Positions 1-64,000 of a DNA stretch of 64,000 nucleotides are shown one piece after another. The notes under the pieces were generated by a model. The model did not search any database, was not told where the DNA came from, and saw nothing but the letters and a program-made list of their open reading frames with translations. This stretch comes from Gluconobacter sp. P1C6_b (GTDB lineage: Bacteria; Pseudomonadota; Alphaproteobacteria; Acetobacterales; Acetobacteraceae): NCBI RefSeq assembly GCF_018811945.1, contig NZ_JACRVU010000001.1, forward strand, positions 195,476 to 259,475, written 5' to 3'. A program made the position numbers and the translations under genes. Position 1 is the stretch's first letter, and each line of letters opens with the position of its first letter.

Positions 1-1
1 A

Positions 2-2095
2 TATGCGCTCCGGACCACCTGCACGTCCCTGCTCGCCCTCGGCATCGCCCTGTGGATGGAACTCGGCAGCCCCCAATGGGCCGCGCTGACCGTCTGGATG
101 GTCGCACAGGGCACGCGCGGACGCAGCCTTGCGAAGGCCAAATGGCACCTGTTCGGCATGGTCGTCGGCGTCATCAGCGGCATTACGCTGGTCGCGGCCT
201 TCCCGCAGGCACCGCTGATGTTCATCCTTCTGCTGGCGGTCGGGATCGGCACGTTCTGCATGATCGGCACGTTCATGCCCGGTCCGGCATCGATGACGAA
301 CTACCGCATCCACGGCATGCGCGCCTCGGGCTTCACCTACGCCATCGTCTCGCTCGACGGCATCGCGGACCCGCACCACATCTTCGCCATCTCGATGTCG
401 CGTGCCACCTACATCCTGCTCGGCATCGTGCTCGAAGCCTCGATTTCGGGCCTGTTCCAGTTAGGCCTGACCAAACGCACCCGCCACCAGCTCGCCAGCA
501 CGTTCGAAGACACGCTTAAGCCGGCCCTGACCGCCATTGCAGGCATTCTGGTCGGCAAGGAAGGGGCCATGCAGAACGTGCAGGCCATCTTCACCCAGAT
601 CACGACGCTCGGCGATCAGGTGGAGTTCGCGGAAGTCGAGCTCGGCCGCCACGACCATGCCGGAGATCACGCCCGCGCGGCCCTGGCCGACATCGCGGTG
701 CTCCTCGCCCGCGCACTCGATCTTGCGACCCTCATGCGCCTGCCGCTCAGTCAGGACGACATGTTCCACAGTGAGGCCGAGGCCATCCGCGACATGTTCC
801 TGAAGCTGCCCGCCCGGCTGGAAGGAACGGAGAGCATGGCCTCCATCCTGGCCGACCTGCGAACCCTGCGCCGTCAGTGCCGCCAGAAGGTCGTCTCGGA
901 TTTCAACACCGCGCAGCCGGACGATGCGACCCGCGAGGCCGTCCTGCGCCACGGCATGCTCCAGCAGGCCCTCGTCGAGCTGATTGATTCCCTGCGCATG
1001 GCCCTGACCCAGTTCGAGGCCAGCCGCCATCCTGAGGCCCACGACCATTTCCATTCACCGATCCGCTCCTACCGCGACTGGCAGCAGGCCATCACCAACA
1101 GCCTGCGCTCCTCCGTCACGGTTTTCGGCGCGGGCCTGATCTGGATCTGCACGGCCTGGCCGAGCGGACTGACCTTCATCATGTTCGTCTGCATCGTGTG
1201 CAGCCTGTTCTCCACGCTGGAGCGGCCGGCGCTGGCCACACAGGCCTTCCTGCGCGGTGCGTGCTGTGCGGTCGTCGCGGCGGGCATCCTCAACCTGGCC
1301 CTGATGGGCAAATCGACGACGTTCGAGATGCTCGGCATGTGGTCCGGTCTGGCGATGATGATCGGCGGTCTGGCCTTCGCCTACCCGCCCCTGACCCTTC
1401 CGGCTGTGTCCTACAACCTGTTCCTGCCCATCCTCATCGGGCCGTCCAATCAGGCGAAGACGGACGAGATCGTCTATTTCAACACGGCCCTGCCCCTGGT
1501 TCTGGGCCTGCTCTACGCCTCATGGATGTACCGGGTCTTCCTGCCCTACGATCCCGCCCACCAGCGCTGGACCATGCGCGAGCACATCCTGCGGGACCTG
1601 CACCGCATCGCCGATGGCCGGGCCCAGGAAACGGTGGACAGCGTGGTGTCGCGCAACGTGGACCGCTTCGTCCGGCTCATGACCAATTCGGGCTCGACGC
1701 CGTCACCCGTCATCCAGGCCTATCTGACGGGAATCCTGTCAGGCATGCGCGTCATGCTCAACCTGCTACGGCTTCAGGCCATCCGGCGTGACATGCAACT
1801 GAGCCCCGACGCCAGACAGGCCCTGGCACTGGTCATGGGACGCATGAGCCATTTCAGTGGCCGCTATCACGGACATTACGGCCGCACCCTGCGGGCGACG
1901 AAGCTTGCGATTCTCCGTCTGCGGACCTGCGAGCGCAATGAAGACCGCCCGCGTGAGCGCTTCGTCCTGATCGCAGCCCTGACCAGTCTGGACGTCATCG
2001 CCACGGAACTGGACACGAACCGCATCTTCTTCGATGCCCGAAGCCCGTATTTAGACCCCTCGCTCACGCCCGCGGAGCTGGAATCCACCGGTTGA
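2..2095 (+). CDS. FUSC-family aromatic acid/xenobiotic exporter (5' end cut by window)
   Basis: The reading frame is open from base 2, well before the first ATG at 56, so this is a C-terminal part of a longer gene. About 697 residues are visible. Hydrophobic helices cluster in two blocks: one near the start (ALGIALWMELG, then GMVVGVISGITLVAAF and LLAVGIGTFCMIGTF) and one in the middle (SLRSSVTVFGAGLIWICTAW onward, four to five helices). A long soluble stretch separates them. This duplicated membrane/soluble architecture is that of fusaric-acid-resistance/AaeB proteins, which export aromatic acids together with an HlyD-type adaptor. Substrate cannot be told. No adaptor is visible downstream; it may lie upstream. 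Confidence 0.85.
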   Translation, partial: YALRTTCTSLLALGIALWMELGSPQWAALTVWMVAQGTRGRSLAKAKWHLFGMVVGVISGITLVAAFPQAPLMFILLLAVGIGTFCMIGTFMPGPASMTNYRIHGMRASGFTYAIVSLDGIADPHHIFAISMSRATYILLGIVLEASISGLFQLGLTKRTRHQLASTFEDTLKPALTAIAGILVGKEGAMQNVQAIFTQITTLGDQVEFAEVELGRHDHAGDHARAALADIAVLLARALDLATLMRLPLSQDDMFHSEAEAIRDMFLKLPARLEGTESMASILADLRTLRRQCRQKVVSDFNTAQPDDATREAVLRHGMLQQALVELIDSLRMALTQFEASRHPEAHDHFHSPIRSYRDWQQAITNSLRSSVTVFGAGLIWICTAWPSGLTFIMFVCIVCSLFSTLERPALATQAFLRGACCAVVAAGILNLALMGKSTTFEMLGMWSGLAMMIGGLAFAYPPLTLPAVSYNLFLPILIGPSNQAKTDEIVYFNTALPLVLGLLYASWMYRVFLPYDPAHQRWTMREHILRDLHRIADGRAQETVDSVVSRNVDRFVRLMTNSGSTPSPVIQAYLTGILSGMRVMLNLLRLQAIRRDMQLSPDARQALALVMGRMSHFSGRYHGHYGRTLRATKLAILRLRTCERNEDRPRERFVLIAALTSLDVIATELDTNRIFFDARSPYLDPSLTPAELESTG

Positions 2096-2202
2096 GTCCG
2101 CGGATTTTCCCCGGCTGACACAAACCTCACGAACTGATCACGAAGAAATGTTCTGCAACACACTTCCCTTTTCCGGGAAACCGGAGAATTGTTCGATTTC
2201 AG

Positions 2203-2218
2203 CCGCGGGTGACCGCGG
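2203..2218. repeat. short perfect inverted repeat upstream of the exported protein
   Basis: CCGCGG, a four-base GTGA loop, then CCGCGG again, about 46 bases before the start codon at 2265. It could be an mRNA hairpin or operator. Nothing else recognisable was seen in the 2096-2264 interval. Confidence 0.3.
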
Positions 2219-2264
2219 ACGACAGGTTTAAGACCTACTGGGTTTCAGAACTAAGGATACCGTG

Positions 2265-2666
2265 ATGTTTCGTCGTATCGTGCCCGTCCTCGGCCTCGCC
2301 CTCGGGCTGGGTCTGGCTTCCCAGGCTGCCATGGCACAGGAACAGTCCCCCCCGCCCCCGCCGGCCGTTCAGGGTACGCCTGGCAAGGACTTCACGGGCG
2401 TCTCGCCCACCAACCTGGCCGGCATCATGAACTACTGCGTCGAGCAGCAGTATGTCTCCTACGATGAAGGCAACCCGGTCCTGTACGGACTGAGCGAGAA
2501 GTACAAGGCCACTGAACAGACGGTCGGCAACTTCGACTATGCGCTCGGCACGGCCGGCTATTTCGACAGCAACGGCAAGCGCTACTACCTCGTGGCCTAC
2601 ACGAACGAAGACGATCGCCGCGCCGCCTGTCACGCCGCCGTCAAGGCCGCACAGCCGATGCTCTGA
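2265..2666 (+). CDS. small exported protein of unknown function
   Basis: ATG at 2265 is preceded by AAGGAT at 2254-2259; the GTG three bases upstream is in frame but worse placed. The 133-residue product begins with a clear signal peptide (MFRRIVPVLGLALGLGLASQAAMAQ) and a Pro-rich linker (PPPPPA). The mature part has two cysteines (NYCVEQQ near 62 and AACHAAV near 124) that could form a disulfide. I do not recognise a named domain. It is predicted periplasmic. It stands alone: the upstream FUSC gene ends 169 bases earlier and a strong terminator follows. Confidence 0.75.
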   Translation: MFRRIVPVLGLALGLGLASQAAMAQEQSPPPPPAVQGTPGKDFTGVSPTNLAGIMNYCVEQQYVSYDEGNPVLYGLSEKYKATEQTVGNFDYALGTAGYFDSNGKRYYLVAYTNEDDRRAACHAAVKAAQPML

Positions 2667-2695
2667 AGCCCATTCCGCAAGGAACGGATCTTCAG

Positions 2696-2732
2696 AAGCT
2701 CCCCCTGCCATACGGCACGGGGAGCTTTTTTT
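2696..2732 (+). terminator. intrinsic terminator
   Basis: AAGCTCCCC pairs with GGGGAGCTT around a 14-base loop and is followed by a run of seven T, 30 bases after the exported-protein stop. This is a classical rho-independent terminator. Confidence 0.9.
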
Positions 2733-2841
2733 ATGTCTGCTTCCCGCCACTGGGCATGACTTCTCCCCATTCCACTCTGGGCAGAGGCTTCGGGCACCGG
2801 TAGTATCGCCGCCTCTCCAAACAGTTCAGGACATGGACATC

Positions 2842-3363
2842 ATGGACGTTTCCAAGATCTCGCCCGGCAAGGACCTGCCCAACGACATCAATGTCGTCAT
2901 CGAAATCCCGCAGGGTTCGCAGGTGAAGTACGAAGTGGACAAGGACAGCGGCGCGCTCGTCGTGGACCGTTTCCTCTTCACGCCGATGGCCTATCCGGCA
3001 GCTTACGGCTTCATTCCGGGCACGCTGGCCGCCGACGGCGATCCGGCAGACGCCCTTGTCCTGACGCCGGCTGCCGTTGTTCCGGGCTCCGTGATCCGCG
3101 CCCGTCCGATCGGCATGCTGAAGATGGAAGACGAGAGCGGACAGGACGAGAAGATCATCTGCGTCCCGCACGACAAGGTGCATCCGCAGTTCACCAATGT
3201 GCATTCCGTGGATGACCTGCCGGAAATCACGAAGAAGGCGATCACGCATTTCTTCGAGCGCTACAAGGATCTGGAGCCCAACAAGTGGGTCAAGGTCACG
3301 GGCTGGGCTGACAAGACCGAAGCCGGCAAAGTCATCATGGAAGCGCTCGCCGCCGCCAAGTAA
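2842..3363 (+). CDS. ppa: inorganic pyrophosphatase
   Basis: Family I soluble pyrophosphatase; hydrolyses PPi to two phosphates in the cytoplasm and so drives biosynthetic reactions. It contains the signature DGDPADALVL (the E. coli equivalent is DGDPVDVLV) and the motifs VVIEIPQGSQVKYEVDK and YGFIPGT. The start at 2842 gives MDVSKISPGKDLP, which lines up with E. coli Ppa from residue 1. An in-frame ATG at 2833 exists but AGGA at 2828-2831 is then too close. Length 173 residues against about 176 in E. coli. Single-gene unit with terminators on both sides. Confidence 0.96.
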   Translation: MDVSKISPGKDLPNDINVVIEIPQGSQVKYEVDKDSGALVVDRFLFTPMAYPAAYGFIPGTLAADGDPADALVLTPAAVVPGSVIRARPIGMLKMEDESGQDEKIICVPHDKVHPQFTNVHSVDDLPEITKKAITHFFERYKDLEPNKWVKVTGWADKTEAGKVIMEALAAAK

Positions 3364-3424
3364 GGCAAATCAGGCTCAGGCCGGGCGCATCCGCCCCACT
3401 CACGGCGCTGTCTGATGCTTTTGC

Positions 3425-3460
3425 AAAAAACCCTGTCTCCCTTGGGAAACAGGGTTTTTT
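3425..3460 (+). terminator. intrinsic terminator after ppa
   Basis: AAAAAACCCTGT and ACAGGGTTTTTT form a 12-bp perfect stem around a 12-base loop. The A and T flanks make it potentially bidirectional. Confidence 0.92.
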
Positions 3461-3470
3461 CTTGCCCAAC

Positions 3471-3488
3471 ATCACATGAATTTGTGAT
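3471..3488. promoter_or_regulatory. palindromic candidate operator upstream of the porin gene
   Basis: ATCACA, six bases, TGTGAT: perfect 6-bp arms in an AT-rich island (about 3470-3530) unlike the GC-rich surroundings. The right arm overlaps a possible -35 (TTGTGA, 3482-3487) with a weak -10 (TAACAT, 3504-3509). The arm order is the reverse of the CRP consensus (TGTGA-N6-TCACA), so the binding protein is unknown. Confidence 0.4.
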
Positions 3489-3581
3489 TATCTATGATAC
3501 AGGTAACATTATTTTATGATCTTTAGCGGTCAATGCGTGTTATCCCGCCGTTGCTAACCTGCTTTCCAAGGAATCAGCGGC

Positions 3582-5186
3582 TTGTCTCGAGTTCATCTTC
3601 ACGCAGCTTTCTGCCTGGCCACATTTCTTCCGTCCTGCGCAATCGCCCAGAGCCTTGGAGCCACAAGCACCACAGCTCAGGATGGCACCGCACGGACATC
3701 TCCCATCTCCAGCACGGGATCCGCTTCCAGCTCAACGCCATCAACCGTCCAGAGCTACACTCCCAACGCAAAAGTGACCCAGATCCAGGTCACTGCGCCC
3801 CTGCAGCCCGATACGCCGGTCGTCTGGCCGTCCGAAAACTCCGAACTCCCCAGCGAGCGCGTCAACACGCCGCTGAACCAGGTCTATTTCGGCCATGAAT
3901 GGGTCCCGCCCCTGCCGCATCCCGAAGCCATTCTCGTCGATCCGTTCGGCTGGAATACCTGGCTGCGGGACCGGGGCGTGGCCATCATGATGGATACGAC
4001 CAACGAGTTTTCGGGTGCCATCACCAGCCCGACCAAGGGCTATGGCCTGCGTCAGGGCAGCAGCAATGCCGGCCAGTACAGCCTTGAAAACGACATCGAC
4101 TGGGAAAAGCTCGCCAATGTGCGCGGCTTCTCGACCCATGCGCTTGTCGTGGGCCGGTACGGCATTCCCGGCAGCCGCATGTTCGGTGACAACCTCAACC
4201 CGAGCTCCGAAATTTACGGCGCCGGCGGCAACGTGGTCGTCCATCTCGTCTACGTCTATGCGGAAGAGACGATCGCCAAGGGCCGTGTGGACCTTGCGGG
4301 CGGCCGTATTCCGCTGCTGAACGATTTCTCGGCCAGCCCGCTGTACTGCACCTTCCAGAACAACGCGTTCTGCGGAAACCCCAAAGCGTCTTCCGACAAC
4401 ATCACCCATTCGTCCTATCCCGATGCAAGCTGGGCCTTCCGCGTGCGGACGCGTCCCACCACCAGCACCTACATCCAGACAGGCGTCTATTTCTCCCAGG
4501 CCGGCATTTACGCCAACACGCAGTATCGTACGGGCTTCAAGTTCAACGGTGCGGATATCCACGGCGAGGCCATCCCGGTCGAAGCCGGCTGGGAGCCGCT
4601 GTTCGGCAAGGACAAGCTGCCCGGCCATTACAAGGTCGGCTATGCGATCGACAATGCACCGCACAAGGACAACTATTACGATGTGAACGGGCAACCGTAT
4701 GTCCTGACCGGGAATTCGGCCCGCACCCTGAACTATTCATGGTCGGCCTGGGCACTCGCGGACCAGATGATCCTGCGCCATCACGTCAAGGGCAATGCTG
4801 ATGCGGGTCTGATTCTGCTGGGCGGCATGTACGCCAACAGCCCCCGCACGCAGCTCAGGGCGCAGCAGTATTCCGCCGGCCTGATCGACAGCGGATTCTG
4901 GGCAGCCCGCCCGCTGGATACGATCGGCATCAACTTCTCCTATGTGCGCGTCTCCAAATACGCGACAGCAACGGAGCGTCTGCAGGCCATGTACGGACTG
5001 CCCCTCATGTCCAGTTCCCTGACGCCGCAGACATTTGGCGAAGTGCTCGAAGCGACCTACCGCATCCATGTCATGCGCGGGATCACTTTCGCGCCCGACT
5101 TCCAGTACTACTTCCGCCCGGGCGCCCAGAAGGCGCTCAAGGACGCCGCGATGCTCGGCTTCAAGAGCCACATCCAGTTCTTCTGA
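3582..5186 (+). CDS. OprB-family carbohydrate-selective outer-membrane porin
   Basis: 534 residues from a TTG start at 3582, preceded by AAGGA at 3568-3572 with good spacing. It opens with a signal peptide ending near CAIAQS, then a Ser/Thr/Pro-rich segment of about 70 residues before the porin domain. The domain has the many aromatic, glycine-rich alternating strands and the C-terminal Phe (HIQFF) typical of outer-membrane beta-barrels. OprB porins pass sugars and polyols into the periplasm, where acetic acid bacteria oxidise them. The gene is separately transcribed behind an AT-rich promoter island. The sugar preference cannot be read from sequence. Confidence 0.88.
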   Translation: MSRVHLHAAFCLATFLPSCAIAQSLGATSTTAQDGTARTSPISSTGSASSSTPSTVQSYTPNAKVTQIQVTAPLQPDTPVVWPSENSELPSERVNTPLNQVYFGHEWVPPLPHPEAILVDPFGWNTWLRDRGVAIMMDTTNEFSGAITSPTKGYGLRQGSSNAGQYSLENDIDWEKLANVRGFSTHALVVGRYGIPGSRMFGDNLNPSSEIYGAGGNVVVHLVYVYAEETIAKGRVDLAGGRIPLLNDFSASPLYCTFQNNAFCGNPKASSDNITHSSYPDASWAFRVRTRPTTSTYIQTGVYFSQAGIYANTQYRTGFKFNGADIHGEAIPVEAGWEPLFGKDKLPGHYKVGYAIDNAPHKDNYYDVNGQPYVLTGNSARTLNYSWSAWALADQMILRHHVKGNADAGLILLGGMYANSPRTQLRAQQYSAGLIDSGFWAARPLDTIGINFSYVRVSKYATATERLQAMYGLPLMSSSLTPQTFGEVLEATYRIHVMRGITFAPDFQYYFRPGAQKALKDAAMLGFKSHIQFF

Positions 5187-5190
5187 GCCC

Positions 5191-6567
5191 CTATCCGGGA
5201 AGCACCGTCTCGCACGATGCTTCCCGGACATTCCGGCCACACCGTTCTTTCATCAGGGTGGCCAGATCCGCTGCCTGCCTGCGGATTTCCGGAATGGCCG
5301 TCGTCTCGAACAATGTTCCCCAACGCATCGGCCCCACCGCGAACAGATCTCCGGAACACCGTCCGGCCGCATCAGTCAGCGCGCCATCCTCGCGGCAGTG
5401 CAATCCGCCCAGAGCAGTCTCCCGCACCATTCCGTCCGCCAGAAGCCTATGGGGGAGAGTGTCCACCATCTGTCGGTAAGCCCGGCTTGGCCCCGTACAG
5501 TTCACGACATGATCGGCGGACAGCGTGAACGGGCCTGTCTTGTCACGTGCCCGGACCAGAACTCGCCCGACCTCAAAACCCAGATGGGTTACCTGCCCGC
5601 ACCGACAGCGCAGCATGCCGTTTTCCAGTTCCGCAACCATGAAATCCGCCACCTCCGGCGCGATACGATGCCGCACGATGTCCCAGCGTCGCTGAAGATG
5701 GCGCCGGAAGCGCCTTTTTTCCGCCAGATCCAGAGCCTGCCACAGCGGATTGATCCGCGGACGCAGCGCATCGACCGCACTGCGCCAGCCGATCCCTTCG
5801 GCCAGCCGGTCCCGGAACGCCCGGAAATACGCCCGCGCCGTCGCAGGTGTTCCCGGAGGAATGATGTCCGTTTTTGCGGGAGTGGAGGGCGCATGACGCT
5901 CGGGACACCAGCCGTGACGGGACAGGGCCACAACCCGCCCCCGATGGCCGTTTTCGCGCAGGCGCATCAGCACGTCGAGGAAGGTTAGTCCCGTTCCGAT
6001 CAGGACAACCGCCGCATCGGGCGCGACCTGGTCATAGAAGCCGTTATCCCAGCCCGAGGGATGATACTGCCCGCTCAGGGCCAGATCCGGGTCTACCCGG
6101 GTGACAGGCGCGGGGCCGAAATTGCCGGTTGCGAGCACAACCTGATCTGCCTGAAGCTTCTCTCCATTCCCGAGTGCCAGTTCCAGCCGCCCCGCAACAC
6201 GCTGGCACGACAGAACGCTGGTCTGCCGCCATTCAGGACGCGCCTCCGCCCAGAGACTGGACAGATACTGCCCGAATACGGCCCTCGGCATAAACTGGTC
6301 GGGCGTGACGTCCGGATCGTGATGGACGCGGAGCCAGCGCAGGAAATGCTCCGGATCATCGGGATCAGCACTCATGCCGCCCGCTGAAACATTGAGGAAA
6401 TGGCAGGGAGACAGCGTGGAATAGGCCAGCCCGACCGCAGGGCGTTCCGCAGGATCAATCACAATGATCCGCGCCGGAAGATGCAGCCGGCGCAGGTTCC
6501 AGGCCAGCAGCGTTCCGCTGGCCCCGCCCCCGATAATGGCAATGAGAGGCCGGTCTGAAGGGGACAT
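5191..6567 (-). CDS. YdhS-like FAD/NAD(P)-binding oxidoreductase
   Basis: The N-terminal Rossmann motif IAIIGGGASGTLLAWNL lies within the first 30 residues. Further features are a COG4529-type layout (HFLNVSAGGMSADPDDPEHFLRWL), a second dinucleotide-binding segment (AAVVLIGTGLTFLDVLMRL) and a C-terminal NCTGPSRAY motif. The start at 6567 (MSPSDRP) is chosen because GGAG lies upstream; an in-frame ATG at 6609 adds 14 residues. YdhS-like proteins are flavin enzymes of unproven substrate. It stands alone, convergent with the porin gene, and its last codons sit inside the shared hairpin. Confidence 0.8.
   Translation of the reverse strand: MSPSDRPLIAIIGGGASGTLLAWNLRRLHLPARIIVIDPAERPAVGLAYSTLSPCHFLNVSAGGMSADPDDPEHFLRWLRVHHDPDVTPDQFMPRAVFGQYLSSLWAEARPEWRQTSVLSCQRVAGRLELALGNGEKLQADQVVLATGNFGPAPVTRVDPDLALSGQYHPSGWDNGFYDQVAPDAAVVLIGTGLTFLDVLMRLRENGHRGRVVALSRHGWCPERHAPSTPAKTDIIPPGTPATARAYFRAFRDRLAEGIGWRSAVDALRPRINPLWQALDLAEKRRFRRHLQRRWDIVRHRIAPEVADFMVAELENGMLRCRCGQVTHLGFEVGRVLVRARDKTGPFTLSADHVVNCTGPSRAYRQMVDTLPHRLLADGMVRETALGGLHCREDGALTDAAGRCSGDLFAVGPMRWGTLFETTAIPEIRRQAADLATLMKERCGRNVREASCETVLPG
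5196..5228. terminator. bidirectional terminator-like hairpin shared by convergent genes
   Basis: CCGGGAAGCA and TGCTTCCCGG form a 10-bp stem around the middle of the element. It lies just past the porin stop and inside the last codons of the minus-strand flavoprotein gene. No long T-run follows. Confidence 0.6.
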
Positions 6568-6745
6568 GCTGCCGTTTTTCTCCACAGGATCGTCTGCGAA
6601 ACGAAGCATGGCTGAAACAACAGAAACTGAGCGGGACGTTTCGTAACAGACGTTCTCGAAACCCCGTGCAAGCCGCGAAAGAACAGCAGAAACCGTTCCC
6701 GCAAACCGGAGCGGATTAATAATTTTCAGTCTGTTGGAATTCTTC

Positions 6746-6820
6746 TGGAGCGGGCGATGGGATTCGAACCCACGACCCCAACCTTGGCAAGGTTGTGCTC
6801 TACCCCTGAGCTACGCCCGC
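6746..6820 (-). tRNA. tRNA-Gly (anticodon GCC), copy 1
   Basis: Read on the minus strand: the acceptor GCGGGCG pairs with CGCCCGC, discriminator T is followed by an encoded CCA, the anticodon loop is CTTGCCAAG giving GCC, and the T-loop GGTTCGAATCC is present. 75 bases. The gene body is identical to copy 2, which starts 221 bases away. Confidence 0.97.
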
Positions 6821-6832
6821 ACTCCGTGGGGG

Positions 6833-6861
6833 CTTATGACCGAATCCCGAATATCATGCAA
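6833..6861 (-). promoter_or_regulatory. promoter of tRNA-Gly copy 1
   Basis: On the minus strand: -35 TTGCAT, a 17-base spacer and -10 CATAAG, ending 12 bases before the tRNA. The -10 region and adjacent bases are the same in copy 2, while the -35 neighbourhood has diverged. Confidence 0.7.
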
Positions 6862-6936
6862 GAGGCAACATGCGCCTTCCATCAACAGGGTTCAGACACG
6901 CAGATGGAGGGATATCAGGATGGGAAATCTGAAACG

Positions 6937-6963
6937 AAAAAAGGCACCCGAAGGTGCCTTTTT
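6937..6963 (-). terminator. intrinsic terminator of tRNA-Gly copy 2
   Basis: GGCACC, loop CGAA, GGTGCC, followed on the minus strand by six T. It lies 3 bases past the tRNA 3' end and separates the two copies into independent transcripts. Confidence 0.88.
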
Positions 6964-6966
6964 CGA

Positions 6967-7041
6967 TGGAGCGGGCGATGGGATTCGAACCCACGACCCC
7001 AACCTTGGCAAGGTTGTGCTCTACCCCTGAGCTACGCCCGC
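6967..7041 (-). tRNA. tRNA-Gly (anticodon GCC), copy 2
   Basis: Same 75-base sequence as copy 1, with encoded CCA and anticodon GCC. It has its own promoter and terminator. Two adjacent copies point to a tandem duplication that raises the dose of the main glycine tRNA. Confidence 0.97.
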
Positions 7042-7055
7042 ACTCCGTGGTGGGG

Positions 7056-7084
7056 CTTATGACCGAATCAGCGCCACCGCGCAA
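7056..7084 (-). promoter_or_regulatory. promoter of tRNA-Gly copy 2
   Basis: On the minus strand: -35 TTGCGC, 17-base spacer, -10 CATAAG. It is parallel to the copy 1 promoter. Confidence 0.65.
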
Positions 7085-7226
7085 GAGGGATTTTTCGATT
7101 CAGGAGCAATATCCTCTTTCGGGCACAGCACCCTACGTCACAGCCGTGCACCCGGGACTTGCACACGGGGCACGCACATCCGATCTTTCAGGGAACTTGT
7201 CTTTCCAGCGAACGGTTCCCGCCCCC

Positions 7227-8180
7227 ATGAGCAGCACATTCGACGAACACCTGATTGGTCAGTCTTCCGGCAAGGCCCCGGCAGGCGCAGCCGCCACCAT
7301 CATTGACGCCGATCAGACGACCTTCATGGCGGATGTCGTGGAAGCCAGCCGGGAAATCCCGGTTCTGGTCGATTTCTGGGCCCCTTGGTGCGGTCCGTGC
7401 AAACAGTTCACCCCTGTGCTCGAAAAGGTCGTCCATGCGGCTGGCGGGCGGATCAGACTCGTCAAGGTCGATGTGGAAGCCAACCAGGCCCTCGCCGCAC
7501 AGCTCGGCCAACTGGGTCTGCCGCTCCAGTCCATCCCGCTCGTCGTGGCTTTCTGGAAAGGTCAGGTCCTGGATCTTTTCCAGGGCGCCCAGCCGGAAAG
7601 CGAAGTCCGCCGCTTCGTGGAGTCCCTTCTGAAACTGGCCGGTGACGTCATGCCCGCCACGGAAATCCTGGCAGCAGCCCGTCAGGCCCTGGCTGACGGG
7701 CACGCGGATCAGGCCGCCGGTCTGTTCTCGCAGCTTCTGGAAGCCGAGCCTGAAAACCCGGAAGCCTGGGGCGGCATGATCCGGGCGCTCATTGCCCTGA
7801 ACGAACCCGAAGCCGCCCAGGACGCTTCCGCTCAGGTGCCTGCAAAGCTGGACAGCCATCCCGAGATCACCGGTGCCCGCGCCGCGCTGGCGCTCCATGC
7901 CGAGGGCGCCAAGGCCGCCTCAGAGCTTGAAACGCTTCGCCAGCAGAGCGCTGCCGCACCGGACGATTTCGACCTGCGCGTCAGACTGGCCGCCGCCCTC
8001 AACGGCGCAGGTGAGCGGGCTGAAGCCGCCAATACCCTGCTGGATATCCTCCGCAAGGACCGCAACTGGAACGAGGGCGCCGCAAAAACCGAGCTTCTGC
8101 GCTTTTTCGAGGCGTGGGGACATACGGATCCTGATACGCTGGCGGCACGACGCAAACTCTCTTCCCTTCTGTTTTCGTGA
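7227..8180 (+). CDS. cnoX: thioredoxin-fold co-chaperone with TPR tail (CnoX/YbbN type)
   Basis: Start taken at 7227 (MSSTFDEHL). Residues about 25-125 form a thioredoxin domain with active site WAPWCGPCKQ, so unlike E. coli YbbN both cysteines are kept. The rest (about 135-300) is helical and Ala-rich with TPR-like repeats, and the C-terminus ARRKLSSLLF matches the CnoX tail. CnoX proteins bind unfolding clients under oxidative stress and hand them to DnaK or GroEL; the CGPC suggests redox activity as well. First gene of a three-gene operon with 4-base spacing to the next. Confidence 0.9.
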   Translation: MSSTFDEHLIGQSSGKAPAGAAATIIDADQTTFMADVVEASREIPVLVDFWAPWCGPCKQFTPVLEKVVHAAGGRIRLVKVDVEANQALAAQLGQLGLPLQSIPLVVAFWKGQVLDLFQGAQPESEVRRFVESLLKLAGDVMPATEILAAARQALADGHADQAAGLFSQLLEAEPENPEAWGGMIRALIALNEPEAAQDASAQVPAKLDSHPEITGARAALALHAEGAKAASELETLRQQSAAAPDDFDLRVRLAAALNGAGERAEAANTLLDILRKDRNWNEGAAKTELLRFFEAWGHTDPDTLAARRKLSSLLFS

Positions 8181-8184
8181 GCCG

Positions 8185-8859
8185 ATGACCGAAACGCCCG
8201 ACCTTCCATCCGCCGAACGTCCCCGCCGCGCGCCTCCCCTGACGGAACTGACGCTGGCGGACATTCCGCCACGCGTCGGCCTGTTCCCGCTTTCGGGTGC
8301 GCTGCTGCTGCCGGGCGGACATCTGCCGCTTCTGGTCTTTGAGCCGCCTTATGTGGCCCTGCTTGAGGATGCGCTGGCCGGGCGGCGGATGATCGGCGTG
8401 ATCCAGCCCCTCATGGACCCGGACACGGACGAGCACCCCCTGCTCTACCGGACCGGAACGCTGGGCCGCATCACGGAATTTACCGAGCATGTCGATGGCA
8501 CGTTTTCCGTGACACTCCTCGGCATTTCCCGTTTTCGCCTGATCCGCGAGACGCCGACGGACCAAGGCTGGCGCGAAGGCATCATAGACGCCACGCCCTT
8601 CGCGGCAGACCTCGTCGAGGAAGATCCACTGCCGATCAACCGCGACTTACTGCTGAACGGCCTGAAAACCTATCTCGAATCCCGCGACCTGCAGGCAAGC
8701 TGGCCGCTGATTGAAGATATGGACGATGAAACGCTGCTGGTTGTCCTGCCGATGCTCGTGCCGTTCACGCCGGTGGAAAAACAGTCTCTTCTGGAAGCCA
8801 TGACGCTGGATGAACGCGCGGGGCTCTTGCTGGATCTGCTTGAGAGGGGCATGGAATAG
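8185..8859 (+). CDS. Lon N-terminal-domain protein (LON substrate-binding domain only)
   Basis: 224 residues resembling only the N-terminal substrate-binding domain of Lon. The typical opening [26 protein letters not shown] is seen at about 30-55, followed by MIGVIQP and GTLGRITEF. There is no AAA or protease domain, so it is not a proteolytic Lon. Stand-alone versions are common in alphaproteobacteria, usually next to a thioredoxin-like gene as here; their function is not established. Starts 4 bases after cnoX. Confidence 0.88.
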
Positions 8860-8861
8860 TC

Positions 8862-9041
8862 ATGACTACAGAACTCGATCCCCGCCTCCTGTCCCTTCTG
8901 GTCTGCCCGGTCACCAAGGGGCCGCTGACCTATGACCGCGAGACCCAGGAGCTCATCAGCCCCCGGGCGAAGCTGGCTTTCCCGATCCGGGACGGCATTC
9001 CCATCATGCTGCCCGAAGAGGCACGCCAGATCGACGCCTGA
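8862..9041 (+). CDS. Trm112-family small protein (UPF0434/YcaR-like)
   Basis: 59 residues: [19 protein letters not shown], then [26 protein letters not shown]. This is the YcaR/Trm112 pattern, but only one of the usual zinc cysteines remains. In eukaryotes and archaea Trm112 activates methyltransferases; the bacterial role is unclear. It starts two bases after the Lon-N stop and closes the operon. Confidence 0.88.
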
Positions 9042-9062
9042 TCCCTGTTCGGGGGATCAGAC
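9039..9062 (+). terminator. terminator-like hairpin
   Basis: TGATCCC pairs with GGGATCA around a 7-base loop, beginning at the Trm112 stop codon. A short T-run lies at about 9063. It also covers the end of the converging chemoreceptor gene. Confidence 0.5.
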
Positions 9063-10619
9063 CTTTTCTGCCGTACCGGCCGGAGACGGCATTTTCCGGA
9101 CCTCCAGCGCACGCTGTGACGGTCGGGGCGGGCTTTTGCGGACCTTGAAGTTCCGTACGACGCGCGTCAGTTCGCCGGCATCGCCGACCAGTTTCTGGCT
9201 GGCGCCGCTGGTCTGGTGAACGATCGCGGCGTTGCTCTTGGTCACCCCCTCGAGCTGTGTCGTGCTGGCGTTGATGTCCATGATGCGTCGGGCCTGAGCC
9301 TCGGCCCCTGAGGCGATCTGTCCCACCGCTGTTCCCAGACGCTCGACGGATGTGCTGATATTGCCCAGTGCCGTACCGGTCTCGTCGACCATCTGCACGC
9401 CGCGCTGCACGTCTTCCATGCTGCTGGCGATCAGGGATTTGATTTCCTTGGCTGCCGTGGCGGAACGCTGGGCCAGGGCCCGGATTTCCTGTGCGACAAC
9501 TGCAAAACCACGCCCCGCGTCTCCGGCATGGGCAGCTTCGACGCCGGCATTGAGGGCCAGAAGATTGGTCTGGAACGCGATCTCGTCAATCACGCCGATG
9601 ATCTGGACGATCCGGTTGGAGGATGACGAGATCTTGGCCATGGCCTCGACGGTTTTGGCCACGATATCGCGACCCTGCTCGGTTTCCTGACAGCAGTCGG
9701 CCACGGTCGTATCGGCCTGCCGGGCCTCGTCCGCGACTTCCTTCACCGAGGACGTCAGTTCCGTGATGTTGCGCGCTACGGCCGCCAGGGCGTCAACCTG
9801 TTCGGCGATGCGGCAGGTGATGTTCTCGGTGGATCCGCTGATTTCGCGGGCGCGCTGCTCCACGGCCCCGGAAGTTTCGCGGACGGCATGGACGATGCGC
9901 CCCAGTCCTTCGCAGGCCCGGTGTAAAGCGCCGCTCATGCGGGTCGAGCCATTTTCCAGCGCCGGGTCAATCTGCTGGACCAGATCGCCGCCCGCCATGC
10001 GATCAAGCGCATCCGCCAGCGCGTCCGACAGGGCGGCAAGGCTCTGGATCCGCTCGCTTTCGGCGCGTGAACGCTCACGGACGTCCAGATTCTGCGTGTA
10101 GGTTTCAAGCCCGAGTTCCATGTCCAGAAGACCGCAGCGGATCAGCAGGCCAATCTGCGCGGCAGCCTCCTCGGCGGTGGTTCCCCGGGCCGGACGCCGC
10201 AGGAGGCGGTCCAGGAAGCTGCGGCGCGGTTGCGGCCAGTACTGACGGAGGAGGTCCGTCACCATGCCTTCGATCAGCAGGGCATAACCGCCGACATACC
10301 ACTGCGGCTTGAGGCCGATCCGGGCGTGGGTGTTGCCGATGGCGCGGGTGCTCTCGACGTAATCGGCGCCGAAGTCCCCTTGAAGGATCCGCTTCCAGTG
10401 CTTTTCCTGCTGGTTGCGCGCACCGATGCGATGCTGCTCGTTGGCGAAAAAGCGGTTCAGGGCCGGAGTCTTGTGAATCCGGCCATAGAAGCGGTCCAGC
10501 GCAGGCCCGAGCACCCCCAGCGCCTGAGGGCGAATTCTGGCCAGATGGGCTTTCTCAGCTGCGCCGATGCCAAGAAACAGCAGCCGCTCGGCAATGTCTG
10601 CCTTGACCTGCTCAGTCAT
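9057..10619 (-). CDS. globin-coupled soluble chemoreceptor (HemAT-like aerotaxis transducer)
   Basis: Start at 10619 (MTEQVKAD), with GGAG upstream on the minus strand. Residues about 1-165 form a protoglobin/globin-coupled sensor domain; the haem-proximal region reads [19 protein letters not shown], with the His expected to bind iron. No transmembrane helix is seen. A linker follows, then a methyl-accepting signalling domain whose hairpin tip reads [20 protein letters not shown] and [18 protein letters not shown]. This matches HemAT-type oxygen sensors that talk to CheA/CheW. No che genes are in the window, but flagellin is about 20 kb away. Confidence 0.92.
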
Positions 10620-10719
10620 AGTCGGAGTCTCCAGAGCGTGGATTTGGCGCGTGTTCAGGGCAATGCCCGTAACACACCAAGAGTTACGCAATCATGAAGA
10701 ACGGTCGACAGTCTTCGGG

Positions 10720-11085
10720 TCAGTTGGACCCGCTGTTCTGTCCGTAGGAGACTTCGGTATCGGGGGTTGCGGGCTGGGGCGCTATATTGACGCTGTTGCC
10801 CTGACCGCCGCCGAAGGACATGCCGCCCGGGGACGAGCTGCTGGCGGTGTCATGCGAGGGCGAGGACGGACTTTCCGCACCCGGCGGCATCGGCATGACC
10901 GGCGCGTCATCGGCATAGGACATGCCGCTGGCCTGACGGTGATGGGTGCTGCTGTGGGGATGGTGGCCAGGTGCTGCGCCTGGCGGCGGGAGGGCGGCCA
11001 TGTCCGGCGCGGGCCCGCTGAACATGGACCCGCATCCCGCCGTGGCGAGAAACGAGAGCATGAGGAAAGGGGAAACGAAGCGCAT
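10720..11085 (-). CDS. small Pro/Ser/His-rich lipoprotein
   Basis: 121 residues from ATG at 11085. The N-terminus MRFVSPFLMLSFLATAGC is a lipoprotein signal with lipobox-like TAGC, cysteine at 18. The rest is low complexity: Pro/Ala-rich, a His-rich patch (GHHPHSSTHHRQ), a Ser/Pro patch and a Gly/Asn tail. No domain recognised; likely a disordered envelope lipoprotein. It diverges from the phosphatase gene, with 117 bases between starts. Function unknown. Confidence 0.65.
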   Translation of the reverse strand: MRFVSPFLMLSFLATAGCGSMFSGPAPDMAALPPPGAAPGHHPHSSTHHRQASGMSYADDAPVMPMPPGAESPSSPSHDTASSSSPGGMSFGGGQGNSVNIAPQPATPDTEVSYGQNSGSN

Positions 11086-11202
11086 AAGACGCAATATAGC
11101 ACTTTTCGGCGGTTGACGCATCCCTTTGCGGGATGGGACACAGCGCGTTCTTCCCGCCGCCCGCCCCTGCCAAGCGGCATGTCCAGCAAGGATGCATTCA
11201 CC

Positions 11203-11865
11203 ATGTTCGAAGGCCGGATCACGTCTCCCGCCGCGCGGCGCCGCGCCTGGTGGGACAGTCTGTTCGTGGACCACTCCATCTTCCGGCTGGGCTGGACCAA
11301 TCTCGCCCCCGTCGTGCCGGGCAAGGTCTGGCGCTGTAATCATCCCACGCCCGCGCGCCTGCGCAGCCTGACGCGGCGCCTGCATCTGAAGACGCTCGTG
11401 AACCTGCGCGGGCATCGCAAATGCGGCTCGGATGCGCTGTCCCGCGGGGCCAGCGCCAAGCTGGGGCTGGCCCATCTGGACATGGCTTTCGAGAGCCGGG
11501 GGGCACCACACCGCGACCGCATTCTGCGCTTTTACGACATGTACCAGACACTCGCTTTCCCCATGCTCATGCACTGCAAGTCCGGTGCGGACCGGGCGGG
11601 TCTGGCATCAGGTCTGGTGCTGATGTTTGAAGGCGGCACGGCGCAGGACGCGCTGGGGCAGTTGCACTGGCGGTTCGGGCATTTCAACCGCTCGCGCACG
11701 GGCATTCTGGACGCGTTTTTCCTGCGCTATCAGAAGGAAGCCGAAGGGCGTGTGCCGTTTCTGGACTGGGTCCGGGACGAGTATGACGAGGACCGTCTGC
11801 GGGCCGATTTCAAGGCCGGGAAGCTGGCGTCTTTCGTCAATGACAGCATCCTGCGCCGGGAATAA
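11203..11865 (+). CDS. CX5R tyrosine/dual-specificity-like phosphatase
   Basis: ATG at 11203 has AAGGA at 11188-11192; an in-frame ATG at 11179 has a poorer site. 220 residues. The P-loop MHCKSGADRAGLASGLVLM contains the catalytic Cys and Arg of the CX5R phosphatases. The upstream VWRCNHPTPARLRSLTRRL and LKTLVNLRGHRKCG resemble the DSP segment with a general-acid loop nearby. The family dephosphorylates proteins, lipids or polysaccharides; Acetobacteraceae homologues are often annotated as protein tyrosine phosphatase. The substrate is unknown. Converges with the XRE gene at 3-base distance. Confidence 0.83.
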   Translation: MFEGRITSPAARRRAWWDSLFVDHSIFRLGWTNLAPVVPGKVWRCNHPTPARLRSLTRRLHLKTLVNLRGHRKCGSDALSRGASAKLGLAHLDMAFESRGAPHRDRILRFYDMYQTLAFPMLMHCKSGADRAGLASGLVLMFEGGTAQDALGQLHWRFGHFNRSRTGILDAFFLRYQKEAEGRVPFLDWVRDEYDEDRLRADFKAGKLASFVNDSILRRE

Positions 11866-11868
11866 GGC

Positions 11869-12525
11869 TCAGTCCGGTTTAACGTCTGCCGGGCCGAGAG
11901 AGCGGATCAGGTCCAGCATCCGCTTACGGACCGCAGGGTCCGGGATGCGGTAATAGGAGCGCACCAGATCGACCGTCTCGCGGCGGCTGAACAGGGCGGC
12001 TTCGTCCACCGGGAGATCGAACAGGCGTGGCGGCGGTGCAGCAGGAGCGCGTGGCGGTGGAGCTCCGAATGCCGACTGCGTTTCGGCAAACCCGGTGACG
12101 GGGGCCTGCGTGGCGGACGTCGGCGTGGCGGACGTCTGGCCGAAAGCCGGATTGAATGTCGGAGCGGAACCGGAAAACGACCGTGGCGCGCTGGACGGCG
12201 CGGACGGCCGTGCCTCCTGCATATCATCGAAAAAGAAGCCGATTGGCACATCCAGAACCTGCGCCAGATCGTACAGGCGGCTGGCACCCACACGGTTGGC
12301 GCCGCGCTCGTATTTCTGGATCTGCTGGAAGGTCAGTCCCAGAGCCTCGCCCAGCTTTTCCTGCGACAGCCCCATGAGTGTACGACGCAGCCGGATGCGG
12401 TTGCCGACATGGACGTCCACCGGTCCGGCCGCAGCGGAACTACGGGATTCAGGGCGGGCGCGATCCGGGGAGGAATCTTTTTCTGACACATGTAAATGGT
12501 TAATAAGACAACCCTGGATTGTCAA
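11869..12525 (-). CDS. XRE/Cro-CI-family transcriptional regulator
   Basis: A helix-turn-helix at about 40-95 reads GNRIRLRRTLMGLSQEKLGEA, then LTFQQIQKYERGANRVGAS. An Ala/Pro-rich linker of about 60 residues follows, then a C-terminal segment LVRSYYRIPDPAVRKRMLDLIRSL typical of alphaproteobacterial SinR-like regulators. The start is uncertain. TTG at 12525 has AAAGG six bases upstream and lies two bases after the lnt stop, suggesting coupling; GTG at 12489 would remove 12 residues. A palindrome (12499-12532) covers the start region and could be an autoregulatory operator. A 15-bp tandem repeat lies in the linker. Confidence 0.85.
   Translation of the reverse strand: MTIQGCLINHLHVSEKDSSPDRARPESRSSAAAGPVDVHVGNRIRLRRTLMGLSQEKLGEALGLTFQQIQKYERGANRVGASRLYDLAQVLDVPIGFFFDDMQEARPSAPSSAPRSFSGSAPTFNPAFGQTSATPTSATQAPVTGFAETQSAFGAPPPRAPAAPPPRLFDLPVDEAALFSRRETVDLVRSYYRIPDPAVRKRMLDLIRSLGPADVKPD
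12110..12139. repeat. 15-bp tandem repeat in the XRE gene linker
   Basis: Two copies of GTGGCGGACGTCNGN lie back to back, encoding a repeated Thr-Ser-Ala-Thr unit in the disordered linker. The length keeps frame, so copy-number change would only lengthen the linker. Confidence 0.6.
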
Positions 12526-12532
12526 TGTTAAC
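12499..12532. promoter_or_regulatory. imperfect palindrome at the lnt/XRE junction
   Basis: On the minus strand GTTAA and GACAA in the left half mirror TTGTC and TTAAC in the right half, with one base of asymmetry. It overlaps the lnt stop, a TTGACA hexamer and the XRE start region, as an autoregulated operator would. Confidence 0.4.
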
Positions 12533-14051
12533 CTTTATACACCCCCAGGTCCCAGTCGCGCTTCTTCCGTTCCGTGGGGACGAGCGCCAGAACCATGCAC
12601 AGGATCGAAAGCGCAAGCGGCGTGGCGCGGCCGAAGCGGGAAAAGAAGGTCGGGGGGAGCGGTGACGGGATGTCACTGACCAGCACGTCGGCCCGGCCCC
12701 AGCCCAGACGGGCGGTTTCATGCCCGGTCGCGTCATAGATGGCGGAAATGCCGGTATTGTTGGCGAAGACGACCGGAAGCCCCTCTTCCACGGCCCGCAT
12801 CCGCCCCGTGGCGAGATGCTGGCGGGGGCCGGCGCTGTTGCCGTACCAGGCGTCATTCGAGATCGTGACGAGCCAGTTCGGGCGCTCATTGCGGGCCGTG
12901 ACGGAGCCCGAGAAAATGATCTCGTAGCAGACCATCGGGCCTACGCGCCCTATTCCCGGCAGATCCCATGTCTTCAGGCCCGGCCCCGGTGTCAGGACGC
13001 CCGGCAGGACGTTGAAGGGCAGGATCCAGGGCTGGTATTCCCCGAACGGGACGAGGCGGCTCTTGTCGTAGATCGCCGCGATACTGCCATCAGGAGCGAC
13101 GGCAATCAGGCTGTTGAACCAGTCCTTGCCGGATTCACGGTCCGAACCGATCAGCGCCGGGGCGCCATCGGCGGCGCGGGCGATCATCTGGCGGGCAAGT
13201 GCGTCTTCGTCCAGCAGGCCGGGGAAGCCGGATTCCGGCCAGATCACCACGGGCGGACGACCGCCCTGCGCGAAGGCTTTCTGTGCGCCCTGCGCAGTCA
13301 GGTTCAGATAGCGGCGGAAATTACCGACCGCGTCGGCATGGCTGATGACTTCGGCTTCGGGCACGTTGCCCTGCACCAGCACGGCGCGGGGATTGGTAAT
13401 GTTCAGCGGCATGACGGACGACAGGCGCCATGTTCCTGCGGCGATCCACAGCACGGACACAGCCAGCACGGCCACAGCCGCGCGTCTGCCACGGAACAGG
13501 GCGAGAGAGCCGAGCACCAAAGCGAGCGACAGGCCGTCCACGCCCAGAACCGAAGCCGGCTGGATCATGACGTCTCCGGCGAAACCCGGGAGTTCCAGGT
13601 CACTTCCCAGCGGGTTCCACGGAAAGCCCGAGAACATGAAGACGCGGCCCATGTCCATGACGGTCCAGCTTCCCGCGAACATCAGCACGCGCCGCCAGCC
13701 GGGCCGCACTACGCGACACAGGATCGCCGGGACGCAGATGAAGGGGGCGATCAGTAGCGCCACGCCGGGGGATGCGAAGGGGACGACCCACCAGAATTCA
13801 TGGACACGGGTGAGGATGGCGTTGGTCAGCCAGTAGAGCCCGACCGTGTGGAATCCCATGCCGAACAGGAAGCCGCACCAGGCCGCCTGTTTCCATGACC
13901 GCGCGTCTTCGGACGCGCGATAGAGGATCGTCAGTCCCACGGGCAGCAGGAACAGGGCGTGCACCGGCGGCAGGGACAGGGCTGCCAGCCCACCGGCGAA
14001 CAGCATCAGTCCGGCCAGGCGCCAGCCACGGACAGGGAGCGTCGAAATCAT
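12528..14051 (-). CDS. lnt: apolipoprotein N-acyltransferase
   Basis: 507 residues. The N-terminal third holds six to seven hydrophobic helices; the rest is a nitrilase domain. The catalytic triad is visible: Glu in VIWPESGFPG, Lys in DKSRLVPFGEYQP and Cys in MVCYEIIFSG. A last helix near the C-terminus (LALSILCMVLALVP) ends the protein. Lnt adds the third acyl chain to lipoproteins at the periplasmic face of the inner membrane. It precedes the XRE gene by two bases on the same strand. A terminator of the upstream gene separates it from olsB. Confidence 0.96.
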   Translation of the reverse strand: MISTLPVRGWRLAGLMLFAGGLAALSLPPVHALFLLPVGLTILYRASEDARSWKQAAWCGFLFGMGFHTVGLYWLTNAILTRVHEFWWVVPFASPGVALLIAPFICVPAILCRVVRPGWRRVLMFAGSWTVMDMGRVFMFSGFPWNPLGSDLELPGFAGDVMIQPASVLGVDGLSLALVLGSLALFRGRRAAVAVLAVSVLWIAAGTWRLSSVMPLNITNPRAVLVQGNVPEAEVISHADAVGNFRRYLNLTAQGAQKAFAQGGRPPVVIWPESGFPGLLDEDALARQMIARAADGAPALIGSDRESGKDWFNSLIAVAPDGSIAAIYDKSRLVPFGEYQPWILPFNVLPGVLTPGPGLKTWDLPGIGRVGPMVCYEIIFSGSVTARNERPNWLVTISNDAWYGNSAGPRQHLATGRMRAVEEGLPVVFANNTGISAIYDATGHETARLGWGRADVLVSDIPSPLPPTFFSRFGRATPLALSILCMVLALVPTERKKRDWDLGVYKG

Positions 14052-14087
14052 GAAGGAACCGTCCGGCTGACGAAAAGGCTGAAACAG

Positions 14088-14117
14088 AAAAACAGCCGGA
14101 TCGTGAGGATCCGGCTG
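14088..14117 (-). terminator. intrinsic terminator after olsB
   Basis: CAGCCGGATC and GATCCGGCTG form a 10-bp stem with a 5-base loop, followed on the minus strand by five T. Lies 10 bases past the olsB stop. Confidence 0.9.
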
Positions 14118-14126
14118 CGGGAAAGC

Positions 14127-15083
14127 TCAGTCGAGGGCGTCGCGCAGGCGGCGCTCGTAATGGCGGTAATACTTATCCGCCAGAAGTTCGCTTTTCACCA
14201 GAACGGCGACGTCCGTGGTGTTGAACTGCTCGTCCACGACCGCGCCGTCGCCGACATAGCCACCCAGTCGCAGATAGCCCTTGATTAGCGGGGGCAGCTT
14301 GTTGAGGCAGGCGCGGTAGTCGAGCACATGCGGATCGGTCCGCTGCATTTCCACATAGCGGTCCGGAAGCGCGCGGATGCGCAGGGCCGGCGGGGCCAGG
14401 TGGTTGTGATGCATGTAGGTGAGCTGGTCGGCCAGGGCGTCCGGGTCCGTGCCCGGAAGACTGCCACAGCCGAACAGCACGTCAATCCGGTGCAGGAAGA
14501 TGTAGGACGCAATCCCGCGCCACAGGAGCTGCATCGCGGAGCGGCCGCGATATTCCTTCGCCACGCAGGACCGCCCGACTTCAAGCAGGCGACCGGGAAA
14601 TTCCGTCAGGGTGGAGATATCGTATTCGGAGGACGTATAGAAACGCCCGACCTTCTCGGCAGCATCGGAGCGCAGCAGACGGTAGGTGCCGACGACGCCG
14701 GCGGCGCCGGGGCCTTTGGCGTGGTCGATGACCAGAAGGTGATCGGCGGCCTCATCGAATTCGTCCACGTCACGCTTGGTGCGGAAGGCACGCTCGTCGG
14801 GGCGGGCGCCGAGTTCTTCGAAGAAAACACGATAGCGCAGGGCCTGTGCGGCGTCGCGTTCCTCGGCCGTCTCGGCAATCCGCACCCCCAGCGTGCCGCC
14901 GCGCAGTTCCTGAAAGCCGCCTTCGCGGTTCAGGGAAAGCGTGGAGAGCGTCTCCATCTGGCGCAGCGTTTCCTCGCTGCTGGCCAGCGTATGGGGTGCC
15001 GGAGTCGATGCAGGAGTCGAAACTGAAGCGACAGTGGCGTCATCTGGAACGGAAAGGGGTGTGCCAGCCGGTTTGGTGGTCAT
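14127..15083 (-). CDS. olsB: GNAT acyltransferase, ornithine-lipid synthesis type (OlsB-like)
   Basis: 318 residues with a variable 60-residue N-terminus. The body matches the OlsB/hemolysin-like acyltransferase pattern: VRIAETAEERDAAQALRYRVFFEELGA, DEFDEAADHLLVID, then LLEVGRSCVAKEYRGRSAMQLLW and DVLFGCGSLPGTDPD. OlsB transfers a 3-hydroxyacyl chain from acyl-ACP to ornithine, giving lyso-ornithine lipid; an OlsA acyltransferase would complete the lipid but is not in this window. Ornithine lipids are known in acetic acid bacteria. The start overlaps the fur stop by 4 bases (ATGA), so the two are co-translated. Confidence 0.85.
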   Translation of the reverse strand: MTTKPAGTPLSVPDDATVASVSTPASTPAPHTLASSEETLRQMETLSTLSLNREGGFQELRGGTLGVRIAETAEERDAAQALRYRVFFEELGARPDERAFRTKRDVDEFDEAADHLLVIDHAKGPGAAGVVGTYRLLRSDAAEKVGRFYTSSEYDISTLTEFPGRLLEVGRSCVAKEYRGRSAMQLLWRGIASYIFLHRIDVLFGCGSLPGTDPDALADQLTYMHHNHLAPPALRIRALPDRYVEMQRTDPHVLDYRACLNKLPPLIKGYLRLGGYVGDGAVVDEQFNTTDVAVLVKSELLADKYYRHYERRLRDALD

Positions 15084-15613
15084 GATCCGCTCTTGTTTCT
15101 GTTTTCTGAAGGAGATTTTTTCCTGTCATCGGGTTCGGCGCGGCGGCCGAACAGTTCGATCCGATGCGAGACAAGATCAAATCCCAGACGCTGGGCAAGC
15201 TGGGCCAGAAGACGGACCGGCTCCTCGTCCTCGAACTCGATGACGCGGCCACTGTCCACATCGATCAGATGATAGTGATTGCCGCTGTCACTGGCTTCGT
15301 AACGTGCACGACCGCCGCCGAAATCACGGCGTTCAAGGATGCCCTTTTCTTCCAGCAGGCGGACCGTGCGGTAGACCGTTGCCACGGAAATGCGGCTGTC
15401 GATCTCGGACGCGCGGCGATACAGCTCCTCGACGTCCGGGTGATCGTCAGCCACGGACAGGACATGGGCGATCACCCGTCTCTGCCCGGTCATCTTCAGG
15501 CCGCTTTCCACACACAGGCGGGCAATGTGCGAATCATCCGGCACAGGGGAAGACGGGGCCTTCCGATTCCCTGGGCCGGCGCGTCTCTCGGCGATTTTCG
15601 TATCTGCGACCAT
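15080..15613 (-). CDS. fur: Fur-family iron regulator (alphaproteobacterial Fur/Mur type)
   Basis: 177 residues. The winged-helix part reads ESGLKMTGQRRVIAHVL, DHPDVEELYRRA, ISVATVYRTVRLLEEKGIL; the metal and dimer part has YEASDSGNHYHLIDVDSGRVIEFEDEE. The usual CxxC zinc pair after HLI is absent (D-V-D-S), as in many alphaproteobacterial Fur/Mur proteins, so the metal sensed could be Fe or Mn. It has a basic C-terminal tail. The stop overlaps the olsB start, an unusual partner that links metal status to membrane lipid synthesis. Confidence 0.88.
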   Translation of the reverse strand: MVADTKIAERRAGPGNRKAPSSPVPDDSHIARLCVESGLKMTGQRRVIAHVLSVADDHPDVEELYRRASEIDSRISVATVYRTVRLLEEKGILERRDFGGGRARYEASDSGNHYHLIDVDSGRVIEFEDEEPVRLLAQLAQRLGFDLVSHRIELFGRRAEPDDRKKSPSENRNKSGS

Positions 15614-15669
15614 ATCTGCGGCCTAGCCGAAAAACAGGCGTCTTGTCCACTTCGTGGCGCCTGTCAGGC

Positions 15670-15709
15670 TTTTCCTGCCGCCGGGATGAAGAAACCGGCG
15701 GCAGGAAAA
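15670..15709 (-). terminator. 15-bp inverted repeat between mucR and fur
   Basis: TTTTCCTGCCGCCGG and CCGGCGGCAGGAAAA form a perfect stem with a 10-base loop, 9 bases past the mucR stop. The T tracts sit at the outer base of the stem rather than after it, so it is terminator-like but not classical. Confidence 0.6.
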
Positions 15710-15717
15710 AGCGGCTC

Positions 15718-16125
15718 TCAGTCTTCGCGACGACGGCCGAGGCCGATCTTGCGGGCCAGGGACGAGCGGTGGTTCGCGTAGTTCGGCGCAACCATCGGGT
15801 ATTCCGGCGGCAGACCCCAACGCTCGCGGTATTCCTGCGGCGTCATGTTGTAAGCGGTCTTGAGGTGACGGCGCAGCAGCTTCAGCTTCTTTCCGTCCTC
15901 GAGGCAGATGATGTAGTCCGGGAAAACCGACTTGCGCGGCGAAACGGCCGGCACAGGCTTTTCAACAGGAGCCTCTTCCGGAACGTTCACCGTTGCAAGA
16001 GAGTCATGGACGGACCGGATCAGGGCCGGAAGAGCGTCAGCCGGAATATCGTTGTTCGATACATAGGCCGTAACGATCTGCGCGGTCAGCTGATGCAGTT
16101 CGGGAGCATTTGTCTCTTGCGACAT
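15718..16125 (-). CDS. mucR: MucR/Ros-family transcriptional regulator
   Basis: 135 residues from ATG at 16125, with AAGGA about 10 bases upstream; an ATG at 16143 is also in frame. C-terminal half: SVFPDYIICLEDGKKLKLLRRHL, MTPQEYRERWGLPPEYPMVAPNYA, SSLARKIGLGR. This is the Ros/MucR zinc-finger fold; the Cys in YIICLEDG and the His in LRRHL are kept. MucR proteins silence AT-rich promoters and control exopolysaccharide and motility genes. Diverges from a TusA-like gene over an AT-rich spacer. Confidence 0.92.
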   Translation of the reverse strand: MSQETNAPELHQLTAQIVTAYVSNNDIPADALPALIRSVHDSLATVNVPEEAPVEKPVPAVSPRKSVFPDYIICLEDGKKLKLLRRHLKTAYNMTPQEYRERWGLPPEYPMVAPNYANHRSSLARKIGLGRRRED

Positions 16126-16159
16126 TGTAGTTAAGTCCTTCATCCTTGAGCGAGTGAGC

Positions 16160-16188
16160 ATGTAGCAGTCATAAATTGCCCAGTTCAA
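16160..16188 (-). promoter_or_regulatory. sigma-70-type promoter of mucR
   Basis: On the minus strand TTGAAC, a 17-base spacer and CTACAT, predicting a transcription start near 16153 and a leader of about 28 bases that includes the AAGGA site. The surrounding 16140-16265 region is AT-rich and shared with the divergent TusA-like gene, and would suit MucR autoregulation. Confidence 0.5.
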
Positions 16189-16206
16189 GCATAAAAAGAA
16201 AGAAAC

Positions 16207-16455
16207 ATGTGCGTGACAGAAAATGAAACATTTTTCATAGATATAACTGAAAAAAAATGCCCCATGACCACAGTATATGTCCGAACAAAACTCGACACCA
16301 TGACTTCCGGGCAGAGACTTGAGGTCCGACTTCGCGGAACAGAGACACGGAAGAATGTTGGCGCGTCGGTAAAGGCACTCGGTCACGCAATTCTGGCGGA
16401 TTCACCTGTTACTGACAGCCCGGATCTTTACTGCCTGACCGTCAAACATCGCTAG
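16207..16455 (+). CDS. TusA/SirA-family sulfur carrier-like protein
   Basis: 82 residues. Cys18-Pro19 in TEKKCPMTTVYVRTKLDTM aligns with the catalytic CP of TusA, and SGQRLEVRLRGTETRKNVGASVKALGHAIL matches the rest of the fold. TusA proteins accept persulfide sulfur for tRNA thiolation, cofactor or respiratory sulfur use. The second Pro of the common CPxP motif is replaced. The start lies in an unusually AT-rich patch with a weak AAAGAAA site. The 3' end overlaps rimI on the other strand by 14 bases. Tentative but the pattern is good. Confidence 0.72.
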   Translation: MCVTENETFFIDITEKKCPMTTVYVRTKLDTMTSGQRLEVRLRGTETRKNVGASVKALGHAILADSPVTDSPDLYCLTVKHR

Positions 16456-16885
16456 AAACAAGTACCAGGGCGTCGCTTCCGTCCCTGTAATAAGCGCGAC
16501 GGAGCCCCGCTTTTACAAAACCACACTTCTCATACAGCGCAGCTGCCTGATTGTTACAGACTGCTACTTCCAGAAATACTTTACCTTTGCGCAGAACGTT
16601 CTGCACAAGAGCCTTACCGATGCCACGGCGCCGGAAATCCGGGTGTACGGCCAGGGTCAGGATTTCCGTCTCGTCCAGAATGGTCCGCGCAAGAATGAAG
16701 CCGACGGGGACAGTGTCGATCACGGCAAGCGTCGCTTCAGTCCCGGGGCCTGAAAGCAGGGCGGCAAATGAAGTTGCGTCCCAGACTTCTCCGCCGCGAA
16801 ACGTGACTTCATGCAGCGCACCAAGAAGCGGCGCACATTCGATCCCCATGACCCTTAACTGGAAATCCTTTTCAGGACTGTTCAC
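16442..16885 (-). CDS. rimI: ribosomal-protein S18 alanine N-acetyltransferase (GNAT)
   Basis: 147 residues, single GNAT domain. The acetyl-CoA-binding motif RRRGIGKALVQNVL, the preceding TEILTLAVHPDF and the later FLEVAVCNNQAAALYEKCGFVKAGLRRAYY are the RimI pattern. RimI acetylates the S18 N-terminus. As in many bacteria it follows tsaB, with a 4-base ATGA overlap, which strengthens the call. Confidence 0.92.
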   Translation of the reverse strand: MNSPEKDFQLRVMGIECAPLLGALHEVTFRGGEVWDATSFAALLSGPGTEATLAVIDTVPVGFILARTILDETEILTLAVHPDFRRRGIGKALVQNVLRKGKVFLEVAVCNNQAAALYEKCGFVKAGLRRAYYRDGSDALVLVSSDV

Positions 16886-17529
16886 AGTGGCGCAGGCCTC
16901 AGACCGGCAGCGGGGGGCTTTGCTTCGGGGGGATCGACATAGAGCGGCATCAGCGGACCGGGCGTGACGCCCTGTGCAGCCTGTATGATGCCCAGCGCAT
17001 AAGGCGCCTCGCAGGGAAGCACGGGACAGAGCCAGTCGGTCTTTTCAGAAATGGCGTCGCCCGTCACACAGGCCCAGCCTGCAGGATCGAGATCAACAAT
17101 CTGGCTGGCTGTGACCGGACCGTGCGGCGGATCCACGAAAACCCGGCCACGACGGGCGATACTCACACAGACGGCGTCCGGACGGGCGAGTGTGGCGCGA
17201 ATGGCCGCCCCCAGCGTGACACCGATCGTGGGACAGTTCCAGCCTGCCGCCAGTCCTGCCGCCAGCGACAGGGAAGACCGCAGGCCCGTGAAGGAGCCCG
17301 GCCCGATGACGGCAACGATGCGATCAGGAGCCGTGGTCCAGTTGTTCTGCGCCAGCAGCTCACGGATGGCGGGCGCGAAATGCTCGGACGCGCCGCGACC
17401 GGCCATCAGTTTTTCCGCGACGATACGCCCGTCCTCGACGAGCGACACCAGACTGGTCAGGCCGGTTCCAGCCCCTGCCCCGTTGAAAACGACTATCCTT
17501 ACAGACCCCGTCTTTACAGACACAAACAC
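16882..17529 (-). CDS. tsaB: tRNA threonylcarbamoyladenosine synthesis protein TsaB
   Basis: 215 residues. The hallmark IVAVIGPGSFTGLRSSLSLAAGLA is at about 70-93, with later VSIARRGRVFVDPP. TsaB is the inactive ASKHA partner that activates TsaD in t6A synthesis of ANN-decoding tRNAs. The N-terminal strand is atypical (RIVVFNGAGAGTG where most have an ILAIDTS-like strand). Overlaps the nitroreductase-like gene upstream by 16 bases and rimI by 4, giving an operon. Confidence 0.9.
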   Translation of the reverse strand: MFVSVKTGSVRIVVFNGAGAGTGLTSLVSLVEDGRIVAEKLMAGRGASEHFAPAIRELLAQNNWTTAPDRIVAVIGPGSFTGLRSSLSLAAGLAAGWNCPTIGVTLGAAIRATLARPDAVCVSIARRGRVFVDPPHGPVTASQIVDLDPAGWACVTGDAISEKTDWLCPVLPCEAPYALGIIQAAQGVTPGPLMPLYVDPPEAKPPAAGLRPAPL

Positions 17530-18134
17530 GCCTCTCCGAAGTCCAGACGGGGCGCGCGGGGTTCGGCATGGTCGGGGGCGGGCTCGTTTTCCGCCGGATA
17601 ACCGAGGCCCACGAGGAAGTTCACGCGCCAGCCGGTCGCGTTCAGCAGCGTGTCCTCGACCATGAAGCTGTCGAAACCGGACATCGGCATGGCGGACAGG
17701 CCAAGCATCCGGGCGGCCATGATGAGATAGGCGCCTTCCAGCGTGCCGTTGCGAAAGGCCGTCTCGTCGGACAGGCCCACATCGGCGGCGAACCAGTCGC
17801 GCAGGCCTTCCTGCGGGTTCAGGCGGGGGAGCGCCTCGAAAAACAGCGGATCATGACAGACGACGGCCAGCACCGGGGCCGCCATGGCACGGGCCACATT
17901 TCCCGGCGACAGGGCGGGGCGGATGCGCTCGCGGGCATCCTGCGTCGTGAGAAAGACGAAGCGACCCGGTGAGCAGTTGCCGGAGGTCGGCCCCAGCTTC
18001 ACCAGATCATACAGACGGCGCAGGACATCCTCCCCGACCGGGCGCGGCGAGAAGCTGCGCGGCGTCCGGGCCTGCGTGAACAGGGCTTCCGCGCCCGGAA
18101 CCGGTGCGCAATCAGGGACTGTCTGGCCGTCCAT
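17514..18134 (-). CDS. RutE/HadB-like nitroreductase-family oxidoreductase
   Basis: 206 residues, FMN-dependent nitroreductase fold: ARTPRSFSPRPVGEDVLRRLYDLVKLGPTSGNCSPGRFVFL, then GTLEGAYLIMAARMLGLSAMPMSGFD and GWRVNFLVGLGYPAENEPAPD. This matches the RutE/HadB group (malonic semialdehyde reductase in pyrimidine breakdown or broad-range nitroreductase). No other rut gene is near, so a general NAD(P)H:acceptor role is as likely. It lies three bases after the NifU-like gene. Confidence 0.82.
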   Translation of the reverse strand: MDGQTVPDCAPVPGAEALFTQARTPRSFSPRPVGEDVLRRLYDLVKLGPTSGNCSPGRFVFLTTQDARERIRPALSPGNVARAMAAPVLAVVCHDPLFFEALPRLNPQEGLRDWFAADVGLSDETAFRNGTLEGAYLIMAARMLGLSAMPMSGFDSFMVEDTLLNATGWRVNFLVGLGYPAENEPAPDHAEPRAPRLDFGEACLCL

Positions 18135-18137
18135 AGT

Positions 18138-18701
18138 TCAGTCCTCGACCTGTTCGACCGAGACGACTTCGGGAACATAGTGCCGCAGCATGTTCTCGAC
18201 GCCGTGCTTCAGGGTCGCGCGGGAGGACGGGCAGCCGGAGCATGCGCCCTGCATGGCCAGATAGACCACGCCGTCCTTGTAGCCGCGGAAGGCGATGTCG
18301 CCGCCGTCACCGGCAACAGCAGGGCGCACACGGGTATCAAGCAGATCCTGGATGCGGCTGACGACTTCGGCGTCTTCGGGCGACACGTCATGTTCCGGAG
18401 CAGACTGCGTGCCAGACAGAACCGGACGGCCGCTTTCGAAGAAAGTCGTGATCGTGCCCAGGACGACGGGCTTGAGATCGCCCCAGCTGATGTCGTCGGA
18501 CTTGGTGACGGAGACGAAATCGCCGCCGAGGAAGACGCGGCGCACGTTGGGCTGGTCAAACAGCGCGGTTGCCAGTTCGGAGCGTCCGGCAGCGACATCC
18601 GCATCGCCGAAATCGACGGGACGGGCATCGCCGGTCACGCTGCGGCCGGGCAGGAATTTCAGGGTGGCGGGGTTGGGAGTGTCTTCGGTCTCGATGAACA
18701 T
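18138..18701 (-). CDS. NifU-like Fe-S scaffold/carrier (Nfu type)
   Basis: Start at 18701 (MFIETEDTPNPATLKFLPGR), since AAGGA is 10 bases away; upstream in-frame ATGs at 18710 and 18776 fit less well. 187 residues: an N-terminal Nfu_N domain, then a C-terminal NifU domain with the cluster-binding CSGC in AMQGACSGCPSS. Nfu proteins carry 4Fe-4S clusters to apo-enzymes. First gene of a run leading to the nitroreductase, tsaB and rimI. Confidence 0.93.
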   Translation of the reverse strand: MFIETEDTPNPATLKFLPGRSVTGDARPVDFGDADVAAGRSELATALFDQPNVRRVFLGGDFVSVTKSDDISWGDLKPVVLGTITTFFESGRPVLSGTQSAPEHDVSPEDAEVVSRIQDLLDTRVRPAVAGDGGDIAFRGYKDGVVYLAMQGACSGCPSSRATLKHGVENMLRHYVPEVVSVEQVED

Positions 18702-18817
18702 CGTGGTCATGTCCTTGCGTTCCAGTCGCCCTGACATGTGCCACTTCTCCCCAAGGTGCAAGTGTCGGGACTGCATTGGTCCGACTTCCCGTGTTTTTAA
18801 CGGCAGGCCGGATGTTT

Positions 18818-20206
18818 TCAGACCTGTTCGCCCTGCCCCTCGGTTTTCCTTGCCGGAGAAGGGAGTCCCCGGGGCAGGATGATGGTTGCACGCAGGCCGC
18901 CATAGCCTCTCGAGGCATCTCCACGCCCCAGAACCAGAGAGCCGCCCTCGCGCGCGATTTCACGCTGGACGATTGCAAGCCCCAGCCCGATTCCCCCCGT
19001 AGCGCGCGAGCGCGACCCTTCCAGACGGTAGAACGGAGTCAGGACGCGTTGGTATTCGCTTTCGGGGATGCCGGGACCGCTGTCGCTGATGGCGATTTCC
19101 AACGCGCCGTCCTCGCGGGTGCGGAGGGTGGCGAGGACATTGCCGCCATAGTTGATGGCGTTTTCGATCAGGTTCGACAGCACGCGTTTCATGGCGAGCG
19201 GACGAACATGGACCAGAGCGCGGTCCGGCCCTTCGTAACGGGCCTCGTGCCCGCGATCGACATGGTCGTCCACGAGAGTTTCAAGCGTGGCGACGATATT
19301 GATGGTGCGGGGCACTTCCGGATCATCGGCGCCAGCGAGATACGCCAGAATGCCGTTCACCATGGCTTCCATTTCGTCCAGATCGGCCTCGATGGCGGCC
19401 TGTGCCTCCCCGTCGTTCAGGAAACCACAGCGCAGACGCAGGCGGGTTAGCGGCGTGCGCAGATCGTGCGAGACGGCTGCCAGAGCCTGTGTGCGATCAT
19501 TGATGAGGCTCTGGATGCGGTCCTGCATGGCGTTGATGGCATGGGCCAGCCCACGCACTTCGGGTGGTCCGCGTTCGGCCAGCGGCACCCATTTTTCACT
19601 GGAGCCGATGCGGTCCGCGACCGAGACCAGCGCACGGAGCGGCATGCTGAGACCACGGATCAGCATGGCCGCCGCAATGGCCACCGCACCCGCTGCGATG
19701 GCGGCCGAGGCGAGACCGCGCGTAACACGGTGATGGCCGAGCATGCCGGGCACGCGGAAATGAATGTAGCTTCCGTCCGGCAGGCGTTGGGAGCCCAGCA
19801 CGTCCGCGCTTCCCGGTCCCAATGTGTAGAGGTCCAGATGGGCCTGTTCGAGAATGGGATCGTCTGCGGTCAGACGCCTGACGAGCTGCGTGAGCGCGAC
19901 CGGGTGATGGCCCGGCAGCGCAGGCGTGATCGAGGCGGGCTGCCACGCCACGCTGAGTTCGCTGCCCGAAAGCATGACGGCCAGAAAGGATCTCTGGCTG
20001 ACGGGGGCGGCGGCGAGAACGCGCAGATCCGTGCTCAGCGCCTCGCCCAGCTGGGCGATGCGCACGTCATCAACGATGTAGGTCTCTGCCTGACCGTAGA
20101 AAATGGCGTTCGTCAGGAACACCAGTGTCACTGCGACGGCCAGGACAACGCAGACGCGCCCGACCAGCCCCAGCGGCCACAGCAGAATGCGATTCTGGAT
20201 GTTCAG
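18818..20206 (-). CDS. EnvZ-type sensor histidine kinase (probable CTG start)
   Basis: The first standard start in frame is GTG at 20131, but that cuts through the first transmembrane helix. Reading on upstream gives LNIQNRILLWPLGLVGRVCV and the helix to LTNAIFYG, down to the response-regulator stop at 20203-20205. The only start-like codon there is CTG at 20204-20206, nine bases after GAGG. A periplasmic sensor (about 50-155), second helix, HAMP, HisKA with AAVSHDLRTPLTRLRLR, and HATPase_c with NLIENAINYG and GGIGLGLAIV follow. It forms a pair with the OmpR-type regulator. The signal is unknown. Confidence 0.88.
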   Translation of the reverse strand: MNIQNRILLWPLGLVGRVCVVLAVAVTLVFLTNAIFYGQAETYIVDDVRIAQLGEALSTDLRVLAAAPVSQRSFLAVMLSGSELSVAWQPASITPALPGHHPVALTQLVRRLTADDPILEQAHLDLYTLGPGSADVLGSQRLPDGSYIHFRVPGMLGHHRVTRGLASAAIAAGAVAIAAAMLIRGLSMPLRALVSVADRIGSSEKWVPLAERGPPEVRGLAHAINAMQDRIQSLINDRTQALAAVSHDLRTPLTRLRLRCGFLNDGEAQAAIEADLDEMEAMVNGILAYLAGADDPEVPRTINIVATLETLVDDHVDRGHEARYEGPDRALVHVRPLAMKRVLSNLIENAINYGGNVLATLRTREDGALEIAISDSGPGIPESEYQRVLTPFYRLEGSRSRATGGIGLGLAIVQREIAREGGSLVLGRGDASRGYGGLRATIILPRGLPSPARKTEGQGEQV

Positions 20207-20970
20207 ACCCGTTCAACCTCGGCAACAAAGATATATCCGAGGCCGCGCACGGTGCGGATCAGCTGATCGGCGTCCGAACCCAGCTTGCGACGCAGACGGC
20301 TGACGAGAACGTCGATGCTGCGGTCCGACACGTCGCCCAGACGGGTCCGCGACAGTTCCAGAAGCCGGTCACGGGCGATGACCCGCTGAGGGTTGTCGAG
20401 AAAGCTTGTCAGCAGATCGTGTTCCGCGCCGGAAATATCGACGGTGGCCCCGGACGGGTCCGTCAGTTCACGGCGGCGCAGGTCGAGCGTCCAGCCCGCG
20501 AAACGCAGCGTCTCACGACGGACGCGCTCCTGCGGGGCGCCGGTCGCAATGCCACGACGGAGAACCGCACGCACGCGCGCCAGAAGTTCGCGCTGGCCGA
20601 AAGGCTTGGGAACATAGTCGTCCGCACCCGATTCGAGACCGTTCACGCGGTCGCGTTCCTCGCCACGGGCCGAGACCATGATGATCGGCACCTGGGCCGG
20701 CGGGGTTTCGTTCTCATGCGTGGCGCCCTGCCCGCTGCGCAGCGCGCGGCACAGTTCGATGCCGCTTTTGCCCGGCAGCATGATGTCCATGATGATGAGA
20801 TCGACGGGAGCCACTTCGAGCGCAGCCCACATCTCGTCCCCGCAGGCAACGCCACGGGCACGGAAACCGCCGCCCTGAAGGGCACGGAGAATGAGGGTCC
20901 GCATGCCCGCGTCATCTTCGACGACGAGGATACGGGCGGGAAGATCGGGGTCAGAAAGATTTGGCACCAT
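20203..20970 (-). CDS. OmpR-type response regulator
   Basis: 255 residues. Receiver domain at about 13-130 with acidic pair VVEDD, phospho-acceptor Asp in LIIMDIMLPGKSG and Lys in DDYVPKPFG. Winged-helix DNA-binding domain at about 155-250 ending in SIDVLVSRLRRKLG and IRTVRGLGYIF. An insertion (GQGATHENETPPAQ) sits in the receiver. Its stop overlaps the putative kinase start, so the pair is co-translated. Diverges from fba over 170 bases with no clear operator seen. Confidence 0.93.
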   Translation of the reverse strand: MVPNLSDPDLPARILVVEDDAGMRTLILRALQGGGFRARGVACGDEMWAALEVAPVDLIIMDIMLPGKSGIELCRALRSGQGATHENETPPAQVPIIMVSARGEERDRVNGLESGADDYVPKPFGQRELLARVRAVLRRGIATGAPQERVRRETLRFAGWTLDLRRRELTDPSGATVDISGAEHDLLTSFLDNPQRVIARDRLLELSRTRLGDVSDRSIDVLVSRLRRKLGSDADQLIRTVRGLGYIFVAEVERV

Positions 20971-21140
20971 GTCTTTTCCATAGTCTCCACAGGGTTGGCA
21001 TCACAAGCAACAAATCCTGACAACAACTGTTCCCGATACTTTAGCGCTCATGACGAAAAGAGATTAGCATCGTACAGTACAACGCATCACGGCCATGCCC
21101 GTTCTGCTGGCCCGTTTCATGCGTTCAGTCGGAGTCGCCC

Positions 21141-22217
21141 ATGTCACGAGTTTCTCCCGGCGTCGTCAGTGGCGCCAGTTATACGGCCCTGATCAAGGCC
21201 TGCCACGAAGGGGGCTATGCCCTTCCCGCCATCAATGTCGTCGGCACCGACAGCGTCAACGCGGTTCTGGAAGCGGCTGCCCGCAACGGATCGGACGTCA
21301 TCATCCAGGTTTCCAACGGTGGCGCGCGGTTTTATGCGGGCGAAGGCCTGCCGGATGCCCATCGGGCCCGTGTGCTGGGCGCGGCGTCCATGGCGCGTCA
21401 TGTCCATCTTCTGGCGAAGGAATACGGCATCGCCGTCATTCTCCACACCGATCATGCCGACCGCAAGCTGATCCCCTGGCTCGACGACCTCATCACGATG
21501 AGCGAGGACGAGTTCAAGGCGACCGGAAAGCCGCTGTTCACGTCCCATATGCTCGACCTTTCCACGGAACCGCTGGAAGAAAACCTGGCGACTTCGGCTT
21601 CCATGCTGAAGCGTCTCGCACCTCTGGGCATGGGGCTGGAAATCGAACTGGGCGTGACGGGTGGCGAGGAAGATGGCATCGGCCATGACCTCGAAGAGGG
21701 TGCAGATAACGCGCATCTCTACACGCAGCCCGAGGACGTGCTGAAGGCCTGGGAGCTGCTCTCCCCGATCGGGACGGTGTCGATCGCCGCGTCTTTCGGC
21801 AATGTTCATGGCGTTTACAAGCCGGGCAATGTGCAGCTTCGCCCCGAAATCCTGAAGAACTCGCAGGATGCCGTTCAGAAGGCGACGCAAAGCGGTCCCA
21901 AGCCGCTGCCGCTGGTCTTTCATGGCGGATCAGGGTCCACGATTGCGGAAATCGACGCGGCCGTCTCGTACGGGGTGTTCAAGATGAACCTCGACACCGA
22001 CATCCAGTTCGCGTTCGCGCATGGTGTGGGCAGCTATGTTCTGGAACATCCGGTGGCCTTCCAGCACCAGATTGATCCCGGCACCGACAAGCCGATGAAG
22101 TCGCTCTACGATCCGCGCAAATGGCTGCGCGTGGGTGAGAAGTCCATCGTCGAGCGGCTGGATGAAGCCTTCGAGATCCTGGGCTCCAAAGGCAGGTCCG
22201 TCGCCCGCAAATCCTGA
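21141..22217 (+). CDS. fba: class II fructose-bisphosphate aldolase
   Basis: 358 residues, as E. coli FbaA. The zinc-binding segment reads AVILHTDHADRKLIPWLDDL; LEIELGVTGGEEDG and LVFHGGSGSTIAEI supply further metal and substrate residues. It cleaves or forms fructose-1,6-bisphosphate. Gluconobacter lacks a full glycolysis, so a gluconeogenic or pentose-phosphate-linked role is more likely; that is inference. Start has GGAG about 7 bases upstream. Single gene. Confidence 0.96.
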   Translation: MSRVSPGVVSGASYTALIKACHEGGYALPAINVVGTDSVNAVLEAAARNGSDVIIQVSNGGARFYAGEGLPDAHRARVLGAASMARHVHLLAKEYGIAVILHTDHADRKLIPWLDDLITMSEDEFKATGKPLFTSHMLDLSTEPLEENLATSASMLKRLAPLGMGLEIELGVTGGEEDGIGHDLEEGADNAHLYTQPEDVLKAWELLSPIGTVSIAASFGNVHGVYKPGNVQLRPEILKNSQDAVQKATQSGPKPLPLVFHGGSGSTIAEIDAAVSYGVFKMNLDTDIQFAFAHGVGSYVLEHPVAFQHQIDPGTDKPMKSLYDPRKWLRVGEKSIVERLDEAFEILGSKGRSVARKS

Positions 22218-22230
22218 CGGGACCGGCGTT

Positions 22231-22250
22231 CAGGAGGCTTTGGCCTCCTG
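22231..22250 (+). terminator. terminator-like hairpin after fba
   Basis: CAGGAGGC, four-base loop, GCCTCCTG, 14 bases after the fba stop and before the converging outer-membrane factor gene. No T-run on either strand. Confidence 0.5.
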
Positions 22251-22266
22251 AAAGGGTTTCCGGGCT

Positions 22267-23844
22267 TCAGGGGCCGGGCGTGGCCGAAGCGAGCTGCGCC
22301 TTGGCCACATCGCGGCTGTCGGGCAGTGCGTCTTCCCATCCGCCACCGAGCGCATTGTAAAGCCGCGTCAGATTGGTCGCCAGCGTGGCATCGCTGTTGG
22401 CGAGGTCGAGCTGGGCGGACTGGAGCTGCGCCTGAGCGTTCAGGACGTTCAGATAGTTCGTCAGGCCGCTGCGATACTGGCTCTGGGCCAGCGCGAGTGC
22501 CTTGCCGTTGTCGTTGACGGCGTTCTGCAGCCCCTGACGGTGCAGCTGTTCGTCGCGATACGCGATCAGGGCGTTGTCCACGTCATGCCAGGCCTTGATG
22601 ACCGTCTGCTGATAGGAAATCGCGGCCGCCTTCTGTGCGTATTTCTTCAGCTCGAGCTGGCCGTACAGACGGCCGCCCTGGAAGATCGGCAGGGAGATGG
22701 ACGGGCCCACGTTCCAAGCGCGGGCGTTCCAGAAGCCCAGATCCCGGAAGGACAGGGTCTGAAAGCCGAAATCGGCGTTGATCGTGACCTTCGGATAGAA
22801 ATCCGCCGTGGCCTCGCCCACTTCGGCCACAGCACCGCGCAGACGGGCCTCGGCCTCGCGGATATCCGGGCGGCGGTGGGCCAGCTCGGACGGAAGACCG
22901 ACGGGCACGACCGGCGGGACGACCGGGACGCCGGCGTTCTTTTCCAGTTCGGCGTTCAGGCTTTCCGGTGGCGCGCCCAGAAGCAGGGCCAGCGCATTTT
23001 CTTCCTGCGCCACGGCCTGTTCGAGCTGCGCTTCCTGACCCTGCGTATCGTGCAGGCGGGCCTGTGCGGAATCCACGTCCAGTTCCGTCACCAGACCGCC
23101 GCGATAGCGCTCCTGCACAATGGTGGCGATCTGGGTCAGAATCTGGATGTTGTCGCGCAGGATCTTCAGGCGCTGCTGGTCGCCGCGCAGGCTCATATAG
23201 CCATGTGCCATATCGGCCTGCTGGGCGATGAGGACCGAGCGACGCTCTTCATCCGTGGCCTGAAGGTCGGCCTTGGCGGCATCGTACTGATGCGCCACGC
23301 GGCCCCACAGATCGATTTCATACGTCGCATCGATCGCGCTGCGCCACTGGTTCAGCAGCGGGATGGTCGCCCCGCCAGCCGCGTTCTGAAGCATCGGCCC
23401 AACGGTGCTGCCGATCGAGCCGCCTTCGGATTTCGCGATGCCGCCCGCGACATGGCCGATGATTTCCTGCAACTGCTTGGTGCTGTACTGGCTGCGCTGG
23501 TACGAGCCCGAGGCGCTCAGGGCCGGGAAGCGTTCGGCACCCGCCATGATGAGCTGCGCGCGGCTCTGCGCCAGATTGGCGGTCGCGAGGCGGAAGGACA
23601 GGTTCTGGTTGACCAGACGGTCTTCCAGCGACGTCAGTTCCGGATCGTGGAAGACCTGCCACCAGTGACTGTCGGCCTTCATCTCGCTGACGATGCTGTC
23701 AGGCGCCCCAGCTGTATGGTCGGCGTAATGCGCCGGCGACCAGGGCTTGGGCGCGTGGTATTCAGGCCCCACCATGAGGCAGCCGGACAGGGTGAACAGG
23801 GCGCAGCCGCAAAGCAGCGCGCGGGAAGTGAAGGCTGCGCTCAC
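22267..23844 (-). CDS. outer-membrane factor lipoprotein of a tripartite efflux pump (NodT family)
   Basis: 525 residues. Lipoprotein signal with Cys in LFTLSGCLMVGPEY, then two TolC-like repeats: LEDRLVNQNLSFRLATANLAQSRAQL and the long coiled-coil VQERYRGGLVTELDVDSAQARL, a later LPSELAHRRPDIREAEARLRG, and LAQSQYRSGLTNYLNVLNAQ. It provides the outer-membrane channel. A 19-bp operator 34 bases upstream matches one in front of emrA, so it probably works with EmrAB although the TetR gene lies between. Confidence 0.93.
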   Translation of the reverse strand: MSAAFTSRALLCGCALFTLSGCLMVGPEYHAPKPWSPAHYADHTAGAPDSIVSEMKADSHWWQVFHDPELTSLEDRLVNQNLSFRLATANLAQSRAQLIMAGAERFPALSASGSYQRSQYSTKQLQEIIGHVAGGIAKSEGGSIGSTVGPMLQNAAGGATIPLLNQWRSAIDATYEIDLWGRVAHQYDAAKADLQATDEERRSVLIAQQADMAHGYMSLRGDQQRLKILRDNIQILTQIATIVQERYRGGLVTELDVDSAQARLHDTQGQEAQLEQAVAQEENALALLLGAPPESLNAELEKNAGVPVVPPVVPVGLPSELAHRRPDIREAEARLRGAVAEVGEATADFYPKVTINADFGFQTLSFRDLGFWNARAWNVGPSISLPIFQGGRLYGQLELKKYAQKAAAISYQQTVIKAWHDVDNALIAYRDEQLHRQGLQNAVNDNGKALALAQSQYRSGLTNYLNVLNAQAQLQSAQLDLANSDATLATNLTRLYNALGGGWEDALPDSRDVAKAQLASATPGP

Positions 23845-23877
23845 AAAGAAACTCCTGAGGCGGAAATGATCTTGCGG

Positions 23878-23896
23878 TGACCGACCGGTTCGGTCA
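23878..23896. promoter_or_regulatory. TetR operator, site 1 (tetR / outer-membrane factor)
   Basis: TGACCGACCGGTTCGGTCA: perfect 7-bp arms TGACCGA/TCGGTCA around five bases. It sits between the divergent OMF and TetR genes and differs from site 2 (27371-27389) by one central base. Confidence 0.75.
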
Positions 23897-23942
23897 GCAT
23901 GTCAGGAACTCGACCTGACGGACAGAAGGATCTCTCGCTCAC

Positions 23943-24620
23943 ATGACGGGCATCATGGACGACGGCAGAGCGGGCACTTCCGCCGGGGCCGATGAGGCCG
24001 GCAGCGCCGATCCTGCGGGGTGCGCCAAGCGCGAACAGATCCTGAAAGGTGCCGGAACGGTTTTTCTGGCGAATGGATACGAAGGGGCGTCCATGTCCCG
24101 CATCGCGCAGATGGCAGGCGTGTCCAAAGGGACGCTGTACAACCATTTCGATGGCAAGGCGTCCCTGTTCTCCGCGTTCTTCGAGGAGCAGGCCCGCTGC
24201 CGCCTCGCGCCCATCGAGGCTCTTTCGCGCGGTGAGGGACAGTCCATCCGCGTGACGCTGGTCCGGTTTGCGGACATGGTCGTCCATCTGCTTGTGTCGC
24301 CCGTGGCGCTGGGGCTGTACCGCATCATCGTCGGCGAGGTCGATAAATTCCCCAATCTGGCCGACACGTTCTGGCGCTACGGCTTCGACCGGACGCTCAG
24401 CAACCTGACGGAATACCTGACGCGCAGCGTGGCCCGCGGTGAGCTGGACATCGCCGATCCGCGCCTGTCGGCCGAGCAGTTCATGCTTATGTGTCAGGTC
24501 AGTATCGTACAGCGGCGCCGGTTCGGGCTGCCGGTCGACGACAGCGATGCCGCCATCGCGAAGTTCGCCGCCTTCACCGCCGACAGCTTTCTGAAGATGT
24601 ACGAACCGCGCCATCAGTGA
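23943..24620 (+). CDS. TetR/AcrR-family repressor of the efflux genes
   Basis: 225 residues. The helix-turn-helix at about 32-80 reads GTVFLANGYEGASMSRIAQMAGVSKGTLYNHFDGKASLF, then a C-terminal domain typical of AcrR_C. It lies between the outer-membrane factor gene (divergent) and emrB (convergent, 7-base overlap), and copies of a 19-bp palindrome lie in front of its own/OMF start region and emrA. This predicts one repressor for both transcripts and itself. The ligand is unknown. Confidence 0.92.
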   Translation: MTGIMDDGRAGTSAGADEAGSADPAGCAKREQILKGAGTVFLANGYEGASMSRIAQMAGVSKGTLYNHFDGKASLFSAFFEEQARCRLAPIEALSRGEGQSIRVTLVRFADMVVHLLVSPVALGLYRIIVGEVDKFPNLADTFWRYGFDRTLSNLTEYLTRSVARGELDIADPRLSAEQFMLMCQVSIVQRRRFGLPVDDSDAAIAKFAAFTADSFLKMYEPRHQ

Positions 24621-26191
24621 CCGCCGCCCGAGGCCTGGGCCTCCTTCTTGCCGTTGGGTGACAGCAGGAAGCACAGCGGCACCACGAACAGCGCGATCAC
24701 GCCGATCCAGTCGAACACCTCGTTATAGGCCAGCATGGCGACCTGCGAGGTAAACTCCTGAAAAAGCCGGTAAATGGCGAAGCTGTGCGCCTGCGCGGCT
24801 GGCAGACCATGGGCCTGCGCGACCTGTTGCGCGTTGGCAATATAGGCATTGAACTCCGGGTTGGCCGGGGTCATGTGGTCCGTCACATAGGTCTGATGCC
24901 GCTGCCGGGTCTCGATGATGGCGGCCGTGGCGAGCGAAATCGCCAGCGAGCCGACATAGTTCCGGGCCATCGAGAACAGGGCCGAGGCATCGGAGTTCAG
25001 CTCGCGCGGCAGGGTGGAATAGGCGATCGTCGAGATCGGCACGAACAGGAAGGCCAGAGAGGCCGTCTGGCTGATGCGGTAGAACATCAGATGTCTGAAA
25101 TCCGTCCCGGCATAGAGGTTCGAGGCCTGGAACATGGCCATGCCCATCGCGAAGAATCCGAATGCGATGAGGTAGCGCATCTGGATGAACTTCATCAGCC
25201 GCCCCACGATCGGGATCAGACAGATCACCGCCACGCCGCCGGGGGCGAGCAGCAGGCCGGAATTCGTCGCGGTGTAGCCGAGCACCTGCTGGGCGAACTG
25301 CGGAACGATGATGGCGGAAGCGTACAGTGTGGCGCCGACCATCGAGATCAGCAGCATGCCAGTCGCGAAGTTGCGGTCCTTGAGGACCGACAGGCGGACC
25401 AGCGGGTTCTTCGCATAGCACAGCCAGACGATCGCCCCGATGACGCCAATGGCGCCCAGAATGCCCATGGTGACGATGAAGGGCGAGCCGAACCAGTCGT
25501 CATCCTCGCCGCGGTCGCACATGACTTCGAGGCAGCCGAGGCCCAGCGTGATCAGGCTGATGCCGATCACGTCCACCTTCTCGCGCTTCCTGCGCTCCCA
25601 CGGAGGGTCTTCGACGAAGGCTGTCACGGCCATGACCGTGATGATGCCGAAGGGCACGTTGACGAAGAAGATCCAGCGCCAGGAGAAATTGTCCGTCAGG
25701 TAGCCGCCCAGCATCGGGCCCAGAACCGGACCGACGATGGTGGCGATGGCCGTCAGGCCGAACGCCGCGCCGCGCTTTTCGGGCGGGAACGTGTCGAGAA
25801 TGATGGACTGCTGGCTCGGTTGCAGGCCGCCTCCGAAGAAGCCCTGCATGAGCCGGAACACCACCAGCATGGGCAGCGACGTCGCCAGTCCGCACAGGAA
25901 GGACGAGACGGTGAACATCGTGATGCAGATGAGGAAGTAGCGCTTGCGGCCGAACAGCCGCGACAGCCAGCCCGAAATCGTCAGGACGATTCCGTTCGCC
26001 ACCAGATAGGACGTGAGCGCCCAGGTGGCGTCATCATACGAACTGCCGAGCGACCCCGCGATATGCGGCAGCGCCACGTTGACGATGGTGGTGTCCAGCA
26101 CCTCCATGAAAGCCGCCAGCGTGACCGTGACGGCCACAAGCCACGGATTATGACTGGGTTTCCAGTCCTGATGCCCGGCAGTATCGCTCAT
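24614..26191 (-). CDS. emrB: EmrB/QacA-type MFS multidrug exporter (DHA2, 14 helices)
   Basis: 525 residues with about 14 hydrophobic helices. Motifs: LDTTIVNVALPHIAGSLG near the start (DHA2 motif), GWLSRLFGRKRYFL (MFS loop 2-3) and GPVLGPMLGGYLTDNFSWRW (motif C region). EmrB works with the periplasmic adaptor EmrA and an outer-membrane channel to expel hydrophobic drugs. The start overlaps the emrA stop by 4 bases. Confidence 0.95.
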   Translation of the reverse strand: MSDTAGHQDWKPSHNPWLVAVTVTLAAFMEVLDTTIVNVALPHIAGSLGSSYDDATWALTSYLVANGIVLTISGWLSRLFGRKRYFLICITMFTVSSFLCGLATSLPMLVVFRLMQGFFGGGLQPSQQSIILDTFPPEKRGAAFGLTAIATIVGPVLGPMLGGYLTDNFSWRWIFFVNVPFGIITVMAVTAFVEDPPWERRKREKVDVIGISLITLGLGCLEVMCDRGEDDDWFGSPFIVTMGILGAIGVIGAIVWLCYAKNPLVRLSVLKDRNFATGMLLISMVGATLYASAIIVPQFAQQVLGYTATNSGLLLAPGGVAVICLIPIVGRLMKFIQMRYLIAFGFFAMGMAMFQASNLYAGTDFRHLMFYRISQTASLAFLFVPISTIAYSTLPRELNSDASALFSMARNYVGSLAISLATAAIIETRQRHQTYVTDHMTPANPEFNAYIANAQQVAQAHGLPAAQAHSFAIYRLFQEFTSQVAMLAYNEVFDWIGVIALFVVPLCFLLSPNGKKEAQASGGGH

Positions 26192-27294
26192 TTCACATAG
26201 ACCGTCGGCACGACAGACAGACCAAGGGCCAGCGGGATGTTCGGATCAAGCCCGCTGTCCAGCACGATCTTCACCGGGATACGCTGCACCGTCTTCACGA
26301 AGTTGCCGGTCGCATTCTCCGGAGGGAAGGCGCTGAAGGATTCACCCGAGCCGAGTTGGATGGAATCGACGTGGCCGTGCAGTTTGAGCTGCGGATAGGC
26401 ATCGACTTCGATGTCCACCTTCTGGCCCGGACGCATATGGGTGAGCTGCGTTTCCTTGTAGTTCGCTACGACCCAGACTTCCGGCTCGACGATGGAGAAC
26501 ATCTGCTGGCCGGTCTGCACGAAATTGCCGCGCTCAACGTTACGCTGGGAAATCCAGCCGTCATGCGGGGCGCGGACTTCCGTCCATTCCAGGTTCAGAC
26601 GGGCCTGCACCAGATCCGCATTGGCCGAAGCGAGAGCGGCCTGTTCCTGCGAAACGCGGGCATCGGCATTGGCCACGTTTTCCTTGACCGGCTCAGCCTG
26701 CGTGAGCTGACCCTGGGCCTGAAGCACGCGGGCTTTGGCCTGATCCAGTGCGGCGCGGGCGTAGTCGATGTCCTGCTGCGACGTCGCGGCACGGGCCACC
26801 GAGCGCTGGCGGCGGTAATCGGCTTCAGCCTTGACGAGCTGCGCCTGTGCCGCAGCAAGATTACCCTGTGCGGTGACGAGCTGTCCCGGGAAGTTCTTGT
26901 GCGCCACGGCCAGCATCAGCTGGTATGCGTCGATATTGGCTTTCGCCTGCGACACGGCGGCTTCGGCCTTGTTCAGGGACGCTGCATAGTCGCGGCTGTC
27001 GATCCGCACGAGCAGGTCGCCCGCATGGACGAACTGGTTGTCGTTCACCAGAAGCTGCGTGACGTAACCGTTGACGTGGGGCGCAATGGCGATCTTGCGA
27101 CCGGCCGTGTAGGCGTCATCCGTCTCGATATTGTTGCGGGTCAGGAAAAGATAGGCCCCGATACCCACGAGAACCAGAACCACCAGCAGGATCAGCGCGA
27201 CACGGACAAGGGGATGGCGCTTTTTCTGCGGCGTTCCGTTCTTGTCGGATGTCGTGTCACCCTGCGCGTGATCGGCCTGATCGCCTTGCGCCAT
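26188..27294 (-). CDS. emrA: EmrA/HlyD-family periplasmic adaptor
   Basis: 368 residues: short cytoplasmic N-terminus, one transmembrane helix (VALILLVVLVLVGIGAYLFL), a barrel-sandwich half (NNIETDDAYTAGRKIAIAPHVNGYV), a long Ala/Gln-rich coiled coil (about 105-215), the second half (TEVRAPHDGWISQRNVERGNFVQTG) and a beta-barrel. It bridges EmrB to the outer-membrane factor. A 19-bp palindrome 77 bases upstream marks it as controlled by the nearby TetR. Confidence 0.95.
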   Translation of the reverse strand: MAQGDQADHAQGDTTSDKNGTPQKKRHPLVRVALILLVVLVLVGIGAYLFLTRNNIETDDAYTAGRKIAIAPHVNGYVTQLLVNDNQFVHAGDLLVRIDSRDYAASLNKAEAAVSQAKANIDAYQLMLAVAHKNFPGQLVTAQGNLAAAQAQLVKAEADYRRQRSVARAATSQQDIDYARAALDQAKARVLQAQGQLTQAEPVKENVANADARVSQEQAALASANADLVQARLNLEWTEVRAPHDGWISQRNVERGNFVQTGQQMFSIVEPEVWVVANYKETQLTHMRPGQKVDIEVDAYPQLKLHGHVDSIQLGSGESFSAFPPENATGNFVKTVQRIPVKIVLDSGLDPNIPLALGLSVVPTVYVK

Positions 27295-27370
27295 AATGTT
27301 TGTCTCGCTTTGAAAACAGGTCTGTCAGATCGTGACCGGATGTGCTGTGCGGGGCCTGGAAACCCTCTAC

Positions 27371-27389
27371 TGACCGATCGGTTCGGTCA
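27371..27389. promoter_or_regulatory. TetR operator, site 2 (emrAB)
   Basis: TGACCGATCGGTTCGGTCA, 18 of 19 bases identical to site 1, in the 170-base spacer upstream of emrA. Apart from it nothing recognisable was seen in 27295-27464. Confidence 0.75.
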
Positions 27390-27464
27390 TCCATGACATA
27401 TCGTCTCACGGGCTTCAAGCTGGAAAAAACTGATCCGTTTCCATTCTTTCGTCAGCCCCGCCCC

Positions 27465-28964
27465 TTACGCCCCCGGCTGATCCAGAAACTCCCGCAGACG
27501 GGAGAGACCCTCACCGAAGTGCCGTCGCTCACTGCCCCCCTGCGCCCCGTTCCCCAGCCGCAGCAGCCAGGAGGGATGGGCAAGTGCCAGACGCCGGACG
27601 GCTTTTTCGCCTGTCCCCACGGTCCATGACGTTCCACGCACATCCGACATCGCCATGCCCGGCCCGTCCAGCGCCCTGAGCGCCGTGGCGCCCAGCGAGA
27701 CGATGAGTTTGGGACGAATCAGCGCGATTTCCTGCTCCAGCCACGGCCGGCAGGCCACCACATGCGCTGCATCCGGGTTCTGATGGATGCGGCGGCGGCC
27801 CTGAAGACGGAAGCGGAAATGCTTGACGGCATTCGTCAGATACAGCGCGCCGCGCTCAACCCCGGCCTCTCCGAGGGCCTCATGCAGGAGCTGCCCCGCC
27901 GGACCGACGAAAGGACGTCCGGCCAGATCTTCCTGATCGCCCGGCTGCTCCCCGACCACCATGATACGTGCCTCTGCAGGCCCCTCCCCGACCACGGCCT
28001 GCGTCGCCGGACAGTGCAGCGGACAGGCCGTGCAGGTCCGGACCTGAGCAGCCAGCCCCTCAAGGGTCTCCGCCATGTCCGGCACCTGTGTGACCAGACG
28101 TGTTTCACGGGCCCGCAGGCGCTCATGAAAAGCCGGTGCAGGCTGGAGCTCCTGTTCCGCCATTGTCCGCACCCTCGCTTCGGCTCCGGCAACGAGCTGC
28201 GGGATCAGGCGGGTTTCCGGAAGGTTCTTCCAGTAACGGCCGGGCATTTCGCGGCGCATCGCTTTCGTGCGCACACGCGCCGGATTGAAGGTCGAGGCAT
28301 AATAGGTGTCCCACAGCTCCCCGAAACCATCATCCAGCTCCGGCCGCTCGCAGGGTTCCGGACTGTAGACTACCTCTTTCCCGTCCCAGCGGATCGATCC
28401 GCGCGGGGTGAGGATCATCCAGTCCATGTCCGTAAATCGCTTCGAGAAGAACGGAGCGATGCGTTCGAGAATGTGGTGCTGCGGCTCGAACCAGGCGAGG
28501 AACCGTCGCCTCGCGTCCTGCCCCTCGCCCCGCTGGACGGGATCTTCCCGGAAGCGGAGAAAAGACGCCATCTTGTGGCAGTCCTCCCGGTTCTGCCGCA
28601 CCATGATCCGCGCTTTTGCGATATCGACATCCGTCACCACGTCCAGCAGATGCGGATTCCCCTGCACCCGCCAGGCGATCCGGTAGGCAAGTGCGAACCG
28701 ACCGGGATCGGAATGGCACAGCAGGTCCCGCAGCAGCGCGATGCAGGACGCCCGCAAGGTCACGGTTTTCACGACAGGCAGGGCCGTCAGCGCCTCCAGC
28801 CCGTCGCCGTTATCGGTGATCTGGCCGAAAAGATCCGTCTCCCCATCCCGGATGCGCCAGTCGAGGGCTTCGGGCGGGATCGCGCGCTGCAAGGCTGCCC
28901 GTGCCATGTCCCGCCAGGGCTCGAAATCCGCACTGTCCTCAAGAGTCAGAACATAGCGGATCAC
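27465..28964 (-). CDS. DUF4130-UdgX fusion: predicted uracil-DNA glycosylase/DNA-crosslinking protein
   Basis: 499 residues. Residues 1 to about 270 match the DUF4130/TIGR03915 'DNA metabolism' domain; about 300-495 form a family-4-like uracil-DNA glycosylase of the UdgX group. Visible: Fe-S cysteines in VRTCTACPLHCPATQ, the glycosylase motif GEQPGDQEDLAGRPFVGPAG and the UdgX-specific loop LQGRRRIHQNP, whose His is the residue that attaches covalently to the abasic site in studied UdgX proteins. It is coupled by a 4-base overlap to a radical SAM gene of the SplB-like class with which such genes are nearly always paired. It follows a LexA-like box. Confidence 0.9.
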   Translation of the reverse strand: MIRYVLTLEDSADFEPWRDMARAALQRAIPPEALDWRIRDGETDLFGQITDNGDGLEALTALPVVKTVTLRASCIALLRDLLCHSDPGRFALAYRIAWRVQGNPHLLDVVTDVDIAKARIMVRQNREDCHKMASFLRFREDPVQRGEGQDARRRFLAWFEPQHHILERIAPFFSKRFTDMDWMILTPRGSIRWDGKEVVYSPEPCERPELDDGFGELWDTYYASTFNPARVRTKAMRREMPGRYWKNLPETRLIPQLVAGAEARVRTMAEQELQPAPAFHERLRARETRLVTQVPDMAETLEGLAAQVRTCTACPLHCPATQAVVGEGPAEARIMVVGEQPGDQEDLAGRPFVGPAGQLLHEALGEAGVERGALYLTNAVKHFRFRLQGRRRIHQNPDAAHVVACRPWLEQEIALIRPKLIVSLGATALRALDGPGMAMSDVRGTSWTVGTGEKAVRRLALAHPSWLLRLGNGAQGGSERRHFGEGLSRLREFLDQPGA

Positions 28965-30193
28965 AGAAGGCTCATCTGCCGGGGCGCGGGACTGAACCGG
29001 CTGCGCAGATCCTGCCGGTCGGTCAGGCGGCCCGGACTCCAGCCCGGCGTCTGCACGAACGGGCGCACCTTGCGGATGGAGACGTTCAGCCGCGCCAGAT
29101 CCTCCAGCCGTACTGCCTGATGCCGCCGCGCCCTGAGAATGGACGCCACGGCCTTGACCCCCAGCCCCGGCACCCGCAGCAGCATTTCCTTCGACGCCCG
29201 GTTCAGATCCACCGGAAACAGCGCCCGGTTGTCCAGCGCCCAGGCCAGTTTGGGGTCCAGTTCCAGATCGAGCATTCCGTCCGCGCGCCCGGCCGTCAGT
29301 TCCCCGAAGGCGAACCCGTAGAACCGGAACAGCCAGTCCGCCTGATAGAGCCTGTGCTCGCGCTGAAGCGGCGGACTTTTCGCGGGCAGCAAAGCCGAAG
29401 CGTCCGGAATGGGACTGAAAGCCGAATAATAGACGCGACGCAGCCCGTAAGAGCCGTAAAGATTGGCGCTGCTGGCCAGGATATCCTGATCGGACGCCGC
29501 ATCCGCGCCTACAATCATCTGTGTGCTCTGCCCACCCGGCGAGAAGCGTTCGGCCCGGCGCCCGGTATGGCTGCGCTCCTTACCCGCGTCGATCTTCAGA
29601 CGCATCTCGCCCATCGCCTGCCGGATACCCCCCGCCTTTTTCTGCGGCGCATACTGCTCCAGCCCGGCCACGGTCGGCATTTCCACATTGATCGACAGAC
29701 GGTCCGCATAGCGCCCGGCTTCTTCCAGCAGGCGCGGGGAGGCATCGGGGATGGTCTTGAGATGGATATACCCCCGGAACCCGTGCTTCAGCCGCAGATC
29801 CCGCGCCACCTGTACGAGCTGTTCCATCGTGTGATCCGACGAACGGATGATGCCCGATGACAGGAACAGCCCCTCGATGCAGTTGCGCCGGTAGAACTCC
29901 AGCGTGAGCCACACGACTTCCTCGGGCGTGAAGCGGGCACGCTCCACATTCGAGGATGAGCGGTTGATGCAGTAGGCGCAGTCATAGACGCAGAAGTTGG
30001 TCAGCAGGATCTTGAGCAGCGACACGCAGCGGCCGTCCGGCGTAAAGGCGTGGCAGATCCCGTTTCCCGTCGTGGAGCCCAGGCCGCCGCTTTTGGCCGA
30101 GTCCCTGCGCCCCGACCCGCTCGACGCGCAGGACGCATCGTATTTCGCCGCATCGGACAGAATCGCCAGGCGCTGGGAGAGAGATTTCTTCAT
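28961..30193 (-). CDS. UdgX-linked radical SAM protein (SplB-like, putative DNA modification/repair)
   Basis: 410 residues. Radical SAM motif FCVYDCAYC (CxxxCxxC) at about 70-80, binding the 4Fe-4S cluster, preceded by CHAFTPDGRCVSLLKILLTN. A C-terminal helix-hairpin-helix-like segment (LLRVPGLGVKAVASILRARR) points to DNA binding. It belongs to the TIGR03916-type family, whose chemistry is not established; similarity to spore photoproduct lyase suggests nucleotide repair or alteration. First gene of a two-gene operon with a GTTC-N7-GTTC box six bases before its start. Confidence 0.9.
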   Translation of the reverse strand: MKKSLSQRLAILSDAAKYDASCASSGSGRRDSAKSGGLGSTTGNGICHAFTPDGRCVSLLKILLTNFCVYDCAYCINRSSSNVERARFTPEEVVWLTLEFYRRNCIEGLFLSSGIIRSSDHTMEQLVQVARDLRLKHGFRGYIHLKTIPDASPRLLEEAGRYADRLSINVEMPTVAGLEQYAPQKKAGGIRQAMGEMRLKIDAGKERSHTGRRAERFSPGGQSTQMIVGADAASDQDILASSANLYGSYGLRRVYYSAFSPIPDASALLPAKSPPLQREHRLYQADWLFRFYGFAFGELTAGRADGMLDLELDPKLAWALDNRALFPVDLNRASKEMLLRVPGLGVKAVASILRARRHQAVRLEDLARLNVSIRKVRPFVQTPGWSPGRLTDRQDLRSRFSPAPRQMSLL

Positions 30194-30198
30194 TGCAT

Positions 30199-30213
30199 GT
30201 TCTTATTTCGTTC
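30199..30213. promoter_or_regulatory. LexA (SOS) box, alphaproteobacterial type
   Basis: GTTC, seven bases (ttatttc), GTTC: an exact match to the alphaproteobacterial LexA motif. It lies six bases upstream of the radical SAM start at 30193, overlapping where the ribosome-binding site or transcription start would be. Confidence 0.75.
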
Positions 30214-30371
30214 CAGAATACGAAGCGCAAGAAGAATCGTTAATTTAACCAGTTGTTTCCCAGTTTTCCGTTATTTCCGGGGGGCTTTTTTTAACGGGGC
30301 AGATTCAGCTTCCGTTAACCACTCCCCCCTATCCTGACTCCGCAAACCTGCACCGACGGAGAACAGATTCA

Positions 30372-31892
30372 ATGTCATTGTCAATCAATACAAACACTGC
30401 GGCAATGGCCGCACTCCAGAGCCTCAACCAGACGACGGCTGACCTGACCAAGACCGAAAACGCGGTCTCCACGGGCAAGTCGGTCAACACGGCCTCTGAT
30501 AACCCTGCAATGTACTCCATTGCCCAGAACATGACCGCCCAGATCTCGACGCTGTCGGGCGTCTCCACGGGCCTCGCGTTCTCCGCCCAGGTGCTGAACA
30601 CCGCAACGACCGGCCTGTCGAGCATCTCCAGCGCACTTCAGTCGCTCGCGACCACGATCGGCACGAACACGACGGGCGTCGACAACTCGACCCTGGACGA
30701 CGCCATCACCAAGACGCTGGCGTCCATCGACTCTGCTGCCACCGGCGCGAAGTTCCAGGGCGTGAACCTGCTGTCCGGCCAGACGGGCAATGGTACGACC
30801 TACACGACCCTGTCCACCGCCATGGATTCCCAGGGCACGATGTTCACCCAGAATGGCTTCGACGTGACGTCCGCGGGACTCGGTCTGACGAACCTGAGCA
30901 TGGAAATGTCCGGCTCTTCGCTGGCGCTGGGCAGCAGCACCGGTACGTCCACGGCAACGGCGCTTGGCACGAACAACGTCATCCAGCTCAAGAACACGAC
31001 GGCCGCAACCACAACAGCTACGCCGAGTGCAACGACGCCGTCCGTTACCTATGACTTCATCGCGGACGACCAATCGACCGCCGGACAGGGCACGGCTCTG
31101 GGTATGGTCAGCCTGGCGATCGGCGGATCAGGCTCGGACCTCGCGCTTGGCAAGGACGGCAAGCTGACAAGCTCCGGCTCGGTTACAATCAAGTCCCAGA
31201 CCACGGCATCCGACGGATCGATCACCTATTCGCTGTCAAACGGAGACAGCATTGTCCAGTCCAAGGATGGCAATGGCAACTCCGTTTACACTGCCAACAC
31301 GGCATTCGACTCCAATGGCAACGTTACGACCAAGTCCGTCATCACGGACGTCAACACGTCTTCCGCAGCGTCGCTGAGCACTACGGGTGGTACATCCAGC
31401 GCCCAGAGCGTCAAGCAGGTCGACCTGATGACGCAGGCTATGGAATATCAGGGTTTTGGCGTCTCCCGCGATTCCAGCAATAATCTGACGATCGCCGGAA
31501 ACTCTCTTGACGCGACGTCCACGGAGATGGGTACGGTCAGCGCCGGGGCCTTCACGGCCGGTACAGCCGATACCACCACGGGCTTCACTGGCAAGGCCAC
31601 CGCCGTCACCGGCGCGTCGGTTGTCAGCGCCGTCGTTCAGGCTGCAATTTCCAGCGTGACGCGCACGGCGTCCACGATTGGTTATTCCAGCACGACGATC
31701 TCCAACCTCCAGACCACGACGTCCAGCCTGTCTGACGCCCTGACGACGGGTGTGGGCGCCCTGACGGACGCCGACCTGGCAGCAGAGAGCGCCAAGCTGA
31801 CCTCGCTTCAGACGAAGCAGCAGCTTGCTGTTCAGTCGCTGTCGATTGCGAACTCGCAGTCGTCCACCCTGCTCAGCCTCTTCCGCGGCTGA
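30372..31892 (+). CDS. flagellin
   Basis: 506 residues. N-terminal D0/D1: [20 protein letters not shown] and [27 protein letters not shown]-terminal D1/D0: [35 protein letters not shown]. The middle (about 145-400) is a Ser/Thr/Gly-rich variable region exposed on the filament. Exported by the flagellar type III system, no signal peptide. GGAG lies about 10 bases before the ATG. No clear sigma-28 or sigma-54 promoter was found in the 178-base upstream spacer, which also carries the divergent SOS-like operon. Confidence 0.95.
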
Positions 31893-31900
31893 TCAGGTTT

Positions 31901-31933
31901 CTGAAGGGCGCCGGTTTATCCGGCGCCCTTCAG
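31901..31933 (+). terminator. long hairpin after flagellin
   Basis: CTGAAGGGCGCCGG and CCGGCGCCCTTCAG form a perfect 14-bp stem with a 5-base loop, 8 bases past the stop. There is no T-run; it may terminate poorly or protect the flagellin mRNA 3' end. Confidence 0.7.
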
Positions 31934-32038
31934 GCCCAGACCTTGAACCCCTGCCGATATGCATGACTGCTTCAGAAGCCTGCGGCCCCATCCCGCAGCG
32001 TCTCCTGAAACAGTCTTTCCAGAAAGGAGTTTGCCTTC

Positions 32039-32461
32039 GTGACTTATGCATCCTCACAGTATCAGAAACAGTCCGGAAGCTACCTTTCTTCGCGGGAAGT
32101 CGAGGTCATGGCGTTCCGGCACGTCAATGCACTGCTGACGCAGGCTTCCGATCACGCGGCAAAGGTTGCAGCTCTGGCCGCCAATCTGAAACTCTGGAGC
32201 CTGCTGTCCCTGAGCGTCGAGCGGGTCGACTGCCCTTTGCCGCCTGTTCTGCGCGACGATCTGATCAAGGTCGGATCCTGGTCGATGCGTTATTCCAATT
32301 CCGCCTTCAACGCGCCGAAGGATCTGCAGCCCCTCATCGACATCAACAACGACATGATCGAAGGCCTGGCCGCTGCACCAGTGCCCCAGAACGTGGCACC
32401 CACCATGCCCGGTGCCTATTCCGCAGCCCCGGCGAGATCCTCGCTGGAACTCGTTGGCTGA
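32039..32461 (+). CDS. flaF: flagellar biosynthesis regulator FlaF
   Basis: 140 residues from GTG at 32039, with AAGGAG at 32024-32029. The pattern SSREVEVMAFRHVNALLTQASD, NLKLWSLLSLSVE and IDINNDMIEGL is that of alphaproteobacterial FlaF, which is needed for flagellin synthesis or export, usually balanced by FlbT acting on flagellin mRNA. It follows flagellin by 146 bases containing a hairpin. flbT, a common neighbour, is not here. Confidence 0.92.
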   Translation: MTYASSQYQKQSGSYLSSREVEVMAFRHVNALLTQASDHAAKVAALAANLKLWSLLSLSVERVDCPLPPVLRDDLIKVGSWSMRYSNSAFNAPKDLQPLIDINNDMIEGLAAAPVPQNVAPTMPGAYSAAPARSSLELVG

Positions 32462-32513
32462 AATCCGGCGGGGCTGCCTGGTTCTGCCATCCCCGGTTCT
32501 GATGTGCTGTTTC

Positions 32514-32542
32514 AGGGCACCGGCTCAGCCTGGCGCCCTTTT
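32514..32542 (+). terminator. intrinsic terminator after flaF
   Basis: GGGCACCGGC pairs imperfectly with GCCTGGCGCCC and is followed by six T. 53 bases past the flaF stop; the only recognisable element in the gap before the converging M1 peptidase. Confidence 0.8.
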
Positions 32543-32603
32543 TTCATGCCCTGGCCGCAACAGGGAGTACGAGGCATTCCGTGCCCCGCACTTTTCCGCA
32601 ACC

Positions 32604-34604
32604 TCAGGGGGTGACGGCTATCCGGTTATCCGACCGGTCGATATCCGGGATGACGTGATCGGGGTCCAGCGTGACAGCCTTGAGTCCGTCATGCACCGGT
32701 AACGAGACAACGATATCGCTGCCCTGACGCCAGGCTTCTGTCGGAATGCGGATTTCCTCCGATTTGCCATCCGCATAATCCGCCCGCAGAAGAACGGGAA
32801 GCGGGAGGGCTCCGTAATTGCGCACCTGCACGGTCGCGGGCTTTCCGGCATCATGATGGATATCGCCCAGCGCATAGTCCGGAGCAGCATTGGTGAAGTA
32901 CCAGCCCCGCCAGAACCAGCCCAGATCCTCGCCCGCTTCGCTGCTCATCAGCCGAAAGAAGTCGGACGGGGACGGGTGCTTGAACGACCATTCGGAAATA
33001 TAGCGCCGAAAGGCCGCATCGAACCGGACCGGGCCGAGGATCTGTTCGCGCAGAAGCTTCAGTCCATAGGCGCTTTTGAAATAGGTCACGCTGTGGCGAT
33101 ATTTTTCGGACACGCTGTCTGCAGCCGTCATGAGCACGGGCGCATCCGGATCGGTCAGGACGGGGACGATGTCCTGCGCGGGATTGCCGGTCCTGGGAGC
33201 GAATTCGGAATCGCGCTTGGGAGCGAACTCGCCGTTGTTGAAGTGGTCTGAGGCATACACGTCGATAAACGTGTTGAAGCCCTCGTCCATGAAGGCGTTG
33301 CGCCGTTCATCCGTGCCGACGATCATCGGGAACCAGCCGTGGCCCAGTTCATGCGTCGTAATCCAGAACAACTGCGGATCGCGGTCGCTCATGCCGTCAA
33401 AGACGATGCCCGGATATTCCATGCCCGCACCATGTCCGCCCAGATTGACGGCGTTCGGCCAGGGATATTCGAACCACTGCGACGAGAAATACTCGATGGC
33501 GTGTTTGACGTAATCCGTTGAGCGGTCCCAGCCATGCGGCCCGATCCCTTCCCGCGGATAAACCGACATCGCAAGCCGGGGCACGGCATGATAGTTCGAC
33601 CAGGGCACGATCGGCGGCAGGTTGATCCGCGCGGCGTCCCAGACGAAAGCCGGCGAGGCCGCGAATGCCACGTCGCGCGTATTGCGCATGGCGTAATGCC
33701 AGGTGACTTCGCCGCTCTGCTTCAGGTGGCTTTTCGGGTCGGTGATGTCATCGAGCGTGCGGATCATGACGCGCGTGTCGCTCTGGGCTGCCTGCGCCAG
33801 ACGGTTGCGCTCGGTGGGTGTCAGAACCTGTTCGGGATTGAGCAGCGCGCCGGACCCCACGAGCGTGTAGTTCCACGGCACGGTGACGCTGTAATCGAAG
33901 CTGCCATATTCCAGAAAGAACTCCTGCCCCAGATAAGGCAGTGTGTTCCAGCCGCGGCGGTCATCATAGACGCTCAGGCGCGGATACCACTGCGCGACTT
34001 CATAGATGTCGCCTTCACGTGTCGGCGTAACAGCCGTGCGGCCACCCCACGGACCAGGCAGCGTGTAGTGCCAGTCGATCTTCACGAAAGCCACGCCATG
34101 CGGATCAATCGTGCGGGGGAGCGTAAGCTGCATCCGCGTATCAGAAATCAGGGGCGTGACATCCACTTCGCGGCCACCCTGAACGACCGAGACATGCTCG
34201 ATCACCATGCCGTCGGTGTGATTGCCAGCCAGATTGTGACTGCTGACGACCGCGCCGATCGCAGAGCGCGTATCGGCACGGTAGATGTTCTGATCGAGCT
34301 GGAGCCACAGGACGTCCAGCGCCTCGGGGCTGTTGTTGCTGTAGGTCACGGTTTCGGAACCGTGCAGGACGTGAGCCTGTGTGTCGATCCGCGAATGGAT
34401 GACGTAATCCGTGCGGTTCTGCCAGTACTGCGGCCCCGGAAGACCCGACCCAGAGCGATAGGCGTTCGGAGCATCAGGGAGGGTCAGGGGGGCGAAGACG
34501 GCTGCCGGATCGGCGAGTGTTTTTGCAGTAACGGTCTCGGGCAGCAGGGCAGCGGGAACGAGCACGCCTCCCAGCAGAGGAAGCAGAAAAAGGCGCACAG
34601 ACAT
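32604..34604 (-). CDS. M1-family metallopeptidase (exported)
   Basis: 666 residues with a signal peptide (FLLPLLGGVLVPAALLPETVTA). The zinc motif ITTHELGHGWFPMIVGTDERR followed by MDEGFNTF gives HExxH-x18-E, here HELGH. The exopeptidase motif GAGMEYPG is present, so it is an aminopeptidase-like gluzincin. Predicted periplasmic peptide hydrolysis. It follows the MTHFR-like gene by 32 bases and may be read from the same transcript. Confidence 0.92.
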   Translation of the reverse strand: MSVRLFLLPLLGGVLVPAALLPETVTAKTLADPAAVFAPLTLPDAPNAYRSGSGLPGPQYWQNRTDYVIHSRIDTQAHVLHGSETVTYSNNSPEALDVLWLQLDQNIYRADTRSAIGAVVSSHNLAGNHTDGMVIEHVSVVQGGREVDVTPLISDTRMQLTLPRTIDPHGVAFVKIDWHYTLPGPWGGRTAVTPTREGDIYEVAQWYPRLSVYDDRRGWNTLPYLGQEFFLEYGSFDYSVTVPWNYTLVGSGALLNPEQVLTPTERNRLAQAAQSDTRVMIRTLDDITDPKSHLKQSGEVTWHYAMRNTRDVAFAASPAFVWDAARINLPPIVPWSNYHAVPRLAMSVYPREGIGPHGWDRSTDYVKHAIEYFSSQWFEYPWPNAVNLGGHGAGMEYPGIVFDGMSDRDPQLFWITTHELGHGWFPMIVGTDERRNAFMDEGFNTFIDVYASDHFNNGEFAPKRDSEFAPRTGNPAQDIVPVLTDPDAPVLMTAADSVSEKYRHSVTYFKSAYGLKLLREQILGPVRFDAAFRRYISEWSFKHPSPSDFFRLMSSEAGEDLGWFWRGWYFTNAAPDYALGDIHHDAGKPATVQVRNYGALPLPVLLRADYADGKSEEIRIPTEAWRQGSDIVVSLPVHDGLKAVTLDPDHVIPDIDRSDNRIAVTP

Positions 34605-34636
34605 CCGGGGCGGACCCTCCGTTCGGTGGTTCGATG

Positions 34637-35389
34637 TTACCCCGTTATAATGTCGTCAAGCGCTCCCAGATAGGATGCCAGGTCAACTTTCAGGGGCATC
34701 AGATAGGCATTGTCGTTTTTCCCGCGGATGACATCCAGCATCCGACGCGCAAAAGCGATATTGCCCTCCAGCGTCCCATCGTAATCACGCGGGAATACCA
34801 CATGGTTAACGCGCTCCCAGTAACGACGGGATTTATCGCCCAGAACGGGAGAAATGCCCCAGAACACCGTGTCGTCCCGCAGCCAGTCCATGCAGTATTC
34901 GAGCATCGGAATGTCGAACAGCGGCTGGGTGAAGAACCCGCAGGCTCCGGCGTCGCGCTTGCGGGCGATATCTTCGAGTTCCTGATACGGCGCGCGGCGA
35001 TAGGGATCGAACACCGCATAGACCTTCAGATGCGGGGCTTCGCGGCGGTAGCGTTCGATGATCTGGGCGGAGGTGTTGGGATAGACCTTCCAGTCGCTTC
35101 CGGCTGGTGGCGGATCGCCGGCGACGACGAGGATGGACGTCAGTTCCGGACGGTCCGCGCCCGGCAGCGGCGCACCCGGAGCGATATCGACGGCACGGAT
35201 ATGCGGGATGACCTCAAACGGCGCCTGTTTCGTGACCAGAGAGGCGGCATCGTAGCTACGCAGGGGGAAGCGCATCAGGTCCGGAACATTCAGCGTGCTG
35301 ACCTGCGGCAGGACATCGCGCACGGTCTGCACATCCGTCAGCAGGGCCTCTGCCGAACGCGGAACCAGCTCAACCGAAACGCGGGTCAT
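34637..35389 (-). CDS. short methylenetetrahydrofolate reductase-like protein
   Basis: 250 residues, against about 296 in E. coli MetF. The MTHFR-like C-terminal half is clear: [34 protein letters not shown] (the KxxAGAxFxxTQ-like element) and [12 protein letters not shown]. The N-terminus is abbreviated: VSVELVP stands where MetF has FEFFPP, keeping a Glu. Linked to folD by a 4-base ATGA overlap, which supports a folate C1 role. Whether it still reduces methylene-THF is uncertain. Confidence 0.78.
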
Positions 35390-36318
35390 GAAGACGCTTC
35401 CGCAACCGCCTGCGTTGCACGGGCGGCCTGAAGCGTGTTGTGCAGCAGGCAGGCAATGGTCATGGGTCCCACACCGCCCGGAACCGGCGTGATGTGACCG
35501 GCGATCGGAAGCGCTTCATCGAACGCCACGTCACCGACCAGACGGGTCTTGCCGTTTTCGGCCGGAACACGGGTGATGCCAACATCGATCACGGTCGCTC
35601 CCGGCTTGATCCAGTCGCCACGGACCAGCCCGCTCTTGCCCGTTGCCACGACCAGGATGTCCGCTTCCCGGGCCAGTTCCTTTGTGTTGCGGGTGTGGAT
35701 ATGGGCGACCGTAACCGTGCAGTTCTCCTTGAGCAGGAGCTGTGCCATCGGCTTGCCGACAAGGTTGGACGCACCGATCACCACGGCATGCTTGCCGGTC
35801 ATGTCCTCATGGACGGATTTGAGCAGCATCAGGCAGCCCAGCGGCGTGCAGGGCACGATTCCGTCGATCCCGAGCGACAGGCGGCCGGCATTGACCTCGC
35901 CCAGACCGTCCACGTCCTTGTGCGGGGCAATGGCGTTCGTCACCGCAACCGGGTCGATCTGGGCCGGGAGCGGAAGCTGCACCAGAATACCGTGGATCTT
36001 CGGGTTGGCGTTGAGCTGGGCGATCAGGTCCAGCAGTTCATCCTGCGACGTGCTCTGCGGCAGCATGTGCATGAACGAGCGCATGCCCACGCGATGGGTC
36101 TGGATCGCCTTGTTCTTCACATAGACTTCAGAGGCCGGGTCATTACCCACCAGAACAACGGCAAGGCCGGGAATGGTATTGCCCTGCTCGACGAATTTTG
36201 CCACTTCACGCCCCACCTGATCAGTCAGGGCGCGGGCGATGCCCTTGCCGTCAATGATCTTGCCATCAACGATCTGGGATGCCGGTTCGGAAGGCTTCTC
36301 GGGGGACAACATGCTCAT
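35386..36318 (-). CDS. folD: methylenetetrahydrofolate dehydrogenase/cyclohydrolase
   Basis: Start at 36318 (MSMLSPEKP), five bases after GGAG; an in-frame codon at 36336 adds six residues. Motifs: Tyr/Lys of the active site in [49 protein letters not shown] and [19 protein letters not shown]. Interconverts methylene-, methenyl- and 10-formyl-THF with NADP. First gene of a folD, MTHFR-like run, divergent from threonine aldolase by 84 bases. Confidence 0.96.
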
Positions 36319-36401
36319 GGGCACTCCGGATGACAACTGGCAGTCATTTCAGTTACGCTGACGAACAGGCCGTGACGGCCGCAGGAACTGAGGATGGTCT
36401 C

Positions 36402-37466
36402 GTGACCGACGAAATACGCAAGAACTTCGCCAGTGACAATGTTTCCCCCGCCTGCCCCGCCGTGATGGAGGCCATGATGCGCGCCAATGAAGGCAGCGTC
36501 GGATCCTATGGCGACGATATCCTGAGCCGGTCGCTGAATGCGCGGTTCGGCGAGGTCTTCGAGGCAGAAGTCGCGGTTTTCCCTGTCGTGACGGGGACTG
36601 CGGCCAACAGTCTGGCGCTTTCCGCGCTCGTGGCGCCCTATGGCGCGGTGCTGTGCGACCAGAGCGCGCATATCAGCAATGACGAGGGCGGGGCGCCGGA
36701 ATTCTTCATGCATGGCGCCAAGCTCGTCACGCTGCCTTCCGCCGATGGCCGGATGAGCCCTGAGGCTCTGCGAACGGGTCTGCAGGCCAATGCGCAGGGC
36801 GGGATTCTCAAGCCCCCCATCCAGGCGCTGTCCCTGACGCAGGCCACCGAATGGGGCACGGTCTATGCCCTGAAGGATCTGGCGGCGCTGTGCGGCATCG
36901 CCCATGAGCAGGACCTGCCCGTCCATCTGGATGGCTCGCGGCTGAGCAATGCCATCGCGCATCTGGGCTGCACACCGGCCGAAGCGACATGGAAAGCCGG
37001 GGTGGATGTCCTGTCTTTCGGCGGCACGAAATGCGGCGCGCTGGCGGCGGAAGCGGTCGTGTTCTTCGTCAATGAGCGCACGCGCCCGGCGCTGAAGGAT
37101 TTCGAGCGGCGCATCAAGCGCAGCGGCCATCTGTGGTCCAAGGCGCGGTTCCTGAGCGCGCAGCTTCTCGCATTGCTGGAAGACGGGCTGTGGCTGAAGA
37201 ACAGCACGCATGCCAATGCCATGGCGCAGCGGATCGTCGAGGGTCTGCGCCGTCATGCCGGAGCGCAGCTCCCCTTCGAGACGCAGGGCAACGAGGTCTT
37301 TGTCATCCTGCCGGACCTTCTCGTCAAAGAACTGGAAGCCGCGGGCTACGCCTTCTATCGCTGGCCGACCCCGGAAGGGGTGTCGGGCACCCTCATCCGG
37401 CTTGTGCCGAGCTTTTACACCCGGGAGCAGGACGTTGACGCACTGCTTGCAGAGATTGCCGCCTGA
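36402..37466 (+). CDS. ltaE: low-specificity L-threonine aldolase (PLP)
   Basis: GTG start at 36402 follows GAGGAT; in-frame ATGs at 36279 and 36330 have poor sites and would overlap folD. 354 residues. SDNVSPACPAVMEAM, SVGSYGDD, the His in DQSAHISNDEGGAPEFF (stacks on PLP), LHLDG-like VHLDGSRLSNAIAHLG and the PLP Lys in DVLSFGGTKCGALAAE. Cleaves threonine to glycine and acetaldehyde. Followed with no gap by L-serine ammonia-lyase. Confidence 0.9.
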   Translation: MTDEIRKNFASDNVSPACPAVMEAMMRANEGSVGSYGDDILSRSLNARFGEVFEAEVAVFPVVTGTAANSLALSALVAPYGAVLCDQSAHISNDEGGAPEFFMHGAKLVTLPSADGRMSPEALRTGLQANAQGGILKPPIQALSLTQATEWGTVYALKDLAALCGIAHEQDLPVHLDGSRLSNAIAHLGCTPAEATWKAGVDVLSFGGTKCGALAAEAVVFFVNERTRPALKDFERRIKRSGHLWSKARFLSAQLLALLEDGLWLKNSTHANAMAQRIVEGLRRHAGAQLPFETQGNEVFVILPDLLVKELEAAGYAFYRWPTPEGVSGTLIRLVPSFYTREQDVDALLAEIAA

Positions 37467-38825
37467 ATGATCAGCCTGTTCGACCTGTTCAAGATCGGGA
37501 TCGGTCCGTCTTCTTCGCACACTGTCGGCCCCATGCGTGCGGCCGCACGTTTCGCAGATACCCTGCCCCATGCGGCGGAGGTGTCGCGTCTGCGCGTCAC
37601 GCTTTACGGCTCGCTCGCCTGGACGGCGCGGGGCCATGCGACGGACCGGGCCGTCATTCTCGGACTGGCGGGAGAAAAGCCCGACACGATGGACCCGATG
37701 CTGGCGGACAGCATCGTGACCTCCGTGAACCAGACGCATCTGATCCCGTTCAGGGGCCATCCCACGCCGTTCGAGCCGGAAACAGACATCGTCCTCGACA
37801 CGAAGACCATCCCGCCGGTTCATCCCAACACGCTCCAGTTCGAGGCATTCGATGCCGAAGACCGCCTGCTGGCCTGCGCGCGGTTCTGTTCGGTGGGTGG
37901 CGGGTTCATCGTCCCCGAACAGGCGACCGAAACCGCGACCTATGCCCAGCCCGACATGCCGTATGACTTCACCAGCGGCGCGGAACTCCTGACCCGCACG
38001 CAGGAAACGGGATTCGATATCGCGGGTGTGGTTCTGGCCAATGAGAGCGTGCTGCGGCCTCGCGCCGAGGTCGAGGCGTATCTGGACCAGATCGTGGTCG
38101 TGATGATGGACTGCGTGGACGCAGGGCTGCACCGTTCGGGCACGCTGCCGGGACGGCTGAACGTCCGCCGACGGGCCGCAGCACTCTACGAACGGCTTCA
38201 GGAACAGAGCCGCAGCAACCAGCCCACCGCGCACGGGATCATGGACTGGATCAGCCTGTTCGCCATTGCCGTGAACGAAGAGAATGCGGCTGGAGGGCGG
38301 GTCGTGACGGCACCCACCAACGGTGCTGCGGGCGTGATCCCGGCCGTGCTGCGCTATTACCGCGAGTTCTGCCCTGAATATTCGCTCGACGGGCAGCGCC
38401 GGTTCCTGCTGACTGCTGCGGCCATTGGCGGACTGTTCAAGCTGAATGCGTCGATTTCAGGCGCGGAAGTCGGCTGTCAGGGCGAAGTCGGCGTTGCGTC
38501 CTCAATGGCGGCGGCCGGACTTGCTGCGGCTCTGGGAGCAACCCCGCTCCAGGTGGAGAACGCGGCCGAGATCGGGATGGAGCACCATCTGGGCATGACC
38601 TGCGACCCTGTCGCCGGGCTGGTGCAGATCCCGTGTATCGAGCGCAATGCCTTCGGGGCGATCAAGGCCGTCAACGCGGCGTCCCTCGCCATGCACGGCG
38701 ATGGGGCGCATCACGTCTCGCTCGATCAGGTCATCCGCACGATGGCCGAGACGGGCCGCGACATGAACCATCGGTACAAGGAAACGTCCCTCGGCGGTCT
38801 GGCAGTCAATTTCCCTGAATGCTGA
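37467..38825 (+). CDS. sdaA: L-serine ammonia-lyase, iron-sulfur type
   Basis: 452 residues, single-chain form with both beta and alpha domains: [25 protein letters not shown] at the start and the C-terminal [16 protein letters not shown]-like [38 protein letters not shown] and [18 protein letters not shown]. The 4Fe-4S cysteines are present. Converts serine to pyruvate and ammonia. The ATG follows the threonine aldolase TGA directly, so the two are co-translated. Confidence 0.95.
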
Positions 38826-38845
38826 TGGTATTATGCTGAGGGCGC

Positions 38846-39961
38846 TCAGGCCACGATCATGAACTGCGCGATGGCATCGGCGGCCCGCTGCGACGCTCCG
38901 AGCAGAGGCTCACCAAAAGTCTCGCGAAACAGCTTTTCCTGCGCCGGGCGATAAAGCGCATGACGCTCCTGCGCGTGGGCGATGGCGGGCATGAGATCGT
39001 CGAGATCCTCCACCACCTCCCCGAGCGTCCAGTGCAGGAAATACGGATCATCCCGCCACGGCAGCTTGCGCGGGTTCAGGAAGACGCAGGGACGCGGGAT
39101 GCCCAGGAACTCGTACACCTGGCTGCTGACATCGCCGATATAGAGCGCGGCCTGGGACGTGTAAGTCATGTCCAGCATGGCGGACGATCCCGTATCGACC
39201 ATCACTTCCGGACTGCGCTGGCGTTTGAGCTGACGCTCGCGGATGCCGAAGCCCCTGTGGAAGGTCTTGATATGGGGCGCCACCACGAGGTTGTAATCGC
39301 TCTGGGCCTTGAAGCCCCGGATCAGCGGCATCATCCAGCCTGATGCCGAGGTAAGTTTGCGCTGGTAATGCGGATTGTACAGCGCAAACGGTCGTCCATT
39401 GGCGAACGAGATCGTCTTCTCCCGCTGCACGGCCTCGAACACGTCGAATTTCGGGTAGCCGACAACGCGCGTGGTCTCCGGCCGCAGCAGGCCCCTGTCC
39501 TGAAAATAGCCTTCCACTTTCGGACCGGGCACGAGCGTCAGATCGAATTCACGGACGAGATGCTCGTCATTGACGTAGCGGTCCCCGGCACCGTGCATGA
39601 GCAGGATGAGTTTCGGGCCGGAAAGTCCCATCTCCTTCAGAACACCCGCCGTGTATTCCGTCGCCACCACCGCATCGTACCGGTTCAGCTCGGCGATGTT
39701 CTCCCGCAGCACCACAAGTCGCTCCTGATCGAGCCGTCTTGCGCGCTTCAGTAGGCGGGCCTTGAGGGATTTGGGAAAAGCCTTCAGCGGCAGGGCTGGC
39801 ACGTCCAGCGCCTGGCGGATGCGGGAGAGATGCTCCACCGTTTCCGGAAAGCTGTAATACTCCACCACGTCATGACCCGGAATTGCGGCAAGGGCGCTGG
39901 CGACCGAGGCCGTGTGGTAGCACTGATATGGTTCAGCGATGTAGATGAAGGCGATTTTCAT
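38846..39961 (-). CDS. CDP-glycerol glycerophosphotransferase-like / TagF-fold protein
   Basis: 371 residues. The C-terminal half resembles TagB/TagF transferases: VMVDTGSSAMLDMTYTSQAALYIGDVSSQVYEFLG, then FLNPRKLPWRDDP. A central LILLMHGAGDRYVNDEHL and GYPKFDVF also fit the family. No transmembrane helix. Such proteins transfer polyol-phosphate or sugar units to envelope glycans; Acetobacteraceae lack teichoic acid, so the acceptor is unknown. It lies tail-to-tail with sdaA and head-to-head with a flippase. Confidence 0.72.
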   Translation of the reverse strand: MKIAFIYIAEPYQCYHTASVASALAAIPGHDVVEYYSFPETVEHLSRIRQALDVPALPLKAFPKSLKARLLKRARRLDQERLVVLRENIAELNRYDAVVATEYTAGVLKEMGLSGPKLILLMHGAGDRYVNDEHLVREFDLTLVPGPKVEGYFQDRGLLRPETTRVVGYPKFDVFEAVQREKTISFANGRPFALYNPHYQRKLTSASGWMMPLIRGFKAQSDYNLVVAPHIKTFHRGFGIRERQLKRQRSPEVMVDTGSSAMLDMTYTSQAALYIGDVSSQVYEFLGIPRPCVFLNPRKLPWRDDPYFLHWTLGEVVEDLDDLMPAIAHAQERHALYRPAQEKLFRETFGEPLLGASQRAADAIAQFMIVA

Positions 39962-40207
39962 GACTGATCAGATGCGTCCTGCCTGAAAAAACAGGCTGAA
40001 ACCTGCATTTTTTCGTGGTGTGGCCTTCAGGAAAAACGGATCGCTGCCAGATCCCGTCTGCAGAAACCCTGACAACGAGATGTGTAATAATTCCTTCATA
40101 ATCCCTGACCGCCCCCTGTCAAGAAACATCCGCCTCCCGCGACATTCCCCTGCGGCATGGCCACGCAGCATGGACAGTTTCGGGGCTTTGTGGTCAGTAA
40201 GGCCCGC

Positions 40208-41518
40208 ATGTCCGGCGAGCGCTCCGTTTTCAGATCCATTTTCCGAAACGTCAGCGTGCTCACCCTTGGCCGCATCGCCAATGCGCTGTGCAGCTTCATC
40301 TATATCGCCCTGGCCGTCCGGGCGCTGGGCCTGTCCGATTTCGGACTGCTGATCCTGATCCATTCGCTGGCCTCGACCAGTTCGGTCCTGTCACGGATGC
40401 AGTCCTGGCAGACGCTGATCCGTTTCGGCAGCGAGAGCTTCGGCAATGGCGATACGGATCTCCTGCACCGGGTGATCCATTTCTGCATCCGCCTCGACAC
40501 GCTCTCGGCCGCGTTCGCCATCGTGTTTGGACTGGTGGGCGTGCAGATCTATGGACACACCGCACACTGGTCCACCCATGTCCGGCTCCTGGCGGACCTG
40601 TATGTGTTCGTCAGTCCGCTGATGTATTCAGGCTGGGCGAACGGCATCCTGCGGATGGCGGGGAAATTCCATCTCGTCCCGATTATCGACAGCTGTGCGG
40701 CCCTCGCCAAGACGTTCGGGGTCCTGCTGGGCTATGTGCTGCATCTGAAGCTCGGATATTTCCTGTTCGTCTGGGCCATGACGATCGTCATCGATTACGG
40801 CTTCTACATCCATTACGCGCTGGATATCCTGCACCGGAAATTCCAGTTCCGGTATTTCCGGGCCTTCCGGCACTGGCGCTGGCAGCTTCCGGGCATGTGG
40901 CAGTTCACGCGCGCGGCCAGCGTTAACCAGACGCTGGGTAACATCTCGGGCCATGTCGCAACGCTGCTGGTCGGCAACGGGCTGGGACCGGCGGAAGCCG
41001 CCGTCTTCCGCGTCTGCCGCCAGATCGCGGACGGGATCGTCACTCCTGCGCAGCTCATCTCTCCGGTCCTTTATCCCGAACTGGTCCGGATGCGGGACCG
41101 GCAGGACTGGCGGGGGCTCAAGCGCGTGACGTGGAAGATGTTCGGCGTTCTGAGCGGGCTTTCAGTCGCGCTTCTGCTGCTCTCGGCGTTCTTTGGCTCG
41201 ACGATTTTCCGCTTCCTGCTGCATGTCCATGTGCATCACACGTCGCTCTATATTTCCATCATGCTGCTGGCGGCGGTGTTCAGCCTGCTGGTCATTCCAC
41301 TGGAGCCGCTGCTGATCGTCGTGGGACATGTGAAGTTCCTCATGACCAACCGCACGGCCATCATGGCGGTCTATTTCCCCGCACTGTATGTCCTGACCCG
41401 GCATTTCGGGCTGGCGGGGGCCTGCCTGTCGACGGCGGCGTGCAATGCCACGATCCTGCTCTCGCAGATACTGGGCGTGTGGTTCTTTTACGGTCGCATC
41501 GGCAAGGCGGAGCGCTGA
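40208..41518 (+). CDS. polysaccharide flippase (Wzx/oligosaccharide flippase family)
   Basis: Start at 40208 (MSGERSVF) favoured by AAGG five bases upstream; an ATG at 40157 adds 17 residues. About 436 residues with 12 or so hydrophobic helices, e.g. ALCSFIYIALAVRALGLSDFG near the start and SIMLLAAVFSLLVIPLEPLLIVVG near the end. Flips lipid-linked glycans across the inner membrane. Next to a glycerophosphotransferase-like gene on the other strand: a two-gene surface-glycan patch. Confidence 0.82.
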   Translation: MSGERSVFRSIFRNVSVLTLGRIANALCSFIYIALAVRALGLSDFGLLILIHSLASTSSVLSRMQSWQTLIRFGSESFGNGDTDLLHRVIHFCIRLDTLSAAFAIVFGLVGVQIYGHTAHWSTHVRLLADLYVFVSPLMYSGWANGILRMAGKFHLVPIIDSCAALAKTFGVLLGYVLHLKLGYFLFVWAMTIVIDYGFYIHYALDILHRKFQFRYFRAFRHWRWQLPGMWQFTRAASVNQTLGNISGHVATLLVGNGLGPAEAAVFRVCRQIADGIVTPAQLISPVLYPELVRMRDRQDWRGLKRVTWKMFGVLSGLSVALLLLSAFFGSTIFRFLLHVHVHHTSLYISIMLLAAVFSLLVIPLEPLLIVVGHVKFLMTNRTAIMAVYFPALYVLTRHFGLAGACLSTAACNATILLSQILGVWFFYGRIGKAER

Positions 41519-41531
41519 CCCGGATAGAGGC

Positions 41532-41864
41532 TCAGTGCAGGAGATGCGTGGCGTGGGAGGAATGGTGGAATACGGCATACCCCGTCACTGCCACTTCCAC
41601 GCAGACCAGTTCCACAACGAGCAGAACCTTCTTGCGGGTTGAAAGCGCCCTGAAGCGGGTTTTGATCTTCGCATCGTCTCCGGTCGCGGCCCAAGCAATG
41701 GCGGCGAACCAGCCCGCAAACGTGAAGGCAAATGCCAGATTGACTACAAACGCCTCGCGCCAGTGAACCTTGCGGGTACAGAGCGCAATGATCGTCGGCA
41801 GAAAGGTCAGTGCCAGCAAAGCCAATGCTGCGCCGACGAACTTCATAACAGTGATCAGGTCCAC
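41532..41864 (-). CDS. superinfection-immunity-family membrane protein
   Basis: 110 residues. Two hydrophobic helices, the first with ALLALTFLPTIIALCTRKVHWREAF and the second with NLAFAFTFAGWFAAIAWAAT, as in the Imm_superinfect family named after phage T4 Imm, which blocks DNA entry of related phage. Most bacterial members have no shown phage role. A third hydrophobic segment (LVVELVCVEVAVTGYAVF) follows. No phage gene is nearby. It is one of the smallest genes in the window and stands between the flippase and degP. Confidence 0.72.
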   Translation of the reverse strand: MDLITVMKFVGAALALLALTFLPTIIALCTRKVHWREAFVVNLAFAFTFAGWFAAIAWAATGDDAKIKTRFRALSTRKKVLLVVELVCVEVAVTGYAVFHHSSHATHLLH

Positions 41865-41929
41865 GCCAACACAGTCCCGGCTCGGGTGAAAGCCCGACAG
41901 TATTTCGAATACGATACGAAAACAAACAC

Positions 41930-41964
41930 AAAAAAGCGGGAAGGTCTGACCCGTCCCGCCTTTT
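41930..41964 (-). terminator. intrinsic terminator after degP
   Basis: GCGGGA and TCCCGC form the core stem and six T follow on the minus strand. 30 bases past the degP stop. Confidence 0.78.
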
Positions 41965-41993
41965 CTAGTTCTGGTGTGCCTCTTATGTGCCTC

Positions 41994-43553
41994 TTACTGG
42001 GCGTCGTCAGAGCTGTCGTCGTCCGAACCGTTCGGGGAGACGGCAACGAAGAGCTGCTGTCCGTCACGCAGGATCCGCAGGAGCGGCGGCTGCTTGCGGC
42101 CCAGCGCCTCATGCACCTGCGCCACAACGGCTTTGGGCGACGGCGTGACGTGGTTGCCGACCGCCACGATGATGTCGCCCGGACGGATGCCGGACTGATC
42201 GGCCGGAGAACCCTGCACGACATCGGCCACGACTGCGCCCTGCACGCTGTCATCGAGGCCCAGTTCCTGACGCGCCCGCGGTGTCAGCGATGCCAGAGAC
42301 ACGCCCAGCTTGCCCGCGCCGGACTGTGCGCTGTCGGTTGCATCGCCCGAGGAATGATCCTGGGCGGACAGGTTGCCGACCGTGAAGTTCACCGTCATCG
42401 GCTTGCTGTCACGCAGCAGTCCGAGCGTCGCGGGCGTGCCCGGCGCAATGGAGACGACCTTCACCGCGAGATCGTGGCCGTTCTTGATCGGCTTGCCGTT
42501 CAGCGTGGTCACGACATCGCCGCTCTTGATGCCGGCCTTCTCGGCCGGGCTGCCCTTGGAGACAGACGCCACCAGCGTTCCGCGCGGCGGAGCACCGGGC
42601 TCCGGAGACTGGAGGTTCAGGGCCTGCGCCATGGTCGGCGAGATGTCCTGTCCTTCAATGCCAAGATAGCCGCGCGTGACATGGCCGGTCTTTTCAAGCT
42701 GGCTCACGACGGATTTCACAGTGTCGGACGGGATCGCAAAGCCGATGCCGATCGAGCCGCCCCCATTGGGCGAGATGATCATGGAGTTGATGCCCACGAC
42801 CTTGCCGTCCTGCGTGAAGAGCGGGCCACCCGAGTTGCCGTGATTGATCGGCGCATCAACCTGAATGAAGTCGTTATAGGCGCCCGAATGCAGGTCACGG
42901 CCCAGCGCGGAGACGATACCCGCCGTCACCGTGCCGCCCAGACCATAGGGATTGCCCACGGCAATGACCCACTCACCCGGCTGGACCTCATCGGAATCGC
43001 CAAGCTCGATGAACGGCAGCTTGCCGGTCGGCTTGACGCGGAGGAGGGCAACATCCGTCTTCGGATCGCGTCCGATGATCTTGGCGGGCAGCGTCGTGCC
43101 GTCATCGAGCGTGACCGTCACCTTGGTCGCGCCGTTCACGACGTGGTTGTTCGTCACGACATAGCCGTCAGACGAGATGATGAACCCCGAACCGCGGGCC
43201 TCAACCGTGCGGTTGGGCTGCTGCTGCGGCATCATCTGGAACGGGAAGGGAAACGGGAACGGCATGCCGCCGCCCTGTCCGCCGCCACCGCCCGGACCGT
43301 TTTCCTCTTCATCGGCCACATCCGCCTTGATGTGGGACGTGATGGAGACGACGGCCGGCTTCACCTGCTTGACGAGATTGACGAAGTTGGGAAGCGTCTG
43401 GACGCCAGTCTGCGGTTTGATGGCTCCGCTGGCGGCTGTCGTGGCACCTGCCTGGGGAGCCGCCGAGGGCGCTTCCGCAAAAGCGAACGGCGCCGAAACC
43501 AGCATCGTGGTGGCAGCGAGGGCGGAGAGGGACGCGCGAAAACGTGAGGTCAT
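41994..43553 (-). CDS. degP: periplasmic serine protease Do (DegP/MucD)
   Basis: 519 residues with signal peptide (ATTMLVSAPFAFAEA). Catalytic triad: His in NNHVVNGA, Asp in PKTDVALLRV, Ser in INHGNSGGPLF. Two PDZ domains follow (about 305-395 and 425-510). A Gly/Pro-rich stretch (GGGGGQGGGMPFPFPFPF) lies before the protease domain. Degrades or refolds misfolded periplasmic proteins. Single gene with its own terminator. Confidence 0.95.
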   Translation of the reverse strand: MTSRFRASLSALAATTMLVSAPFAFAEAPSAAPQAGATTAASGAIKPQTGVQTLPNFVNLVKQVKPAVVSITSHIKADVADEEENGPGGGGGQGGGMPFPFPFPFQMMPQQQPNRTVEARGSGFIISSDGYVVTNNHVVNGATKVTVTLDDGTTLPAKIIGRDPKTDVALLRVKPTGKLPFIELGDSDEVQPGEWVIAVGNPYGLGGTVTAGIVSALGRDLHSGAYNDFIQVDAPINHGNSGGPLFTQDGKVVGINSMIISPNGGGSIGIGFAIPSDTVKSVVSQLEKTGHVTRGYLGIEGQDISPTMAQALNLQSPEPGAPPRGTLVASVSKGSPAEKAGIKSGDVVTTLNGKPIKNGHDLAVKVVSIAPGTPATLGLLRDSKPMTVNFTVGNLSAQDHSSGDATDSAQSGAGKLGVSLASLTPRARQELGLDDSVQGAVVADVVQGSPADQSGIRPGDIIVAVGNHVTPSPKAVVAQVHEALGRKQPPLLRILRDGQQLFVAVSPNGSDDDSSDDAQ

Positions 43554-43671
43554 GTCAATCCCGACTGGTTACGAAAACATCATGGCTATAGCGTTGAACT
43601 ATGGACCCCGTTCCCGTTCCGCAAGCTGACCGGCGTGTGAAACATCCGTAAGTTCATGACGGACTGTGAAT

Positions 43672-44178
43672 TCAGGCGTCCGGAACTCTCTTCTGCGCGG
43701 GAGTGCGCAGTCTGCGGAAAAACGCCTTCAGCAGTTCCGACGCCTCGCGTTCGCAGACGCCGCCGATCACTTCGGGACGGTGCAGACAGGACGGACGCTC
43801 GAAAATGCGCGGCCCATGTTCCACGCCGCCGCCCTTGGGATCATAGGCCCCGAACACGACGCGCCCGATCCGGAAATGCACGATCGCCGCCGCACACATC
43901 GGGCACGGCTCCAGCGTCACGACCAGGGTACAGTCCGTCAGGCGCGGATTTTTCAGTCGAGATGCTGCTTCACGCATCGCCAGAAGCTCGGCATGGGCCG
44001 AAGCGTCATGCGTACCCTCCACGTGATTGCGCGCAACGGCCAGAACGCCCCCGTCGAGACCGAGCACGACCGCGCCCACCGGCACTTCTCCGCACGACGA
44101 CGCCTCACGCGCGGCCTGCAGTGCGGTCTGCATGGCCGGGCCGATATCCGTCTGAATCCTTGTCTCACCCTGAATCAT
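43672..44178 (-). CDS. tadA: tRNA-specific adenosine deaminase
   Basis: 168 residues from ATG at 44178. Zinc-deaminase signature: HAELLAM (HAE) and TLEPCPMCAAAIVHFRIG (PCxxC). TadA converts wobble A34 to inosine in tRNA-Arg(ACG). Only 6 bases separate its start from that of the divergent hydrolase gene, so the two promoters must overlap each other's coding region. Confidence 0.93.
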   Translation of the reverse strand: MIQGETRIQTDIGPAMQTALQAAREASSCGEVPVGAVVLGLDGGVLAVARNHVEGTHDASAHAELLAMREAASRLKNPRLTDCTLVVTLEPCPMCAAAIVHFRIGRVVFGAYDPKGGGVEHGPRIFERPSCLHRPEVIGGVCEREASELLKAFFRRLRTPAQKRVPDA

Positions 44179-44184
44179 GATGCG

Positions 44185-44931
44185 ATGATGCGGCGCATGA
44201 CCCTTCCCCGTCCATCCCCTTCGCGCCGCGCGCCACTGATCGGCCTGACACTGGATCATGAACCCGGTGGGCCGGGGCAGTTCTCGCGCTATCCGTTCCA
44301 TGCGCTGCGGGAAAACTACCTGACGGCTGTGAGCGATGCTGGCGGGATGCCGGTCTGTCTGGGCTATGACTGCGATGCCGAAGCCCTGATGGCGCGGCTG
44401 GACGGGCTGATCGTCACGGGCGGAGCATTTGACGTCGATCCGGCGTTGTATGGTGAGCCGGCTCATCCAATGACCAGCCCGCGCCCGGCGCGGACAGCCG
44501 CGGAACTTGCTCTGCTCCGCGCTGCGCTGGCGCAGGGCAAGCCGGTTCTGGGCATCTGTGGCGGGATGCAGCTTCTGGCTGTGGAGGCCGGTGGCACGCT
44601 GATCCAGCATCTGCCGGAAGAGCAACCGGGGGCCCTGCAACACGAACAGCCCAATCCGCGCCACGAGCCCGGACATGACGTCGAGATCGTCCCCGGCACA
44701 AAACTCGCGCAGATCGTGGGAGCGGACCGTATGGCGGTGAACTCCTCGCACCATCAGGCCGTGCGCGACCCCGGAGCGGCCAGAATCTGCGCCCGCGCGC
44801 CGGATGGAACGATCGAGGCCATCGAGCTTGAAGGCCCCGGTTTTGCCATCGGCGTACAGTGGCATCCCGAATTCTCCCTCGACCCCGGCGACCGTCGCCT
44901 GTATGCGGCGCTTGTGGAGACTGCACGATGA
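44185..44931 (+). CDS. gamma-glutamyl-GABA hydrolase-like class I amidotransferase (peptidase C26)
   Basis: About 248 residues. Starts at 44185, 44188 or 44197 are all in frame with weak ribosome sites. Nucleophile elbow VLGICGGMQLLAVEAGG with Cys, and the His-x-Glu pair in VQWHPEFSLDP. Same family as PuuD, which frees GABA from gamma-glutamyl-GABA in putrescine breakdown; substrate here is open. Overlaps the next gene by ATGA. Confidence 0.88.
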   Translation: MMRRMTLPRPSPSRRAPLIGLTLDHEPGGPGQFSRYPFHALRENYLTAVSDAGGMPVCLGYDCDAEALMARLDGLIVTGGAFDVDPALYGEPAHPMTSPRPARTAAELALLRAALAQGKPVLGICGGMQLLAVEAGGTLIQHLPEEQPGALQHEQPNPRHEPGHDVEIVPGTKLAQIVGADRMAVNSSHHQAVRDPGAARICARAPDGTIEAIELEGPGFAIGVQWHPEFSLDPGDRRLYAALVETAR

Positions 44932-45722
44932 CCGACGACAATACCGAAAACACCGCCCCCGGCATGGAAACCTCAGGCCCGAAAGGCGAGCGCATCGCCA
45001 AGGCGCTGGCCCGCGCCGGCGTAGCCAGTCGCCGCGATATCGAACGCATGATCGAGGATGGCCGCATCAAGCTGGGTGGACAGATCGTCACGCATCCGGC
45101 GACTTTTGTGCAGCCGGGCGACATCGTGCTGGTGGACGGCAAGCCCGTGGACTCCCCCGAGCGCACGCGCCTGTGGCGGTATCACAAGCCCGATGGCCTG
45201 ATGACGACCCACAAGGACCCGCAGGGCCGCCGGACCGTGTTCGACACGCTGCCCGAGGGCATGCCGCGCGTCATCAGCGTCGGGCGTCTGGACATCAATT
45301 CCGAAGGCCTGCTGTTGCTGACCAATGACGGCGAACTGGCCCGCCGCCTTGAGCTTCCGGGCAATTCCTGGGTGCGCCGTTACCGCGTGCGCGTCTTTGG
45401 CGTCGTGGATGAAAAGCGTCTGGCCTCGCTGATCGACGGTTTCGAATATGAAGGCGTGCGCTACGGTTCCATCGAGGCCGCTCTGGACTCCACAAAGGGC
45501 GACAATTCCTGGCTGACGGTCAGTCTGCGCGAAGGCAAGAACCGTGAGATCCGGCGCGTCATGGAAGGGCTGAACCTGCATGTCAGCCGCCTGATCCGCC
45601 TGTCCTACGGACCGTTCCAGCTTGGTTCGCTGAAGGCGCGCGAGCTTGAGGAAGTTCCCGGCAAGACGCTGCGCGAACAGGTACCGGACCTTCCCGCACC
45701 GAAGCGCCACCGGACACGCTGA
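44928..45722 (+). CDS. RsuA/RluB/RluE-family pseudouridine synthase
   Basis: 264 residues from ATG 44928. S4 RNA-binding domain at about 20-70 (ERIAKALARAGVASRRDIERMI), then the synthase with catalytic Asp in VISVGRLDINSEGLLLLTNDGELA and NREIRRVMEGLNLHVSRLIRLSYG. Modifies rRNA; RluB-like (23S U2605) is most likely but not certain. Sits in a four-base overlap with the hydrolase and 3 bases before rsmD. Confidence 0.93.
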   Translation: MTDDNTENTAPGMETSGPKGERIAKALARAGVASRRDIERMIEDGRIKLGGQIVTHPATFVQPGDIVLVDGKPVDSPERTRLWRYHKPDGLMTTHKDPQGRRTVFDTLPEGMPRVISVGRLDINSEGLLLLTNDGELARRLELPGNSWVRRYRVRVFGVVDEKRLASLIDGFEYEGVRYGSIEAALDSTKGDNSWLTVSLREGKNREIRRVMEGLNLHVSRLIRLSYGPFQLGSLKARELEEVPGKTLREQVPDLPAPKRHRTR

Positions 45723-45725
45723 TCG

Positions 45726-46325
45726 ATGCGGATTGTTGGAGGAGACAACAAGGGCCGCGCCCTGACCGCGCCGTCCGGAACCAGTACGCGCCCCACATCG
45801 GACCGCACGCGACAGGCGATTTTCGACATGCTCGCCCATGCCCCCTGGTACGGGCGGGACGAGCTGGAACGGGCGCTCGTGCTGGACTGTTACGCCGGAA
45901 CCGGTGCGCTGGGCCTCGAAGCCCTGTCGCGCGGGGCGCAGAAGGCCGCGTTCATCGAGCGCGACCGGAATGCGCTTGCAGCCCTGCGCGCCAATCTGGA
46001 CATCTGCAAGGCCCGAGACCGCTCCCGCGTCCTGAGTTGCAGCGTCACGCATCCGCCCAAAGCCACGGAACCCTACACGCTGGTTTTTCTGGACCCGCCT
46101 TACGGCAAAGGTCTGGTCGAATCGGGTCTGCGGGCGCTGGCGCGGACCGGCTGGCTGGCGGAAGGCGCGCTGATCGTGGGCGAGACGGGCGCCACGGAAG
46201 AATTCACGCCCATCGTACCACCTTCCGAACACTTTATGCCCACATTGACGCCAGAAATCCTCTGCGAGCGTCGTTTCGGGGCCGCGAAGGTGACGATCTG
46301 GAGGCATTCCTCCACTTTTCCTTAA
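45726..46325 (+). CDS. rsmD: 16S rRNA (guanine966-N2)-methyltransferase
   Basis: 199 residues. N-terminus MRIVGGDNKGRALTAPSG, TRPTSDRTRQAIFDML, SAM-binding DCYAGTGALGLEALSRGA and catalytic LVFLDPPYGKGL (DPPY). This is RsmD. Following the pseudouridine synthase by 3 bases, it forms an rRNA-modification operon. Confidence 0.94.
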   Translation: MRIVGGDNKGRALTAPSGTSTRPTSDRTRQAIFDMLAHAPWYGRDELERALVLDCYAGTGALGLEALSRGAQKAAFIERDRNALAALRANLDICKARDRSRVLSCSVTHPPKATEPYTLVFLDPPYGKGLVESGLRALARTGWLAEGALIVGETGATEEFTPIVPPSEHFMPTLTPEILCERRFGAAKVTIWRHSSTFP

Positions 46326-46414
46326 TTTTCCCTCTGTATTCAGTACCCTGTCGGCTATAGTTCAGAGTGAATTTTACAAGCCGCTAATCCAGAAAACCGA
46401 CGGGGTGACGAGAC

Positions 46415-49162
46415 TTGGCCGCGTTCAGCCGATCGACCAGTACAGTGCGCAACATCGTCCGCAACGCGCATGACCGGCACATGACACCAAAACTGCGCAG
46501 TGCCCTGCGCGCACGCTGCATGGAGCTGCTCGGGCTTGTCCTGCTGATCTTCGCCGTGGCGGTCGGAATCGCCCTGTGGAGCTTCAATCCGCACGATCCG
46601 TCCTTCAACACCTCGACCGGAACGCAGCCGACGAACCTGCTGGGCCGTACAGGCGCGACCATTTCGGACGGACTGATTCAGTGGCTCGGCCTCGGCAGCG
46701 GCATGCCGATCGTCATCCTGCTGGCCTGGGCCTGGCGCATGGTCCGCCATCACGGCATGAGCCTGCCGATCCTGCGGATCGTGGCTGCCCTCGCCCTCCT
46801 GCCCGCCAGCGCCACCTTCATCGGCACGCTCCAGCTACTCGTTCCCGGGCTTGAAGTCGCCTGGCCGACCGCCAGCGGTCTGGGCGGGGAAATGGGCGTG
46901 TCCTGCGCGCATCGCCTGCTGGACGCGGCCCATGCGGAAGCCGGTTCCGCCGGAAACGCGATTGCCGTCATTCTGGTCCTGCTGCTGATGGGGCTTCTGC
47001 TCCCGCTGGCCATGGGTCTTGAAGCCCGCGAATGGCGCGCACTGGGTCAGACACTCATGCTGCTGGGCCGCCAGCCCTTCTCGCTCGCCAAGCGCATGAA
47101 CGGCCCGCAGACCACCGATCGACCCGCGCCCGACCCGCGGATGTATGAATTCCAGCCGAGCCCCGCTGGTGGCGCTCCCGCTGCGGATGCGGCCCCCCTC
47201 TCTTTCCTGCGCCGCAGCTTCGGCAAGAGCGATCCGCGCTCCCGTCCCGCGCCCTTCGTGCCGCAGAATACCGGCTGGATGCAGCCACCGATGGAAACGC
47301 AGGACGATCCCTACAGCCAGCCTGCCGCGGAAACGCGCCCGGTCAGCCAGACGGAAGCCGCGGCCGCCCGCGCGCGCCAGACCCCCGCACCCGAAGAAGA
47401 GGACGTCCCGTCCAACCCCTATGCCGAGCGTCTGGCCCAGATCGCCCGCCAGCGCGACACGCCGCTGCCGCCCGCGCGGCGCCAGATCGACGACGAAATG
47501 GACGAGGACCTGCCGCAGAGCAGCATCGACACGCCTCCCGAACCCGAGCCGCAGAAGCGCGGCCTGTTCGGAATGCGCCGTCCGGAACGTCCGCCCGAGC
47601 CTGTGCCCGCACGCCCTGTTGCGCCGCGCAATGCCGTAACGACCGGCTGGGAACTGCCTTCCCTGTCCCTTCTGAACCCGCCGCCGCCGCATGCGGTAAC
47701 GGGTCCGTCGCAGGAGACGTTGCAGTCCAATGCGCGCCTGCTGGAAAGCGTTCTGGCTGATTATGGCGTGCAGGGCACGATCGGCGATATCCATGCCGGC
47801 CCGGTCGTTACACTTTACGAACTCGAGCCCGCACCCGGCATCCGCTCGTCCCGCGTGATCGGGCTTGCCGACGACGTGGCGCGCTCGCTTTCCGTTCTGA
47901 GTGTCCGTATCGCGACCGTGCCGGGTCGCAATGTGATCGGTATTGAAGTCCCGAACGCCAAGCGCGAAACGGTCTATTTCTCCGAACTGCTGCGCACGCC
48001 GGAATGGCTGAACGGCACCGGACGTCTTCAGATCGCACTCGGCAAGGATATTGCCGGTGTGCCGGTCTATACGGACCTCGCAAAAATGCCGCATCTGCTC
48101 GTCGCAGGTACGACGGGTTCGGGTAAGTCGGTGGGCGTGAACGCCATGATCCTGTCGCTGCTCTACCGGCTCAGCCCGGAAGAGTGCCGCCTGATCATGA
48201 TCGATCCCAAGATCCTCGAACTGTCGATCTATGATGGCATTCCGCATCTCCTGACGCCGGTCGTGACGGAACCCGCCAAGGCCGTCAGCGCGCTGAAATG
48301 GACCGTGCAGGAAATGGATCGGCGCTATCGCCTGATGGCGCAGCTTCAGGTCCGCAACATCAACGGCTACAACGAGCGCGTGAACCAGCTTCGCGCCACG
48401 GGTGAAATGGTCACCAAGCGGGTCCAGACCGGCTTCGATCCCGAGACGGGCCGTCCGGTGTTCGACGAACAGCAGGTCGCGACGGAAAACCTGCCCTATA
48501 TCGTCGTCGTCATCGACGAAATGGCCGACCTGATGATGGTCGCGGGCAAGGAAATCGAGACGGCGGTGCAGCGTCTGGCCCAGAAGGCCCGTGCAGCCGG
48601 CATTCACGTCATCATGGCGACGCAGCGGCCTTCCGTTGACGTCATCACCGGCACCATCAAGGCCAACTTCCCAACCCGGATTTCCTTCCAGGTCATCAGC
48701 AAGTTCGACAGCCGCACCATCCTTCAGGAACAGGGCGCGGAGCAGCTTCTGGGCCAGGGTGACATGCTGTTCATGCAGGGTGGCGGACGTATCACGCGTG
48801 TCCACGGCCCGTTCGTGGCCGACGATGAAGTCGAAGCCGTGGTGGCGGATCTGCGCTCCAAGGGAGACCCGATCTATAATGATGACGTGGTCTCCGGGCA
48901 GGATGACGACAGCGCGGGCGGCCTGACGGCGGGGTCCGGTTCGGGCGGGGACGGAGAAGGCAGCCTGTTCGATCAGGCGGTGGACATCGTCATGCGCGAA
49001 GGCCGTGCCTCCACCAGCTTCATCCAGCGCCATCTCTCCATCGGCTACAACCGCGCGGCCAAACTGATCGACCAGATGGAAAAGGAAGGCATCATCGGCG
49101 CTGCCAACCATGTGGGCAAACGCGAGATCCTGATCCGCCGCAAGGAAGAGCATGAAGACTGA
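46415..49162 (+). CDS. ftsK: DNA translocase FtsK
   Basis: 915 residues from TTG at 46415 (start uncertain; an in-frame ATG at 46481 is the next good option). Four N-terminal helices (ELLGLVLLIFAVAVGIALW onward), an Ala/Pro/Arg-rich linker (about 225-420), the motor domain with Walker A LLVAGTTGSGKSVGVNAM and Walker B IVVVIDEMADLMM, and a C-terminal gamma winged helix (about 845-915: STSFIQRHLSIGYNRAAKLIDQ) that reads chromosome polarity sequences. Pumps DNA at the division septum. Confidence 0.95.
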   Translation: MAAFSRSTSTVRNIVRNAHDRHMTPKLRSALRARCMELLGLVLLIFAVAVGIALWSFNPHDPSFNTSTGTQPTNLLGRTGATISDGLIQWLGLGSGMPIVILLAWAWRMVRHHGMSLPILRIVAALALLPASATFIGTLQLLVPGLEVAWPTASGLGGEMGVSCAHRLLDAAHAEAGSAGNAIAVILVLLLMGLLLPLAMGLEAREWRALGQTLMLLGRQPFSLAKRMNGPQTTDRPAPDPRMYEFQPSPAGGAPAADAAPLSFLRRSFGKSDPRSRPAPFVPQNTGWMQPPMETQDDPYSQPAAETRPVSQTEAAAARARQTPAPEEEDVPSNPYAERLAQIARQRDTPLPPARRQIDDEMDEDLPQSSIDTPPEPEPQKRGLFGMRRPERPPEPVPARPVAPRNAVTTGWELPSLSLLNPPPPHAVTGPSQETLQSNARLLESVLADYGVQGTIGDIHAGPVVTLYELEPAPGIRSSRVIGLADDVARSLSVLSVRIATVPGRNVIGIEVPNAKRETVYFSELLRTPEWLNGTGRLQIALGKDIAGVPVYTDLAKMPHLLVAGTTGSGKSVGVNAMILSLLYRLSPEECRLIMIDPKILELSIYDGIPHLLTPVVTEPAKAVSALKWTVQEMDRRYRLMAQLQVRNINGYNERVNQLRATGEMVTKRVQTGFDPETGRPVFDEQQVATENLPYIVVVIDEMADLMMVAGKEIETAVQRLAQKARAAGIHVIMATQRPSVDVITGTIKANFPTRISFQVISKFDSRTILQEQGAEQLLGQGDMLFMQGGGRITRVHGPFVADDEVEAVVADLRSKGDPIYNDDVVSGQDDDSAGGLTAGSGSGGDGEGSLFDQAVDIVMREGRASTSFIQRHLSIGYNRAAKLIDQMEKEGIIGAANHVGKREILIRRKEEHED

Positions 49163-49949
49163 CCGGAAAGACCGGATCCGCCGCGCAAAAGCCGCGCGCA
49201 ACGCACACAAACCACGGCGCCTGCCCCAGCAGGCCGCCTCCCCTGCCCCGGAAGGGCTCCGCACACCATTTCACCCCGGCATGGACATTCCCGTCCTGCT
49301 GGAAACACCCCGCTTCCTGATCCTGGACAAACCAGCCGGGCTGGCGGTTCATCCCGGGCCATCCACACGGGATTCCGTTGAAACGCGACTGCTCCCGCAT
49401 CCGCGCGGGGGACCGTGGCTGGCGCATCGGCTGGACGCGGATACATCCGGCTGTCTGCTGGTCGCACGGCGCAAGACGGCACTGATCGAAGCGCAGAAGG
49501 CGTTTCAGGAGCGGCAGGTCCGCAAGCTGTACTGGGCCGTCGTGGTGGGCGATCTTCCGCAGGACAGCGGCGAAATCGACGCGCCGCTTCTGCGTCAGTC
49601 TGACGCCTTAGGCTGGCGGATGGTCGTTGATGCAAAGGGCGACGAGGCCCGCACACGCTGGCGCGTTCTGGGGCGGAGCAAAGGTCTGTGCTGGGTGGAA
49701 CTGGAACTGCTTACGGGGCGCACGCATCAGGCGCGCATCCATTGCGCAGAGCTCGGAACACCAATCCTTGGCGATCCGGTTTACGGAACCGCGGCTCCGG
49801 ACGGATCAACCCCGCCTGTGCTGCATCTTCTGGCCCGCAGTCTGGAACTGAACCTGCCGTCTGACACGCTCAGCGCGCAGGCGGCTCCGCCAGAGTTCAT
49901 GGCGGAGACGCTGCGGGCGATGGGTTCTGAAAGCGTCGCTCAGTCCTGA
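49152..49949 (+). CDS. RluA-family pseudouridine synthase
   Basis: 265 residues; no S4 domain. Catalytic Asp in AHRLDADTSGCLLVARRK; LILDKPAGLAVHPG and LLTGRTHQARIHCAELG complete the family pattern. The N-terminal 40 residues are basic. Overlaps the ftsK 3' end by 11 bases and converges with the DUF4097 gene with a 10-base overlap. Confidence 0.92.
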   Translation: MKTDRKDRIRRAKAARNAHKPRRLPQQAASPAPEGLRTPFHPGMDIPVLLETPRFLILDKPAGLAVHPGPSTRDSVETRLLPHPRGGPWLAHRLDADTSGCLLVARRKTALIEAQKAFQERQVRKLYWAVVVGDLPQDSGEIDAPLLRQSDALGWRMVVDAKGDEARTRWRVLGRSKGLCWVELELLTGRTHQARIHCAELGTPILGDPVYGTAAPDGSTPPVLHLLARSLELNLPSDTLSAQAAPPEFMAETLRAMGSESVAQS

Positions 49950-50677
49950 ACGAGTTTCAGGGTTCCGACCACACTGCGAACGATGATGTGATCGCGGCCA
50001 TCGCCGACCTTGCCGGTGGCCGTAATCGTCCGGACTTCTTCCGAATGGCCGGATTCTTTCTCCCAGTTCCCCATCTGCACCGTGAGACCGAGGGATTGCT
50101 GAAGAGGGAGCGTCGTCTCTGAACGACGCTGTTTCAGGCGGATATCGAATGTTCCGCCGAAGCCGTGAGGCAGATGGATCGTCATGTCGCCGCTGAGCGT
50201 GCCGATATCAATCGTGCGCATCTGGGGCGCGGTGTCGAGCATCAGGGTCATGTCTCCGCTGACACTGCGCATCATGATGTCCCGGCCCGCGTGATCGAGA
50301 GTGCTTTCGCCACTCATGGTGCGGATGGAGACGGCGCCGTCCGCGTGATCCAGCGTGACGTTTCCACTCGCGCTGCGGACCTCGACGGCTCCGGCGGCGT
50401 GCTCCACATCCAGCGTACCGCTGAGCGTATGGACGTCGAGCGGGCCTCGCGACTGCGTGACGTGGATGTCACCGCTGACGGTCCGGACGGACAGGCTGCC
50501 ATCCGATGTCCCGACGCTGACATCTCCGCTGATGGTAGAGAGCTTCCCGCCTTCGGGCAGGGTGGACTGGGAAATATCGTCCGAAATCGAGGACTGGCTC
50601 AGCGGTGCGGCGCAGACCGGAAAGGCCAGTGCGCTCCCGAGAGCGAGGACGGGAAGAGAGAGCGTGAAACGGGTCAT
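49940..50677 (-). CDS. exported DUF4097-type beta-repeat protein
   Basis: 245 residues from ATG at 50677. Signal peptide (LSLPVLALGSALAFPVCA), then about six imperfect 18-20-residue units built on SG-x-hxh: LSTISGDVSVGTSDGSL, VRTVSGDIHVTQSRG, LDVHTLSGTLDVEHAA, VEVRSASGNVTLDHAD. This is the DUF4097 parallel beta-helix-like repeat. Predicted periplasmic or surface; function of the family is unknown. Lies 20 bases after a DUF4870-like gene. Confidence 0.8.
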   Translation of the reverse strand: MTRFTLSLPVLALGSALAFPVCAAPLSQSSISDDISQSTLPEGGKLSTISGDVSVGTSDGSLSVRTVSGDIHVTQSRGPLDVHTLSGTLDVEHAAGAVEVRSASGNVTLDHADGAVSIRTMSGESTLDHAGRDIMMRSVSGDMTLMLDTAPQMRTIDIGTLSGDMTIHLPHGFGGTFDIRLKQRRSETTLPLQQSLGLTVQMGNWEKESGHSEEVRTITATGKVGDGRDHIIVRSVVGTLKLVQD

Positions 50678-50697
50678 GGGGTGCGATCTTTCCGGCT

Positions 50698-51123
50698 TCA
50701 GAACTGTGCAGTGGCAACGGGGCGATTGAGCAGAGCGGAATGAACGCCGCGCGCGATCGCCCAGGCCGTAAGGATTCCCCAGGCAAGCGTAAGCCCCCAT
50801 GGCACCACCATGAACACCAGTCCAAGACCGCCCGTGATGGCGCCCAGACCCGCGACCATGAGATGGATCATCCCGATGACCGTCAGGGCCAGAACACCGT
50901 ACCAGAACATCCGGATCTGCCAGTCCAGTTGTGCGCGCTTCAGACCCGTCGCGGAGCGGCGCCCTGAATGCGCGATCATCACCCCGATCAGGGCGGTCAC
51001 GCCCGTGAAGAAGCCGGCGATGTACAGGGCATAAACCAGCAGGACCAGATCACGCCCTGTTTCAGCGTCGTGTCCGCGGCCGTAGCGGTTTGCGGGTTCA
51101 TACGGGGCGTAGGATGCGTACAT
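50698..51123 (-). CDS. DUF4870-like small membrane protein (copy 2)
   Basis: 141 residues from ATG 51123 with GAGGAG upstream. Tyr/Pro-rich N-terminus (MYASYAPYEPANRYG) and three helices: LVLLVYALYIAGFFTGVTALIG, MFWYGVLALTVIGMIHLMV and a C-terminal pair. Shares the pattern LLVYALYI-FFTG, LDWQIRMFWY with the adjacent upstream gene, so they are tandem paralogues. Confidence 0.75.
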   Translation of the reverse strand: MYASYAPYEPANRYGRGHDAETGRDLVLLVYALYIAGFFTGVTALIGVMIAHSGRRSATGLKRAQLDWQIRMFWYGVLALTVIGMIHLMVAGLGAITGGLGLVFMVVPWGLTLAWGILTAWAIARGVHSALLNRPVATAQF

Positions 51124-51231
51124 GAGGGAAAGCTCCTCTGAGAAAAACTCGACAGCAACCTTGATGCATGAACCGTGCCAGAACCGGCTTTCCCGCTTCT
51201 CTGGCAAGACCAGCCAGTCCAAAATCCGGGA

Positions 51232-51252
51232 AACTGGCGAATTACGCCAGTT
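51232..51252 (-). terminator. terminator-like hairpin between the DUF4870-like genes
   Basis: AACTGGCG and CGCCAGTT form an 8-bp stem with a 5-base loop, 12 bases past the upstream copy's stop. A short TTT follows on the minus strand. Confidence 0.55.
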
Positions 51253-51264
51253 CGACGGCGAAAC

Positions 51265-51687
51265 CTACTCGGCCAGAACGCGGAAGCGTTCCGGCAGCGG
51301 GCCACGTCCGGCCAGAAAGCCCCGCAGGCCCACAATGAGCGCAACCAGCAGGACGATGTTCCACACAACGAAAATACCGATCGGGAGCAGGAAGAGAAGC
51401 TGACCGGGCCCTGAGCTTCCCGGCGGTTCCGTCATGAAGCAGGCCAGAAACAGGGCGGCCGTGCCGATGATGAACGCCACGTCGTACCAGAACAGGCGCA
51501 CCAGCCAGTTCAGATGCAGCCGCTCCACGCCGCCACTCGATCCGCGCAGAATATAGGCAAGGATCACACCCGCCAGAAGGCTGATCCCCGTAAAGAAGCG
51601 GGCGATATAAAGCGCATAGACGAGCAGGACGCCGCCCTTGCCCACATTGCGGCTGAGGTCACGGGAAGATCTGGAGAATTCGCTCAA
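51265..51687 (-). CDS. DUF4870-like small membrane protein (copy 1)
   Basis: 140 residues. Three to four hydrophobic segments: GVLLVYALYIARFFTGISLLAGV, FWYDVAFIIGTAALFLACFM and LLFLLPIGIFVVWNIVLLVALIVG. Paralogue of the neighbouring 141-residue protein; both keep LVYALYI, FFTG and the LDW/LNW-x-hRxFWY block. The role is unknown. Confidence 0.75.
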   Translation of the reverse strand: MSEFSRSSRDLSRNVGKGGVLLVYALYIARFFTGISLLAGVILAYILRGSSGGVERLHLNWLVRLFWYDVAFIIGTAALFLACFMTEPPGSSGPGQLLFLLPIGIFVVWNIVLLVALIVGLRGFLAGRGPLPERFRVLAE

Positions 51688-51715
51688 GCGCGTTTCCTTG
51701 ATGAAGGTTTACATG

Positions 51716-51742
51716 AAAACGCCCGGCCAGAGGGGCCGGGCG
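51716..51742 (-). terminator. intrinsic terminator after the sugar transporter gene
   Basis: CGCCCGGCC and GGCCGGGCG form a 9-bp stem with a 5-base loop, followed by four T on the minus strand. 33 bases past the transporter stop. Confidence 0.85.
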
Positions 51743-51774
51743 CATGGTCACTCGATGGTGATGCCCGGAAAATT

Positions 51775-53202
51775 CTAGCGGCCCAGTTTACGGAGTTTCA
51801 CACCCTGCATGAGCCGTTTTTCGATGACCGCGAGAGACATACCCCGGGTCTCGGGGACGAAGAGGATCGTTAGCAGCAGGAACAGCGCGTTCAGCCCGGC
51901 GAAGAGCCAGAACGTACCCGCCGTTCCCAGCGTCTGCATGAGCGTCAGGAAGCTGACACCCACCAGAAGATTTGTCATCCAGTTGGTGAAGGTCGAAATG
52001 GCAATCCCGAAATCGCGTCCAGCCAGCGGCTGGATTTCCGAACACAGGACCCATGTCAGCGGCCCCGCCGACATGGCGAAACCGGCGCAGAAGATCATCA
52101 GCAGGAAGACTGCAGCAATCTGGGAGGACTGCGTGGTCATTCCGGTCTGGAGCAGCATGGCCAGCACGCCCATGCCAAGCGCCATGACCGTGAAACCCGC
52201 ATAGAGGATCGGCTTGCGGCCCCAGCGATCGACCAGGCCCAGCGCCACGAAGGTCGCGAGCATGTTCACCAGACCGATGATCGCCGTGCACCACATCTGG
52301 GACTGTGCATCGAAATGCGCGGCCGCGAGAATATTGGGCGCGTAATACATGACGATGTTGATACCCGCGAGCTGCTGCATCATCTGCAGCATCACGCCCA
52401 GCGCCACGGAGCGGCGGAAATTGGAGTTGGTCAGGAAAAGTTTGAAGCCTTCCTGTTTCGTCTCCAGCTGTTCGCGGATGGCGCGGATTTCCTTGGCGGC
52501 TTCCAGCGGATCATCCCGCAGGTCCAGCAGGATCTGCTTTGCTTCTTTCTGCCGCCCCTGCGCCATCAGCCAGCGCGGGCTGTAAGGTAGGAACAGGACG
52601 CCGATCAGGAACAGAACAGCCGGGATACCGGCGACGCCGAACATCCAGCGCCAGTTGCCGCTATAGGAAAAATACGTATCGGACAGGAACGCGATGAAGA
52701 TGCCGACCGTCACCATGAGCTGATAGGTCGAGACCATCGCCCCGCGCGCATCCTCGCTGGCAATTTCGGACAGGTAGAGCGGTGCCGTGAAGGCGGAAAT
52801 GCCGACCGCAATCCCCATGACGACCCGGAAGGAAATCATGGAGGCGACCGACCAGCTCATCGCACAGCCGATCGTCCCGATGACGAAAATCGCGCCGCCC
52901 ACGATCAGGGAATGCTTGCGGCCAAGCGCCTTGGACATCCAGCCCGCACTCAGCGCACCTGCTGCCGCACCGGCCATCATGGAGCTGACGACCCATTCCA
53001 GCGCAACGGTGGACGCGTGATATTCCCTGCCGAAAAGATCCAGCGCACCCGCGACTACCCCGATATCAAGTCCGGACATGAGGCCCGCCAGCGCCGCGAT
53101 CACGCCGATGGCGATGATCTTGAAGCGTGTTGCATCGAAAATGGATGTGCTGGTGTCATCCTGCGGCAAGAGGGTCTCTGTCGTTCCGGCCTGATCATTC
53201 AT
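51775..53202 (-). CDS. MFS sugar transporter (sugar porter family, GalP/XylE-like)
   Basis: Start at 53202 (MNDQAGTTE); a GTG at 53223 is also in frame. About 475 residues, 12 helices. Sugar-porter motifs: GxxxDRxGRR-like LVDRWGRKPILYAG, PYSPRWLMAQGRQKEA (PESPRWL-like) and VPETRGMSLAVIEKRL (PETKG-like). Proton-linked sugar uptake across the inner membrane. Distance to asparaginase on the same strand is 87 bases. Followed by a good terminator. Confidence 0.93.
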   Translation of the reverse strand: MNDQAGTTETLLPQDDTSTSIFDATRFKIIAIGVIAALAGLMSGLDIGVVAGALDLFGREYHASTVALEWVVSSMMAGAAAGALSAGWMSKALGRKHSLIVGGAIFVIGTIGCAMSWSVASMISFRVVMGIAVGISAFTAPLYLSEIASEDARGAMVSTYQLMVTVGIFIAFLSDTYFSYSGNWRWMFGVAGIPAVLFLIGVLFLPYSPRWLMAQGRQKEAKQILLDLRDDPLEAAKEIRAIREQLETKQEGFKLFLTNSNFRRSVALGVMLQMMQQLAGINIVMYYAPNILAAAHFDAQSQMWCTAIIGLVNMLATFVALGLVDRWGRKPILYAGFTVMALGMGVLAMLLQTGMTTQSSQIAAVFLLMIFCAGFAMSAGPLTWVLCSEIQPLAGRDFGIAISTFTNWMTNLLVGVSFLTLMQTLGTAGTFWLFAGLNALFLLLTILFVPETRGMSLAVIEKRLMQGVKLRKLGR

Positions 53203-53289
53203 CTGGTCGTGCGTTCCTTTCACTCAGTCATAAAGTGACACCCTCCTGTTGCCGGGATGTCATAGCCATAATCTATAGCACAAAACCGT

Positions 53290-54309
53290 TTACAGCGGCA
53301 GGGCACTGCGGATTTCGCCGACCGTGAAGCCGTTCCAGTTCCGCAGCGTCTGGACGGATGTCGTGTCCAGAATGTCGCGGTCTGCTGCGTCCACACACAG
53401 GGTTTCCCCGCCGAAGCGACGCAGCAGGGCGGACATCGCGACCTCTGCGGCACGGTTGGCGCCGTCATCGGTCTTGATCGCCAGACCGAGGCCCAGCTCA
53501 GGCAGGGAGGCAATCATCACACCTTCCGCGCCCATCTTCACGAAAGCCCTTGTGCCGAAGCGATCCATGATCTTCGTGTCGTAGCGCCCCGTCCCGGCGA
53601 CCATGAACGGATTGGCTGCCACGGCCTCACGAAGTCGTGTAGCCGCACGGAAACGCCCTTCGGACAGTCCGGTTCCCGCGCCAAATCTTGCAAAACCTTT
53701 CGCCAGAGCTTTCAGCGGAACGGCGTAAGTCGGCATGGAGCAGCCATCCATACCGCGATTGCTGTCGTCATGCGGCGTATCCATCATCGCGGCGAGCACA
53801 TCAGTCACGCGGCGCTGGATTTCGTGGGACGGATCGATATAGCCGGTCGGATCGATGCCCTGATCGCAGGACAGGCACACCATACCCGCATGCTTGCCGG
53901 AGCAGTTGTTATGCAGCGGGCAGGCATTCTGATGGGCGGCAGCCAGAGCGCGGCCCGCGGGTTCATAGGTGGGCCAGTGAGTTCCACATTCCAGGGACCC
54001 GACATCCCGGCCCACGGAAGCCAGCATCGTGGCAGCCATTTCGGCATGGGCCTTCTCGCCGCCATGCGAGGCGCAGGCCAGAGCCAGCGCGTCACTGCTC
54101 AGTCCAAGACGGTCAGCCGCGCCACTTTCCACCAGTTCGATGGCAAGCAAGGATTTGACGGTCGAGCGCGGGAAGACAGCGGCATCCACGTCACCGCAGG
54201 ACCAGACCATGCCACCATCAGCATCCACGACGACGGCCCGGCCCAGATGGTGGGATTCCACACGTCCGCCGCGCGTGACCTCGGCCAGAAGGCCCGACTG
54301 TGCTGCCAT
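53290..54309 (-). CDS. asparaginase (rhizobial AnsA / Asparaginase_II family)
   Basis: Start at 54309 (MAAQSGLL), seven bases after AGAGGAA. 339 residues. Catalytic region PRSTVKSLLAIELVESGAA (Ser-x-x-Lys) and ASHGGEKAHAEM, and the family-specific LHNNCSGKHAGMVCL with Cys and His. This rhizobial-type enzyme differs from E. coli AnsB. Hydrolyses asparagine to aspartate and ammonia in the cytoplasm. In line behind zur and an unknown gene. Confidence 0.9.
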   Translation of the reverse strand: MAAQSGLLAEVTRGGRVESHHLGRAVVVDADGGMVWSCGDVDAAVFPRSTVKSLLAIELVESGAADRLGLSSDALALACASHGGEKAHAEMAATMLASVGRDVGSLECGTHWPTYEPAGRALAAAHQNACPLHNNCSGKHAGMVCLSCDQGIDPTGYIDPSHEIQRRVTDVLAAMMDTPHDDSNRGMDGCSMPTYAVPLKALAKGFARFGAGTGLSEGRFRAATRLREAVAANPFMVAGTGRYDTKIMDRFGTRAFVKMGAEGVMIASLPELGLGLAIKTDDGANRAAEVAMSALLRRFGGETLCVDAADRDILDTTSVQTLRNWNGFTVGEIRSALPL

Positions 54310-54352
54310 AAAGAATTCCTCTCCCTGCCTCTCATGGTGTCTGTCATGACGT

Positions 54353-54796
54353 TTATGGTCCGAGCACATAGCACGGCCGGCCGTCCTGGCGATCCTCCGT
54401 CAGCCAGGGCTGGATCAGACGCCGCCGCACCCGGACAACGCCCATCTCGCCGGCGGCAGAGATATCCGCGAGGTCTTCCGCCAGATTGATGGCCGTGCGG
54501 AACATGAGGCTGTCCGCCAGCGGCAGACCATTTTCCACAAAGTCCAGGGCGGTTCCGGCATCCGTCAGATGGTACACAAACGCCTCTCCCGCGGGAGGGC
54601 GAAAACCGGCGGGATCCAGCAAACAGGCCTCGACATCCGCAGCGGCCAGATGTGTGAGCGGCGGGCTCCAGTCCAGAAGGTCCGGCTGTTCCGCCGCAGG
54701 CGCGGGAACGCGAAGTGGCGCACTGGAGGAGCGGCGACGGCGAGACTTCGGCAGCTTTTCAAACAGGGACGCCGGGGGCGGGGAACGGCGGCCCAT
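54353..54796 (-). CDS. unknown 147-residue protein between zur and asparaginase
   Basis: Basic, disordered N-terminus (RRRRSSSAPLRVPAPAA), then a folded part starting near residue 50. The segment AFVYHLTDAGTALDFVENGLPLADSL has an H-h-T...GL look seen in some ADP-ribosyltransferase-like folds, but the evidence is slight. It ends VRVRRRLIQPWLTED. I do not recognise the family. Starts 6 bases after the zur stop and is followed by asparaginase after 43 bases, so it probably shares their transcript. Confidence 0.65.
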   Translation of the reverse strand: MGRRSPPPASLFEKLPKSRRRRSSSAPLRVPAPAAEQPDLLDWSPPLTHLAAADVEACLLDPAGFRPPAGEAFVYHLTDAGTALDFVENGLPLADSLMFRTAINLAEDLADISAAGEMGVVRVRRRLIQPWLTEDRQDGRPCYVLGP

Positions 54797-54802
54797 GATG
54801 TC

Positions 54803-55357
54803 TCAGCCCGCTGCGGTTTTGGGACGCCGAACCGGCGTAACGCCGGCTTTCTGGCAGGCCGCGCACAGGCCCTCGATTTCAACGGTTGCGGCTTCGGCAC
54901 GGAATCCCATGCTTTGCGCCGCGCGGGTCAGGACCGGGGCGATGGCGTCCTGCTCCAGTTCCCAGGCGCGGTCGCAGCCACGGCAGATCAGGAACTGCGC
55001 GCGGTGCATCCCGCCAGCGTCATGATGATTGCAGCCATGCGGACATTCCACCGCATGCGAACAGCCGACAAAGGCGCTGAGCCGCTCCAGACGGTGGATC
55101 AGGCTGTTCTCCAGCAGGAACTCCAGCGCGCGGTAAACCGTAGGCGGCGCGGCTTTCGGATGGGCGGGGCGCAGTCTGGCCAGCAGGTCATAGGCGCCCG
55201 AGGGCTTTTCGCTCGACAGGATCAGACCCAGCACGAGACGGCGGGTTTCCGTCAGGCGCTGTCCGTTGCGCTGGCACCATTCGGCCGTGCGGTCGAGGCG
55301 TTCCGTGACCTCGGGCGAGAATGTGAGCGTGTCAGCAATGGCAGAAGAATCCGGCAT
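54803..55357 (-). CDS. zur: Fur-family zinc regulator
   Basis: 184 residues from ATG 55357. Winged helix: LTETRRLVLGLILSSEKPSGAYDLLARL, PPTVYRALEFLLENSLIHRLERLSAFVGC. Metal sites: HAVECPHGCNHHDAG, FLICRGCDRAWEL and the C-terminal GLCAACQ. The CxxC pairs are the structural zinc of Zur/PerR-type proteins and the LSAFVGC is Zur-like. Represses zinc uptake when zinc is plentiful. No zinc transporter is in the window. Confidence 0.88.
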   Translation of the reverse strand: MPDSSAIADTLTFSPEVTERLDRTAEWCQRNGQRLTETRRLVLGLILSSEKPSGAYDLLARLRPAHPKAAPPTVYRALEFLLENSLIHRLERLSAFVGCSHAVECPHGCNHHDAGGMHRAQFLICRGCDRAWELEQDAIAPVLTRAAQSMGFRAEAATVEIEGLCAACQKAGVTPVRRPKTAAG

Positions 55358-55415
55358 GAGGGTCAATATGGCATCCCCGTCGCGCTTTGCCGAGAGACCC
55401 CGCCACAAACAGCCA

Positions 55416-57287
55416 TCAGGTCGCGAACTGCCGCACCAGATCTCGGATCACGACCGGGTCGGTTTCGAGCATGACCTGCCGATGCAACTGGTCGCAGTCT
55501 TCGAGCGTGAGGGTGCGGATCAGGCGTTTCACCCGCGGCAGGGAGGCGGAGTTCATGGAAAAGGACCGCAGACCCAGGCCGATCAGCAGCGCCACCACCC
55601 GCGGGTCGGATGCCATTTCCCCACAGACCGAAATCGGACGGCGCGCGCGCAGCGCCGAATCCGCCGCAGCCGCAATCAGCCTCAGCACACCGGGATGGAG
55701 TGGGCTGTAGCGGTCCGCCACCATGGAATCCGCGCGGTCCACGGCGAGCGTGTACATCGTCAGGTCATTGGTGCCGAGCGCCATGAAATCGGCGTGCCGG
55801 GCCAGCGTATCCACCGTAAGGGCCGCAGCCGGGGTCTCGACCATGATCCCCAGCGGGGGCAGCGGATCGGGGAGCGTGTGTCCCTTGCGCTTGAGGCGGC
55901 GCACAACGCGGTCGTAAATCTCGCGGGCATCCACGATTTCGTCCGGGGACGTGACCATCGGTAGCAGGATCCGCACCCGGCCGGGGGGAACGCCCTCGGC
56001 AGGCTCGGCGGCCCGCAGAATGGCCGCGAACTGCGTCTCCAGAACCTCCGGCACCCGGAGCAGAAGCCGCACGCCCCGCAGACCCAGCGCTGGATTGTCG
56101 CCATCCGCGACCTGCTCCGCCAGACCCAGCCTGCGCATGCAGGCACGCCCCTTCTCGCCGCCCCAGTCCAGCACGCGGATCGTGACGGGGCGGCCGTCCA
56201 TGGCCTGGACGATGGCGCGATAGGCGTCTGTCTGGCCGTCTTCGTCCGGCAGATCCTCGCGTTCACCGAACAGGAACTCGCTGCGCAGCAGGCCAATGCC
56301 CTTGGCGCCATTGCGCATCAGCATCGGCAGTTCCGCCGGAAGTTCAAGATTGGCGGAAAGCTCGATGTCTTCGCCGCTCTGAAGCTGGGCTGGGAGGCGC
56401 TTGAGGCGCCCGAAAGCCCGCTTTTCCTTCACTTCACGCTGTGCGGATTCCGCCGCCAGACGCAGTTCGGTTTCGTTGGGGGAAAGCGTGACGGTGCCGA
56501 GATGCCCGTCCACGACCACCATCTCGCCTTCCTGTACTTGCGCCATGAGGTTCGGCACGGCGAGGATGGCGGGAATGTCGAGCGCGCGCAGCAGGATGGC
56601 CGTGTGATCGGCCCCACCACCGCCCTGCGTCACCACGGCCGCAATCCGGGCCGGGTCGATCATGGCGACATCGGCCGGACGGAGCTGCTCGGCCACCAGA
56701 ACGGAGCCAGGTGGCAGGCTGGAAAACGCGCGATAGGAAATGCCGGTCAGGTTCCGCACGAGGCGGCGGCCGATTTCCTCGAACTCTCCCGCCAGACGCA
56801 GATTGGCATCGGCTTCCTGCGTATTGTTCTCGCGCGCCACGGCCTCGGCCATGCGCGAGACCTGCAACGCCAGTTCCCGCGTAACTTCTGAAACGGCGGC
56901 CTCGGCGCACAGCCCCTCATCGGCGATGCGGCTGCGGACCTGACGCAGCAGCCGCGACGGGCCGAGCATCCGCTCATAGACCATCAGAAGGGAGGCAATT
57001 TCCTCGCGGCCCTCTTCCGGCAAGCCGACCAGCCGGTCCCGCATCTTTTCGATCTGGTGAAGCGCGCGGGCGATCGCCTCATCCAGCCGGACGCCCTCGG
57101 CTTCCGGCCCGATGGCGCTGTAGCGCTCGGTAATGTCGGGAAGGGGAAGTTCCTCGACACGCCCTGCGGGGCCAAGCCCCATGCCCGGCGTGATGGCCTT
57201 GCCCTGAAGGAAAACGCCGGAGCGCGGGCTGCGGCGGGAGGAGCGGGCGGAACGGCTGCGGGTCGGTCGCCCTGAGGCTTCAGTCAC
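55416..57287 (-). CDS. ptsI: PTS enzyme I (phosphoenolpyruvate-protein phosphotransferase)
   Basis: GTG at 57287 (MTEASGRP) or TTG at 57296, both overlapping the HPr stop. About 620 residues, no GAF domain, so PtsI rather than PtsP. The phospho-His site reads VVTQGGGGADHTAILLRALDIPAI; the PEP domain has RPVTIRVLDWGGEKGRACMRRLG-type elements and GVRLLLRVPEVLETQ, MVTSPDEI, and C-terminal SVCGEMASDPR. Phosphorylates HPr from PEP. No EIIB/EIIC sugar permease is here. Confidence 0.95.
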   Translation of the reverse strand: MTEASGRPTRSRSARSSRRSPRSGVFLQGKAITPGMGLGPAGRVEELPLPDITERYSAIGPEAEGVRLDEAIARALHQIEKMRDRLVGLPEEGREEIASLLMVYERMLGPSRLLRQVRSRIADEGLCAEAAVSEVTRELALQVSRMAEAVARENNTQEADANLRLAGEFEEIGRRLVRNLTGISYRAFSSLPPGSVLVAEQLRPADVAMIDPARIAAVVTQGGGGADHTAILLRALDIPAILAVPNLMAQVQEGEMVVVDGHLGTVTLSPNETELRLAAESAQREVKEKRAFGRLKRLPAQLQSGEDIELSANLELPAELPMLMRNGAKGIGLLRSEFLFGEREDLPDEDGQTDAYRAIVQAMDGRPVTIRVLDWGGEKGRACMRRLGLAEQVADGDNPALGLRGVRLLLRVPEVLETQFAAILRAAEPAEGVPPGRVRILLPMVTSPDEIVDAREIYDRVVRRLKRKGHTLPDPLPPLGIMVETPAAALTVDTLARHADFMALGTNDLTMYTLAVDRADSMVADRYSPLHPGVLRLIAAAADSALRARRPISVCGEMASDPRVVALLIGLGLRSFSMNSASLPRVKRLIRTLTLEDCDQLHRQVMLETDPVVIRDLVRQFAT

Positions 57288-57579
57288 GCTCGCCAAACCC
57301 GTCCGCGATCAGGGCTGCCAGCGCATCGAGCGCTTCGGCCGCCTGCGGACCATGGGCGCGCAGCGTGACGTCCTGCCCTTCTCCCGCACCCAGCATCATC
57401 AGCCCCATGATCGACAGGGCGGAAACGACATTGGTGCCATGCGCGATCGTGGTCTCGGCGTCAAAACGCTCGGCCGTGGTGACGATTTTGGCAGCGGGCC
57501 GGGCATGAAGGCCCAGATGATTGACGATGGTGACGGTGCGGGGGGCAACTGTGCCGGGAGAAAGGGTCGTGTCGCTCAT
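57280..57579 (-). CDS. ptsH: HPr phosphocarrier
   Basis: 99 residues. His-phosphorylation site LGLHARPAAKI and regulatory Ser in SALSIMGLMMLGAGEGQDV, the target of HPr kinase. Accepts phosphate from enzyme I and passes it to EIIA-Man-type protein; with HprK nearby, Ser phosphorylation likely regulates metabolism. Lies 14 bases after EIIA and overlaps the ptsI start. Confidence 0.96.
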   Translation of the reverse strand: MSDTTLSPGTVAPRTVTIVNHLGLHARPAAKIVTTAERFDAETTIAHGTNVVSALSIMGLMMLGAGEGQDVTLRAHGPQAAEALDALAALIADGFGERD

Positions 57580-57593
57580 TCAGTGAACTCAAT

Positions 57594-58034
57594 TCAATGA
57601 ACCGGCAGCGTACAGGCACGCGGCCCGCCATGAAGACAGGGGTCCGGAAGCTGGGACGCCACGGCGATATACTTCCGCCCGGCCATTGTGGCCTTTTCCA
57701 CGCAGCCTGCAAGGTCCAGATCCCGCCGCGTTTTCGCCAGCTTGACCAGCATGGGCACATTCACACCCGACACGACCTCGACATGTCCCGGCTCCCGCAG
57801 GGAAAGCGCCAGATTGGACGGCGAACTGCCGAAAATATCCGTCAGCAGCAGCACCCCGTCACCGGTATCGAGACGCTGAAGCAGACGTTCGGCCGCCGGG
57901 CGGAGCATCGCCGGATCATCATCATCCGCCACGCCCACCACACCGACCTGGGTCTGGGGTCCCACGACGTGAACCAGCGTTTCCAGCAGGACATCCCCAA
58001 GGCGCCCATGCGTTACCAGCATCAGTCCGATCAT
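57594..58034 (-). CDS. PTS mannose-type EIIA domain protein
   Basis: 146 residues. Phospho-His in MLVTHGRLGDVLLETL and the ILTDIFGSSPSNLALSL-like loop LLTDIFGSSPSNLAL. Stand-alone EIIA-Man without IIB or IIC, as in other alphaproteobacteria, serving as a phosphate-state signal rather than in transport. Start overlaps the rapZ stop by 4 bases. Confidence 0.94.
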   Translation of the reverse strand: MIGLMLVTHGRLGDVLLETLVHVVGPQTQVGVVGVADDDDPAMLRPAAERLLQRLDTGDGVLLLTDIFGSSPSNLALSLREPGHVEVVSGVNVPMLVKLAKTRRDLDLAGCVEKATMAGRKYIAVASQLPDPCLHGGPRACTLPVH

Positions 58035-59005
58035 ACCGTTGTGTCCTGTGAGGGATCCTGGGGTGGAACGGCCCAGCGCCAGGACGCCAGACCCTTGCGG
58101 GCAAGTTCGCGGTGCAGGACCATCATTGGCCCGACCGGTACGGTTTTCGGGAGAATGCGGGCGAGTTCTTCAACGATCGTCACCGAGCGGTGGCGACCGC
58201 CACTGCACCCGATGGCAATGGTCGCGTATTTCTTGCCTTCCGCCACAAACCGGGGAAGCACAAGCTCAAGAAGGCTCTGGATATGGCCGAAAAATGCGGG
58301 ATAGGCCGGGTCCGACTTCACATACTGCACCACTGCCCCGTCCAGCCCGGTCATGGGCTGAAGAGCGGAATCATAATGGGGATTGCGCAGGAAGCGTGCA
58401 TCAAAAACCATGTCCGCCTCGCGGGGCAGACCGGACGGATAGGCAAAGGACATCAATGCAACCGTCAGCCCTTCCCCGCCCGTGCTGCCAAAGCGCGTCT
58501 CGATCAGCTGTCGCAGTTCGGGAGATGGCAGGTCGGACGTGTCGATAACCAGATCCGCATTGGCCCGCAGCGGGGCCAGAAGAGCGGTTTCCTGTTCGAT
58601 TCCGGGAAGAATGGTGCCGCTGGTCACCAAAGGGTGGCGGCGACGCGTGGCGGTGAAACGACGCAGAAGGATTTCGGGTTCGGCGGTGGCGTAAAGGAGC
58701 TGGACCGAGCAGTCGGGCAGAAGTCGCAGGCGTTCAAGCTCTTCCAGCACGCGGGAGGCCTCGAACCCGCGACTGCGGACATCGATCCCGATGGCCAGAT
58801 TCTGTCCGGCCCGTGAGGCGAGCGCCTGGATTAGGTTCAGGGGTGGGTTATCCACGACCTCATGACCCAGATCTTCCAGAACCCGCAATATGGATGATTT
58901 TCCCGCCCCGGACAGACCCGTCACGATCAGGATCCGGCGGGAACCATGATCATATCCGGATATGGAGCCAGACTCGGGATGGTTCGCCGATGCCATGCGC
59001 CACAC
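58031..59005 (-). CDS. rapZ: RapZ/YvcJ-type nucleotide-binding protein
   Basis: 324 residues from GTG at 59005, five bases after AAGGG; ATG at 58996 also fits. Walker A VTGLSGAGKSSILRVLEDLG, IGIDVRSRGFEASRVLEEL, and C-terminal AIGCSGGRHRSVTIVEEL. RapZ of E. coli guides RNase E to the GlmZ sRNA; the role in acetic acid bacteria is not shown. Co-directional with PTS genes, downstream of hprK. Confidence 0.93.
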   Translation of the reverse strand: MWRMASANHPESGSISGYDHGSRRILIVTGLSGAGKSSILRVLEDLGHEVVDNPPLNLIQALASRAGQNLAIGIDVRSRGFEASRVLEELERLRLLPDCSVQLLYATAEPEILLRRFTATRRRHPLVTSGTILPGIEQETALLAPLRANADLVIDTSDLPSPELRQLIETRFGSTGGEGLTVALMSFAYPSGLPREADMVFDARFLRNPHYDSALQPMTGLDGAVVQYVKSDPAYPAFFGHIQSLLELVLPRFVAEGKKYATIAIGCSGGRHRSVTIVEELARILPKTVPVGPMMVLHRELARKGLASWRWAVPPQDPSQDTTV

Positions 59006-59045
59006 TCTAGCCCTTTTTCTTTTTGTGCGGAACTATTTCGCACCT

Positions 59046-59507
59046 TCACGTTTCCGCAACATTTTCGCCTGCGCCGGCGACCCATTCATAGGTGCCGCAA
59101 CAGGCCTTCAGGGCCGCCCTGATCCGCGCCACCGTTCCCGGAAAACCGGGCTCCAGACGCAGCATGACCGCTCCCGTCCAGGGGTCCCGGCAGGGCTCCG
59201 GCAGACGCGGCTGCCCCTCCCCCAGGCAGACCCGCAGACGCACCGCTGCTTTTATGACAAAAGGTGTCCGAAGGATTCCAACCCCCCGAACCTCGATCAG
59301 CCCCGCAAGACGTTCAGGAGCCGAGGCCACGGCGCCGTCCAGCACAACCCGGTCATCCGCCACGAGATCGAAACCCGCATCCATCAGCCGCAGGGCCAGT
59401 TCGGATTTCCCCGAGCCGGGAGGGCCGGAAATCAGCACGCCGTCTCCGTTCCACGCCACACAGCAGGCATGGACCGAGCCTTCAGGCAGAAATGACAGGA
59501 CGGACAT
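59046..59507 (-). CDS. hprK: short HPr kinase/phosphorylase
   Basis: 153 residues: only the C-terminal catalytic domain, as is usual in alphaproteobacteria. Walker A ISGPPGSGKSELALRLM, DLVADDRVVLD and the HprK signature IEVRGVGIL. Phosphorylates HPr at the regulatory Ser and removes it. Sits between chvG and rapZ on the strand of the PTS cluster, with a Rid-like gene inserted on the other strand upstream. Confidence 0.93.
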   Translation of the reverse strand: MSVLSFLPEGSVHACCVAWNGDGVLISGPPGSGKSELALRLMDAGFDLVADDRVVLDGAVASAPERLAGLIEVRGVGILRTPFVIKAAVRLRVCLGEGQPRLPEPCRDPWTGAVMLRLEPGFPGTVARIRAALKACCGTYEWVAGAGENVAET

Positions 59508-59597
59508 GATGGATTGCGACCTCCACGGGAGCGGACTAAGACCTTGGGCTGGACAGGGGCATGACGGATCCCTGACACGGAGCAGGACCACGAACCC

Positions 59598-59948
59598 ATG
59601 GGCGCATCCTTCCCTCACCAGACCGTCACCGTACATGGAGACGAAGTCACCTGCACCGATTTCAGTGGCTTCAGTCCGGACGGGGACCGTCCAGGCCGGC
59701 TGTCGGATGAATGTCAGGCAGCACTTTCCGCCATTTCCGAAGCTCTGGCCGACCATGGCCTCACCCTGGGCCATACCCGGCACGTCGCCGCCATGATTCG
59801 CGAAGGCCAGACCTTCGCCCAGTGTCAGGGCGCCCTGAACGAGGCACTGGCAGCGGCAAAACCCGCGCTGACCCTGCAGATCGTGCAGCGTTTTCCCCTG
59901 CCCGAGCAGCGCATCGCCCTCACTCTGACCGCTACTCCAGATAAATAA
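59598..59948 (+). CDS. divergent Rid-like protein
   Basis: 116 residues. LSDECQAALSAISEALADHGLTLGHTRHVAAMI and ALAAAKPALTLQIVQRFPLPEQRIALTLTA follow the Rid (YjgF) fold pattern. The Arg that in active RidA binds the imine carboxylate (PARxTV-like segment) is replaced by Leu (KPALTLQIV), so imine deaminase activity is unlikely. It runs divergently from hprK with 90 bases between starts. Confidence 0.7.
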   Translation: MGASFPHQTVTVHGDEVTCTDFSGFSPDGDRPGRLSDECQAALSAISEALADHGLTLGHTRHVAAMIREGQTFAQCQGALNEALAAAKPALTLQIVQRFPLPEQRIALTLTATPDK

Positions 59949-59956
59949 CAGCAAAA

Positions 59957-59989
59957 CACGCCATTTTATGGCGTGAAGTGCCGTTTTTA
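59957..59989 (+). terminator. intrinsic terminator after the Rid-like gene
   Basis: CACGCCAT, loop TTT, ATGGCGTG, then five T about eight bases later. 8 bases past the stop. Confidence 0.7.
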
Positions 59990-60046
59990 CGGATCAATGG
60001 CTTTTAATAACTTTCCCGAACGAATTTAAGGCGCGAAAAACAGAAA

Positions 60047-60063
60047 CTGGCACGCTTCATGCA
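60047..60063 (+). promoter_or_regulatory. sigma-54-like -24/-12 element upstream of the UrcA gene
   Basis: CTGGCACGCTTCATGCA compared with consensus TGGCACG-N4-TTGCW: all of the -24 half and four of five bases of the -12 half match. About 55 bases upstream of the start codon at 60118. Whether this organism has RpoN cannot be seen here. Confidence 0.45.
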
Positions 60064-60117
60064 TTGAAGATTTCCAGACGCCACGAGCGTCGGATTCCTC
60101 TTCAGGAGCTTCATGCC

Positions 60118-60480
60118 ATGACCCGCTTTTCTTCCCTTCTGCTCTGCGCCCTGTCTGCCAGCATTGTCCTCCCGCTTCAGGCCGCTCAGGCTACTCCGAC
60201 CCCGGCCAGCACTGGCAGAGTCAGTATGACAGTCGATCTCTCCTCGCTGGATCTCACATCCCGGAAGGGCTGGGAAACGGCGACGCAGCAGATTACGCAG
60301 GCCTCCCACGCCGTCTGCCACCAGCTTCAGGAGGAGGACTGGCTGCTCGCAACCGATGTGACCGACTGCGAACAGGCTGCCCTCTCCGATGCCCGGACCA
60401 CTCTGTATGACCTGCGCGACCAGCAGCGGGCCAGCCGCAGGAACGGACATGTCTTCCTTGCACTATCTGGCAGGAAGTAA
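60118..60480 (+). CDS. exported UrcA-family protein
   Basis: 120 residues from ATG 60118, after AGGAG at spacing 9. Signal peptide (LLLCALSASIVLPLQAAQA), then the UrcA pattern: VTVDLSSLDLTSRKGWETA-type opening (MTVDLSSLDL), ITQASHAVCHQL with Cys, and TDCEQAALSDA with a second Cys, the pair likely disulfide-bonded. UrcA proteins are small exported proteins of unknown role. A sigma-54-like element lies upstream. Confidence 0.72.
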   Translation: MTRFSSLLLCALSASIVLPLQAAQATPTPASTGRVSMTVDLSSLDLTSRKGWETATQQITQASHAVCHQLQEEDWLLATDVTDCEQAALSDARTTLYDLRDQQRASRRNGHVFLALSGRK

Positions 60481-60485
60481 CGGTC

Positions 60486-60785
60486 ATGGCCCGACATCTC
60501 CTCCCGCTGCTGGTCCTGGCCCTCCCCTTTGCGGCGACGCTCGTGCCGGGCGTGATCGACGGGCTGTCCTCAGGACCGGCCATTACCATTCAGGCCCCGG
60601 CCGGGCTGCCAGCCTCAGGGCGCGCGGGGCAGCCGCACCACAAAACAGGCGCCACGGATCGCCCCGGACGCATCCATCCGGTTCTCGGCGAACAGACTGC
60701 CGCGCAGGGCGTGAATGATCTGCCGGCTGATCGCGAGGCCGAGTCCGGAATGCTGGCCGAAGTTTTCGGTCTGGGGCCGTTCTGA
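60486..60785 (+). CDS. possible small exported protein, antisense to the chvG 3' end
   Basis: An ATG 5 bases after the UrcA stop has AGGAAG at a good distance and opens a 99-residue frame with a signal-like start (MARHLLPLLVLALPFAATLVPG). From residue 44 on it runs opposite the end of chvG and loses any folded character. Either a real short gene with a coincidental overlap or chance. Not recognised. Confidence 0.3.
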   Translation: MARHLLPLLVLALPFAATLVPGVIDGLSSGPAITIQAPAGLPASGRAGQPHHKTGATDRPGRIHPVLGEQTAAQGVNDLPADREAESGMLAEVFGLGPF

Positions 60786-62453
60786 ATAGAAACGGTCGAA
60801 AATGCTGTCGAGCTTTCCGGGCGGAATGCCGGGGCCCTGATCGGTGATGGTGATTTCAACCACACTGCCGGTCCCGGGCCCTTCCCCTGCAATATCGCGC
60901 GCGCTGGCATGCAGGGCGATGATGCCTTTTGGCGGCGAGAACGACACTGCATTGCCGATCAGATTGCGCAGGACCTGCACCAGCCGGTCCTCCACGGCCA
61001 GCGCCTTCAGCGGCGGATCCTGATCGCGAACGTCCAGCCGCAGGACAGGATCATTCTCACGGCGTGTCGTCTGATGCATTTCCGCCAGAATGGACAGAAG
61101 AGCCACGACCGAAACGGGCTCGGGACGTACGCGGGAGAGTTCCGCGTCGATACGGCTGGCATCGGAAATGTCCGTAATCAGACGGTCGAGCCGTTTGACG
61201 TCGCTGTTGATGATGCCGAGCAGCCTCTCGCGCCGTTCGGCGATCTGGATGCGCGGAAGCGTCTCGATGGCCGAGCGGATGGAAGAGAGCGGGTTCTTGA
61301 TCTCATGGCTGACATCGGCGGCGAAGCGTTCGATGTCATCCATCCGCGCCCACAGCGCCAGCGCACTGCCGCGGAGCGACCGGGCCAGAACGCCGATTTC
61401 GTCACGCCGGGCCAGAAGCCGCTCCGGCACAAGATCCTTGCGGCCATCCGTCTCGCGCATGTCGTTGGATGCCCGTGCCAGCGTCAGCAGCGGGCGGGCG
61501 ATCGTGAGCGACAGGTACCAGGACAGCAGGACCGTCACGACCAGCGCCGCCAGAACCAGTGAGAGGATCGAGGACCGGACGGCAAAGAGCGTGCGATCCA
61601 CTTCGGGCGCATGGCGGGTCAGCTGGATCTCGCCAACCGTCACGCCATCGCGCACGACAGGCTCCACGACCGTCACAACAAGCTGATGGTCCTTGGTGCG
61701 CCGGATGAAGGGCGGCAGTTCCGCCTGGGAATGGAATGGCTGGGCATCATGCGGGCCGTCCATGGCGGTGTCGTTGGTGTCGAGCGTCACTTCCTCGCTG
61801 GACGTCAGCGGCAGAAGCGACAGGAGCCAGTCGTAGAAACTTTCGAGAATATTGTTCCGGGGCGGCTGCCACGATCCTCCATCGACAGGGTCGGGAGCGG
61901 CATGATCCTGTTTGCCACGCGAAGCCGTGCGACTGTCCACGACAAGCTTGCCGTCCGGATCGAACAGCAGGGCATGGGCATTGGGGCTCGGTTCGGTCAG
62001 ACGGGCCAGCAGGGGGCGGGCCTGCGCGACGTCCAGTTCCAGATTGCCGCCGGGCGCCGGATGACCGGGCGCATGGGCACTCACCCGGACGGCGGACTGA
62101 CCAAGCGCTCCGGCATAGATATGGGCCTGCTCGCGCAGGGCATTGACGTCGGTTTCCAGCAGGCCGTTCTGGAACTGGTCCAGAAACAGCAGCGTGACGG
62201 CCAGAAGCGCAAGGGGCAGGGCATTGAGCAGCAGGATCCGCACCAGAAGCGGCGAAGCCAGACGCCGGCGCGACAGGGAGATCTCCGACGCCCGGCGGGG
62301 GCGCAGACGCCTCAGGATCTTTGCGCCGACCCTCCGCAGGGACTCGCCCAGCCCCGCACGGGCCGATTCGGCGCGGCGCCGGTCGCGGCCCTGTTCGAGC
62401 CGGTCAGCGTCCAGTGCCTGACCTGTCGGGAAGGAAGCGGAGTCATCATCCAC
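60615..62453 (-). CDS. chvG: ChvG-type sensor histidine kinase
   Basis: 612 residues. Two transmembrane helices (LLNALPLALLAVTLLFL at about 70-90 and VLAALVVTVLLSWYLSLTIA at about 300-320) flank a large periplasmic domain. HAMP, HisKA with FAADVSHEIKNPLSSIRSAIETL, and HATPase_c with NLIGNAVSFS and DQGPGIPPGKLDSIFDRFYS. Pairs with ChvI 6 bases upstream. The system senses acid and envelope stress in other alphaproteobacteria and is characteristically linked to hprK and PTS genes, as here. Confidence 0.94.
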   Translation of the reverse strand: MDDDSASFPTGQALDADRLEQGRDRRRAESARAGLGESLRRVGAKILRRLRPRRASEISLSRRRLASPLLVRILLLNALPLALLAVTLLFLDQFQNGLLETDVNALREQAHIYAGALGQSAVRVSAHAPGHPAPGGNLELDVAQARPLLARLTEPSPNAHALLFDPDGKLVVDSRTASRGKQDHAAPDPVDGGSWQPPRNNILESFYDWLLSLLPLTSSEEVTLDTNDTAMDGPHDAQPFHSQAELPPFIRRTKDHQLVVTVVEPVVRDGVTVGEIQLTRHAPEVDRTLFAVRSSILSLVLAALVVTVLLSWYLSLTIARPLLTLARASNDMRETDGRKDLVPERLLARRDEIGVLARSLRGSALALWARMDDIERFAADVSHEIKNPLSSIRSAIETLPRIQIAERRERLLGIINSDVKRLDRLITDISDASRIDAELSRVRPEPVSVVALLSILAEMHQTTRRENDPVLRLDVRDQDPPLKALAVEDRLVQVLRNLIGNAVSFSPPKGIIALHASARDIAGEGPGTGSVVEITITDQGPGIPPGKLDSIFDRFYSERPQTENFGQHSGLGLAISRQIIHALRGSLFAENRMDASGAIRGACFVVRLPRAP

Positions 62454-62459
62454 GCGCGC

Positions 62460-63230
62460 TTACTCGTCCCGGTAGCGGTAGCCGATGCCGTACAGCGTCT
62501 CGATCTGGTTGAACTCATCGTCCACCTGACGGAACTTCTTGCGGACGCGCTTGATATGGCTGTCGATCGTGCGGTCATCGACATAGATGTTGTCGCCATA
62601 GGCGGCGTCGATGAGCTGATCACGCGACTTCACCATGCCCGGACGCAAAGCGAGCGCCTTGACCAAAAGGAACTCCGTGACCGTCAGCGCAATGTCCTGG
62701 CCGCCCCACAGGCACTGATGGCGTGTTTCGTCCAGCGAGAGCTGGCCGCGCACGATGGCGGAGCCGACGGCGGCAACACCCGTGGCCTCGGCCCGACTGG
62801 CATCCTGACGGCGCAGCAGGGCGCGGATGCGCTCGATCAGCAGGCGCTGGGAGAACGGCTTGGTGATATAGTCGTCAGCCCCCAGGCGCAGGCCCATGAG
62901 CTGATCGAGTTCCTCGTCCTTGGACGTCAGGAAGATCACCGGCAGGTTCGAGCGCGCACGCAGGCGCTGGAGCAGTTCCATGCCGTCCATGCGCGGCATC
63001 TTCACATCCAGAACCGCAAGGCTGACGGGGCGCGAGGTGATGCCCTGAAGCGCACTTTCGCCATCGGTATAGGTGTGGACGGTAAATCCTTCGGCTTCGA
63101 GCGTCATCTGGACGGAGGCGAGAATGTTCCGGTCATCGTCCACCAGCGCGATGATCGGCGCGGCGGAGGCTCCGGTCGGCGTCTGCGAGGCAGGCGCGGA
63201 CGGCGCGTAGGGGGTTCGGGGCGTCTCCAT
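62460..63230 (-). CDS. chvI: ChvI-type response regulator
   Basis: Start at 63230 (METPRTPY). Receiver (about 27-140) with ALVDDDRNI, phospho-Asp in [13 protein letters not shown] and Lys in DDYITKPFS; winged helix with [17 protein letters not shown] and the C-terminal [19 protein letters not shown]. The VKMPRMDG and [14 protein letters not shown] match ChvI. Probably the first gene of the chvIG operon; diverges from grpE. Confidence 0.95.
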
Positions 63231-63344
63231 GAGGGGTCCGTCTGCTGAAAACTGTTGCGGCTTTTTACCTATAACCCATGATCCATGATGGCGGAAAATA
63301 GGCTTTTCAATGACATGATGCGTCGCTATGCGACCGCGCAACCC

Positions 63345-63359
63345 TTGTCTTTGAGACAA
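63345..63359. repeat. perfect short palindrome between chvI and grpE
   Basis: TTGTCT, three bases, AGACAA. It lies 67 bases before the grpE start in the 195-base shared promoter region. It is not a CIRCE element (TTAGCACTC-N9-GAGTGCTAA) and no sigma-32 promoter was recognised with confidence. Confidence 0.4.
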
Positions 63360-63425
63360 TCAGCGTTATCTCCTGAAGAAGTACGGGGCCGCATGATGGC
63401 CCGTCCCACTAAAGAAGGTCGTGAC

Positions 63426-64000
63426 ATGACAGACCACAACGCATCGCCGGAAACGGCCCACGACGTGCCTGAACAGGGCGTCGAGACCTCCGGCCATGAG
63501 ACTCCGGGCATGAACGAAACCGGCGGTGAAACGCTGGAAGAGACCACACCGGAAGCCCGGATCGAAGCCCTTGAGGCCGAAGTCGCGGAACTGAAGGACC
63601 GCTGGGTCCGCTCCGAAGCCGAAAGCCAGAACATCCGCGCCCGCGCCAAGCGCGATATCGAGGATGCGCGCCAGTACGCCATCCAGAAATTCGCCCGTGA
63701 CGTGGTCGAGGCTGCCGAAAACCTTCAGCGTGGCCTGGCATCCCTGCCTGCCAAGACGGAAGGCGAGGATGTCCTCATCACCAAGCTGCGTGAGGGAATC
63801 GAAGGCACCGAGCGCTCCTTCATCAACATTCTCGAACGCCACGGCATCACCTGCGAAGACCCGACCGGCAAGCCGTTCGACGCCAACCTGCACCAGGCGA
63901 TGGCGGAACAGCCGTCCGACCAGCATCCGTCGGGTCACGTCATGCAGTCTTGGACGCCGGCATGGCTGCTCAAGGGCCGTCTGCTGAAGCCGGCCATGGT
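63426..64000 (+). CDS. grpE: GrpE nucleotide-exchange factor (3' end cut by window)
   Basis: ATG 63426 after AAGG. At least 191 residues; the frame is open to the window edge. An acidic N-terminus, a long coiled coil (ARIEALEAEVAELKDRWVRSEAESQNIRARAKRDIEDA), then FARDVVEAAENLQRGL and the beta domain GKPFDANLHQAMAEQPSDQHPSG. Releases ADP from DnaK. hrcA, the usual alphaproteobacterial upstream neighbour, is replaced here by divergent chvI. Confidence 0.95.
   Translation, partial: MTDHNASPETAHDVPEQGVETSGHETPGMNETGGETLEETTPEARIEALEAEVAELKDRWVRSEAESQNIRARAKRDIEDARQYAIQKFARDVVEAAENLQRGLASLPAKTEGEDVLITKLREGIEGTERSFINILERHGITCEDPTGKPFDANLHQAMAEQPSDQHPSGHVMQSWTPAWLLKGRLLKPAM

Follow-up and report, generated by a model that had tools for sequence, protein, structure and literature searches.

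A putative LexA operator conserved ahead of a radical SAM and DUF4130–UdgX operon in Gluconobacter

Introduction

SOS control has been predicted for a two-gene UDG (COG1573)–COG4277 operon in Bacteroidetes, in a passage of PMC8565304 which also mentions earlier reports of the same control from Verrucomicrobia and Alphaproteobacteria. A comparable prediction for Clostridium acetobutylicum CAC3343–CAC3344 appears in the relevant part of PMC3828012; it differs from the present case in concerning a Firmicute and in being drawn from footprinting combined with expression data under butanol and butyrate stress. The section of PMC3765255 that deals with DUF4130 links this domain with SplB-like radical SAM proteins and with UDGs, and the class motifs of UdgX are set out for the Mycobacterium smegmatis protein in the corresponding text of PMC10359453.

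The locus considered here lies in a 64,000-nt stretch of Gluconobacter DNA, referred to as the window. Its radical SAM gene belongs to TIGR03916, which we take to be the same family as COG4277. As in the operon described in the cited passage of PMC8565304, a UDG-family gene is paired with COG4277 under LexA motifs; the organisms differ, the UDG-family gene here is a DUF4130–UdgX fusion, and other LexA motifs are found outside the Alphaproteobacteria. Since SOS control of the pair is already in print, the regulation is of a known kind, and what is new is this instance, the breadth of its conservation and the change of motif.

Results

Genes of the operon

The radical SAM gene (28961–30193, minus strand, 410 amino acids) scored 550.1 bits against TIGR03916, for which the cut-off is 343.5. 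The three cysteines of its CxxxCxxC cluster motif (C68/C72/C75) are shared by all 10 proteins that were aligned, and a search of the PDB with the radical SAM profile returned nothing at E 0.01. Overlapping it by 4 nt is a second gene (27465–28964, minus strand), which profile matches identify as a fusion of TIGR03915/DUF4130 (amino acids 12–251) with UdgX (TIGR03914; amino acids 253–487). The scores were 187.5 for TIGR03915 (cut-off 112.25), 118.5 for Pfam DUF4130 (cut-off 27) and 281.8 for TIGR03914 (cut-off 189.95). The first-pass annotation had described a radical SAM/UdgX pair; the radical SAM assignment holds, and the partner is corrected to a DUF4130 (TIGR03915)–UdgX fusion.

The UdgX half carries GEQPG at residue 338, RRIH at residue 391 and HPSWLLR, corresponding to motif A (GEQPG), the R-loop (RRIH) and motif B (HPS...R) as given for M. 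smegmatis UdgX in that part of PMC10359453. Lys-105 of the M. smegmatis KRRIH loop is replaced by arginine in the window protein, which further differs from M. smegmatis UdgX in having an N-terminal DUF4130 part and an overlapping radical SAM gene. Against the PDB (6ail, 8iie), the best match reached E 4.8e-46 over amino acids 294–469, and the UdgX chains, of 205–229 amino acids, cover only this portion of the window protein. Among relatives, 102 loci were scanned and the UDG could be read in 90, with GEQPG present in 88 and IH or LH at the end of the loop in 86.

In the best 80 of 587 named loci, a partner match was found in 78. Seven of these 78 partners consist of the DUF4130 part alone, the UdgX half being missing from the second gene (L314, L315, L316, L318, L360, L371 and L383). 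On this distribution, the constant pair would be radical SAM plus DUF4130, and UdgX a common, probably optional, addition. Judged from their families, the radical SAM enzyme and its DUF4130 partner would alter a damaged DNA base, and the UdgX domain, which has the cross-linking histidine motif, would excise uracil and cap the abasic site covalently.

The box and the weight of a single site

The proposed GTTC-N7-GTTC motif ahead of the radical SAM start was located at 30199–30213 as GTTCTTATTTCGTTC on the plus strand; the operon's coding strand reads GAACGAAATAAGAAC there. Five bases (30194–30198), rather than the six originally given, separate it from the ATG at 30193.

The window contains five GTTC-N7-GTTC sites against 1.99 expected, and at least five were obtained in 6 of 100 shuffles; the other four sites all lie inside ORFs of at least 175 amino acids. 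Across the 3.39-Mb genome there are 121 such sites, compared with 24 for the backward pattern. By simple arithmetic, chance would put a site in the 50 nt ahead of any one chosen gene in about 0.2% of cases, and with 121 sites an accidental box just upstream should occur at a few genes in each genome. The earlier argument that a single site so placed is unlikely by chance was therefore overstated: a lone site is no proof, and conservation decides its meaning. In a census for which 100 of the 121 sites were listed, 93 distinct places, comprising the window and fetched loci, were covered, and a crude composition test put about 14 of the 93 outside ORFs.

LexA and its motif in the host genome

A single LexA scoring over the family cut-off was found in the genome of the window, and it is full-length. 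The direct repeat is present upstream of both host lexA (GAACCTATAAGGAAC) and host recA (GAACATTTTGCGAAC), so the motif appears to be in use in this genome, and GTTC-N7-GTTC would, as far as can be judged from sequence, be the motif used by the host LexA. The same motif is given for Alphaproteobacteria in the pertinent passage of PMC8565304 and for Caulobacter in that of PMC12907096. Assignment of the box to the alphaproteobacterial LexA type is thus borne out by the published motif and by the host's own lexA and recA.

Two further LexA/UmuD-like ORFs occur in the genome, and these raise the alternative that a LexA paralogue, or another regulator of the same motif, acts at the box in place of LexA; the different element found at the pair in Xanthomonadaceae, described below, would also fit such a regulator. 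Both ORFs, however, score below the lexA cut-off, and their match is confined to the C-terminal region of the profile (positions 83–201 and 89–201), whereas the one LexA over the cut-off is full-length. Moreover, GTTCTCTTTCTGTTC is present in three copies in the genome (L002, L003 and L072), two of which lie close upstream of these short ORFs, so that the ORFs look like targets. We consider action by a paralogue highly improbable, and LexA itself remains the preferred regulator.

A further copy of the motif, GAACATATAGAGAAC, lies outside ORFs on contig C10 of the same genome (L060:801–815), flanked, as judged by eye, by a DNA cytosine methyltransferase-like ORF and a conjugation coupling protein-like ORF.

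Conservation of the box in the genus, family and class

The radical SAM gene was found in 22 of 26 genomes of the same genus and was absent from the other 4. Each of these 22 loci, among them that of the window, has a box within 110 nt of the start. An identical 15-mer sits exactly 5 nt before the ATG in 19 of the 22; one locus (L006) has a variant box at this same distance, and in the remaining two, L004 and L005, the box and the ATG are 80 and 93 nt apart.

For the family, 200 genomes were drawn, of which 74 gave a match over the cut-off, and 70 of the 73 matches other than the window were examined, three partial matches (G112, G144 and G169) being omitted. The exact box was present within 300 nt upstream in 54 of 70 loci. 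When the spacer was set to other lengths from 0 to 15, the count fell to 0–4 of 70 in the family and 0–2 of 22 in the genus, and CTTG patterns in the family set likewise gave 0–4. In the stretch 300–600 nt upstream, the exact box was found in 0 of 69 family loci and a version with at most one mismatch in 10 of 69; a one-mismatch box within 300 nt is accordingly not rare by chance. The exact box is missing from 16 family loci: in 8 of them a one-mismatch version lies no more than 60 nt from the match start, 3, all from one genus, have a palindrome, GAACAAACGTTC, and 5 (L135, L152, L159, L168 and L174) showed nothing near the start.

In other alphaproteobacteria, a set of 59 loci from which 8 further over-cut-off matches were left out, the box was present within 300 nt in 58 and in none of the 59 control stretches 300–600 nt upstream; L221 was the sole locus without it. 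For the best 80 of 587 named loci, the corresponding figures were 74 of 80 and 0 of 80. The family, class and named sets overlap (L390 and G042, for example). De-duplication discarded loci that had a 35-nt piece of the gene start in common, together with two from Xanthomonadaceae. Of the de-duplicated alphaproteobacterial orthologues, 193 of 213 have GTTC-N7-GTTC within 300 nt upstream; the exact box is absent from the remaining 20, some of which carry one-mismatch versions. Conservation upstream of orthologues, the test set beforehand, was thus found in the family, in the other alphaproteobacteria and in the de-duplicated set.

The three palindrome-bearing family loci belong to genus g18 (G042, G132 and G186), in which GAACAAACGTTC, of the form GAAC-N4-GTTC, replaces the direct repeat just before the radical SAM start. 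A changed LexA motif in g18 was considered and rejected: the direct repeat was found at recA in 3 of 3 and at lexA in 2 of 2, so that LexA is unchanged in that genus. The loci with GAACAAACGTTC ahead of the radical SAM gene are L110, L111, L112 and L390.

Replacement of the motif outside the class

All 29 over-cut-off matches from Pseudomonadota outside the Alphaproteobacteria were taken as a further set. GTTC-N7-GTTC was found in none of these 29 loci. CTGT-N8-ACAG, which we take to be the E. coli-type LexA box, was present in 19 of 29 against 0 of 29 in the control, and the looser CTG-N10-CAG in 24 of 29 against 2 of 29; conversely, CTGT-N8-ACAG occurred in 0 of the 59 alphaproteobacterial loci. 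Neither box was found in five of the 29 (L247, L272 and L273–L275). The Xanthomonas-type motif TTAG-N6-TACTA was also tried and dropped, being present in 0 of 29.

That the place is kept while its sequence follows the lineage is strong sequence-level evidence that LexA control itself has been selected. Since this control appears to survive a change of LexA motif, the operon would be under selection to be damage-induced, and the lesion handled by the pair can consequently be sought with SOS-inducing agents. The timing of the pair would thereby be fixed: it would act during the SOS response in nearly all the alphaproteobacteria examined that carry it and, by way of a different box, in most of the other Pseudomonadota examined.

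On the strength of the motif, its positional conservation, its exchange for the E. coli-type box and the motif at host lexA and recA, we are highly confident in predicting that 30199–30213 serves as LexA operator for a two-gene SOS operon, radical SAM gene first and DUF4130–UdgX fusion second. Retention of the box in the majority of the relatives examined makes it very probable that DNA damage induces the operon.

Promoter anatomy and proposed mechanism

A −35 element (CTTGCG, 30226–30231, minus strand) and, 17 bp from it, a −10 element (AAATAA, 30203–30208, minus strand) were predicted by reading; the −10 is a poor match and falls inside the spacer of the box. In many relatives, TATAGT or TATAAT occupies this position. 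Relative to the coding strand, 167 of the 193 boxes read GAAC-N7-GAAC and 26 read GTTC-N7-GTTC. The spacer of the GAAC-oriented boxes tends towards ATATAGT, which places a TATAAT-like −10 within the box; a match at four or more of six positions was found in 109 of 167, compared with 1.4% of control hexamers, although AT-richness is a general feature of the spacer. Of the 167 GAAC-oriented boxes, 109 have a TTG about 17 bp upstream, as against 10% of control 11-mers. From the box to the nearest in-frame start codon the median distance is 5 nt, and in 118 of 167 the distance does not exceed 8 nt.

Since the box and the predicted promoter core overlap, LexA is expected to block RNA polymerase, and in the GAAC-oriented loci generally it should cover the promoter core. 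Bound at 30199–30213, LexA would cover the −10 in the N7 spacer as well as the −35, thereby excluding RNA polymerase; on damage, RecA filaments would trigger self-cleavage of LexA and release transcription. Transcription would then start a few bases from the ATG and yield a near-leaderless mRNA encoding both proteins. The operon mRNA of the window is thus predicted to be probably near-leaderless, and those of many relatives should be nearly so.

The same overlap lends something to the view that an AT-rich promoter contains this 15-mer by chance, or that overlap with promoter and start signals alone has kept it: many relatives have a spacer like a −10 element, and GTTC-N7-GTTC sites number 5 in the window and 121 in the genome. 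Promoter signals do not, however, require the GAAC repeats, and enrichment is limited to the 7-base spacer (54 of 70; other lengths give 0–4). The box furthermore stands at varying distances and in both orientations, and CTGT-N8-ACAG takes its place in other classes. On the spacer, position and motif-change controls, a chance match was rejected, and we give this explanation very little credence beside a LexA operator.

The flagellin neighbour

A divergent flagellin-like gene (30372–31892, plus strand, by ORF reading) shares the intergenic region 30194–30371 with the operon. That the box governs this gene instead of the repair operon is the least probable of the explanations and was rejected, for although the box is 158 nt from the flagellin start, which adjoins in 20 of 22 genus loci (15 by pattern, 5 by eye), L004 and L005 have the box with no flagellin start upstream, and a flagellin match was found in 1 of the best 80 of 587 named loci against 74 of 80 for the box. 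Given the shared divergent region, LexA bound there might also touch flagellin transcription.

A third element in Xanthomonadaceae

In Xanthomonas dyei, Pseudoxanthomonas suwonensis and three genomes of family code f196, here taken as Xanthomonadaceae, GTCTCA-N5-TGAGAC precedes the pair, with one mismatch in G874. Both LexA boxes are absent at the pair in these five genomes. The exact palindrome occurs at 12 places in the five, compared with 0 for the backward pattern: 4 at the pair, 4 before a TIGR03817-like helicase gene, 2 before uvrA, and L394 and one other besides. The uvrA assignment was confirmed; the helicase, for which a partial protein was used, scored below the TIGR03817 cut-off.

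We entertain, as a tentative and rather doubtful generalization, that each lineage keeps the radical SAM–DUF4130(–UdgX) operon damage-controlled by its own regulator, through the direct repeat, the E. coli-type box or GTCTCA-N5-TGAGAC. Were this so, the palindrome would mark a small DNA-repair regulon outside both known LexA motifs, with the pair as a core member.

Of the one-mismatch palindromes, seven were also examined (L403–L409). No repair gene was found at L403 or L405; two copies precede a PA0069-family radical SAM gene, and one each precedes the helicase gene, an RmuC-family gene and a YgjP-like metallopeptidase gene. The loci at which the palindrome was noted are L392, L393, L395–L402, L404 and L406–L409.
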